Source: an uncultured Bacteroidales bacterium (lineage in GTDB: Bacteria; Bacteroidota; Bacteroidia; Bacteroidales; Bacteroidaceae). Taken from it: a stretch of 37,839 nt of DNA. This document shows positions 1 through 37,839 of this stretch, in pieces (position 1 is the first letter of the stretch; every line of letters begins with the position of its first letter). The stretch lies in the NCBI GenBank assembly GCA_902776455.1, contig CACYQI010000021.1, forward strand, positions 1 through 37,839. The letters run 5' to 3'. The translations under genes were made by a program, and so were the position numbers. Below the pieces are notes generated by a model. The model ran no database searches, was not told the DNA's origin, and worked only from the letters and a program-made list of their open reading frames with translations.

Positions 1-102
1 TGGGGTCACGACGTGGCCCATGACTGGGCTTGGTGGCGCAAGCAGATAGTCTATTTCATGGATCATCTGTTGGCAGAGAAAACTGTTGAGTATGCCATCT
101 GA
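1..102 (+). CDS. C-terminal end of a putative alpha/beta-hydrolase esterase (5' truncated by window)
   Basis: Frame 1 is open from the first base and stops with TGA at 100-102, giving 33 residues that start WGHDVAHDWAWWRKQ. The WG(H/Y)DVxHDW..W motif resembles the C-terminal end of Bacteroidetes esterase-family proteins (IroE/esterase D-like), where the His before DW would be the catalytic histidine. Only the tail is visible, so the substrate cannot be judged. The stop lies 9 bases before the ATG of the acetyltransferase gene on the same strand, which suggests co-transcription. Confidence 0.6.
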   Translation, partial: WGHDVAHDWAWWRKQIVYFMDHLLAEKTVEYAI

Positions 103-111
103 TTCCTCTCA

Positions 112-495
112 ATGACAAGAATCATCACATATGAGACAAGGTACATGCAGGATTTTATCCGACTGAACAAACAGTGGATAGAGACATGGTTCAGACTGGA
201 ACAGACTGATATTGACACATTCGCGCATATTGATGATTACATCATCGGACTTGGTGGTCAGATATTTCTAGCTATAGACGAAAGCGGACAGGTCGTGGGG
301 TGCTGTGCGCTGAAACCACATCTTGAATCTGACTGTCACGAGTTGGCAAAGATGGCAGTATCACCAGATGCACAAGGCAAAGGTATCGGGCGCAAACTTG
401 GCGAGGCACTGCTCGAGTATGCCCGCAGTCATGATGTAAAACGAATCTTTCTCGAAGGCAACACCCGTCTTTCATATAATTTAACCCAACTTTAA
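112..495 (+). pseudogene. GNAT-family N-acetyltransferase, truncated at its C-terminus by a palindrome
   Basis: The 127-residue product has the GNAT core: a beta strand IFLAIDESGQVVGCCAL (about residues 50-66), LAKMAVSPDAQGKGIGRKL (about 78-96; the QGKGIG loop binds the acetyl-CoA pyrophosphate) and RIFLEGNTRL (about 110-120). Family members normally go on for 30-40 residues after the EGNTRL strand, through a LYRKLGF-like motif. Here the frame runs directly into a 25-bp-arm palindrome (476-528) that supplies the TAA stop. A downstream phase (about 530-631) reads SGYVATKNDLHPLCNV, which might be the displaced C-terminus, but I cannot confirm this. The substrate is unknown. It probably shares a transcript with the esterase upstream. 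Confidence 0.7.
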
Positions 496-528
496 CGCTT
501 TAAAAGTGTTAAAGTTGGGTTAAGTTAT
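476..528 (+). repeat. 53-bp near-perfect palindrome at the broken end of the GNAT gene
   Basis: The arms 476-500 and 504-528 pair over 25 bp around a 3-nt loop. The only non-Watson-Crick pairs are two that become G:U in plus-strand RNA. Each arm carries the core TTAACCCAACTTTAAC. A related sequence (CAAAGTTGGGTT) lies at about 15701-15712, beside the transposase remnant, so the palindrome may be two insertion-sequence ends joined by internal deletion (a minimal MITE). It could also work as a terminator, although no long T-run follows. Confidence 0.75.
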
Positions 529-643
529 ATTCGGGTTATGTAGCTACGAAGAACGACCTTCATCCTCTATGCAATGTGACGCGCAGCCTGCATCTGTGCT
601 TCCTTTTGTCGAATGAGGAGGAGCGTGTGTGAATGTTGCAAAA

Positions 644-793
644 TTACCGTCACTCCGTCACCCTTCCACATATTGTATTGTAATTCAACAGGATGCAAGG
701 TGACGAGAGGGTGACAGTAGGGTGACGGTACTGTCACCCTGTTACCCTGCTTATTTTCACCATGTTAGAGCAAAAAGTGACGAGTGACGGTAA
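644..793. repeat. 150-bp element bounded by inverted repeats
   Basis: TTACCGTCACTCCGTCAC (644-661) pairs with GTGACGAGTGACGGTAA (777-793) with one extra base in the left arm. Inside, AGGGTGACAGTAGGGTGACG and GTACTGTCACCCTGTTACCC form a second nested inverted repeat around 707-748. It resembles a miniature palindromic element and has no coding capacity. Confidence 0.6.
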
Positions 794-1047
794 AATCTGT
801 ATTGAAAGTTGAAAATTGAAAATTGAAAGCTGGGGGGAGTTAGAGGGGGTCTTTTCAACTTTCAGCTTTCAATTTTCAACTTTCAGCCTCTCCTAAATCC
901 TCCCCTAAAGGGAACCGATAGGTCGACGAAGTCAACCAACGGTCGACGGCCGAAGGGAAAGTCAAGGACTTCTCCCTCCCTTATGGGAGGGCTGGGGTGG
1001 GTCTGAAAAGTGAAACGGTTGGTTAGAGGTTAGGCGATTGTTGAGGC

Positions 1048-1157
1048 GCGTGCTGTGTTGAGCGATGCTGCGTGCTGTGCTGAGCGATGCTGCGTGCTGT
1101 GTAGGTCGATGCCGCGTGCTGTGTAGGTCGATGCCGCGTGCTGTGTAGGTCGATGCT
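1048..1157. repeat. Tandem array, five copies of a 22-bp unit
   Basis: Units start at 1048, 1070, 1092, 1114 and 1136. Each begins GCGTGCTGTG and ends CGATGCT or CGATGCC. With allowance for phase, the unit matches the 22-bp unit of the array at 5497-5606 (shared frame CGATxCTxCGTGxxGTGT). There are no unique spacers, so it is not CRISPR. Confidence 0.85.
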
Positions 1158-1550
1158 GCTGGCAGGAAGTTAGTGAACAACAGGGGATGCTAGCCTTTCG
1201 TAAGCGTATCATCGAAGAGAGAAACAGACCCCACCCCCTACCCCTCCCCTTCGAGGGGAGGGGAGGGAAGGCGATGCTTCACTCAACTAAAGGAATTATT
1301 GCTGTCCTGAGAAAATCGTACACACCTCAATTGATGCTCCTTTCCATCGGTGTTTCTAATTATTAGTGTCCGGTGCTTTCTCCGGACAGCAATATAAAGA
1401 AAAGGGACAACGACCTTTTCCCTTATCACTCTAAAGGAAAGGAACAAAACCTTTTCCCCTACCCTTCTAAAGGAAAAGGGACAGCGGCCTTTCCCCTCCC
1501 ATCGAAGGGGAGGGGGCAGGGGTGGGGACTTTGCTTAAGAGGAGGGAAAG

Positions 1551-4500
1551 CTAAGGCTTGACGATTTTCTTGCCTTGCTGTATGTAGATTCCGCGACGGT
1601 CGGTGTTGCTGACGCGCTGGCCGGAGAGGGTGAAGATAAGGTCGTTAGAGTCCTTAAGGTCCTTAGAGTCGTTAAGGTCTTCAAGGCCTGTGGGGTCATC
1701 GCCTTTGAGGTAGCCGAAGACGGCAAACTCGTAGATGCGGGTGGTGTATTCGGTCTGTTCGCCTTGCACCATCTGCAAGCGGACGCGGGTCGTGGTGACG
1801 GGATGCGAGAGGGTGCGAACCACCTTGTTCATCTGGTTTTCCTCCACGATGTCGGCATCGACCCACGTCCCATCTTCTGCCTGATATTGCAGCTTGAAGG
1901 ACCTGGGCACATAGCCGCCGCTCTCGCGAGCTGCTCCGAGCATCATCCAGCCTTCGACGATGGCGGTGTCCTTCAGCACGTATTGCAGCCAGGGAGTCTC
2001 ACTCTGAGAGCTTCCGACGCACCATTTGGTCGTGGGGTCCAGGTCGTTGGCAAAGCGAGGAGCCTCGTTGTTGTTGATGTAATGAGAAGCCGTGACGCTC
2101 TTTGGCACGAGACGGCCGTCCATTGACCACTGAGTGTTGACCATTGAGCTTTCTATCTCGGTGGTGAGCGGCGTGAAGGGCACGATGTCGTCGCAATGAT
2201 TGGGGGCGATTGTGGCAGCAAAGAGGAAGGTTTTGAAGTCGGAGGCTTTGACGGTGACTTCGCTGATGCCCTCGGGCAGCTCTACAGCATATTTGTATAT
2301 ATAAAGCATCTGCATGGCCTGATTGCTCTTGTCGGACACTCTGTGGGCATGAGAAGAGGCAAAGACGATGTTCTCCTTGCGGTAGTTCTCGGTGAGCGTG
2401 GTGCAGGAAGGCGGCTCTGCGGCACGACCGGAGAAGTAGGGAACATTGAGCACCGTCTCCTCGTCGCCTGCCGTCACCGTCACCTTTGCCCCTGCCTCTG
2501 TGGGACTGGCAAGGAGTAGATAAAGCTTGTACTTTCTCTTGCTCAGCCATGAAGGGAGGGAGATGGTTTGAGGTGAATTAAGGCGAAGCACGTTCTTATC
2601 TCCGTCGGTTCGCGGCCCCATCACGAAGTCCATGTTGTCGCAGAGGAGCGTGTCGGGAATGAGTTCGGCAGGATAGGCGTATGTGTAGGTGCTGGCAGCA
2701 TTGCCGCGCGAACTGTCGTAGCTCATCAGGTCGATGTTGTAGGGAAGCTCAAGCGGGTAACCGGGATGGTCGATTTCGTCTTCTCCTCCATAGTGGAGAA
2801 TACCCATCATGGGAACGCGGATGGCAAAGGTCTTGGGCTGATAGCGCTTGATGTCGAATGAGAGTTGGCCATCGACTATCGTGCACTCGCCACCAGGAAT
2901 GTCCTCTTCGATGCCGTTCACCTCGCGGGCCGAACTGATTGGCAAGGGGAAGGAGAGGCGCACGTCCTGTTGGTCTTCGCCTGTCCATTCATAGACGCGG
3001 ACGATGAACTCGTTGGAGTCCTCGGCCTTCTTCAAGACCTTGATGGCTACCTTATTAGTGCTGAGCGAAACAAAGTCCACGCGGCGATCAAGGAAGAGGC
3101 GCGGATGCTTGGGTGAGACGAAGGCGATGAGCGGCTGATTGAACTCACCTGCCTGCATCTGAGTCAGCTCGCTCCAACCGCCTTCATGCGGCAGCAGGGC
3201 GTAAGAGAACTTGTTGGGGCCGAGGTCCATGTTGGCCTGATGGCTGTAGTTCTTGCAGGAAGGAGTGCGCAGCAGCGTGAGACGTAGCGAAGAGTCGGAG
3301 GGCTTGTCCCAACCGTACTTGCAGTCGGTGAGGATGGAGATGCCGAAGCGATTGGTGGAATTGCTTTGGTCGGCCCATTGGTTGGCACAGACTTCGTACT
3401 CGTCTGCCGTGCGGATGCCTCGCGAGATGGTGCCGAGGGAGATGTCGTAAGTGCTGTTGGCGTTGCGAAGCGTGGTGGGGAAGGGGAAGTTGACTTTCAG
3501 CATGCGCTCGGAGGTCTGCCAGTCCACTTCGTTGACACACTCTACGCGGTCGTTGACGGCATTCATGCGGATGTACTGCACGAAGGTGGAGCCTTCCTGC
3601 CGACGAGTGACCTTCAGCGACTTACGCAACGGGCCGTCCTCCACAAGCTCCATCTCGACGTTCTTCGAGACAAAGGAGGAGGGGGTGCGACAGACATCTG
3701 TGTAGCTGACTTCCCAAGCAGGCCAAGTGTCCTCGTGGTCGTAGATGAGCTGCTGCCTGATTGCGCTGCCGATGAGGGTGCGACTGTTCGCGAGGTCGTA
3801 GAGATTGCTGATGTCGCCGTTGCTGTTGATGCTGATGCGGTAGCGTCCGTTGGAAAACCTCCTGAGGTTGCTGCTGACTTCGGTGGAGAGGTCGGAGGTG
3901 AGGGTTGACTTCTCGCCTACCCTTGCATCATAGACGGCAAAGCCGAGCGAGGGAACGGTAGCGGCGAAGATGAAGTGGAGGCGGTGGGTAGCGACGTCGT
4001 AGCCAGTGACTTGGGAAAGAACTTCCTTGCCATCGGGGTCGAGAACCCGCACGAATTCCTGCCGACGCCCTGTATAGACGGAACCTTCGACGATGTCGAT
4101 ACGCTCGTGCGAAAGGGGATTATAGACCACGATGGGCGTGCCTTCCGTCTGAGTGTCCATCAGCTGAATGACAGCTCCGGCGCTTGTGGAGAGTTCCTGC
4201 GCGAAGGCTCGGTTGGCAAGGTAGTACTCGTTGTAGGAATAGTCGTTGGCCGAGAGGATGCTCGTGCCTGTGATGCCGTCGTGATGCTGCTGCCAGAGGG
4301 TACGAATCCAGGCATCTTGAAGTTGCTGCGACGGGTAGGAACGGACGCCTTGCCACATAGCGAGCGCAGAGGCCTTCTCGGCAGCATCGGCCAGCAGTTC
4401 GTTCTTGCGGTTCCAAAGCTTCAAGGCTCCCCAGCTAGTATAGGCTCCCACGCCATGGGTCCGCATGGGCAACTCGCTGTTCCACACCTGATATTGCCCC

Positions 4501-5387
4501 TTGTCGTGGTCCTGCATGTACTGGAAAAACTCGTCGGGCGAGACTAGACGCACCTTGACGGCTCCGTCCTTTTTCTGTACGTTGTAGCTGAGCCAATAAG
4601 GGGTGTTCTCGCCGTCGTCATCGGGGTCGTCGTGAAGGGCACCGCCGTGGTCGCTGCGAGGGCCGACGTACTTCACAGCCACCGGCACACCGCTCTCCTT
4701 GATGTTGGTCTCTATCTTGCCCAGGATGTCGGCATCGTTGGTCAGATCCTTATTCCAGTCCTCGTGCGTGTCGTATGCTCCGGGCTTGTAGATGGCATAG
4801 ACCTTCGAGCCGTCCACGCCTTGCCAAACGCCAAAATGCGGTAGCTTGTTGTAGGCTGCCGAACCCCATCCGAGCTTAGCCGTATGGAAGCCTCGCTGTC
4901 CGGCATGATGCATGAGGGAGGGCAGAGCGTAGGAGAATCCGAAACAGTCGGGCAACATGACGTCGTAGCCGCCGCGCACACCGAACTCCTTCTTGTAGAA
5001 GCGGTTGGCATAGAGCATGCTGTGGAGGATGCTTTCGGCAGACGACATCATCACGTCGCTAGCATCGACGGACATTCCGCTCACGTGCCATTGGCCGCTG
5101 CTGACGTAGGCCTTCAGCCGCTCGAAGTCCTCGGGATAGTATTCCTTCATCCACATGTACTTGATGGCCCCTTCGTAGTTGAATTGGAAGTCGGGGTACT
5201 TGTCCATGAGCGCCATGTTATCGACGAGCGTATGCCTGACATAATCGGAGACGGTCGTCTTGACGTCCCAGTTCCACTGCGTGTCGAGGTGGCTGTTGGA
5301 GATGAGGAAGAAGGTTTTTTCGTCTTCCGCCTGCACGAGACTTGTGCAAGCGAGGAGGAATCCGGTGAGGAGGGAGTGAACTTTCAT
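1551..5387 (-). CDS. Secreted GH38 alpha-mannosidase with C-terminal F5/8-type (CBM32-like) domain and sorting tail
   Basis: This 1278-residue exported enzyme should hydrolyse alpha-mannosidic bonds, probably in host or yeast glycans. A signal peptide (about 1-20, ending LVQA) is followed by the GH38 catalytic domain. HLDTQWNWD at 33-41 carries the metal-ligand His33 and Asp35, and LPDCFGFS at 145-152 carries the likely nucleophile Asp147. The mannosidase middle and beta domains follow. About residues 1080-1220 look like a discoidin/F5-8C carbohydrate-binding module (NDLDPTTKWC, WLQYVL, TRIYEFAVFG). The end, LSGQRV...GIYIQQGKKIVKP, resembles a Prevotella type IX sorting tail, and a three-residue repeat linker joins it. 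ATG 5387 gives a good signal peptide. It may form a glycan-degrading group with the next two minus-strand genes, but no SusC/SusD pair is visible. Confidence 0.92.
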   Translation of the reverse strand: MKVHSLLTGFLLACTSLVQAEDEKTFFLISNSHLDTQWNWDVKTTVSDYVRHTLVDNMALMDKYPDFQFNYEGAIKYMWMKEYYPEDFERLKAYVSSGQWHVSGMSVDASDVMMSSAESILHSMLYANRFYKKEFGVRGGYDVMLPDCFGFSYALPSLMHHAGQRGFHTAKLGWGSAAYNKLPHFGVWQGVDGSKVYAIYKPGAYDTHEDWNKDLTNDADILGKIETNIKESGVPVAVKYVGPRSDHGGALHDDPDDDGENTPYWLSYNVQKKDGAVKVRLVSPDEFFQYMQDHDKGQYQVWNSELPMRTHGVGAYTSWGALKLWNRKNELLADAAEKASALAMWQGVRSYPSQQLQDAWIRTLWQQHHDGITGTSILSANDYSYNEYYLANRAFAQELSTSAGAVIQLMDTQTEGTPIVVYNPLSHERIDIVEGSVYTGRRQEFVRVLDPDGKEVLSQVTGYDVATHRLHFIFAATVPSLGFAVYDARVGEKSTLTSDLSTEVSSNLRRFSNGRYRISINSNGDISNLYDLANSRTLIGSAIRQQLIYDHEDTWPAWEVSYTDVCRTPSSFVSKNVEMELVEDGPLRKSLKVTRRQEGSTFVQYIRMNAVNDRVECVNEVDWQTSERMLKVNFPFPTTLRNANSTYDISLGTISRGIRTADEYEVCANQWADQSNSTNRFGISILTDCKYGWDKPSDSSLRLTLLRTPSCKNYSHQANMDLGPNKFSYALLPHEGGWSELTQMQAGEFNQPLIAFVSPKHPRLFLDRRVDFVSLSTNKVAIKVLKKAEDSNEFIVRVYEWTGEDQQDVRLSFPLPISSAREVNGIEEDIPGGECTIVDGQLSFDIKRYQPKTFAIRVPMMGILHYGGEDEIDHPGYPLELPYNIDLMSYDSSRGNAASTYTYAYPAELIPDTLLCDNMDFVMGPRTDGDKNVLRLNSPQTISLPSWLSKRKYKLYLLLASPTEAGAKVTVTAGDEETVLNVPYFSGRAAEPPSCTTLTENYRKENIVFASSHAHRVSDKSNQAMQMLYIYKYAVELPEGISEVTVKASDFKTFLFAATIAPNHCDDIVPFTPLTTEIESSMVNTQWSMDGRLVPKSVTASHYINNNEAPRFANDLDPTTKWCVGSSQSETPWLQYVLKDTAIVEGWMMLGAARESGGYVPRSFKLQYQAEDGTWVDADIVEENQMNKVVRTLSHPVTTTRVRLQMVQGEQTEYTTRIYEFAVFGYLKGDDPTGLEDLNDSKDLKDSNDLIFTLSGQRVSNTDRRGIYIQQGKKIVKP
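1641..1685. repeat. 9-bp tandem repeat encoding the sorting-tail linker of the GH38 enzyme
   Basis: Five 9-bp units (GTCGTTAGA, GTCCTTAAG, GTCCTTAGA, GTCGTTAAG, GTCTTCAAG) read on the minus strand as a repeating [L/S][N/K]D tripeptide (DLNDSKDLKDSND). A similar array encodes the linker of the GH43 enzyme at 6572-6616. Confidence 0.85.
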
Positions 5388-5414
5388 AATTGCTTTTATG
5401 TTAATGATTTATAT

Positions 5415-5485
5415 TTCGGAAACGTTGCTTCCTTTGGGGGCAAGGAGCAAAGGGCAAGGAGCAAGAGGACAGCATTCAACGCCTG
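5415..5485. repeat. Dispersed repeat, copy 1 (second copy at about 27770-27845)
   Basis: TTGCTTCCTTT followed by a G-rich GGAGCAAGG stretch and GCAAGAGGACAGCATTCA recurs upstream of the HTH/DUF2975 locus with the same order and orientation. It lies between the GH38 start codon and the 22-bp array and has no coding capacity. Confidence 0.6.
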
Positions 5486-5496
5486 TCACTCCGATG

Positions 5497-5606
5497 CTCC
5501 GTGGAGTGTGGGCCGATTCTCCGTGGAGTGTGAGGCGATTCTCCGTGGAGTGTGAGACGATTCTCCGTGGAGTGTGAGGCGATTCTCCGTGGAGTGTGAA
5601 CCCGGA
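5497..5606. repeat. Tandem array, five copies of a 22-bp unit
   Basis: Units start at 5497, 5519, 5541, 5563 and 5585 (the last one diverging at its end). Each begins CTCCGTGGAGTGTG, which contains the near-palindrome CTCC-GT-GGAG, and ends CGATT. The array lies in the 226-bp gap between the 3' end of the gene at 5614-6432 and the start of the GH38 gene, so it is in the upstream region of GH38. Confidence 0.88.
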
Positions 5607-5613
5607 CGTCGTT

Positions 5614-6432
5614 TTACTTCTCCATTGCCTTGAGGAAGAGGGAGATTGTCTTGTCTGTCGGGAAGAAGTTCCAATAGTTGTCCGCCTTGTAGGTATCTAC
5701 GGCGAAACGGCCCAGGAGCTTCGGGTTCTGGCAGAGCTTCTCGAGCTGTGCCTTGGAGATCTGGAAGTGGGGATAGGCGAAGAACCTGAACTCGTCCTCG
5801 TTTCCGCCAGGGATGCGGTCCGTGCCCGTATAGGACTGTGCGATGCACGACTGATCGACGTCGTCGGGGTCGCCTGCAATGGGATAGACATCCACCACGT
5901 TCTCGAGCTGCATCACCTGCCTGCTGAGTTCGTCGAGGACGATGAGTTGGCGTCCGGCCGGGTATTCATCGACGGCCTTCTCCATCTCTACGGGCAGGAT
6001 GATGGCATAGAGCGTGTCGTTCATCTTCTCCAGCCAAGCCTGCCGCCGCACGACCTCGCCGAGATAGTGTCCGCAAATCAAGTGCTCGCTCTTAAGGACT
6101 ACTTTTGCCGAAGCGACGTAGGGAGAGGTGCGTCGTCTGTCCATCGTCACCGTGAACGACTTCTGTCCGAGCATCTTGTGCGACAGGGTGCGATATCCGG
6201 GCGCATAGAACTGCAGCGAATGCTGTGCGTCGCGTACCCGGAAGGAGAACAGCCCGTTGCGGTCGGTCGTGGTGTGGTTGAACACGCGGTGCTCGGCGTC
6301 AATCTCGCGGACCGACACCTTGGGCGGCACCGACCCGTCGGAACCCTTGACAGTCCCGCTGACGTTCTGCTTCTGTGCCCATGCGGATGAGTAGCAGACG
6401 AGCAGCAGTAGGGAAAGAATAAGGTGTCTCAT
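5614..6432 (-). CDS. Secreted protein with N-terminal carboxypeptidase-regulatory-like domain
   Basis: The product has 272 residues. The signal peptide (about 1-19, ending SSAWA) is followed by a CarboxypepD_reg/SusC-N-like beta domain (QNVSGTVKGSDGSVPPKVSV...DRNGLFSFRV, about 22-95). About 170 residues of unrecognised sequence follow, rich in charged and aromatic residues, with one PHFQISKAQLEKL helix near the end. It is too short to be a TonB-dependent receptor; the regulatory-like domain is used widely in Bacteroidetes exported proteins. It lies 52 bases downstream of the GH43 gene on the same strand and so may share its transcript. The function of the C-terminal part is unknown. Confidence 0.75.
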   Translation of the reverse strand: MRHLILSLLLLVCYSSAWAQKQNVSGTVKGSDGSVPPKVSVREIDAEHRVFNHTTTDRNGLFSFRVRDAQHSLQFYAPGYRTLSHKMLGQKSFTVTMDRRRTSPYVASAKVVLKSEHLICGHYLGEVVRRQAWLEKMNDTLYAIILPVEMEKAVDEYPAGRQLIVLDELSRQVMQLENVVDVYPIAGDPDDVDQSCIAQSYTGTDRIPGGNEDEFRFFAYPHFQISKAQLEKLCQNPKLLGRFAVDTYKADNYWNFFPTDKTISLFLKAMEK

Positions 6433-6484
6433 AATTCACGTGTTAAGTTAGGCTTCGCAATAAAGGAAGCATCGGTAATCAGTT

Positions 6485-9400
6485 TCACTTGAGGACCTTA
6501 CGTCCATTCACGATATAGATGCCCTTCTGCACAGGCTTTGCGATGCGCTGGCCTGCGAGGTTGAAGGCAGGGAGGTTAAGGTCTTTAAGGGCTTTAGAGT
6601 CCTTAAGGTCATTAAGGGCCGTCGGGATGTTGTCGGCATCGAAGCCGCAAAGCTCGCGGTAGTCGCCACGGTCGTACTGCCACTGGAGGATGGGGTAGCC
6701 GTTGCCGGCCGTCGGGTTCTTGTACCACGGCGCACCCCATCCGGCTGCGATGTCGCAGAGGTCCAGATGGTTCAAGCCAACACCGGGAGCCTCCATATCG
6801 TTTACCAGCATGTCGGCAAAGGTATAGACATTGGTAAGGATGTCAAGGTCGGTCGTTGCGCCGAAAGGCAGAGCCGTACCCGTCGGCGTAGTGGTCGCCA
6901 CGCTGGGGTTCCATGCTATTACATTATTATATATGCTTCCCGGCGTCGTACTGTTTTGTTCTCCGGCCACAACGCCGCCAGCTACGGGCGAAGAGACAGG
7001 CGCTGCCGCGTAACAGTTCTCCATGGTCAGACTCGTACGGATGCGTCCTACGAGGCCGCCGCTGTAGTTGGCCGACGTGCCGTTGCCGGTAATGGCGGCT
7101 GCGCTGTAGCAGTTGCGGATGATGATGGGCGAATTGCCGAGCGTTCCGCCAATGGCTCCGACGTAGCCTTTGCTGGTGACGGAACCCGTCACGTAGCAGT
7201 TCTCGATGATGACAGGAAGGGCGTTGTCCTCCGCGTCCTTGAAGGTGCTGTGGCCCAGCGTGCCGCCTATGACAGCCGCACCGCTGGCGTTGCTCAGGCC
7301 TTCCACCTTTGCATCGACGAAGCCCGTGTTGCGTATCTCGCCGCACATCGTGCCGAAGAAGCTCGGATAGTACTTCGTGCCGACGGGCGTAAGATTGCGG
7401 ATGATGTGTCCCTGGCCGTCGAAGTTGATTCTGTAGCGGAAGCTGTTTGTGCTCGTATTGAGCTGTTCCCAGGCAATTCCCTCCATGTCAACGTCGGCGC
7501 CAAGCACGAAATAAATCATTGAGTCCTTGATGAGGACGTTGTGCATCTGGTCGAGTTGCTCGGGACGAAGTATGACGTAGGGGTTCTCCTTTGTGCCGTC
7601 GCCCTGCTGATAGGCGTACATCATGTCGTGGCCTGCTGCCTGCAAGCGGGCGATGAGCGTCTTCAGCTCCCTGTCCTTCAAGTTGCAGTCGGCCAGCACT
7701 TGCTGCCCTTCAGCCAAGGCATCCTTGGCCTCCTGCGTACTGAAGCCGCCGGCTTCGGCCGTAGCAAGCTTTTCCTGCAACGCTTCCACCTCGACGACGA
7801 GGCCGGCATAGGCATCGATGCTGGTCTGTATGCTGTCGATTGTCTTGTTGATTTTCAGCAGTTGGTTGTAGCGGGTCTGTGGGTCGTCGGTGGCTTCAGC
7901 CGTTTCCTTGTAGGAAGCCATCGTCCTGTTGAAGCCGTTGTAGTAGGGTTTGCCGCTTTGGGCGAAGTCGTCTGCCATCTGATAGTAGCTGGAGAGGACG
8001 GAGGCAAGGGCTGTCGGGTCGGCATTGGAAGCCTTGTCGCGATAGATGATGTTCACGTTGGCCACGTGGAACCTTTCTGTTTCGGAGAGCGGCTGCTTGG
8101 TGCGCATGCCGAAGGTCAGCTTGCCGCCGATGACGAGGCCATACACGCTTTGGCTGAACTTGCCGTTGAGGAAGTTGTTGGAAACCACGGCGTCGGAGCT
8201 GGGAGCCGTCGTGCCATCGTCGGCAGGACAGAGCACCGGAGTGGCCACCTTACCGACGTAATACTCCACGCTGTGTTCCGTGTCGAAGCCGTTCACCTTC
8301 ATTTCGTAGAGACCGTCCGAAATGCTTGTGCTGACAGTCTGCGAGATGTCGAACGTGCCGCCGTACTTGGCGTAGCCACACGGCATGAAGGCGGTGCCTT
8401 TGCCGCTCGCTATTTGGCAGTCTTCGCTGGCGATGACATTCCATCCTCGCCACTCGCTCTTCATCAAGTCGGCATTGACAACCTTGTAGGTCACGTTGGC
8501 TCCGTTGCCTGTATAGAAGACGGGAGCGTCCATCTCGTCGCTGCTGGGATGTCCGTCGCCTATGGTGGGCCAGTCGTTTCTGTCCCATGTTATCTTGTCC
8601 AGAAGCATGAGGCGGCCGTTGAAGTTATTGTTCCTGTCGTAACTATGATAGAGGAGCCAGTCCTGTCCCTCGTCGTCTGTGATGATTTCGCTATTGTGGC
8701 CGGGGCCTTTCCAGCGGTCGTTGCCGGAGATGATGGTTGTGTAGTTGTCGCTTACCATCTGCCCACCTTGCTTGTTGGTGTACGGACCTGTGAGCTTTGT
8801 GGAACGTCCCACTACCGTCTTGTAGGTGCTGTTCTCGCCGTTGCAGCACGAGCCGACGCTGGCGAAAAGGTAGTAGTACTTTCCGCGCTTGTATATCATG
8901 GCGCCCTCGAAGGCACCGCCTGCCAGCTTCGTCACACCTGCATGGCGTTTCCACGAGCCGTTGGGCTGCGGGTTGTTGATGGGCGAGAAGTTCTTGATGG
9001 CAAGGGCGTCGTCGGTCAGCTCCGCGATGCAGATGTCGTTGAAGCTGCCCCAAACGATGTACTTCTTGTCGAACTCTTCGACGTAGCAGGGGTCGATGCT
9101 GTTCTTCACGCCTATCTCTGTGCTGCGGAAGAGCTTGCCCTTATCGGTGAACTTGGTCGGCGAGTCGCCCACAGCCACGCCGATACCGGTGCGCGAGCCG
9201 TTGCCCCAAAGGGCAGAAGCATAGTAGCAGACGTATTTTCCGTCCACGTAGTTGACGTCGGCTGCCCAAAGGCTGTAGTAGTCCGTCTTGCGCTTGCCGT
9301 CGTCGCCCACATAGGTTGAGTCGTTCCAAGTGGGTCGGCTGATGACGCCCGAGACGTCCGTCCAATGGACGAGGTCCGTGCTCTTCTTGCACTTACAGCC

Positions 9401-9556
9401 TGTAGCATAGGCATAGAACGTGCCGTCCAGCGCCCGCTGCACCGTGGGATCGGGGAAGTCGGAGCCATAGACGGGATTGGAATACTTCTTCTGTGCGAAG
9501 GCCGGCATTGCTACGAAGGCCATAAGCAAGGCGGCAAATACTGTTCTCTTTTTCAT
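6485..9556 (-). CDS. Secreted GH43-family enzyme (arabinanase-like) with GLUG repeats and sorting tail
   Basis: The product has 1023 residues and a signal peptide (1-21, ending PAFA). The GH43 five-blade domain spans about 25-350: SDFPDPTV with general base Asp36, KNSIDPCYVE with Asp155, GGAFEGAMIY with acid Glu217, and SVGSCCNGENSTY followed by GRS, a signature of endo-arabinanase-like subfamilies. A beta-rich region (about 355-500), a helical stretch with heptad-like Leu/Ala (about 515-640), and GLUG-type repeats (IENCYVTGSVTSKGYVGAIG, IRNCYSAAAITG, MENCYAAAPV) follow. The end, LAGQRI...GIYIVNGRKVLK, is a type IX-like tail. The likely substrate is arabinan or an arabinose-containing polymer, which fits the GH51 enzyme later in the window; the exact specificity is not readable. 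A TATCTTTG -7 box lies 33 bases before the ATG. Confidence 0.88.
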   Translation of the reverse strand: MKKRTVFAALLMAFVAMPAFAQKKYSNPVYGSDFPDPTVQRALDGTFYAYATGCKCKKSTDLVHWTDVSGVISRPTWNDSTYVGDDGKRKTDYYSLWAADVNYVDGKYVCYYASALWGNGSRTGIGVAVGDSPTKFTDKGKLFRSTEIGVKNSIDPCYVEEFDKKYIVWGSFNDICIAELTDDALAIKNFSPINNPQPNGSWKRHAGVTKLAGGAFEGAMIYKRGKYYYLFASVGSCCNGENSTYKTVVGRSTKLTGPYTNKQGGQMVSDNYTTIISGNDRWKGPGHNSEIITDDEGQDWLLYHSYDRNNNFNGRLMLLDKITWDRNDWPTIGDGHPSSDEMDAPVFYTGNGANVTYKVVNADLMKSEWRGWNVIASEDCQIASGKGTAFMPCGYAKYGGTFDISQTVSTSISDGLYEMKVNGFDTEHSVEYYVGKVATPVLCPADDGTTAPSSDAVVSNNFLNGKFSQSVYGLVIGGKLTFGMRTKQPLSETERFHVANVNIIYRDKASNADPTALASVLSSYYQMADDFAQSGKPYYNGFNRTMASYKETAEATDDPQTRYNQLLKINKTIDSIQTSIDAYAGLVVEVEALQEKLATAEAGGFSTQEAKDALAEGQQVLADCNLKDRELKTLIARLQAAGHDMMYAYQQGDGTKENPYVILRPEQLDQMHNVLIKDSMIYFVLGADVDMEGIAWEQLNTSTNSFRYRINFDGQGHIIRNLTPVGTKYYPSFFGTMCGEIRNTGFVDAKVEGLSNASGAAVIGGTLGHSTFKDAEDNALPVIIENCYVTGSVTSKGYVGAIGGTLGNSPIIIRNCYSAAAITGNGTSANYSGGLVGRIRTSLTMENCYAAAPVSSPVAGGVVAGEQNSTTPGSIYNNVIAWNPSVATTTPTGTALPFGATTDLDILTNVYTFADMLVNDMEAPGVGLNHLDLCDIAAGWGAPWYKNPTAGNGYPILQWQYDRGDYRELCGFDADNIPTALNDLKDSKALKDLNLPAFNLAGQRIAKPVQKGIYIVNGRKVLK
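6572..6616. repeat. 9-bp tandem repeat encoding the sorting-tail linker of the GH43 enzyme
   Basis: Units GAGGTTAAG, GTCTTTAAG, GGCTTTAGA, GTCCTTAAG and GTCATTAAG read on the minus strand as NDLKDSKALKDLNL, just before the sorting tail. The arrangement is the same as in the GH38 gene. Confidence 0.85.
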
Positions 9557-9588
9557 ACCTTATTTAGCTAAATACATAGTTTTGCATG

Positions 9589-9596
9589 CAAAGATA
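9589..9596 (-). promoter_or_regulatory. Probable -7 box of the GH43 gene
   Basis: TATCTTTG on the minus strand matches the Bacteroidetes consensus TAnnTTTG and lies 33 bases upstream of the start codon. No clear -33 TTTG is seen at the usual spacing. Confidence 0.6.
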
Positions 9597-9701
9597 CAAA
9601 AAAGAATGGAGATTCAGGGCAAGAGATTGGAGATTTTTCCTTTTTCGTGTAAATAAACTATAATTATAGGTCGTGGATTATGAATTGTGAATTAAATTAC
9701 G

Positions 9702-9709
9702 TACCTTTG
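9702..9709 (+). promoter_or_regulatory. Probable -7 box of the TenI/ThiE-like gene
   Basis: TACCTTTG lies 27 bases before ATG 9737. The reading frame stays open upstream to an ATG at 9680, but that would put the promoter inside the gene, so 9737 is the better start. Confidence 0.6.
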
Positions 9710-9736
9710 CAGCAGAAATCGACACAGCGTACTGGA

Positions 9737-10348
9737 ATGAAACTTATTCTGCTCACCTGTCCCGAGTTCTTCGTAGAGGAAGACAAGATACTGACCACTC
9801 TTTTCGAGGAAGGGTTGGACATCCTTCATTTCCGCAAGCCTAACTCCGAGCCAGTCTATTGCGAGCGGCTCCTGAGCCTTCTGCCCGAGCAGTACCGCAA
9901 GAAGATAGTAGTACACGACCACTTCTACCTGCGCGACGAGTTCGGACTCCTGGGCATCCACCTCAACAAGCGGCATCCGGAAGCCCCGGCTTCCTATAGC
10001 GGCCCCATCACCCGCACCTGCTACGACCTGCAGAGCGTAGTGGAGCAAAAGCCCAAATGCGAGTATGTATTGCTGCGCAACATCTTCGACAGCATCTCGG
10101 AGAGCGAGAACAAAGCCTCCTTCACTACCGACGAACTGCTGGCCGCAGCACGCGAAGGCATCATCGACCGCAAGGTAATAGCCGAAGGAGGCGTGTCGCT
10201 CGAGAACATCGGCCAAGTGCGGGAATGGGGCTTCGGCGGCGTGGCCATAAGGGGCGACCTGTGGAACCACTTCGACATTCACTCGCAGCGCGACTACAAA
10301 GGCCTCATCGCGCACTTCCGCAAGCTGAGGAAAGCTGCCTCTGCCTGA
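9737..10348 (+). CDS. ThiE/TenI-family protein (thiamine phosphate synthase-like)
   Basis: The product has 203 residues starting MKLILLTCPEFF. The TIM-barrel phosphate-binding pattern is visible: FEEGLDILHFRKP near the N-terminus, KKIVVHDHFYLRDEFGLLGIHLNKRHP in the middle, VIAEGGVSLENIGQVREWGFGGVAIRGDLW near the end. True ThiE uses a QLREK-type motif and a clear DRVD loop; the HFRKP and HDHFYL forms here are divergent and closer to TenI-like paralogues. No TPP riboswitch or other thiamine gene is adjacent. The prs gene starts 67 bases downstream on the same strand, separated by a 9-bp tandem repeat. The barrel family is fairly sure; thiamine phosphate synthase activity is not. Confidence 0.75.
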   Translation: MKLILLTCPEFFVEEDKILTTLFEEGLDILHFRKPNSEPVYCERLLSLLPEQYRKKIVVHDHFYLRDEFGLLGIHLNKRHPEAPASYSGPITRTCYDLQSVVEQKPKCEYVLLRNIFDSISESENKASFTTDELLAAAREGIIDRKVIAEGGVSLENIGQVREWGFGGVAIRGDLWNHFDIHSQRDYKGLIAHFRKLRKAASA

Positions 10349-10363
10349 ACGCAGCTCGACTCG

Positions 10364-10399
10364 GAACGCTCAGAACACTCAGAACATTCAGAACTATCA
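10364..10399. repeat. 9-bp tandem repeat, four copies
   Basis: GAACGCTCA, GAACACTCA, GAACATTCA and GAACTATCA fill most of the 67-bp gap before prs. The period is the same as in the coding linker repeats at 1641 and 6572, but the sequence differs. Confidence 0.75.
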
Positions 10400-10415
10400 G
10401 ATACTTAATAACGCT

Positions 10416-11354
10416 ATGGAAGCAAAAAGGTCATTCAAGGTGTTCTCGGGCACCAAGTCTCTTTATCTGGCAGAGAAAATCTGCCAACACTTAGGTTGCG
10501 AGCTGGGCAACCTTTCTATCACACACTTCTCCGACGGCGAGTTTGAAGTCTGCTTCGAGGAATCCATCCGAGGGGTGGACGTCTTCCTCGTGCAGAGCAC
10601 TTTCCCCAATGCCGACAATTTGATGGAACTGCTCCTGATGATTGATGCCGCCAAACGTGCTTCGGCACGCACCATCAACGCCGTAGTCCCCTATTTCGGC
10701 TGGGCGCGACAGGACCGCAAGAGCAAGCCTCGTGTCAGCATCGCAGCCAAGTTGGTGGCCGACATGCTGAGTGTAGCCGGCATCACACGTCTCATCACGA
10801 TGGACCTCCATGCCGACCAGGAGCAGGGATTCTTCAATGTTCCCGTTGACCACCTCTACGCATCCAGCGTACTGTTGCCTTACATTCAGAGTCTCCACCT
10901 CGAGAACCTCGTCATCGCTACACCCGATGTGGGCGGCTCGAAACGTGCCAGCACCTACAGCAAGTACTTGAACTGCCCAATGGTGCTCTGCAACAAGACC
11001 CGCAAGAAAGCCAACGAAGTGGCAAGCATGGACATCATCGGCGACGTGACGGATGCCGACGTCGTCCTCGTTGACGATATGGTCGATACGGCAGGCACCA
11101 TCACGAAAGCCGCCGACCTGATGAAGAAGAACGGCGCCCGAAGCGTGCGAGCTATCGCCAGCCACGGCGTGATGAGCGGACCGGCCAACGAGCGCGTCGA
11201 AGCCTCTGCCATCGAAGAGATGGTCTTCACAGACAGCATCCCCTACGACAACCGCTGCCCAAAGGTGAAGCAGCTGTCTATTGCCGAGCTGATTGCCAAG
11301 ACGATACAATGCGTGGAGAACAACGAAAGCATCTCCAAGCAGTACCTCATCTGA
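10416..11354 (+). CDS. prs: Ribose-phosphate pyrophosphokinase
   Basis: This 312-residue cytoplasmic enzyme transfers pyrophosphate from ATP to ribose 5-phosphate to make PRPP for purine, pyrimidine, NAD and amino-acid synthesis. It has the family's usual length. Visible motifs are FSDGEFEVCFEESIRG (N-terminal domain), YFGWARQDRKSKPR (ATP-binding flexible loop), MDLHADQEQGFF (metal/catalytic segment), ATPDVGGSKRA, and the PRPP-binding loop VVLVDDMVDTAGTI. The start at ATG 10416 (MEAKRSFKVFSGTKS) fits bacterial Prs alignments. It lies between the ThiE/TenI-like gene and the PAP2 gene on the same strand. I see no nearby TAnnTTTG box. Confidence 0.96.
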   Translation: MEAKRSFKVFSGTKSLYLAEKICQHLGCELGNLSITHFSDGEFEVCFEESIRGVDVFLVQSTFPNADNLMELLLMIDAAKRASARTINAVVPYFGWARQDRKSKPRVSIAAKLVADMLSVAGITRLITMDLHADQEQGFFNVPVDHLYASSVLLPYIQSLHLENLVIATPDVGGSKRASTYSKYLNCPMVLCNKTRKKANEVASMDIIGDVTDADVVLVDDMVDTAGTITKAADLMKKNGARSVRAIASHGVMSGPANERVEASAIEEMVFTDSIPYDNRCPKVKQLSIAELIAKTIQCVENNESISKQYLI

Positions 11355-11374
11355 ACACTCCACAGGTCTCGGTC

Positions 11375-11440
11375 AGTCCCACCATGGGAGGACTGCAGTC
11401 CTACCACGGGAAAACTCCAGTCCTCCCGTGGTAGGACTGG
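11375..11440. repeat. Three-copy 22-bp array with palindromic units
   Basis: Units start at 11375, 11397 and 11419 (AGTCCCACCATGGG..., AGTCCTACCACGGG..., AGTCCTCCCGTGGT...). Each approximates a 20-bp palindrome of the form AGTCCnnCCryGGnnGGACT, followed by 2 bases. It lies between the prs stop and the PAP2 start. Period and palindromic core match the other 22-bp arrays, though the sequence differs. Confidence 0.8.
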
Positions 11441-11471
11441 AATCGCTCCTGCACACCCCAGAAACCAATCC

Positions 11472-12812
11472 ATGAAGAAACTCATCCTGTCCCTGCTGCT
11501 GTCCTGCTTCGCTACTGCGGGCATGAGTCAGGACTCCTTGACGTATGCCATTATAAAGCAGGCACTTCTGGAGGACAGTCTTGCTCGGGAAGAGATGCGC
11601 TTCAACCGCGACGGCATCTTTATGCCCCTGCGCGGAATCATCCAAACCTTTACCCATCGCAGCTTCAACCGGCTGCCCGGTCCCTTCGTCAACAAGGAAA
11701 AGCACCCCGAAGACTGGGGGGTGGCTCTCTCGCCGCTGGCCGCAACGTGGGTGATGAAAGCCTTTGGCGTGAAGTCGCGCAGCACGACGCGACGCATGCT
11801 TACTGCCAACGGACTTGCCCTCGGCTTGACCGTCGGCCTGTCGCAAACGCTCAGATGGAGCGTGACGGAGGAACGTCCGGACCATTCCGACTCCCACGGT
11901 CTCCCCTCCATGCATGCATCGCTGGCCTTTATGGGTGCCACGGTGCTCAGTCGCGAGTACGGCCACATCAGCCATTGGATAACGATTGGCGGCTATGCTG
12001 CTGCCACCGGGACGCAGATGCTGCGCATCGGGCACAATCGCCACTGGATGAACGACATATTCCTCGGTGCCGGCATCGGCGTGGTCAGCACCCATCTCGC
12101 CTACTACCTCACCGATAAAATCCTCGGAAGGAAGGGCATAGCGACCCCCTCCAAACCTCCCCGAGGGGAGGCTTTCTGCTGCGAAAAAACTCTCCCCTTC
12201 GGGGGAGATGGAGAGGGGTCTGGCTCCGGCTTCCGATTGGTCTCAGGCACAGAGACAAACGGCCGAACACTTGACGTTGCCGACTTTGCCGAAACTGCAT
12301 CCGACTTCGACATGACCGACGTGAAACTTCGCAGCAGCGCATCCATCACTTCGGGCTTCGAGGCGGAATGGGCTGTCACGCCCAGCATCTCCCTCTCTGC
12401 CATTGGCCGCTACACCCTCTCTCAAGCGAAGCTGGAGATTCCCTCACCTTCCATAACGGCTTGGGGCGAACAGATTCACATCTACCACGGCAACGTGGCC
12501 TTGGGTTGGTTCCTGCCGCCTTTGGTGCAGAAGAAAGGAGGCAGCATGCGATTCGGCACGCGGACGCTTTGGGGGGTGCGCTACAACGAAGGCGTCATGT
12601 TCCGCCGCGTAGCACAAGGGATGCAGATGGGCGAGAACTTGCTCTACATCAAGCCGCAACTGCGCGCCGAAGGCGGAGCGGGCATCGTCATCGACATGCA
12701 GCAAAGCCACAACCAGACCGTAGGCTTCTCGTTTGACTACCTCCACACTTTCGGCACGCACTTCCTGGCCAACCGATGGGTAATAGCTTCCACTTGGAAA
12801 GCCTTGTTCTGA
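11472..12812 (+). CDS. PAP2-family membrane-associated phosphatase with C-terminal beta-rich domain and in-frame palindromic insert
   Basis: The product has 446 residues. A signal peptide (1-19, ending AGMS) is followed by a PAP2 acid phosphatase core: ERP (134-136), LPSMHAS (144-150, in place of PSGH) and RIGHNRHWMNDIFLG (185-199), which give the conserved Arg, His, Arg-His and Asp of the family. These enzymes dephosphorylate lipid phosphates or undecaprenyl pyrophosphate. Residues 224-250 (ATPSKPPRGEAFCCEKTLPF...) are the translation of a repeat element (12142-12221) that also occurs in the GH51 gene, placed between the PAP2 core and the C-terminal part. Residues 260-446 look like outer-membrane beta-strand sequence ending in ALF. 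ATG 11472 gives a clear signal peptide. It could act in lipid A or bactoprenol metabolism; the polysaccharide genes downstream make bactoprenol plausible. Confidence 0.85.
   Translation: MKKLILSLLLSCFATAGMSQDSLTYAIIKQALLEDSLAREEMRFNRDGIFMPLRGIIQTFTHRSFNRLPGPFVNKEKHPEDWGVALSPLAATWVMKAFGVKSRSTTRRMLTANGLALGLTVGLSQTLRWSVTEERPDHSDSHGLPSMHASLAFMGATVLSREYGHISHWITIGGYAAATGTQMLRIGHNRHWMNDIFLGAGIGVVSTHLAYYLTDKILGRKGIATPSKPPRGEAFCCEKTLPFGGDGEGSGSGFRLVSGTETNGRTLDVADFAETASDFDMTDVKLRSSASITSGFEAEWAVTPSISLSAIGRYTLSQAKLEIPSPSITAWGEQIHIYHGNVALGWFLPPLVQKKGGSMRFGTRTLWGVRYNEGVMFRRVAQGMQMGENLLYIKPQLRAEGGAGIVIDMQQSHNQTVGFSFDYLHTFGTHFLANRWVIASTWKALF
12142..12221. repeat. Palindromic repeat module inside the PAP2 coding sequence
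   Basis: CGACCCCCTCCAAACC, CCCCGAGGGGAGGCTT, then CTCTCCCCTTCGGGGGAGAT form two consecutive hairpins. The same approximately 79-bp module, with a few substitutions, is at 31443-31521 inside the GH51 gene, where it is translated from the opposite DNA strand of the module. The frame stays open through it. Confidence 0.85.
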
Positions 12813-12915
12813 GTTTGCCTTTGTACTACTTTGTACTATTTTAACATTATTTCACTTTGCTTTGCAATGTACAGATAACAAAAATAAGGCTTTCTGCTCT
12901 TTTTATGGCATTTCT

Positions 12916-12947
12916 TTTGGTTGATTTTCAAATTATTCTTAACTTTG
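12916..12947 (+). promoter_or_regulatory. Promoter of the CapD-type gene
   Basis: TTTG at 12916-12919 and TAACTTTG at 12940-12947 are 20 bases apart, matching the Bacteroidetes TTTG-N19-TAnnTTTG form. Transcription would start near 12953, so ATG 12978 is preferred over the in-frame ATG at 12921, which lies inside the promoter. Confidence 0.7.
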
Positions 12948-12977
12948 CGCCTAATTATTATAGGACAAACTACACTT

Positions 12978-15017
12978 ATGAAATTCCTATCGAAAATCGT
13001 CAATTGGTACTTTAGCCGGAACGCGCTCCCCTATTGGTGCATCCTGCTCATCGACTATACCATCATCATTTTCAGCGGTTATCTCGCCTACTACCTCTTC
13101 AACGGAGGCGAACAAGTCACAAGACATTTCTGGCCCATCTTCCACGACCTCTGCATCCTGCTCATCCCCTATACAGTGGCCTTCCGCCTTTGCCACACCT
13201 ACAGCGGCATCTTCCGCTACAGCAGTTTCGTTGACCTTGCACGCATCTGCTTTGCCATGCTGCTTGGCTCCTTCTTCGCCTACATCGCCTACCTGCTGAT
13301 TCCCGCACACAACAATATCTTCCTCGAACACCATCCCCGCCTGATACTCCTGCTCATTTTTGCCACAACGCTCATGTGCGCCGTACGCATCACGGTCAAG
13401 TCCATCTACGACCTCTACCGCTACAATGGCGCGGGCAAACGCATCTTCATCTTCGGCACACAGCACGGCGGCATCAGCCTCGCCAAGAGCATACGCAACG
13501 AAGCTTCCAAGAGATACACCATCAAAGGCTTCGTCAGCCACGATGCCGACATGAAGGGAAAGTGGCTGATGGGCGTTCCCGTTTGGGGCGAGGACGAAGA
13601 CATCGTGGAAATCATGAAGAAGTCGCACGTCTCTACCCTCATGGTCAGCCCCGTGCAGACGGCTCACTTCCGCGAGCAGGAGGCACTCGTCAACGCCCTC
13701 ATAGCCGCTGGCATCAAAATCATGATGATGCCCAACACGGAGGAGGAATGGGACGGAAAGAGCGAGTTGCGCTCCAGCCTGCTGCATGAGGTCGATATCG
13801 AAGACTTGCTGCCACGGCAGAAGATAGAAGTCGATATGCAAGCCATCGGCCGTCAGCTGAATGCCAACCGCGTCCTCATCACCGGAGCCGCTGGCAGCAT
13901 CGGCAGCGAAATGGTGTACCAGGTGGCACGCTTCGAGCCGAAGGAAATGATTCTCATCGACCAAGCCGAGACACCCATGCACGACGTGCGCCGCGTCATG
14001 GCAAGCAAATACCCCAGCATCCCCTGTCAGACCATCGTGGCAAGCATCACCAACCAGACGTTCATGGAGGACATCTTCCGCCGCTACCGACCCGAATACG
14101 TCTTCCATGCCGCGGCCTACAAGCATGTGCCCATGATGGAGGACAATCCCGCCATGGCCGTGCAGAACAACATCAACGGCACGCGCATCATCGCCGACCT
14201 TGCCGTCAAGTACGGAACAAAGAAGTTCGTGATGATTTCCACCGACAAGGCCGTCAACCCCACCAACGTGATGGGATGCTCGAAGCGCATCTGCGAGATA
14301 TACTGCCAGTCGCTCAACAGAGCCATCGAGAAGGTCAGGGAGCAAGGGGCAAGGAGCAAGGAGCAAGGAGCAGGGGGCAAGGGCTGGGAGAATACCAACA
14401 GCCAGAGCAATCCTCCTGCCCCTTGCTCCTTGCCCCTTGCCCCTTGTTGCCCCCTGCAGGCCAACGGTGAACTGCCATGCACGCAATTCGTCACCACCCG
14501 CTTCGGCAACGTGCTGGGCAGCAACGGCAGCGTGATTCCCATCTTCAAAGACCAGATAGCCAAAGGCGGCCCCGTGACGGTTACGCATCCCGACATCATC
14601 CGATACTTCATGCTCATCCCCGAAGCCTGCAAACTTGTGCTCGAAGCAGGCACGATGGGCAAGGGTGGAGAAATCTTTGTCTTCGACATGGGCAAACCCG
14701 TCCGCATCGCCGACTTGGCAAAACGCATGATAACGCTGAGCGGCGCACAGGACGTGAAGGTGGAGTTCACCGGCTTGCGCGACGGCGAGAAGCTCTACGA
14801 AGAGGTGCTCAACGATGCCGAACACACCCTGCCTACCGTCCATCCCAAAATCATGGTCGCCAAGGTGCGCGAGTACGACTACGAACAGGCTTGTCAGAAC
14901 GAAGAACGGCTGCTGCAGGCAAGCTACACGTACGACGATATGGCAATCGTGAAAATCATGAAGGAAATCGTGCCAGAGTTCAAGAGCCGCCAGTCGAAGT
15001 ACGAAGCTTTGGATTGA
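12978..15017 (+). CDS. CapD/PglF-type nucleotide-sugar 4,6-dehydratase (membrane form) with an in-frame repeat insert
   Basis: The product has 679 residues. About four membrane segments (roughly 18-42, 56-72, 88-110, 120-140) are followed by a first Rossmann-like domain (RIFIFGTQHGGISLAKSI, 155-172). The extended SDR catalytic domain comes next: GAAGSIGSE (303-311), YVFHAAAYKHVPMMEDNP, STDKAVNPTNVMGCSKR (Met in place of the usual SDR Tyr, typical of this family), TRFGNVLGSNGSVIPIF, GLRDGEKLYEE. The family oxidises and dehydrates UDP-HexNAc at C4/C6 for capsule or glycan synthesis. About 40 residues (453-493, VREQGARSKEQG...PLAPCCPLQ) are extra compared with the usual short loop before TQFVTTRFGN; they are encoded by a palindromic repeat (14336-14457). 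WecA, Wzi and glycosyltransferase genes are nearby. Confidence 0.9.
   Translation: MKFLSKIVNWYFSRNALPYWCILLIDYTIIIFSGYLAYYLFNGGEQVTRHFWPIFHDLCILLIPYTVAFRLCHTYSGIFRYSSFVDLARICFAMLLGSFFAYIAYLLIPAHNNIFLEHHPRLILLLIFATTLMCAVRITVKSIYDLYRYNGAGKRIFIFGTQHGGISLAKSIRNEASKRYTIKGFVSHDADMKGKWLMGVPVWGEDEDIVEIMKKSHVSTLMVSPVQTAHFREQEALVNALIAAGIKIMMMPNTEEEWDGKSELRSSLLHEVDIEDLLPRQKIEVDMQAIGRQLNANRVLITGAAGSIGSEMVYQVARFEPKEMILIDQAETPMHDVRRVMASKYPSIPCQTIVASITNQTFMEDIFRRYRPEYVFHAAAYKHVPMMEDNPAMAVQNNINGTRIIADLAVKYGTKKFVMISTDKAVNPTNVMGCSKRICEIYCQSLNRAIEKVREQGARSKEQGAGGKGWENTNSQSNPPAPCSLPLAPCCPLQANGELPCTQFVTTRFGNVLGSNGSVIPIFKDQIAKGGPVTVTHPDIIRYFMLIPEACKLVLEAGTMGKGGEIFVFDMGKPVRIADLAKRMITLSGAQDVKVEFTGLRDGEKLYEEVLNDAEHTLPTVHPKIMVAKVREYDYEQACQNEERLLQASYTYDDMAIVKIMKEIVPEFKSRQSKYEALD
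14336..14457. repeat. About 120-bp palindromic repeat inserted in frame in the CapD-type gene
   Basis: The outer arms are (G)GGCAAGGAGCAAGG-type on the left and CCTTGCTCCTTGCCCCTTGC-type on the right. The centre, GAATACCAACAGCCAGAGCA followed by ATCCTCCTGC (14390-14419), is present in reverse orientation between genes at 20257-20286 with about 26 of 30 bases identical. This shows that a dispersed element, not ordinary coding sequence, makes up this part of the gene. Confidence 0.85.
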
Positions 15018-15160
15018 GCACAGAAAGTTGAAAGTGTCTGTGTCTTTTTTTTCCGTGTAAGAAATGTAAGATATGTAAGAAATAAAGAAAACCTCTTAGT
15101 AATTTAGCTATTTACAGGGCGTTAGCAAATTCTTCACTCTTCACTTCGCCGAAGGCGACA

Positions 15161-15608
15161 TTTCCTGACTTCGTCGATGCGTCACCCAAATTGACTTAGC
15201 AGTTTCTTAAGGTCGAAGAATGGCTTGATGGTTTGCTGCTCTTCGGTGAGGAACAAAGTCCGTCGCTCTGTCCCATCCATCCCGTCTGTCTTTATGTCGA
15301 TGGTGATTATGGTCTTGGCGATGTCTATCACCTTGTCCGCGCTGAGCCCGATGTCGGTGAGACGGAGTATGCGCTCGAGTTCCTTGTAGACTTCGTATGC
15401 CACGAAGCAGATGCAGACGTGCGCCTCTATCCGCCGCTCTGTAAAGTGGAACATGGGACGCATCTCCAAATTGCCCTTGCTGATTCGGAATGCACGCTCT
15501 ACGACCCACAGACCGTGATACTGTCCGATGACCTCTTCGGCAGGCAGGGAGGCATCTGATTATGAGGCGAAGATTTTTCGTAATGAACAAATCGACGAAG
15601 TCAGGAAA
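15161..15608. repeat. Exact 18-bp inverted repeats bracketing the transposase remnant
   Basis: TTTCCTGACTTCGTCGAT (15161-15178) is the exact reverse complement of 15591-15608. The transposase fragment lies between them. The GACTTCGTCGA core also recurs in other repeat modules of the window (about 923, 20173, 33446-33480), so these may be repeat modules, not true insertion-sequence ends. Confidence 0.75.
15182..15559 (-). pseudogene. C-terminal remnant of a DDE transposase (IS4 superfamily, IS1634-like)
   Basis: On the minus strand, after an in-frame stop at 15560-15562, the frame reads EEVIGQYHGLWVVERAFRIS, then MRPMFHFTERRIEAHVCICF, and ends KKLLSQFG. The Y(H)GLWxVERAFR and (K)xRP(x)(F/Y)HxxERRIxAHxxIC motifs are the C-terminal catalytic Glu region of IS1634-type transposases. 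About 125 residues remain of the usual 500 or more, with no start codon, so the gene is dead. It lies between the CapD-type gene and the WecA-type gene, which suggests that an insertion and deletion split the polysaccharide cluster. Confidence 0.8.
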
Positions 15609-15787
15609 ATGCCGTTCCGAAAAATCTGTAGAACACAGTCACCATAGAGACAATGTGCAAGTCGCTGATTAGCAGGAAAAATCAAAATTACAACGTCAAA
15701 GTTGGGTTGAAAATTGAAAATTGAAAGGTGGTTAGGGGTAAGAGGTTAGAGAATACCATTGGCCCCTCAGCATCCCCAACTATCCTC

Positions 15788-16879
15788 TCACCTCTCACCC
15801 CTATAATTAACCTTCGCGGCCATGAGTACTCCGCAGATGAGGGCGTAGATGGCTATGTCTGTCAGGACGATGAGCGGCAGCAGGAAGTGGCATTGCCAAA
15901 GGGCGTAGTTGATGCCGCAGATGAGGAGGAAGAGCGAGAGGATGCAGGCCAGCGTGACGTGCATGGAGAGTCCGGCGTTCATCATGATGTGGTGGATGTG
16001 GGTCTTGTCTGGCTCGAAGATGCCGTGGCCTGTGAGCCGTCGCTGTATGGCTACCCGCATGACGTCGAGGACGGGGATGAGCAGCAGCGTGATGGAGATG
16101 AGCATCTGCTCGTCGCCGCAATCCACTGGGGCTATGGGGCGCATGAGGCTCTTGATGCTCATGTAGGCGCAGACGTAGCCGAGGAAGAGGCTGCCAGCAT
16201 CGCCCATGAATATCTTGCTCCCTCCGATTTTCCCGAAGACGTTGAAGCACCAGAAGACCATCAGCGAGCCTACGATAGCTGCATCGAGCGAGGCGATGGC
16301 GGGGTTCTCGCGGAACAGCACCATGTAGGCCAGCAGGATGAGAATGCAGAGTCCCGACGAAAGGCCGTCGATGCCGTCTATGAGGTTGATGGCGTTCACG
16401 ATGGTGATTATCACGATGACGGTAAGCACGTAGCCTATCCAGAAGGGAATCTGGTGGAGTCCGAAGATGCCGTTGAGGTCGGTGATGACAAGGTTGCAGA
16501 GGGGCAGGATGAGTGCTGCAAAGGTCTGAATGACGAATTTCTGGATTGCCTTCAAGCCTTTTCGGTCATCCACGAAGCCAATGAAGTAGATAATCAGGGC
16601 ACCGAAAGTCATGGCTATCGTTGAGACGCCGAAGACGAACTCCTCGCCTCCCAGCAGGACTTGTGTCCTCGAGGCTACGAAGAGTCCCACCACGGCTGCA
16701 GGCATGAAGATGAGACCTCCGAGTCGCGGCACGGGTTTGCGATGGACTTTCCGTTCGTTGGGCACGTCGAAGTAGTCGAAGTAGCGACACAGACGGATGA
16801 TAAACGGCAAGCCGATGAGAGTTACGACTACTGCCGAAAGGAAGGATGCTAAGAGAGGATATATCAGAAGTTCGGTCAT
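15788..16879 (-). CDS. WecA/MraY-like undecaprenyl-phosphate sugar-1-phosphate transferase (glycosyltransferase family 4)
   Basis: This 363-residue polytopic membrane protein has about ten hydrophobic segments. It transfers a sugar-1-phosphate (often GlcNAc-1-P) from UDP-sugar to undecaprenyl phosphate, the first step of O-antigen or capsule unit assembly. Signature motifs are ERKVHRKPVPRLGG (N-terminal loop), GFVDDRKGLKA (Asp pair for Mg), NAINLIDGIDGLSSG, FMGDAGSLFLG, and EPDKTHIHHIMM, whose HIHH marks WecA over MraY. The last residues (YRGER, then TGA) are encoded by the AGGGGTGAGAGG simple repeat, so the true ancestral C-terminus may differ. A remnant transposase lies downstream. Confidence 0.92.
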   Translation of the reverse strand: MTELLIYPLLASFLSAVVVTLIGLPFIIRLCRYFDYFDVPNERKVHRKPVPRLGGLIFMPAAVVGLFVASRTQVLLGGEEFVFGVSTIAMTFGALIIYFIGFVDDRKGLKAIQKFVIQTFAALILPLCNLVITDLNGIFGLHQIPFWIGYVLTVIVIITIVNAINLIDGIDGLSSGLCILILLAYMVLFRENPAIASLDAAIVGSLMVFWCFNVFGKIGGSKIFMGDAGSLFLGYVCAYMSIKSLMRPIAPVDCGDEQMLISITLLLIPVLDVMRVAIQRRLTGHGIFEPDKTHIHHIMMNAGLSMHVTLACILSLFLLICGINYALWQCHFLLPLIVLTDIAIYALICGVLMAAKVNYRGER

Positions 16880-16925
16880 TGGCTTCGAAAATTACAATTT
16901 TATAGGGGTTAGTGGTTAGAGGTTA

Positions 16926-17000
16926 GAGGCCTCTCCTAAATCCTCCCCTAAAGGGAAGGACTTCTCCCTCTCCTTTAGGAGAGGGTCGGGGAGAGGCTGC
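16926..17000. repeat. Intergenic palindromic module (CCTAAAGGGA type)
   Basis: CCTCTCCTAAATCCTCCCCT, then AAAGGGAAGGACTTCTCC and CTCCTTTAGGAGAGGGTCGG can fold into nested hairpins. Nearly the same sequence is inside the coding region of the neighbouring lipoprotein gene (17440-17545). It fills most of the gap between the lipoprotein and WecA genes. Confidence 0.8.
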
Positions 17001-17013
17001 GGGTCTTCAATTT

Positions 17014-17574
17014 TCAATATTTTCTGAACGTCAGTATGTCTTCGTTGTTTGCGCGGAGCACGAGTTTGCTGCCTGTGAGGGTCTGCAGCCGCATGATGCC
17101 GTCTTCCGGTACGCCGACCGCGGAGAGTATCGACATGGGCTGAATCTCGTCGTGCCTGTTTCCTTTGTATATGATGGGGTCGTAGATGCGAATCAGTTCT
17201 GTCTCCATCTTCATGGAAGTGCGGATGAAGAAGATTGGTTCGCTCTGTTTGCGGAAACTGGCCATCTGTAGCTGAAAGCTGTAGAAGATCATGTCCTCTT
17301 TGGTTGCTTTCACTTTGCCGTCTTTGTCCTTCCACTCCACCAGCTGCCACATGCCATCGAGGTCGCCGTTCTGGTCCCACTTCTTTTCGCAACCCGTGAA
17401 GGCTATCAGCAGGAAAAGGAGCAAAAGGAAGCCTCTACAGCCTCTCCCCGCAGCCTCTCCTAAATCCTCCCCTAAAGGGGAGGACTTCCCCCTCTCCTTT
17501 AGGAGAGGCTTGGGGAGAGGCTGGAGAGGGGTCTGGAGAGTCCTGCTGTATGCTGTGTTAAGGAAAGGCTTCAT
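17014..17574 (-). CDS. Putative lipoprotein (lipocalin-like domain) with a repeat insert before the signal-peptide core
   Basis: From ATG 17574 the product has 186 residues. The hydrophobic core RGFLLLLFLLIAFTGCEKKW ends in a lipobox (FTG-Cys) at about residue 55, followed by DGMWQLVEW and a beta-rich body (MRLQTLTGSKLVLRANNED). This resembles small Bacteroidetes lipocalin-like lipoproteins. The oddity is the start: about 40 residues (TPLQPLPKPLLKERGKSS, PLGEDLGEA) come from a palindromic module, so the n-region is far longer than normal. An upstream ATG at 17607 would extend it further. The gene could still be exported if translation starts as shown, or may be impaired. It lies between wecA-like and wzi-like genes on the same strand. 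Confidence 0.72.
   Translation of the reverse strand: MKPFLNTAYSRTLQTPLQPLPKPLLKERGKSSPLGEDLGEAAGRGCRGFLLLLFLLIAFTGCEKKWDQNGDLDGMWQLVEWKDKDGKVKATKEDMIFYSFQLQMASFRKQSEPIFFIRTSMKMETELIRIYDPIIYKGNRHDEIQPMSILSAVGVPEDGIMRLQTLTGSKLVLRANNEDILTFRKY
17440..17545. repeat. Palindromic module inside the 5' end of the lipoprotein gene
   Basis: CCTCTCCTAAATCCTCCCCT, then AAAGGGGAGGAC and CCTCTCCTTTAGGAGAGGCT give adjacent hairpins. This is the same family as 16926-17000. Translated on the minus strand it gives the Pro/Lys/Glu-rich segment before the hydrophobic signal core. Confidence 0.85.
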
Positions 17575-17669
17575 TCTTCTTTCAAATTTCGGGTGATCAA
17601 TGGTCAATGAAATAAATGGTAAATGGTAAATGGTAAATGAGAGATTTTTCCATTTTCAACTTTCAATTT

Positions 17670-19244
17670 TCAATTTTCAAAGCGGCCGTCCCACGATACG
17701 GTCAGCATGGCTCCGTTGGCTTTTCCGAGCAGGCTGCCATGGTTGTGTCCGTAGGCTGCTGTGATGGACAGGCCTTTGATGTTCTTCGGTCTGTAGGTTG
17801 CCTCCAAGAGCAGGAAGTGCCCGTAGAGGGGGTCTTTCACGGGAACGTCATACGACCCCAAGTTCTTCTCGTATGTGTACATAGCCCTCCACGAAAGCCA
17901 GCTGAGGGGACTTCCCTCCATCGCTACATGGTGGGCATTGACCCGATTGAAGTAGTTGAGCAGCATTCTGCCTTTGCCCAGATACTCGTTGTACAGGGGC
18001 GACGGAATAAGCGGGTTGCCCATGACGAAGCCTCCATGCTGCCACGAGCCGTAGATGTGGTTGCAGTAGTACGCATCGTTGGCGCTTATCTGCTGGGGGT
18101 TCTCTGCCGTGGCGTCGTGATAGATGGGGCCGCTTTGGTTCATGGTGCCGATGTGCTCATAGACGAGGCTGCTTACGAAGCGGTTCGTCGGCAGGTTCAC
18201 CTCGACGCCCAGAAGCATGTCCTTCCAGAAGCCGTACTGCATGGAGAGCTGGCTGTGGTCTTCGAAGAAGTGGTCCATGTAGGCACCGACGCTCCAGCCT
18301 TTTCCTGTCCAGTCCAAGCGGCAATGCCATGAGCCGACGTGGTTGCCGGCTGCGTTCCTATAGACATCGTCGTTCACGTCGCCGCCACTTGCTATGAAGG
18401 CATTCCACAAGTTTGTGCCCAATTTTACTTTCTGCTGAATAGGATTGCCGCGAAGGTCTGTCTCGTTGTATCCGCTGCCGCCGAACTGACAGGCCATTTC
18501 TATTCCCCACTTCAACGTCAGCGGGAACTTCTGCGGGTTGCCTATCTTGATGAGCAGCGACTTGGAGTGGAACATGCTGTTCTGCGTATAAAGCTCGGGG
18601 CCACCGGCATTCCAGTTCCGCTGCCACCTGTTGTCTGTGTACCATCCGTAAGCTATGTGTGCCTTGAAGCCCAGCCAGCCCTTTGTGCCCGGAATGTCCC
18701 AGAAGTCGGGCATTTCGAGTCGGACTTGCGGCAAGGGTCGTGCATTGATGCCCAAGGTCATGCCGCCGGTGGAGAGTTCCTCCCTCTTGAGTTCCGAGGC
18801 TCTCTGTTTCTGTCCGAGCGACAGCCTCAACATCTTCCATTGGAAGTCAACGTATGCCTGCTGGATGCAGAATTCGCTCTGATTGCCATATCCGGCAGCC
18901 ACATCGGCTCCGTAACCGATGCGCCAGTTCCGCAGGGAATCGGCTTCGGCATCGCGCTTGATGTATGTGCGAGCCAGGAAGGTGTTGTTGCGGACAGCTC
19001 CCAAGCCGTAGCGGTTGTTGGTGAACCAGAAGGGCGCGTTGTCGCCGCTGCTGCCTGTGCCGCGAAGGCTAACGCCATACTGCACGTCCTCGATGAGACG
19101 TTTTGCTTGGGACGAAGCTCCGAGGGGCACGAGCAGCATGCACACAAGAAGCACTCCCCCCAGCAACAAGCGGCAACCGGAGGTAAAGTCAACCCTCCTT
19201 CGAAGGAGAGTGAGAACGGATATTGGTAGTAGGTTATTCGTCAA
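17670..19244 (-). CDS. Wzi-family capsule assembly outer-membrane protein
   Basis: The product has 524 residues. After a hydrophobic signal (LLLGGVLLVCMLLVPLGASS, about 26-45) the Wzi pattern appears: VSLRGTGSSGDNAPFWFTNN near the start, YGLGAVRNNTFLARTYI, GYGADVAAGY, then long amphipathic beta-strands to the C-terminal Phe-rich end (VSWDGRFEN). Wzi-like barrels anchor or organise capsule at the cell surface. The frame opens at TTG 19244, 11 bases inside the end of the GT2 gene, consistent with translational coupling; the first ATG, at 19137, would cut the signal. The n-region includes VLTLLRRRVDFTSG, encoded by a short palindrome (CTCCTTCGAAGGAG), possibly another repeat intrusion. The final FEN-stop comes from the TTGAAAATTGA tract. 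Confidence 0.86.
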   Translation of the reverse strand: MTNNLLPISVLTLLRRRVDFTSGCRLLLGGVLLVCMLLVPLGASSQAKRLIEDVQYGVSLRGTGSSGDNAPFWFTNNRYGLGAVRNNTFLARTYIKRDAEADSLRNWRIGYGADVAAGYGNQSEFCIQQAYVDFQWKMLRLSLGQKQRASELKREELSTGGMTLGINARPLPQVRLEMPDFWDIPGTKGWLGFKAHIAYGWYTDNRWQRNWNAGGPELYTQNSMFHSKSLLIKIGNPQKFPLTLKWGIEMACQFGGSGYNETDLRGNPIQQKVKLGTNLWNAFIASGGDVNDDVYRNAAGNHVGSWHCRLDWTGKGWSVGAYMDHFFEDHSQLSMQYGFWKDMLLGVEVNLPTNRFVSSLVYEHIGTMNQSGPIYHDATAENPQQISANDAYYCNHIYGSWQHGGFVMGNPLIPSPLYNEYLGKGRMLLNYFNRVNAHHVAMEGSPLSWLSWRAMYTYEKNLGSYDVPVKDPLYGHFLLLEATYRPKNIKGLSITAAYGHNHGSLLGKANGAMLTVSWDGRFEN

Positions 19245-20097
19245 TGGTTTCCTTTAATTCTTTCAAGATTGTTTTGTTGAAGCGTCTTCTGCTTCCGTCG
19301 TATATCCAGCCCCATTTGTTGAAGTACTTGATGACGCTGGCCATGTGGACGAGCGACAAGTGCCACTTGTGGTAGGAGAGTCGGCTGAAGCGGTGGTAGA
19401 TGCTGACCGAGGGGTAGAACAGCGTCTTGTACTTGGCATGCAGCCGACGGGTGATGTCCACGTCCTCCATGTACATGAAGAAGCGTTCGTCGAAGATGCC
19501 TTCGGTCTTCAGTGCGCTGACTCTGAGGAACATGAAGCAGCCGGACAGGAAGGGCACGTTCATCTCCTTGTCGTAGCCCGAATGCCTCAACTCGAAGCGG
19601 TCGTTCCTGCGGGTAAAGAATCCCTCGGGCACGAAGAACCTGCAGAAGAGGTCGAGAGGCGTGGGCAGCAGTTTGGCAAGTCGCTGCACCGAACCGTTGA
19701 GGAAGAGCACTTTAGGCATCACTTGTGCTATGCTGTAGTCGTCCTCCATCAACCGCCAGAGCGCAGGTATCACTTCTGCGCCGAACCACACATCCGGGTT
19801 GACGACGAGGTGGTACTGGCTCCCCTCCTCCATCGCTTTGCGAAGGGCCACATTATGGCCGCTGCCATAGCCCTTGTTTTCCTCCTTGATGTAGTCGAGC
19901 TTGAAGCCTCTGCCCTCGTGCCGCAGGAACTCCTCGTCGCGGCGCTTGTACTCCAGCAGCTCGTCCTCCAGCCCCATGAACTCGTCGCTGTGGTCTATGA
20001 TCCACACTTTCTGGACGGGCGATATGAGCAGGCTGCGAAGGATGCCTTCCAAGTCCAAGAGGTTATTGTTATATGTTACTATCGACGCTGTTATCAT
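19234..20097 (-). CDS. Family 2 glycosyltransferase (rhamnosyltransferase-like)
   Basis: The product has 287 residues. The GT-A nucleotide-binding start MITASIVTYNNNLLDLEGIL is followed by KVWIIDHSD, EENKGYGSGHNVALRKAMEE, HLVVNPDVWFG (the DxD-like NPD motif) and FLSGCFMFLRVSALKTEGIFDERFFMYMEDVDITRRL, a typical GT2 acceptor/catalytic segment. It should add one sugar to the lipid-linked surface polysaccharide on the cytoplasmic side. It starts upstream of the Wzi gene and overlaps it by 11 bases. Sugar specificity cannot be read. Confidence 0.92.
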   Translation of the reverse strand: MITASIVTYNNNLLDLEGILRSLLISPVQKVWIIDHSDEFMGLEDELLEYKRRDEEFLRHEGRGFKLDYIKEENKGYGSGHNVALRKAMEEGSQYHLVVNPDVWFGAEVIPALWRLMEDDYSIAQVMPKVLFLNGSVQRLAKLLPTPLDLFCRFFVPEGFFTRRNDRFELRHSGYDKEMNVPFLSGCFMFLRVSALKTEGIFDERFFMYMEDVDITRRLHAKYKTLFYPSVSIYHRFSRLSYHKWHLSLVHMASVIKYFNKWGWIYDGSRRRFNKTILKELKETIDE

Positions 20098-20611
20098 GCT
20101 TCATTCACGGCCTCGCTCGACCTGAAAGCCTCCTCAGACCCCCTCTAACTCCCCCTTAAAGTGGAAGAACCGAAGGTCGACGAAGTCAACTGGAAGTCGG
20201 CGACCGTAGGGAAAGCCAACTCCCTCCATTTAAGGGGAGGGGGCAAGGGGCAAGGAGCAGGAGGATTGCTCTATCAGTTGGTATTCCCTTGCTCCTTGCT
20301 CCCTTTAAGGAGAGGCTGAGGGATGGGGAGAGGCCCTTTTAACTTCTTTACTATATTTTTACAATAATATAACGTATCATGTATGCATTTTATTGTTTTA
20401 TTACAAAAAAAGAAAAAAAATTGAAAATGGAAAGTCTTTTATCTTCTTTCAATTTTCAACTTTGAATTTTGAATTTTCTTAGTGGTTAGTGGTTAGAGGT
20501 TAGTGGTTAGAGGATAGTTTGGGATGCTGAGGGGGCAAAGCCTCTCCCCAACCCTCTCCCGCGGGAGAGGGAGTTATTCCCCCTAAAGGGGGTTAGGGGG
20601 TCTTTCAACTT
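20098..20611. other. Repeat-filled intergenic stretch
   Basis: No gene. 20135-20345 is a composite of the CCCCTTAAAGTGG module, the GGTCGACGAAGTCAAC module, and a palindromic GGCAAGG/CCTTGCTCC element whose centre matches the insert in the CapD-type gene. 20345-20440 is A/T-rich. 20440-20475 and 20605-20635 are TTTCAATTTTCAAC repeats. 20480-20520 is GGTTAGTGGTTAGAGG repeats. 20525-20605 holds another CCCTCTCCCGCGGGAGAGGG palindrome. Confidence 0.75.
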
Positions 20612-22057
20612 TCAATTTTCAACTTTCAATTTCCTATACAGTTCCAATTGCATCTCCTTGTCCTCCGACACTTTGCGGTAGTTTTCCGACAGCATTGGCT
20701 CTATCATCAGCGAGTCGCCGCCCATATTGCGGCAGACCAATATCCATCGGGGCTGCTTCTCGCGGTACATCGACGAGAGGAAGTCCTTCCACTCGGGTAT
20801 TCTGTCCCTGCCCATCTCCTGCAAGGAAAACACCGGAACGGCTGGCTGCACATCAAGCTCCAGATAGAGATTGGGGTCGCATCCGTAGGCTACAAACGAT
20901 GTCTTGTCGAACGAAGCCTCCTTGTCGAGAAGCCGACGGCACGCCGCCACTTCCGTATTGTCCCAATGATACATGATGTACATGAAGCGAATCTTGCTGA
21001 CCGCTCCTACGACAACCGCCAGCGCGACAGCCCAAAAGAGCCATAGTCTCCTCTTGACTATTTCCATCATAGCCCAAGCAAACATCGGATAGACTATCAT
21101 ACCGTAGTGCCCATAGCCGTTCCCTTGGCAGAACCATAGGAAAGGAACCGCACCGGAAAGGAAATAAAGGCACGACCTCACCGTCACCGCCTTGCTCCTA
21201 TAGCCTACATACACCCCGACTGCCATGAGCAGCATGCTGTTCAGATAGCTCAGCACGAAGTAGTGGATGCCCGTTTCCGACAGATGCATCTGCGTATTGC
21301 CCGCATACCGCAAAGCAAACAGGAAGGTTGCCTGCCACATGTCCTGCAAAGCCGCATAGGCAGAGAAATAAACGACAAACGGAAGCGTCGCCGCTCCGAA
21401 GCCGAGGACGAACATGCCGACATTCGCCAGCAGGTTTCTGTACTCCCTGCTACACACGAGAACTACAGCCACCACAGCTACGGCCGAGCAAAGCCCCAAA
21501 GCATTGGTGAGGCGCGACATCAGGCACAAACCAAGCACAACCCCATAGAGAAAGGCACAGAGCGGCTGATGTCGGACTGCACGGCTCGCGTCGTAACCGT
21601 CCATCCACCTCAGAATGAAGTAGAACGACAGCGACAGCGGCAGCAGGATGTACTCTTCCGTCATGTTGCCGCCCTCATAGACATACGACAATCCAGCCAA
21701 CGACAACATGGTCAACAGGAACGACCGCTTCTCCGAGAAACGGAGAAGGAAGGTCCTGAAAACCACGGCAAGAGTTAGAAAAAGGGAGAGGCACTGAATG
21801 AGATACACACCCGTCTTAGTGCCTGTCAACCCATAGCCCAAGGCATTGACAAACAGGATGAAGGGGCCTTTCATGTCCCACAAATCCCTATAGGGTACAC
21901 AGCCTTCCGCCCAATACTTGCCGATAATCTGGAAGATGGGAGAGTCGGGCGTGTTGCCCCACACATGGAACAGCGGGGAAGTGGTATAGGAAAAGACCGT
22001 GACAAACAGCCACGCCACCATCAACAGCCCGCTATCAAAAAAAACCTTCTTCTTCAT
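20612..22057 (-). CDS. Integral membrane glycosyltransferase-like protein (GT-C/ArnT superfamily)
   Basis: From ATG 22057 (MKKKVFFDSGLL) the product has 481 residues and about ten to twelve membrane segments. The first periplasmic loop has TPDSPIFQIIGKYWAEGCVP, then YRDLWDMKGPFILFVNALGY. A D(S) plus RDLWDMKGP pattern is typical of bacterial GT-C enzymes that use lipid-linked sugar donors. A C-terminal soluble portion (about 390-480) follows. The frame can also start seven residues earlier at 22078. It probably transfers a sugar onto the surface polysaccharide. The last residues (KLKVEN-stop) are encoded by the TTGAAAGTTGAAAATTGA repeat, so the original end may have been replaced. Confidence 0.8.
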   Translation of the reverse strand: MKKKVFFDSGLLMVAWLFVTVFSYTTSPLFHVWGNTPDSPIFQIIGKYWAEGCVPYRDLWDMKGPFILFVNALGYGLTGTKTGVYLIQCLSLFLTLAVVFRTFLLRFSEKRSFLLTMLSLAGLSYVYEGGNMTEEYILLPLSLSFYFILRWMDGYDASRAVRHQPLCAFLYGVVLGLCLMSRLTNALGLCSAVAVVAVVLVCSREYRNLLANVGMFVLGFGAATLPFVVYFSAYAALQDMWQATFLFALRYAGNTQMHLSETGIHYFVLSYLNSMLLMAVGVYVGYRSKAVTVRSCLYFLSGAVPFLWFCQGNGYGHYGMIVYPMFAWAMMEIVKRRLWLFWAVALAVVVGAVSKIRFMYIMYHWDNTEVAACRRLLDKEASFDKTSFVAYGCDPNLYLELDVQPAVPVFSLQEMGRDRIPEWKDFLSSMYREKQPRWILVCRNMGGDSLMIEPMLSENYRKVSEDKEMQLELYRKLKVEN

Positions 22058-22150
22058 GTTTCGCGAATGCTCCCGCACCCTAACGCGCTTCTATATAATT
22101 CAACTTTCGCTGAGGCTCAGCTTGCCATGTAGATAGAAGGAGTTAGAGGG

Positions 22151-22236
22151 AGATAGAAGAAGATATGTGGCTTCGCCACGAAGATAAAGGACAATAGCTC
22201 CGGGACCTGGTTGTATCGTCTTTTATCTTCTTCTAT
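22151..22236. repeat. Inverted-repeat element of GATAGAAGAAGATA type, copy 1
   Basis: GATAGAAGAAGATA (about 22151-22164) pairs with TATCTTCTTCTATC (about 22223-22236), with TGGCTTCGCCACG as an internal small hairpin. A related element lies at 32040-32220 upstream of GH51, again next to TTGAAAATTGAAAG repeats. Confidence 0.65.
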
Positions 22237-22240
22237 CTTC

Positions 22241-22305
22241 TTTCAATTTTCAACTTTCAATTTTCAACTTTCAATTTTCAACTTTCAATTTTCAACTTTC
22301 AATTA
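22241..22305. repeat. 14-bp tandem repeat at the 3' end of the RND gene
   Basis: TTTCAATTTTCAAC is repeated four times and a fifth partial copy runs into the RND gene. The RND stop codon (22292-22294) lies inside the array. Confidence 0.9.
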
Positions 22306-25300
22306 CTTTATGTCCGAAGCGGCTGTGGAGCCACTGGAAGGGCATGTAGAGGACAGGGACGACGAAGAGCAGAGCCGCTGTGCCTACGAGCATGCCGCCT
22401 GCCAGTCCGACGCCCAGCGATATGTTACCGTTGGCGCCTACGCCATGAGCGAAGACGAGCGGCAGCATGCCGATTATCATGGTGAGCGAGGTCATCAGTA
22501 TGGGACGCAGTCGGACCCTTGCGGCACTCATGGCTGCCATGGGGATGCTCATGCCGCTGCGATGCCGCGATGTGGCGTATTCGGTCAGCAGGATGGCCGT
22601 CTTGGCCAAAAGACCGATGAGCATGATGAGTCCTGTCTGCATGTAGATGTTGTTCTCCAGCCCCCACAGACGCGAGAAGAGGAAGCTGCCCAACAGTCCG
22701 AAGGGTACGCTCAGTATGACGGCCAGGGGGATGAAGAGGCTTTCGTAGAGGGCGCACAACACCAGATAGATGAAGAGGACGCAGATGATGAAGATAGTGG
22801 CAGTGGTGTTGCCAATAGACGCTTCTTCCCGCGACATGCCGCCGAACTCGTAGCCGTAGCCTTCGGGCAACACTTTCGCTGCTGTGCGACGGATGGCCTC
22901 GATGGTCTGTCCGCTGCTGTAGCCGTCGGCTGTTTGCCCCATGACTGCGATGCTGCCGAAGAGGTTGAAGCGGCTCAGACTCTCGCTTCCATAGACGCGC
23001 GAGAGGGTGATGTACTGCGTGATGGGCGCCATCTGTCCGCTTTGGCTGCGGACGCGCATTTGGCTGAGTGCCTGCTGGTTGAGCCGATACTCGGGCGAAG
23101 CTTGTACGATGACGCGATAGAGCTTGGTGAAGCGCGTGAGGTTGCTGCTATAGGTGCCGCCCACGTATCCGGAGAGGACGCGCAGCACGGCATTGGGGGC
23201 TACGCCGTCGCGCTTGCAGCGGGCTGCATCCACTTCTACGAGATACTGCGGATACTTGGTGTCGAAGGTGGTGAAGGCACGCGAGATGGCGGGTTCGCGG
23301 TTGAGGGAGTCGATGAGGACGCGGGTGATGCGCATCAGGTCTTCCGTGCTGCCGCCCTTGCGGTCCTGCACGTGCAGCTCGAAGCCGCTGGTGGCTCCGT
23401 AGCCCGAAATCATGGGGCGCGTGCTGACGCGTATCTGGGCTTGTGTGATGTCGGCTGTGCGACGATATATCTCGTCGATGACGGAATTGATGTCGTCGCC
23501 TTTCGCCTTGCGCTCGTCCCAGTTCTTGAGCCGTATGTTGAAGGAGCCGGCCGAGGAGGACTGGTCGAAGGTGGAGCCGCGGCCGACGGTCATGTTGTAG
23601 AGGCGCAGCTGTGGAATGTCCTTGATGCGACGTTCCACTTCGCGCGTTATCTGTCCCGTCACGGCCATGCTTGTACCCGGGGCGCATTGGACGTTGACGT
23701 TGATGGAACCCATGTCCTCATTGGGCACGAAGCCCGTCCGCGTGGTCGAAAGCATGTAGGCCAAGAGCAGGCAGACTGCTACGACGGACGCCCACGGCAG
23801 CCATCTGTGGCGGAAGATGCGCAGGACACCCCGCTGGTACTTGCCTACGATGCGGTGGAAGCTGACGTTGAAGGCTGCGTGGAAACGTGCCGAGAAGCCC
23901 CGGTCGCCTTCTCTCCTTGGCCGTAGCATCAGGGCACAAAGGGCGGGCGAGAGCGTCATGGCGTTGATGGTAGAGATGAGGACAGCGATGGCCATCGTCA
24001 CTCCGAATTGGGTGTAGAACACGCCCGTAGTGCCTTCCACGAAGCAGACAGGGATGAAGACGCTCATGAAGACAATGGTGGTCGTGATGAGGGCGGAGGT
24101 CAGACCGCTCATAGCATCGACGGAAGCAAGGTAGGACGACTTGTAGCCTTCGTCGAACTTCGACTGCACGGCTTCCACTACGACGATGGCATCATCGACC
24201 ACGGTACCTATCACGAGCACAAGGGCGAAGAGCGTCAGCAGGTTAAGGCTGAACCCTATCAGGGAGAGCACGGCAAAGGTGCCTATCAGGCTTACCACAA
24301 TGGCAAGCGAGGGGATGAACGTGCTCTTGAGGTCTTGCAGGAAGACATAGACCACGAGCACGACGAGCAGAATGGCTTCCAGAAGGGTACGCACCACGCT
24401 TCGGATGCTTGCATCGAGGAAGTCCTTGGTGCTCATCACATCGACGAGTTCCATGCCCGGCGGCAACTCTTTCTTTATCTCGAGTACCGTTTCGTCGATG
24501 CGCTCGATGATTTCGTTGGCATTCGAGCCTGGAGTCTGCGCTATCATGCAGTTGGCACCGGGATGGCCGTTGGTGCTGTTCTGAATGGTGTAGCTCTGGA
24601 TGCCGAGTTCCACTCGAGCCACGTCGCGGAGGCGAAGCACCTGACCGTCGGGCAGAGACTTGATGACCATGTTCTCGTAGTCGCGTTCCTCTTCGTAGCG
24701 ACCTCTGTACTTCAGGACATACTGGAAGGTGTTCTCCGAGTCGGCTCCCAGCGTACCGGTCGGAGCCTCGATGTTCTGCTCGTTGAGCACATCGTCGATG
24801 TCGGAGGGCATGAGGCCGTAGGAAGCCATCTTGAGGGGGTCGAGCCAGATGCGCATGCTGTAGCTTGCTCCCCAGATGTTCACCTCGCCCACTCCCGGCA
24901 CGCGCGAGAGGCGCGGCTCGATGTTTATCTTCATGTAGTTGGTCAGGAAGTCGGTGTCGTAGGCATCGGTGGGACTGTAGAGCGAGAGGCTCTTGATGTT
25001 GCTGGTCTGCCGTTTGCGGACGGTCACGCCGCTTCGCGTCACGTCGGCCGGGAGCTGTCCTTGCGTAGAGGCCACGCGGTTCTGCACGTTCACCATCGCC
25101 ATGTCGGCATCCGTGCCTTGCTTGAAGAAGATGCTGATGCTGCCCGAACCCGTATTGGTGGCAGAAGAAGTCATGTACATCATGTTCTCCACGCCATTCA
25201 GACTCTCTTCCAAGGGGATGATGACGCTCTTCTGCACCGTCTCGGCATTGGCGCCCGTGTAGTTGGCACGTACGCTAATCGTAGGCGGAGCAATCTCGGG

Positions 25301-25408
25301 GAACTGCTCGATGGGCAGATGCAAGAGGCCAATCGTCCCCAGCACCACGATGAAGACGGAGATCACGCCCGACAATATCGGGCGGTCTATAAATACTTTC
25401 GGAGACAT
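22292..25408 (-). CDS. RND-family multidrug efflux transporter (AcrB/HAE1 type)
   Basis: From ATG 25408 (MSPKVFIDRPILSGVISVFI) the product has 1038 residues, the normal size of inner-membrane RND pumps. The N-terminal helix is followed by LHLPIEQFPEIAPPTI. Porter-domain segments include SLNGVENMMYMTSSATNTGS and RVPGVGEVNIWGASYSMRIW. GTVVDDAIVVVEAV in the fourth helix contains the proton-relay Asp pair. The second half repeats the fold (YEFGGMSREE, GLLAKTAILLTEYA, VRLRPILMTSLTMIIGMLPL). It uses proton import to push drugs or bile salts out through a tripartite complex with the adaptor encoded upstream. No TolC-like gene follows. The frame is open to 25468, but that extension encodes the inverted repeat at 25416, so 25408 is chosen. 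Confidence 0.95.
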   Translation of the reverse strand: MSPKVFIDRPILSGVISVFIVVLGTIGLLHLPIEQFPEIAPPTISVRANYTGANAETVQKSVIIPLEESLNGVENMMYMTSSATNTGSGSISIFFKQGTDADMAMVNVQNRVASTQGQLPADVTRSGVTVRKRQTSNIKSLSLYSPTDAYDTDFLTNYMKINIEPRLSRVPGVGEVNIWGASYSMRIWLDPLKMASYGLMPSDIDDVLNEQNIEAPTGTLGADSENTFQYVLKYRGRYEEERDYENMVIKSLPDGQVLRLRDVARVELGIQSYTIQNSTNGHPGANCMIAQTPGSNANEIIERIDETVLEIKKELPPGMELVDVMSTKDFLDASIRSVVRTLLEAILLVVLVVYVFLQDLKSTFIPSLAIVVSLIGTFAVLSLIGFSLNLLTLFALVLVIGTVVDDAIVVVEAVQSKFDEGYKSSYLASVDAMSGLTSALITTTIVFMSVFIPVCFVEGTTGVFYTQFGVTMAIAVLISTINAMTLSPALCALMLRPRREGDRGFSARFHAAFNVSFHRIVGKYQRGVLRIFRHRWLPWASVVAVCLLLAYMLSTTRTGFVPNEDMGSINVNVQCAPGTSMAVTGQITREVERRIKDIPQLRLYNMTVGRGSTFDQSSSAGSFNIRLKNWDERKAKGDDINSVIDEIYRRTADITQAQIRVSTRPMISGYGATSGFELHVQDRKGGSTEDLMRITRVLIDSLNREPAISRAFTTFDTKYPQYLVEVDAARCKRDGVAPNAVLRVLSGYVGGTYSSNLTRFTKLYRVIVQASPEYRLNQQALSQMRVRSQSGQMAPITQYITLSRVYGSESLSRFNLFGSIAVMGQTADGYSSGQTIEAIRRTAAKVLPEGYGYEFGGMSREEASIGNTTATIFIICVLFIYLVLCALYESLFIPLAVILSVPFGLLGSFLFSRLWGLENNIYMQTGLIMLIGLLAKTAILLTEYATSRHRSGMSIPMAAMSAARVRLRPILMTSLTMIIGMLPLVFAHGVGANGNISLGVGLAGGMLVGTAALLFVVPVLYMPFQWLHSRFGHKVIES

Positions 25409-25415
25409 GTTATTA

Positions 25416-25689
25416 AATGAAGAATGAAGAGTGAAGAATGAAGAATTTGCTTCCGCATTTGCTAACACCCAGTTTCTCCTTTATTATTGTTCTTTTTTAT
25501 CGTTTTTATTGATGACACTAATAGTGCTATAAGTTCGCTGCAATCTGAGGCCATGCTTCTCTTCTGTAATTAATCATAGCAAGGCAGCTTTTTCATTGAA
25601 GATTGAATTGAATATTAAATATCGAAGATTGAACATTGAAAATTGATGGCGGTAGCAAATTCTTCATTCTTCACTCTTCATTCTTCATT
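25416..25689. repeat. 36-bp perfect inverted repeat bracketing about 202 bp between the efflux genes
   Basis: 25416-25451 (AATGAAGAATGAAGAGTGAA ... AATTTGCT) is the exact reverse complement of 25654-25689; beyond the inner ends one mismatch is followed by a further CCGC match. The right copy contains the stop codon of the adaptor gene, and the left copy begins 7 bases upstream of the RND start codon. The segment between is A/T-rich and has no reading frame of note. Confidence 0.9.
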
Positions 25690-26772
25690 TACTACTGTGC
25701 CTTGGCGCAGTAGCCCCGCCCCTTCTGCGATGATGATGTCGCCTTCTTCCAAGCCGCTTTCCACGATGTAGGTCTTGCCGTCGTCCAATGGCTCTACCGC
25801 TATTTCCGTCTGCTTTGTCTTGCCATCGACGACGCGATAGACGAACACTTTGTTCTGCAGCTCGAAGGTTGCCGTCTGCGGTATCACGATGACGCCCTCC
25901 TTGACTGCCGAGACAACGACCGTCGCTGTGCCGCCGCTACGCAGCAGATGCTGAGGATTGGGGAAAACGGCTCTCAGCGATACCGCTCCCGTGCTGGCTT
26001 CGACGATGCCGCTTACGGCATCCACCCTACCCTTCTCGCCATACTCCTTGCCGCCAGCCAGAAGCAAAGTCACGTCGGGCATCTGCTGCATGAAGGCTTC
26101 CAAACTGCCGTACTGCAAGGTGAGGTCGGTCACTTCGCGCTCGCTCAGACTGAAATAGACCCACATCTCGCTGTCGTCGCAAACCGAAATCAGCGGCTCT
26201 GCGATGTTGCTGCTCACCAAAGCTCCGACGTGATAGGGTATCATGCCTGCCACGCCGCTGAGCGGACTCTTCACTACCGTATAGCTGAGACTGTTACGGG
26301 CATTCGTCACCTGTGCCTCAGCTTGTGCCACCTGTGCTTCGGCCGAAAGCAGGGCTTGCCGAGCCGTATTCAACTCGAAGTCGCTAATGACATCCTCGTC
26401 GCGCAGTTGCTTCTTGCTGTCGTAGTTGAGCTGAGCGGTCGCCTCTGCCGCCTTGGCAGCTTTCAGAGCCGCTTCGGCCGTACCCAGCGCAGCCTGATAG
26501 GGCACTTGGTCGATGATGAAGAGCGTCTGTCCCTTGCGAACATTCTCCCCTTCATCGGTGAGAATCTTCGTGATGAATCCGCTCACTTGCGGCCGTATCT
26601 CCACTATCTCCTTGCCGCTCATAGTGGCGCTGTACTGCGTACTGACCGTCCGACTGGAGCGTTCCACCTTCATCGTCTTATAGACCTGAGCGGCCTTCTC
26701 CTCCTTCTTTTCCTTGCAAGAGGCAAACACGATCAGCCCCAGCAAGCAGAACAAAACAATTTTTCTTACCAT
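25678..26772 (-). CDS. RND efflux periplasmic adaptor lipoprotein (membrane fusion protein)
   Basis: From ATG 26772 (MVRKIVLFCLLGLIVFASCK) the product has 364 residues with a lipobox ending at Cys19. Adaptor domains are clear: GFITKILTDEGENVRKGQTLFIID (lipoyl half), a helical hairpin rich in Ala and Gln (AALGTAEAALKAAKAAEATA, LSAEAQVAQAEAQVTNARNS), SYTVVKSPLSGVAGMIPYHV (second lipoyl half), a beta-barrel, and the membrane-proximal domain VESGLEEGDIIIAEGAGLLR. It connects the RND pump to an outer-membrane channel. In-frame starts at 26778 and 26796 are possible; the TATCTTTG box at 26807-26814 excludes the longest frame (26898). The last codons and stop (NEE-stop) come from the AATGAAGAATGA tract. 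Confidence 0.92.
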   Translation of the reverse strand: MVRKIVLFCLLGLIVFASCKEKKEEKAAQVYKTMKVERSSRTVSTQYSATMSGKEIVEIRPQVSGFITKILTDEGENVRKGQTLFIIDQVPYQAALGTAEAALKAAKAAEATAQLNYDSKKQLRDEDVISDFELNTARQALLSAEAQVAQAEAQVTNARNSLSYTVVKSPLSGVAGMIPYHVGALVSSNIAEPLISVCDDSEMWVYFSLSEREVTDLTLQYGSLEAFMQQMPDVTLLLAGGKEYGEKGRVDAVSGIVEASTGAVSLRAVFPNPQHLLRSGGTATVVVSAVKEGVIVIPQTATFELQNKVFVYRVVDGKTKQTEIAVEPLDDGKTYIVESGLEEGDIIIAEGAGLLRQGTVVNEE

Positions 26773-26806
26773 AAACATGTAGGATTGCGGATACATATTG
26801 GCTTTG

Positions 26807-26814
26807 CAAAGATA
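26807..26814 (-). promoter_or_regulatory. Probable -7 box of the efflux operon
   Basis: TATCTTTG on the minus strand, 35 bases before the preferred ATG of the adaptor gene. The -33 element is not clear. Confidence 0.6.
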
Positions 26815-26919
26815 CGAATTATCTTGCAGGAAAGCACTATCCGCCTGCAAAAAGTTCTGTTTATAATGCGATTTTGCAACAAATGCCCCCATTGTCAATG
26901 GTCAATTATCAATGGTCAA

Positions 26920-27345
26920 TGTTTTATCAATCTGATAGGCAAAACGTCATTCCGCTTGCATTATGTCATTTCACAAAGTGGCGAAAAAGCGGGCAAAACA
27001 CGTCGAATTTGACGGCGAAGCATGGGGTATCGGCCAACACTCCATGCAGTATCGGCCTACACTCCACGGAGTATTTCCCTTTTCGGCACGTTGTGTTTGG
27101 TGATTTTTCAGCCGAAAATGTGCCGAAAAACGCTAAAAATCGCTTGTTTTTGTAAGGTGCAGGTGACATTTCTTCATTCTTATTTCTTAATTCTTAATCA
27201 TAACATATTGTATTTCAGCGTACATTCGATTTAAGCGCATTTCTTTGAAAAAACGACCAAAACCATGCCCGAGGCCGTTTGAAGCGGTTTTTGGAGGCTC
27301 CCATAAAGTCAAAAAGAAAGCAAATGAGGCAATTTCATAGCAAAG
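26920..27345. repeat. About 430-bp non-genic direct repeat, copy A
   Basis: The sequence from TCAATCTGATAGG through AAAAGCGGGCAAAACACGTC, two 22-bp units (27027-27070), GTGATTTTTCAGCCGAAAAT, TTCAGCGTACATTCGATTTA and AAAAAACGACCAAAACCATG to the CAAAAAGAAAGC region is repeated at about 32508-32945 in the same orientation with few differences. Short open frames exist on both strands in both copies (67 codons on minus), but conservation appears to cover the whole DNA and no ribosome-binding or promoter evidence favours a gene. Confidence 0.85.
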
Positions 27346-27394
27346 TGTTAATTGTTATTATTGTTATCTGAGGAAAATCAAGAGCACCTCTACT

Positions 27395-27675
27395 TATGCG
27401 CCTATTATTCGGCTTTCCTGACGACAAGCAGTTTAAGGGGCTTACCAAAAGTCTCGAAGAGACGACAGAACACAGACGGGGGTGCAAGCCCCGGGTTGTA
27501 GTGCAACTAAGAAAGAAGCCCCGAAGGAGCGACAGAATTCTTAATATACTGTTCACTAACCTATTGGACGTTCTGTCGCCCTTCCAGGGCTTGTGATTTG
27601 TTAATACTCCTGTACCGGGGGTCAACACCCCCGTCTTTGGTCTTTCGCACCTCCGGTGCTTTCCCCCGGACACTA
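27395..27675. repeat. Long hairpin repeat element, copy 1
   Basis: CAGACGGGGGTGCAAGCCCC at about 27472 pairs with CCGGGGGTCAACACCCCCGT at about 27616, and GAAGCCCCGAAGGAGCGACA pairs with TGTCGCCCTTCCAGGGCTT, so most of 27470-27640 folds on itself. The flanks (TACTTATGCGCC..TTCGGCTTTCCTGACG) match the element at 32965-33265, which is in the opposite orientation. No gene is supported. Confidence 0.8.
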
Positions 27676-27769
27676 ATAAAACGCTATAAACGGCAGAATC
27701 CGGCGCACTTCCCAGCGCACCGGAACCGTCGGAATTCCACTTGATTACTAACTTAAAACTTTATTAACT

Positions 27770-27845
27770 TAAGTTTCGAAGGCTTTGCTTCCTTTTGGAG
27801 CAAGGAGCAAGGGCATGAGGCAAGAGGAAAGCATTCACGCCTATA
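27770..27845. repeat. Dispersed repeat, copy 2 (first at 5415-5485)
   Basis: GTTTCGAAGGCTTTGCTTCC, then TTTTGGAGCAAGGAGCAAGG and AGAGGAAAGCATTCACGCCT parallels the sequence upstream of the GH38 gene. The stretch 27676-27909 otherwise holds nothing recognisable. Confidence 0.6.
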
Positions 27846-27909
27846 TCGACAGATGCTTTTTCTTGTTTCGAGGACCTCTCATTAAGGGTTATCGACCAAG
27901 CAAGCGTCC

Positions 27910-28119
27910 TTAGTCATCTTCCCTGTACTCGAGCACATCTCCCGGCTGGCAGTCGAGAGCCTTGCAGATGGCTTCGAGCGTGGAGAACCTGACGGCTTTC
28001 GCCTTGCCCGTCTTGAGGATGGATAGGTTGGCAGCCGTGATGCCAATCTTCTCGGCAAGTTCCTGTGATGACATCTTCCGCCGAGCCATCATCACATCTA
28101 CATTCACTATTATACTCAT
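27910..28119 (-). CDS. YozG-like XRE-family HTH regulator
   Basis: This 69-residue protein starts MSIIVNVDVMMARRKMSSQE and is a single helix-turn-helix domain: LAEKIGITAANLSILKTGK is the recognition region, RFSTLEAICKALDCQPGDVL the C-terminal half. It belongs to the small cro/C1-like family commonly paired with DUF2975 membrane proteins. It starts 9 bases after the stop of the DUF2975 gene, so both are on one transcript. By analogy it probably represses its own operon; two 15-bp palindromes around the promoter (28835-28849, 28913-28927) are its likely operators. The signal sensed is unknown. Confidence 0.9.
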   Translation of the reverse strand: MSIIVNVDVMMARRKMSSQELAEKIGITAANLSILKTGKAKAVRFSTLEAICKALDCQPGDVLEYREDD

Positions 28120-28128
28120 GGCTTTAGA

Positions 28129-28821
28129 TTAAATGGTTAGTTCCTGTTCTTCCTGCAATTCCTTGCCCATCAGGATAATCTGCGAGACTATCATCATCGC
28201 AAGACCCATGATGAGGGAGATGAAATTCGGCGTGAACCACTTGACGTCATAGTACGCCATGTTGACGTATTGCACGAGGATTTGCGTCACAATGTACGAG
28301 CGGATATATTCCCACACCCAATAGGCGACGAGCAGGATGCCGGCAAGTTCCAGCTTCTTCGCTATGCGGGCGACGAAGACTTCCCGTCGGGCGACGGAAC
28401 GCAACACTTGGAAGACGATGACAGCCAACCAGCCAAGCAGCAGCACATTGGGTATAGCAGAGCAGTATGTAATGATGAAAGGCTTGGACTGCGTAACGCG
28501 GTCGGCAGGAATGGCAAGGCTCACCTGCTTCATATCCACTCGGCACACCTGACCATCCACTTCGCTGAGCAAAGCAAAATCCTTAGGATAATGGCGGGCC
28601 TGCACATTGACATCGATGTACATCGTCGGTTTGCTCTTTCTTCTCACACCGCCCTCAATCTCTTCTGTCGTCGAGAAATCCTCAGGCTCCTCGCCGAAGT
28701 AAAGTTCCTCACGCTCCTTGTCAGTAGAACTCGAATAGTTGACATGGACAAGGTCACACACGATAGCAGCCACCAGCACCACCGCCAGCAGCCCGCAATA
28801 CAAACGAAGTTTCTTCTTCAT
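28129..28821 (-). CDS. DUF2975-family membrane protein
   Basis: The product has 230 residues with four membrane segments: about 5-26 (LYCGLLAVVLVAAIVCDLV), a pair in the middle (PNVLLLGWLAVIVFQVL; LELAGILLVAYWVWEYI) and FTPNFISLIMGLAMMIVSQI near the end. A polar extracytoplasmic region of about 85 residues lies after the first segment. The placement beside a YozG-type regulator and the four-helix layout fit DUF2975, whose biochemical role is not established. It may sense an envelope condition and control the regulator, but this is inference. The -7 box TACCTTTG at 28863-28870 gives a leader of about 35 bases. Confidence 0.82.
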   Translation of the reverse strand: MKKKLRLYCGLLAVVLVAAIVCDLVHVNYSSSTDKEREELYFGEEPEDFSTTEEIEGGVRRKSKPTMYIDVNVQARHYPKDFALLSEVDGQVCRVDMKQVSLAIPADRVTQSKPFIITYCSAIPNVLLLGWLAVIVFQVLRSVARREVFVARIAKKLELAGILLVAYWVWEYIRSYIVTQILVQYVNMAYYDVKWFTPNFISLIMGLAMMIVSQIILMGKELQEEQELTI

Positions 28822-28834
28822 AACAGTAATGTTT

Positions 28835-28849
28835 TATTGTTAAACGATA
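28835..28849. promoter_or_regulatory. Operator candidate 1 of the DUF2975/HTH operon
   Basis: TATTGTTAAACGATA is a near-perfect palindrome (TATyGTTwAACrATA) located in the 5' leader between the -7 box and the start codon. It is the same as the site at 28913-28927 except at the centre base. Confidence 0.65.
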
Positions 28850-28862
28850 AATAATTTCGGTG

Positions 28863-28870
28863 CAAAGGTA
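28863..28870 (-). promoter_or_regulatory. -7 box of the DUF2975/HTH operon
   Basis: TACCTTTG on the minus strand matches TAnnTTTG; a weak CTTG lies 20 bases upstream at the -33 position. Confidence 0.65.
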
Positions 28871-28912
28871 AGGAGTTTTTTCATTTCCTGCAAGAAAAAA
28901 GCAAGAAAAAAT

Positions 28913-28927
28913 TATTGTTTAACGATA
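28913..28927. promoter_or_regulatory. Operator candidate 2 of the DUF2975/HTH operon
   Basis: TATTGTTTAACGATA, 42 bases upstream of the -7 box. Together with site 1 it brackets the promoter; the centres are 78 bp apart, compatible with cooperative binding or looping. Confidence 0.65.
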
Positions 28928-29007
28928 TTTTCTTACTGCGGGAAAAGATATAGGACAATAGTCCTATAAGTCTCTCACTGCTTTATATTCCTCCAGTTGC
29001 TTTGCAC

Positions 29008-29040
29008 AATTCTTGAAACGCAAGCTGCGTTTTAAGAATT
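29008..29040 (-). terminator. Hairpin, possible terminator of the GH51 transcript
   Basis: AATTCTTGAAACGCA and TGCGTTTTAAGAATT form 15-bp arms with one wobble and a 3-base loop. It lies about 370 bases after the GH51 stop and has no long U-run, so a terminator role is only likely. Confidence 0.45.
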
Positions 29041-29105
29041 TTCGCACGCTTCAACAAGGATTTCACAACAACCCATGGACTCGAATCACGCAGGCTTGTA
29101 GCATC

Positions 29106-29154
29106 CCGAAAGGGCAGAAATATGCCCTGGGCTGACATCTTTCTGCCCCTTTGG
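29106..29154. repeat. Imperfect inverted repeat
   Basis: CCGAAAGGGCAGAAA (29106-29120) pairs with TTTCTGCCCCTTTGG (29140-29154) around a 19-base loop. It could act as a terminator for minus-strand transcription from GH51. Confidence 0.5.
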
Positions 29155-29405
29155 AACGTTTTTAGCGGACAGCAATAAATGGGAAAAACAAAGAAGGGTG
29201 CAATAAATGAAAACAACGAACTATACGGTTCTCGCGGGTCAGTCACATTTGCCAAGTTGCAAAACAGACTGAATCCGCGAAATCCGCGAGTGTAATCTAT
29301 TGTTTTATTGCCATTATTGTTGTTTGATAATCCTCGTTCTGTCCGCGGGGAATATCTGCGACAACCGTTCGACCTGTTTGTTTTAATTCGAGGTTTGGAA
29401 CTGCA

Positions 29406-32009
29406 CTATTTCAGCTTTGTGGTGATGATGTTGATGCTGAAGGGTGCGACGTGGAAGGTGAGGCGGCGGCCTTCGTCCAAGGTCGTGACTTTGGCGGGGC
29501 GCGGCACGATGTTGTTGGGGTACTGCATGGTGTTCTCGTCGTCACCTGTCATGCCCGCCAGCCTTACCATCTCTGCTTCTGCTGCCGTGCCGCCCGAGAG
29601 TTCGATGCTGCCCGATGTGCCTGTGTCGCAAAGGTTCACTATCTTGGTGTAGAGCGTGCCGGTCTTCTCGTCGAGGGTCGAGTTGGCATAGACGCCATAA
29701 AGCTGCGAGGGCTTCTTCTTTCCTTTATACACTTGTTTCCCATCGACATAAGCCGCGATGTCCTCGCCATCCACTTCGAGCCGGATGTCGTACCAGCGGC
29801 CAGTCTCGTAGTGGTCGTCATGGGTGCCTTCGAGGGTAGCTCGACTGCCATTCGAGGTGGTCTCGACGCTCGTCCTTGTGTTGCCCCAGCCGCCGAGGTT
29901 GAGCCAATCGAAGTTCTTCTCATCGACGTAGTTGAAGACTATCATAAAGCCTTCCGCGCCGCTGTCCTTCCTTGCCTGCACCTTATAGGTATAGCGTTTG
30001 GCTGTGGTCGTACCGGGACAGATGCGCATCGACTCTTCGGCATTGGACGTTTGGCACAGCTCGTCGTCCTCCGTCACCCAGTTGCCTTGATACTCAGGCT
30101 TGGAGTTGCCCGACGTCCAGTCCTTCATGTCGGAAAGGGCAACGTCTCGTGGTCCTCCGCCATCGAGGAAGCCTTTGGGAGCAGGGGGAAGATAGATGAT
30201 GAGTTCGGGATTGCGATACGTTGCTTGCGTCTTCCATGTTGCCACGCCGATGCTGAAGGGCGTCACCGTCTCCTCTTCCTTCCGAGGGATGCTCCACTTC
30301 AACTCGCTCTCCACGAGCCTGTTTCCGATGTGGTTCGGGAAGAGCTGCTGCACCCAGTAGCTCGGTGTGCCGAAGGACTGGCTGCTGTTGAACCTAATCA
30401 TGTCGGGACGCCACTGGATGCGGTTCTCGTTGACGAAGATGGGTGCGTAGCTGCTCATGCGGACGATGTCGGCATTGTTCTCCATGCCGAGCATGAAGAC
30501 GGCTTCGCCCATAGCAGCGTTCATGTTGCCCGTAGTGCCGTAGCCATCCGTCACAGCATACTCGCCGGGATAGATGATGGGGCCGCGACGGTCGTAGTTG
30601 TCGAAGCGATGGTACTGGCTGACGAACCAGGCGGGATTGCGATAGTAGTGTTCATCGACGATATCGACGGGATGCTCGTTGCGCCAGCGGGGATGGTCCG
30701 TGCCCCACGACTCGACGTTACCGATGCATTGCACCTCCGGGAAGCGGGCCTTGATGGCATCGTAGAACATGCGGTAGCGTTCGGGGTAGTGGTCGCTCTG
30801 GTCGGAGTTGTCGTCCATGTGCCAGTTGTAGTTCTCGTTACCTATTTCTATATAGGCGATGTTGAAGGGTTCGGGATGTCCGTTCTCGGCTCTCATCTTG
30901 CCGTAGTGGCTCGTGACAGGGCCGTTGGCGTACTCCAGGGCACCGAGGCACTCGTCTATCCACGGCTGAAGCTCGTTCAAGGGGGTACAGCCGCCGTGCC
31001 AAATGCCGATGTTGACCACATAGAGGGGCTTGGCTCCGAGGTCTTCGCAGAGCTGCAGGAACTCGTGGAAGCCGAGGCCGTCGGTAGTGGGATAGCCCCA
31101 GTTGGCGTTCATGTGGCCTGGCCTGCGCTCTATCGGGCCGACGGTTCGTTCCCAATGGTAGGCGTTCTCCGGTTTGATGTTGCCCTCCACGTAGCAGCCA
31201 CCGGGGAAGCGCATGAAGGCTGGATGCAGGGCCTGAAGCTTCTCGGCCAAGTCGATGCGGCAACCGTTCTCGCGGCCCTTGAAGGTTGGCGGGAAGAGGC
31301 TCACCACGTCGAGGAGCACCGAGCAGGGGTTCTCAAACTCCAAGTGGAAGACGGCTTGCGGGTCGCTCTCTGTGGCAACGATGTTGGCTTCCACTTTCTG
31401 CCAAAAAGACCCCCCTCCATCTCCCCCGAGGGGGAGAGAGCTCGACCCCTTCCAAACCTCCCCGAGGGGAGGCTTCCTGCCGCGAAAACTCTCCCCCTCG
31501 GGGGAGATGGAGGGGGGTCTCTTGGAGGAGGGTCTTGTCTCGCCCAGCACCTTGCCGTCCCTGCTTCGAAGAGAGGCCTTAAAGCCTCCCCTCGGGGAGG
31601 TTTGGTGGGGGCCTATCCAGAACGACAGCCTGTACTGCGTCCCTGCCACTACGTTGATGCCCCAATAGCCTTCGTTGCTGATGCCGCCACCGGGTTCCGT
31701 GACTTCTACCTTCAAGGCGTGGCCTTGCTTCTCGTTGAGCAGGCCTTCGGTTACGAGGCTGATGTTGGCTCCCTCTGCCTTCCAATGGGCAGGCTTCTCG
31801 GCGTCGAACTCAAACGAGCGGTTCCTTATCAGCTCGGCATAGAGGCCGCCATCGCTGGCGAAGTTGATGTCCTCGTAGAAGATGCCGTAGAGCGTCGGAC
31901 TGATTTCGATGCCCTTTTGCGCCACATTGACTTTGATGTTGACCTCTGCCTGCAGGCTTGTGAAAGCAAGAGCAAGCAGAAGAAGCAGACTTATTCTTTC
32001 CTTTTTCAT
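29406..32009 (-). CDS. Secreted GH51-type alpha-L-arabinofuranosidase with palindromic inserts in its N-terminal module
   Basis: The product has 867 residues and a signal peptide (1-21, ending SLQA). A short strand ISPTLYGIFYEDINFASDGG opens the GH51 fold. A CBM4/9-like module follows at about 60-240 (SFEFDAEKPAHW, GYWGINVVAGTQYRLSFWIG). Two segments in this module (about 134-148 and 158-202) are repeat-encoded. The catalytic barrel holds FMRFPGGCYVEG, EIGNEN with acid/base Glu392, and YPGEYAV with nucleophile Glu483. Residues about 640-800 form a LamG/DUF1080-like beta-sandwich insert (GFMIVFNYVDEKNFDWLNLG, YDIRLEVDGEDIAAYVDGKQ) before the GH51 C-terminal strands. It should release arabinofuranose from arabinan or arabinoxylan, complementing the GH43 enzyme. 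Whether the inserts disturb folding is unknown. Confidence 0.9.
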   Translation of the reverse strand: MKKERISLLLLLALAFTSLQAEVNIKVNVAQKGIEISPTLYGIFYEDINFASDGGLYAELIRNRSFEFDAEKPAHWKAEGANISLVTEGLLNEKQGHALKVEVTEPGGGISNEGYWGINVVAGTQYRLSFWIGPHQTSPRGGFKASLRSRDGKVLGETRPSSKRPPSISPEGESFRGRKPPLGEVWKGSSSLPLGGDGGGSFWQKVEANIVATESDPQAVFHLEFENPCSVLLDVVSLFPPTFKGRENGCRIDLAEKLQALHPAFMRFPGGCYVEGNIKPENAYHWERTVGPIERRPGHMNANWGYPTTDGLGFHEFLQLCEDLGAKPLYVVNIGIWHGGCTPLNELQPWIDECLGALEYANGPVTSHYGKMRAENGHPEPFNIAYIEIGNENYNWHMDDNSDQSDHYPERYRMFYDAIKARFPEVQCIGNVESWGTDHPRWRNEHPVDIVDEHYYRNPAWFVSQYHRFDNYDRRGPIIYPGEYAVTDGYGTTGNMNAAMGEAVFMLGMENNADIVRMSSYAPIFVNENRIQWRPDMIRFNSSQSFGTPSYWVQQLFPNHIGNRLVESELKWSIPRKEEETVTPFSIGVATWKTQATYRNPELIIYLPPAPKGFLDGGGPRDVALSDMKDWTSGNSKPEYQGNWVTEDDELCQTSNAEESMRICPGTTTAKRYTYKVQARKDSGAEGFMIVFNYVDEKNFDWLNLGGWGNTRTSVETTSNGSRATLEGTHDDHYETGRWYDIRLEVDGEDIAAYVDGKQVYKGKKKPSQLYGVYANSTLDEKTGTLYTKIVNLCDTGTSGSIELSGGTAAEAEMVRLAGMTGDDENTMQYPNNIVPRPAKVTTLDEGRRLTFHVAPFSINIITTKLK
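31408..31519. repeat. Palindromic element with 31-bp perfect arms inside the GH51 coding sequence
   Basis: 31408-31438 is the exact reverse complement of 31489-31519. A smaller hairpin (CCTCCCCGAGGGGAGG, about 31457-31472) is in the middle. 31443-31521 matches the module in the PAP2 gene (12142-12221). A second small palindromic stretch (GCCTCCCCTCGGGGAGG) lies near 31583, also coding. Confidence 0.92.
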
Positions 32010-32234
32010 GGTTGTATAGTTTTAATTTAAGTTTCACTTGTGATGGAGATAAATGAAGATAAAAGAAGATAGCCGCTTTTAGCGGCGGAAGATAGAGGAC
32101 GATACCACAGGTAAATTGAAAATTGAAAGTTGAAAGTTGAAAGTTGAAAGTTAGAGCGGCAAAACTAACGTCCTTTATCTTCTTCTATCTCCTTCTGTCT
32201 TCTTCTATCTTCTTCTATCCATTCTTTTCAGCTA
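32010..32234. repeat. GH51 5' leader filled with repeats, copy 2 of the GATAGAAGAAGATA element
   Basis: If transcription starts from the promoter at 32235-32265, the leader is about 220 bases long. It holds AAAAGAAGATAGCCG, an internal CCGCTTTTAGCGG hairpin, repeated TTGAAAGTTGAAAG, and TATCTTCTTCTATCTCC pairing back. The layout is similar to 22130-22305. Confidence 0.65.
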
Positions 32235-32265
32235 CAAAGGTACGAATAAGTGAGCAAAGCACAAA
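32235..32265 (-). promoter_or_regulatory. Promoter of the GH51 gene
   Basis: On the minus strand, TTTG (32265-32262) and TACCTTTG (32242-32235) are separated by exactly 19 bases, the textbook Bacteroidetes spacing. Confidence 0.75.
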
Positions 32266-32507
32266 GGGAAAGCTTGTTTTTCTTCATTAATTCCGAGCGA
32301 ATGTGCCTTCCAAGTGCTCCACAGATGCTCTGTTGCAACCGGAACGAAGCAATCAAACAGAGCCGAAAAGCCCCCTCGTCTCACGACGAAGGAGCAATGT
32401 GACGCGTCGATTCTTAACTTCAAAAACCAATTCGACAAATAGAGTGTCGATGAAGTTCTGTTTCTGTTGGGTCCAGCATCGTGGAATGATGCGTGCCTAA
32501 GCTTGCT

Positions 32508-32945
32508 GATGCTTTGTCAATCTGATAGGTAATAGTGCAATTTCGCTTACAATATGTCATTGCTCAAAATAGAGAAAAAGCGGGCAAAACACGTCGAATT
32601 TGGCATCGTGGCATGGGACGTCGGCCGATGCTCCGTGGAGTATTGGCCTACACTCCACGGAGTATCTCCCTTTTCTGCACGTTGTGTTTGGTGATTTTCC
32701 AGCCGAAAATGTGCCGAAAAACGCTAAAAATCGCCCGATTTTGTAAGGTACAGGTGACAATTCTTAATTCTTATTTCTTAATTCTTAATTATAACATATT
32801 GTGTTTCAGCGTACATTCGATTTAAGCGCATTTCTTTGAAAAAACGACCAAAACCATGCCCGAAGCCGTTTGAAGCGGTTTTTAGCGGCCTTCACAATGT
32901 CAAAAAGAAAGCGAACCAGCCAATTCGGCAGCAAAATGTCAAGTG
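32508..32945. repeat. About 430-bp non-genic direct repeat, copy B
   Basis: Same orientation and content as 26920-27345, with 22-bp units at 32618-32639 and 32640-32661. The stretch 32270-32507 before it has no recognisable feature. Like copy A it is followed by a long hairpin element. Confidence 0.85.
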
Positions 32946-32964
32946 CAACTTCGGACGTTTAATC

Positions 32965-33265
32965 TACTTATGTTGTCCGGGGAAAAAGGCCGAAGGCCTG
33001 AAAGACCACAGACGGGGGCGCAAGCCCCCGGTAAAGGAGCATCAACAAAACAAAAGCCCAGAAGGGGCGACAGAATATCTAACTTGTTTAATTTCAACTT
33101 GCATCTATCTCTGTCGCCCCGTCGGGGCTTCTTTTGCTGTCGCACTACTACCGGGGGTTTCACCCCCGTCTGTGGTCTTTCGTCTCTTCGAGACTTTAGC
33201 CAAGCCCCAATGAACTGCTTTTCGTCAAGAAAGCCGAAGGATAGGAGCATAAGTAGAAGATCTCT
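32965..33265. repeat. Long hairpin repeat element, copy 2 (inverted relative to copy 1)
   Basis: AAAGACCACAGACGGGGG (33001-33018) is the exact reverse complement of 33163-33180, and GCCCAGAAGGGGCGACAGA pairs with TCTGTCGCCCCGTCGGGGC. The end CTTTCTTGACGAAAAGC, when the strand is reversed, corresponds to the beginning of copy 1 at 27395. Confidence 0.85.
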
Positions 33266-33399
33266 TTATTTCTCCCCAGACAACAATATTAATCTACTCA
33301 AAATTGCCGACAAATGCCGCAGGGGGATGAATTCACTTAAGTTTCGGAAGTAGGCAACTTAGAGTTTGTCAGGTTTTAATCAAACACAAAGACACAGAC

Positions 33400-33520
33400 C
33401 CTCTCCAAACCTCCCCCTCTATGGAGAGGCTTTCTTCGCCTGATGTTGACTTCGTCGACTTTCAGTTGACTTCGTCGACCTTCGGTTCTCCCCCTGGAGG
33501 GGGAGTTAGAGGGGGTCTTT
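33400..33520. repeat. Intergenic palindromic module downstream of the M56/TonB gene
   Basis: ACCCTCTCCAAACCTCCCCC opens it and CCCCCTGGAGGGGGAGTTAG closes it; between them TTGACTTCGTCGAC occurs twice. It contains the same submodules as the coding inserts. It is flanked by an inverted repeat: GTTTTTAATCAAACACAAAGAC-like sequence near 33372-33390 and GTCTTTGTGTTTGATTAAAA near 33559-33578. Confidence 0.75.
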
Positions 33521-33599
33521 TGTGTCTTCAACTCTTGGGTGAATCTTAGTGCCTTAGTGTCTTTGTGTTTGATTAAAAACATCCGAAACTTCAGTAAAT

Positions 33600-35498
33600 T
33601 CAGCGCAGACGGAACATGACTGGCAGGTTGAAGATACTGCGAACGGGATTGCCGTCCTCGTCCTTTCCTGGCTCCCATTTCGGCATCAGCTCCATCACGC
33701 GCTTGGCTTCTTCGAATAGCAGGTCGCCAAGGTCCTGCCCCGGCTCAAGCTTTTCCTGGCTGTCGGGATGCTCCTTCTTGTAAGTCTGAATTTCCACTTC
33801 CGTAAGCGCTTGGCTCGGAGCACGAGTCTTTTCTATGTGGCTGATGCTGCCGTCCTTCTCAATAACGAACCTTACGATAACACGTCCTTGCACGCCGAAC
33901 TCATGGCAAAGCTTGGGATAACGGATGTTCTCGGACATGAACTTGAAGCACTCCTCATCGCCGCCGGGGAACTTTGCTCTCTCCTTCACCACATTATAGA
34001 TGGTGTCGTTATTGTTTAAGACTTCCTTATCATTGAGCATTATCTTGGCGACGCTCTTGCCATTGACTGTAATATTGCCGTCGCCATCCATCTCTGCTCC
34101 GGGCAGCTTCTTGACGAGTTCCTTGACATCATCTTTGCTCTTGGTATTAATTACGATGGCACCATTGGCACCCTTGTCGCCCCACTTGGCGATGGCAGCA
34201 TCTTTCTGAAGCACGGTAATGCTCTCAACATCCTCAGGGTCGATATTAAGCAGTTTAGTTAACTGTTCCTCGGAGTTGATGTCCTTCGCAGCATCCTTAG
34301 GGCTTTCGTAGATTTTGCCGTTGAGGACAATCAGTGCATCCTTAGTCCCTCTCGTCTTTATCGAAAGTGCTTCCGTGCCATCAGGCTGGGTGATAAGACT
34401 GTTTTGAATCTCTTTGCCTTTCACAGCCTCCATAGCCTCTTGAGGCGTCATCTCTTTGCCATCGACAAGAACTTTTGAAACATTCTTTAATTCCACAACC
34501 TTTCTTTTTTCCTCTGAAGTTTGCAGGTTTGCGGAATTCTCCGTACCTTTGCCCTCGAGTTTGGATACTGTCTCCTCAATCGGAGCAACGAACTTAGGCG
34601 TAGCGAAGGCCGAAAGTGCCAACGCAGCCACCGGGATGACGTAGAGCGCCTTGCTCTTCATCCACGGATTTGACTTGATTTTCTTCATCATAGTGATACG
34701 TTTTTTAGTTAAACTATGGTTAAAGCTGTTGGCGAAAGGGTACCCACCGGAGCCAACGGCTTTTCTTATGAGCAACAACTGATAGCCTTGTGCCGAGACG
34801 CCCTGCTCGAGGACGAAGTTGTCGGCCTCGTATTCGTGAACATCACGCAGGCTGATGCCCAGCACGTAACAGAGCGGATTCCACCACTGAAGCATCTGTA
34901 CGAGGGTGAGCAGCACGACGTCCCACGAGTGGCGGCCCTGTATGTGTCCCATCTCGTGCAGTATAATCTCGCGGCCTGCCTCGTCGTAGTCCTTCTCCCC
35001 TATCACGATGTTCCGCATCCAGCTGAATGGCGCCACGTTATCCGAATGGCAGTAGATGCGGACGCCCTGCTCGTCGCTATGCCAAAGCACGCCCTTTCTC
35101 ATACCGAACTGCAGGCGGGCAATCTGCCAAAGACGTGCCGCGAGAAGCGCCACCATACCTATTATATATATAAAGGTGAAAAGGTGAAAAAGGGAAAAGG
35201 ACCCCTCCCTACCTCCCCTTAAAGGGGAGGCGATGACCTGCACCTCGGGCAAGACATGGACGGGAATGCCCAGCTCAAGCATCTGCAACTGAGCCGCTTG
35301 CACTACGGGCTGGTGGTCGAGCGACATCCAAGGAATGTTGCAGAGCGGCAGGACGAGCGACAGCAACAGGATGCTCAAGAGCACCATGCGATTGAAGCGG
35401 AAGAAACTCTCGCGCCTCAGCATCAGTATGTACGGCAAGTAGAGCATCGTCAGCACGATAGCGGACTTGATGGAATATAAAAGGACAGCGGACATCAT
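33600..35498 (-). CDS. BlaR1-like M56 metallopeptidase fused to TonB plug-like and TonB C-terminal domains
   Basis: The product has 632 residues. Membrane segments lie at about 5-25, 37-55 and 103-122. The M56 zinc motif HEMGH (181-185) with EYEAD (222-226) is followed by a membrane segment (ALYVIPVAALALSAFATPKF, about 285-305). A periplasmic region contains VESITVLQKDAAIAKWGDKG, ANGAIVINTK, a TonB-dependent-receptor plug-like piece. A TonB C-terminal domain ends the protein (FPGGDEECFKFMSENIRYPK, VQGRVIVRFVIEKDGSI). With the BlaI gene upstream it should form a signal-sensing pair: on stimulus the protease activity leads to loss of the repressor. Residues 91-100 (SPLRGGREGS), between the first two segments and the third, come from a short palindromic repeat. 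Confidence 0.88.
   Translation of the reverse strand: MMSAVLLYSIKSAIVLTMLYLPYILMLRRESFFRFNRMVLLSILLLSLVLPLCNIPWMSLDHQPVVQAAQLQMLELGIPVHVLPEVQVIASPLRGGREGSFSLFHLFTFIYIIGMVALLAARLWQIARLQFGMRKGVLWHSDEQGVRIYCHSDNVAPFSWMRNIVIGEKDYDEAGREIILHEMGHIQGRHSWDVVLLTLVQMLQWWNPLCYVLGISLRDVHEYEADNFVLEQGVSAQGYQLLLIRKAVGSGGYPFANSFNHSLTKKRITMMKKIKSNPWMKSKALYVIPVAALALSAFATPKFVAPIEETVSKLEGKGTENSANLQTSEEKRKVVELKNVSKVLVDGKEMTPQEAMEAVKGKEIQNSLITQPDGTEALSIKTRGTKDALIVLNGKIYESPKDAAKDINSEEQLTKLLNIDPEDVESITVLQKDAAIAKWGDKGANGAIVINTKSKDDVKELVKKLPGAEMDGDGNITVNGKSVAKIMLNDKEVLNNNDTIYNVVKERAKFPGGDEECFKFMSENIRYPKLCHEFGVQGRVIVRFVIEKDGSISHIEKTRAPSQALTEVEIQTYKKEHPDSQEKLEPGQDLGDLLFEEAKRVMELMPKWEPGKDEDGNPVRSIFNLPVMFRLR
35196..35232. 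repeat. Short palindromic module in the M56/TonB coding sequence
   Basis: ACCCCTCCCTACCTCCCCTT with AAAGGGGAGGCGA contains the CCTCCCCTTTAAGGGGAGG-type palindrome found between genes elsewhere. It adds about ten residues without breaking the frame. Confidence 0.7.
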
Positions 35499-35580
35499 AA
35501 TTTACGATCCTATTTAATTTACGATTTTACTATTTACAATTTACTATTTATGTACTATTTAGTAATTTAACTATTTACTG

Positions 35581-35655
35581 ACCCCTTCAGACCCCCTAAC
35601 CCCCTTTAGGGGGAACAACTTTCTCTCCCACGGGAGAGGGTTGGGGAGAGGCCTA
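35581..35655. repeat. Palindromic module between the BlaI and M56 genes
   Basis: ACCCCCTAACCCCCTTTAGG then GGGAACAACTTTCTCTCCCA and CGGGAGAGGGTTGGGGAGAG form hairpins. It separates the two genes of the pair by 198 bases, together with a GAATTAAGAATGAAGAGTGA tract. Confidence 0.75.
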
Positions 35656-35696
35656 CCTTTCACTTCGCCGAAGGCGACATTCTTCACTCTTCATTC

Positions 35697-36074
35697 TTAA
35701 TTCTTCGTTAATAAGAGCAGTTCCTTCACTTCTTCAGCCGAGAGGTTCTCTTCGGTGACGAAGTAGTTGAGCATCGATTTGACGCTGCCGCCAAAGAAGT
35801 TCTGCTTCACCTCCTGCATGGTGCGACGCGTGTATTCGGCCCGCGTCACGAGCGGCACATACCGGTGCGTCTTGCCCTGACCATCTACTTTGTGGAAGTC
35901 GAGATAACCTTTCTCGTAGAGCACTTTCAGGTAGGTCGCGATGGTAGTGTAGGCAGGCTTCGGCTCTTTGTAGTGTTCAAGAACGTCCCACGCACAAGCC
36001 GCTCCGTCGATGTCCCAAAGGATGTTCATCACTTCGAACTCTACCTTAGTCAATGTGTTGTCGTTGCGTTTCAT
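35697..36074 (-). CDS. BlaI/MecI/CopY-family transcriptional repressor
   Basis: This 125-residue winged-helix protein shows LTKVEFEVMNILWDIDGAAC at the N-terminus, PAYTTIATYLKVLYEKGYLD as recognition helix and wing, RYVPLVTRAEYTRR, then the C-terminal dimerisation helices (ENLSAEEVKELLLLTKN). It binds DNA as a dimer and is normally cut or released when the partner M56 protein is activated. The M56/TonB gene lies 198 bases downstream on the same strand. An inverted repeat AAGTAA-N7-TTACTT overlaps its -7 box, a likely autoregulatory operator. The last residue and stop come from the GAATTAAGAATGAAG tract. Confidence 0.93.
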   Translation of the reverse strand: MKRNDNTLTKVEFEVMNILWDIDGAACAWDVLEHYKEPKPAYTTIATYLKVLYEKGYLDFHKVDGQGKTHRYVPLVTRAEYTRRTMQEVKQNFFGGSVKSMLNYFVTEENLSAEEVKELLLLTKN

Positions 36075-36120
36075 ATCTTTTTTTAGTTGACAAGTTGACT
36101 ATTATTTTGTTTTCCGAGAG

Positions 36121-36152
36121 CAAAGTAAGGGAATTTTACTTAATCTCGCAAT
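36121..36152 (-). promoter_or_regulatory. Promoter and operator candidate of the BlaI gene
   Basis: TTACTTTG (36128-36121, one base from TAnnTTTG) and ATTG 20 bases upstream form a promoter. AAGTAA (36123-36128) and TTACTT (36136-36141) form an inverted repeat that covers the -7 box. Confidence 0.5.
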
Positions 36153-36232
36153 GTTTAGATATTGGAAAGTTTAGATATTAACTGCTTTTTAACGTTTATT
36201 CGTAGTAATTGAACAGTTATTCGTAGTTATTG
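36151..36232. repeat. Two pairs of direct repeats upstream of the BlaI gene
   Basis: GTTTAGATATT occurs twice with a 16-bp period (about 36153-36179), and TTATTCGTAGTAATTG / TTATTCGTAGTTATTG twice with a 21-bp period (about 36198-36232). They sit between the divergent BlaI and SGNH genes and may be regulator sites. The rest of 36233-36380 holds nothing recognisable. Confidence 0.6.
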
Positions 36233-36382
36233 GGAAACCGAAGCCACAAGTCGCGTTGCTTCGTGATTCAGTTTGCTCGGCATGCTCTTGCGGTTGGCAA
36301 CCCGACACATGGGAAGCAGCTCACTTGCACTCATTACGGACAAATATAGTTTTAATCATTTCGTTTTTTGAATAATACTTCG

Positions 36383-36390
36383 TAATTTTG
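36383..36390 (+). promoter_or_regulatory. -7 box of the SGNH hydrolase gene
   Basis: TAATTTTG matches TAnnTTTG and lies 34 bases upstream of ATG 36425. The -33 element is unclear. Confidence 0.6.
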
Positions 36391-36424
36391 CAAGCGGAAA
36401 CGTATCTCACCAAAAACTAAAACA

Positions 36425-37839
36425 ATGAAAAAGTCAACTTTCCTTTTGATTCTCCTGTGTGCTCTGACGGCATCGCTGCACGCAGAGCTGGTGTGGAAGC
36501 CTGGCAACGAACTGATTACCAGTTCTTCTCAAATCACCGCTACCCCGCCAGAGAGTTCGCAGTTCTCTGTTGCCAACCTGATTCGCCCCGAGAGCGACGG
36601 CGTAGGCACCAACCAGTACATCTACCACTCGGCATGGACGGGGTCGAACATGATTGGGGCAAACGAAGACCCCTTCCTGCAGTTCCACCTGGGCGAGGCT
36701 AAGCAGCACATCATCTTCTCGATGATCGGTTCGGCTTGGCAGGCTACGTACGACACGCCGACGGAAGTCGTCATCATGGCTGCCAACCTGCCTGGCACGT
36801 GGACACAAGTGGCGCACCTCACGAACATGCAAGACGACTTCACGTCCTTCACGCCCGAACGCTACGAGTCGCCCCATATCGACCTCGGAGCAGCATATAC
36901 CGACCTGAAGTTCCTCGTCAAGAAGACCTACGCCAATCGCAGGCAGTCGGCCGGCGGTCTGTTGCTCTCGCTGGGACGCTTCCAAATATACGAAGCGTAT
37001 GAGGGCGAGCAGGAACCCATCGACCCGAAAGCCAACATCAACCTGCTCTTCATCGGCAACAGCATCACCTACGGAGCAACGCTCAGCAACCCATCTGTGC
37101 AGGCGCCGCCAGTCGTGTGCCGTGCCTTGGTGGAACAGGCTACGGGGGTCACGACGAATGTGTACAACGGCGGACACTCCGGCATTACCACCTTCGGCTA
37201 TCTGCCTGGCAGAGACGACTTTAACCGCATCTTGAGCAACGCCAAAGCACTTAGGAAAGCAAACGGCGGACACATCTATATCTCCATCATGCTTGGCACA
37301 AACGACAGCGCCTGCACAGGAACAGAAGGCGCTCCCGTCGCTCCCGACACCTATGCCGAAAACATGAAGACCATCATCAACAAACTCATCGAGCAGATAC
37401 CCGACTGCAAGATTGTCCTCAACTACCCAATCTGGTACAGCCCAAGCACATACAACGGCGCGAAGTACCTGCAGGAAGGCCTCGACCGCCTTCACAGCTA
37501 CTATCCCGTGCTCGACGCACTCGTGGCTCAATACGAGCAGGTATATGCGGGGGCTATTTCTATCTGCATCCCAACCAGACAGGCGCCACCCGCTTGGCCG
37601 AGATATGGGCTAAGAGCCTCCTACAACTCATTGAGGCCGACAGCATTGAGGTGAAGAACCCTCTGCCCGAGTGGAACACATTCAAGCCCCAGAACAACAA
37701 GAAGTACAGCATGAGAACCCCGCGCGGCGAGATGGGCACGAAGGACGGCAAGATGACGAGTACCGTGCTGACCAGCATCGGCGCGACAAAGGGGGAGTTT
37801 GCTTTCATCACGCACGAGGGAAAGACTTATCTCTACAGC
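36425..37839 (+). pseudogene. Secreted SGNH/GDSL hydrolase with a frameshift, 3' end beyond the window
   Basis: A signal peptide (1-20, ending SLHA) is followed by a beta-rich carbohydrate-binding-like domain (about 25-190) and an SGNH hydrolase domain: INLLFIGNSITYG with Ser213 (block I), YNGGHSGIT (block II Gly), MLGTNDSA (block III Asn). The first frame then degenerates after EQVYAG and stops at 37654. From the G5 run at 37549-37553 the correct continuation is one frame over: GYFYLHPNQTGATRLAEIWA, which contains block V with the catalytic His, then a tail that runs off the window without a stop. One missing G would explain it: a mutation, a phase-variable tract or a sequencing error. The enzyme probably deacetylates or cleaves esters on glycans. 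Confidence 0.85.

Follow-up and report, generated by a model that had tools for sequence, protein, structure and literature searches.

A family of short palindromic repeats was found in frame in many unrelated proteins, core enzymes among them, in a Bacteroidales bacterium and its relatives. Each complete copy is a doublet of hairpin units. The segment is absent from nearly all orthologues of six host proteins, the loops that carry it are re-used across species, and none of the copies tested breaks the frame of its host. We concluded that the element is very probably a non-autonomous, REP-like mobile doublet, kept in genes where it adds an in-frame permissive surface loop.

Two copies of the element in the window

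The window, that is the whole stretch of 37,839 nt that was analysed, contains two full palindromic doublets of the commoner subfamily A. The first (12142..12220, +; 99.9 bits with the covariance model) lies in sense orientation inside the gene of a 446-aa PAP2-superfamily protein (11472..12812, +; Pfam PF01569, 32.7 bits), where it corresponds to about aa 223-251 and is read as IATPSKPPRGEAFCCEKTLPFGGDGEGSG. The second (about 31443..31520, +; 98.5 bits) lies antisense inside the gene of an 867-aa GH51-type alpha-L-arabinofuranosidase (29406..32009, -; Pfam PF22848 and PF06964), which reads the opposite strand of the element as RPPSISPEGESFRGRKPPLGEVWKGS. BLAST on DNA fetched from the same genome aligned the two copies with 91% identity over 80 columns (E 5e-27). 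The initial annotation had proposed a nearly identical module of about 79 bp in both genes, translated from opposite strands with both host frames staying open, and the coordinates, the peptides, the near-identity, the use of both strands and the open frames were all confirmed. The element is palindromic, as had been claimed, in the form of a doublet of two inverted hairpin units and not of one single palindrome.

The GH51 gene additionally carries two half units in frame. An inverted right hairpin adjoins the doublet (31404..31438, -) and is read as SLPLGGDGGGS; an inverted left hairpin (31581..31611, -) is read as QTSPRGGF, and at its position the GH51 orthologues L108 and L109 have QLPRGGEI. 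A second, related doublet family (GCCTCTCC...GGAGAGGC) was detected at 17451..17522 (+) inside a 197-aa ORF (17014-17607, -), with a further copy at 16927-16998 just past this ORF (model R1, 32.2 and 26.4 bits, respectively). The ORF had no NCBIfam family at E<=1e-20 and therefore may not be a gene. A possible degenerate unit, read as ASPLRGGREGSF, is located at 35198..35268 in a 632-aa ORF (33600-35498, -); the match is weak (R1 15.8 bits, E 0.12; unit BLAST 80% over 30 nt).

Repeats of other kinds occur in the window as well. At 14323-14451, 7-nt repeats of the GGAGCAA type and an inverted copy lie in frame in a 698-aa PseB-related protein (12921-15017), where they are read as REQGARSKEQGAGGKG...APCSLPLAPCCPL. 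Repeats of 9 nt (1637-1683 and 6568-6623) are read as linkers similar to LKDSKDLKDSND close to the C-terminus of two proteins, and 22-nt tandem repeats, some of them mutually inverted, were seen at 1047-1172, 5492-5601, 27035-27078 and 32604-32669. A 300-nt direct repeat with 89% identity connects 26949-27248 and 32540-32839.

Architecture and predicted fold

The alignment of 41 copies from the same genome and its relatives gave an element of approx. 77 nt with the consensus CGACCCCCTCCAAACCTCCCCGAGGGGAGGCTT-spacer-CTCTCCCCCTCGGGGGAGATGGAGAGGGGTC, in which two inverted hairpin units flank a variable spacer. Each end is a unit of tail and hairpin, and the spacer differs between species. Half units were also found on their own by unit BLAST, and the genes of PyrG and of the RsmF-like protein show a succession of half unit, doublet and second half unit. 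Two inverted hairpin units, a variable spacer, solo units and a high copy number together represent the architecture of a REP doublet or REPIN. The ends of the element are imperfect inverted repeats (GACCCC/GGGGTC), and no target-site duplication was evident by eye at the copies inspected.

The covariance model was built on the same 41 copies, including those in the PAP2 and GH51 genes. In a three-way-junction structure 91.9% of the cells of the alignment were paired, and the covariation score of 0.116 was higher than in all 500 shuffles (0.092 +/- 0.006), although kinship among the copies inflates such scores. A compensatory switch from C-G to U-A was present in 12 of the 41 rows and divides the two subfamilies; pairs changed on both sides and further pair types did not exceed the shuffles in this analysis. 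The predicted three-way-junction fold is supported by these alignment data. As DNA, five strands folded with z-scores from -1.7 to -5.1.

Copies in the genome and their host genes

The whole genome (3.39 Mb in 94 contigs, 87% complete) gave 51 BLAST matches at E<=0.001 to an 87-nt query. Because of these matches, chance and G/C-richness, named in the initial annotation as a possible source of the similarity, can be excluded. For the copy analysis, 35 stretches around the matches were taken. They contain 36 distinct copies of at least 36 nt (37 rows, one of which is the half unit of a composite), with 18 in genes, 2 at gene ends and 16 intergenic, as called by a codon score trained on the window. 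Unit BLAST gave 28 matches outside full-length copies, 14 of them in genes; these were kept out of the count since some are partial copies already counted and some are weak (80-83%).

The 18 intragenic copies occupy 17 genes, and all six frames of the element are in use. The hosts are the PAP2 and GH51 proteins, PdxT, a CotH/lamin-tail protein, an AMP-binding plus acyltransferase protein, RibD, a DUF6057 protein, CTP synthase (PyrG), an RsmF-like methyltransferase, UvrA, a GT2 protein, an anaerobic sulfatase maturase, CysN, WbqC, an FHA protein, an unassigned 541-aa protein with two copies and one further protein. It is typical of protein-coding palindromic elements that one family of repeats occurs in frame in several genes unrelated to each other, and the several unrelated hosts anticipated in the initial annotation were thus found, with more in relatives. 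In an exploratory comparison with a single threshold, period-7 repeats stood beside 5 of 18 copies outside genes vs 13 of 280 random sites (Fisher p 0.002), and beside 0 of 18 copies in genes vs 23 of 1303 random sites.

Distribution in relatives

Within the genus, matches were detected by BLAST, half units included, in 74 of 139 genomes; in the family, model R1 matched 79 of 399 genomes from 10 of 30 genera. The family-wide search placed the element in a called gene in 11 of 17 loci, with L281 and L282 apparently being the same gene. Scanning for an exact 29-mer returned at least 115 stretches, of which 80 were analysed as loci. Among the matches listed, only Bacteroidota titles were seen: Prevotella, Prevotellaceae, Bacteroidaceae or Bacteroidales, many from the rumen or other ruminant gut, one Chitinophagaceae MAG, and one Prevotella sp. 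tc2-28 (L329), whose title lacks the word 'MAG' and which was taken as an isolate. As most named records with the element are from Prevotella or Prevotellaceae, the organism of the window is termed Prevotella-like here. Phage, plasmid and viral collections gave no match by exact 29-mer or BLAST. The 80 loci, again among the matches listed, have 84 exact sites, with 52 in called genes, 2 at edges and 30 outside, where genes make up 83% of the DNA.

NCBIfam named 17 of 18 host proteins of relatives, the remaining one (L273) being without a match at the limit used. These hosts are SufB (two), RF3, ValS, ClpB, RNase R, ArgC (two), SurE, PyrG, IleS (two), RibD, ArgB with the insert near the N-terminus, TsaE, QueG and PreA. 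Prevotella sp. tc2-28 has a solo unit in frame in a gene, in common with the MAG RUG14466; a search at E<=0.001, in which 150 of 396 candidates were scored, gave no full doublet in it. For doublets in genes the evidence therefore comes from the other genomes, MAGs included.

Comparison with orthologues

Orthologues of six hosts were compared at the site of the insert. The segment was absent from all nine GH51 rows covering the site (a tenth row, L102, begins after it), from all nine PAP2 orthologues, and from all 24 orthologues each of CysN and UvrA. For PyrG it was present in one of 28 readable rows, L135 from the close species G124, while a 29th row (L148) is masked at the site; for PdxT one of 14 orthologues had it, again in G124. 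Orthologues without exactly this segment, which the initial annotation had named as support, were thus observed for GH51, PdxT, UvrA and PyrG. In PAP2 and CysN the residues beside the insert changed as well, so that a simple single insertion does not describe these two cases. PAP2 is the weaker case for an insertion, since its site is a variable linker that is filled with other residues in the orthologues.

The PyrG insert in G124 differed from the one studied here by two silent changes (0 nonsynonymous and 2 synonymous differences) and an in-frame indel of 6 nt, and the shared PdxT insert had 3 nonsynonymous vs 1 synonymous difference. The insert of the L028 host was also present in L045 of genome G054. 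Silent differences in the PyrG insert amounted to 2 of 39.3 sites, compared to 27 of 69.7 in the 50 codons on each side. A pooled test for low silent divergence of the shared inserts (Fisher p 6e-8) was set aside, because the L329/L312 pair had been picked by an exact 29-mer and because, for PdxT and the L028 host, divergence is likewise lower in the codons next to the insert; only the PyrG signal stands.

Repeated use of the same loops

At the PyrG site the loops comprise 25-48 residues in 8 of the 27 other readable rows and 9-13 residues in the remaining 19, and several of the long loops stem from other repeats. The MAG RUG192 (L323) has a different copy of the element in this same loop. Insertion sites are likewise shared by SufB in two MAGs (L291 and L304), by ArgC in L350 and L271, and by IleS in L274 and L283, which belong to two different genera. 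The UvrA insert is positioned between the signature helix and the Walker B strand, beside residues from a 7-nt repeat. As UvrA in L221 has a similar 7-nt-repeat insert at the same place without the palindrome, the UvrA palindrome was probably added onto an older insert.

Some further features of these two proteins were recorded. The PyrG loop after IKRRM is short in L157, and its coding sequence, CTGGGGGAGGGGTCTTTTGAT, is similar to the element's right end; it may be the scar of a lost copy. PyrG of the genome studied here (L016, gene 1686-3512, -) has a second in-frame insert, RPTPFPSLYGGEKKALPLEGERGEGLL, at aa 505-531, probably from another repeat family. Similar inserts were seen in PyrG of L139 and L140, and L160 has yet another one near aa 455. 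UvrA (L021) contains a second insert of repeat-like residues, SGIKSEELRVKNKSNKSEGEGNSDSSLSTPHSPLKLE, at about aa 370-403.

AlphaFold predicted residues 130-180 of PyrG and 913-951 of UvrA as coil, with block-mean pLDDT values of 22-41. The models were based on shallow alignments (22 and 19 rows) and had mean pLDDT values of 65.5 and 66.9, and in both of them other stretches outside the inserts were also below 50. Such predictions are compatible with the inserts forming a disordered loop.

Reading frames

All six frames are open in the consensus of subfamily A, and three in that of subfamily B. Dinucleotide shuffles of the subfamily A consensus were open in all six frames in 33% of cases, mononucleotide shuffles in 3.4%. 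The initial annotation had noted that the used frames lack stops and had suggested that this might be selected or result from G/C richness. The frames used are indeed free of stops; selection for six open frames is not needed to explain it, given that a third of the dinucleotide shuffles are equally open. Composition accounts for most of the openness, because shuffles are often open and subfamily B has three open frames only. Copies of subfamily B also occur within genes, using stop-free frames.

The named loci of relatives gave 81 non-overlapping model matches of <=95 nt, with 50 in genes, 24 outside and 7 at edges. One antisense frame was used by 23 of the 50 intragenic copies, whereas 9.7 would be expected if open frames were used equally. 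We treated this skew as a lead only, because the named set contains near-duplicate genes. The 28 full-length copies of the genome studied here are divided into 14 in genes, 12 outside and 2 at edges, and no skew was visible among these 14. The length of the element modulo 3 showed no visible constraint in genes, and the flanking bases must therefore complete the frame.

Coding-like sequence on both sides and on one strand was found for 48 of 62 intragenic copies vs 0 of 38 others, after skipping 2 intragenic and 7 other copies near contig ends. No frame-breaking copy was detected among those tested. This result argues that out-of-frame insertions are lost, and it also speaks against removal or skipping of the segment.

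Search for a mobilising enzyme

Candidates for RAYT and other Y1 proteins were searched with PF01797 in the same genome and in the genus. One 179-aa protein of the genome (L131, 1438-1974, +) passed the RAYT model NF047646 with 95.6 bits (cut-off 80); the genome also has two longer, weaker relatives. The protein has the hallmarks NHLH and YIHQNP of subclass 2.6, which the consulted parts of the published classification describe for Bacteroidetes as 179 aa long with NH[LIV]H and YIH[QN]NP and as flanked by atypical secondary structures (PMC6006769). Upstream of its gene we observed an 18-nt inverted pair (1234-1251 and 1295-1312) and downstream 22-nt repeats (2226-2357) unlike the 22-nt repeats of the window. 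A 36-nt repeat with a spacing of 42 nt lies in frame inside a 448-aa RAYT-related protein (L132, 1656-1733).

The surroundings of the genome's three RAYT-like genes (8.3, 8.2 and 4.9 kb) contained no copy of the element. The weaker, RAYT-like PF01797 matches of the genus were examined together with these three genes, in total 20 stretches (143,070 bases), eight of them with a confirmed RAYT; a single weak match of 25.6 bits was obtained, in L409. Seven of the ten proteins of this set given to NCBIfam passed the RAYT cut-off, as did the L131 protein. Around 33 PF01797 loci, including the 30 best-scoring ones fetched from the genus, there was one strong match (L248) and one weak match (L257). 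Those 30 genus loci are largely of the IS200 type: seven of ten proteins examined, including those of L248 and L257, matched the IS200 model best. A RAYT-linked REP (REPtron) was consequently rejected, since the element does not flank RAYT genes in the stretches examined. This missing linkage also lowered our estimate for a Y1 HUH transposase or RAYT that acts on single-stranded hairpins and mobilises the element, which we now consider rather doubtful.

Proposed explanation and alternatives

According to the explanation that we prefer, two hairpin units of approx. 30 nt, inverted around a variable spacer, would be able to fold as single-stranded DNA. The doublet would have multiplied in Prevotella-like gut bacteria, its copies landing both in and between genes, and the intragenic survivors would be those that do not interrupt the frame and whose position is a permissive surface loop. 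Such a copy would be translated as a coil rich in Gly, Pro, Ser, Glu and Arg, whatever the strand and frame of the host, because stops are rare in a G/C-rich sequence that contains long runs of purines and pyrimidines. Mobility, mobilisation as a single strand and near-neutrality of the loop are what we infer from the observations taken together, and translation of the insert is presumed from the open frame.

Could the repeats instead be mRNA or DNA structures, such as terminators, mRNA stabilisers or recombination sites, with intragenic copies kept for that role? The stems covary, 16 of the 36 copies are intergenic, and the PyrG insert has fewer silent differences than its flanks. However, covariation can be mimicked by kinship and by the existence of two common subfamilies. 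The silent-site signal comes from one gene: for PdxT and the L028 host the neighbouring codons, too, have diverged less than the remainder, and identity was the basis for choosing the fourth pair in that comparison. We consider a structural role unlikely. That the inserted peptides are useful to the host, in regulation, localisation or interaction, and are kept for that reason appears improbable to us. Such modules are at odds with the unrelated peptides that result from six frames and 17 unrelated hosts within one genome, with the missing predicted structure of the two modelled inserts, with the absence of inserts from nearly all orthologues examined and with the 3 nonsynonymous vs 1 synonymous difference in the shared PdxT insert. 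Speaking for them are the persistence of inserts across two species in PyrG and PdxT, the presence of the L028-host insert in a second genome, the lack of nonsynonymous differences in PyrG, and the skewed frame use in relatives, which is not predicted by a purely neutral account.

Palindromic repeats are a known source of misassembly, and the genomes are mostly MAGs; repeats wrongly joined during short-read assembly or binning could have produced false chimeric genes. This is very improbable, as many host genes return to their frame beyond the insert, the inserts of PyrG and PdxT recur at identical codons and with few substitutions in a separate genome (G124), and Prevotella sp. tc2-28, taken as an isolate, shares its in-frame solo unit with a MAG. 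We give hardly any credence to the idea that the segment stays untranslated because it is spliced out of the RNA or because the ribosome bypasses it over the hairpin: skipped elements would need no frame, and yet coding-like flanks were confined to the intragenic copies, even though the hairpins are strong and hairpin-linked bypassing exists elsewhere. The REP-like mobile doublet that survives in permissive loops remains our preferred explanation.

An extension of this explanation is that the doublet was selected for readability in all frames and for giving a harmless coil, and so continues to supply conserved enzymes with new loops. Re-invasion across species, sometimes by different repeat families, would then affect the same sites, namely the PyrG loop that follows IKRRM, the UvrA loop that separates the signature helix from Walker B, and the loops of IleS, ArgC and SufB, and intragenic copies would be kept uniform at the DNA level by conversion or structure. 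We regard this as speculative and not likely.

The findings extend in-frame repeat-encoded insertions to Prevotella-like gut and rumen bacteria and to highly conserved hosts such as CTP synthase, UvrA, release factor 3 and two tRNA synthetases. Such insertion events appear to be frequent in this bacterial group. The re-use of loops provides a natural map of insertion tolerance in core enzymes, and the element offers a testable system for the question whether selfish DNA seeds new protein loops. For annotation the results are a warning that G/P/S-rich inserts in such proteins can be repeats and not domains.

Comparison with known systems

A small inverted-repeat element is reportedly present in a related bacterium, the MITE with minisatellite (BrickBuilt) of Porphyromonas gingivalis; it is likened to our element by description, both being small and built of inverted repeats. 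The Rickettsia palindromic elements (RPEs), as described in the parts of that literature used, are also palindromic repeats in frame in unrelated, apparently functional proteins. They are likewise compared by description; they come from another phylum, and the present element differs in consisting of two hairpin units, with half units also occurring alone. The analogy to RPEs drawn in the initial annotation was right in kind; equivalents are not confined to Rickettsia, as in-frame REP dimers, also in uvrA, are reported for several other bacteria in the portions consulted of a survey of REPs (PMC3733652). In its doublet of two inverted units, variable spacer and solo units the element resembles REPINs or BIMEs, as far as these are treated in the parts used of PMC6006769. 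The REPIN/RAYT system differs in that here no REPtron was found and the element does not flank the 179-aa RAYT gene.

The element is also similar to the GTAG/CGTC-tagged REPs, which, in the parts of the survey used, are small inverted hairpin units with dimers and clusters in frame in unrelated ORFs including uvrA. According to those parts, many ORFs contain single or dimeric REPs in frame, and DNA synthesis and repair are the functions of many such ORFs, with examples in uvrA of Opitutus terrae and Thioalkalivibrio and in uvrB of Rickettsia conorii (PMC3733652). Intragenic REP peptides comprise 20-30 aa and clusters 43-82 aa, two inserts in one gene occur, and it was proposed that the inserts may be neutral since they are located in linkers or loops (PMC3733652, same parts). 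The kind of element is therefore already known. The tagged REPs are from another phylum; Bacteroidetes are named there once, for CGTC repeats, none of them intragenic in the parts used (PMC3733652). The tag is absent from both strands of our consensus, and among 41 copies single ones have the tetranucleotides somewhere on a strand (GTAG in 2, GTGG in 8, CGTC in 7). In four copies (L020, L021, L043 and L050) CGTC stands in place of the consensus CATC at the right hairpin, and this may connect the element with the CGTC-tagged REPs (PMC3733652). The openly licensed literature searched gave no published case of coding palindromes in Bacteroidota. Different here are the phylum, the consensus without a GTAG/CGTC tag, the use of six frames, the hosts in translation and nucleotide synthesis, and the re-use of the same loops.
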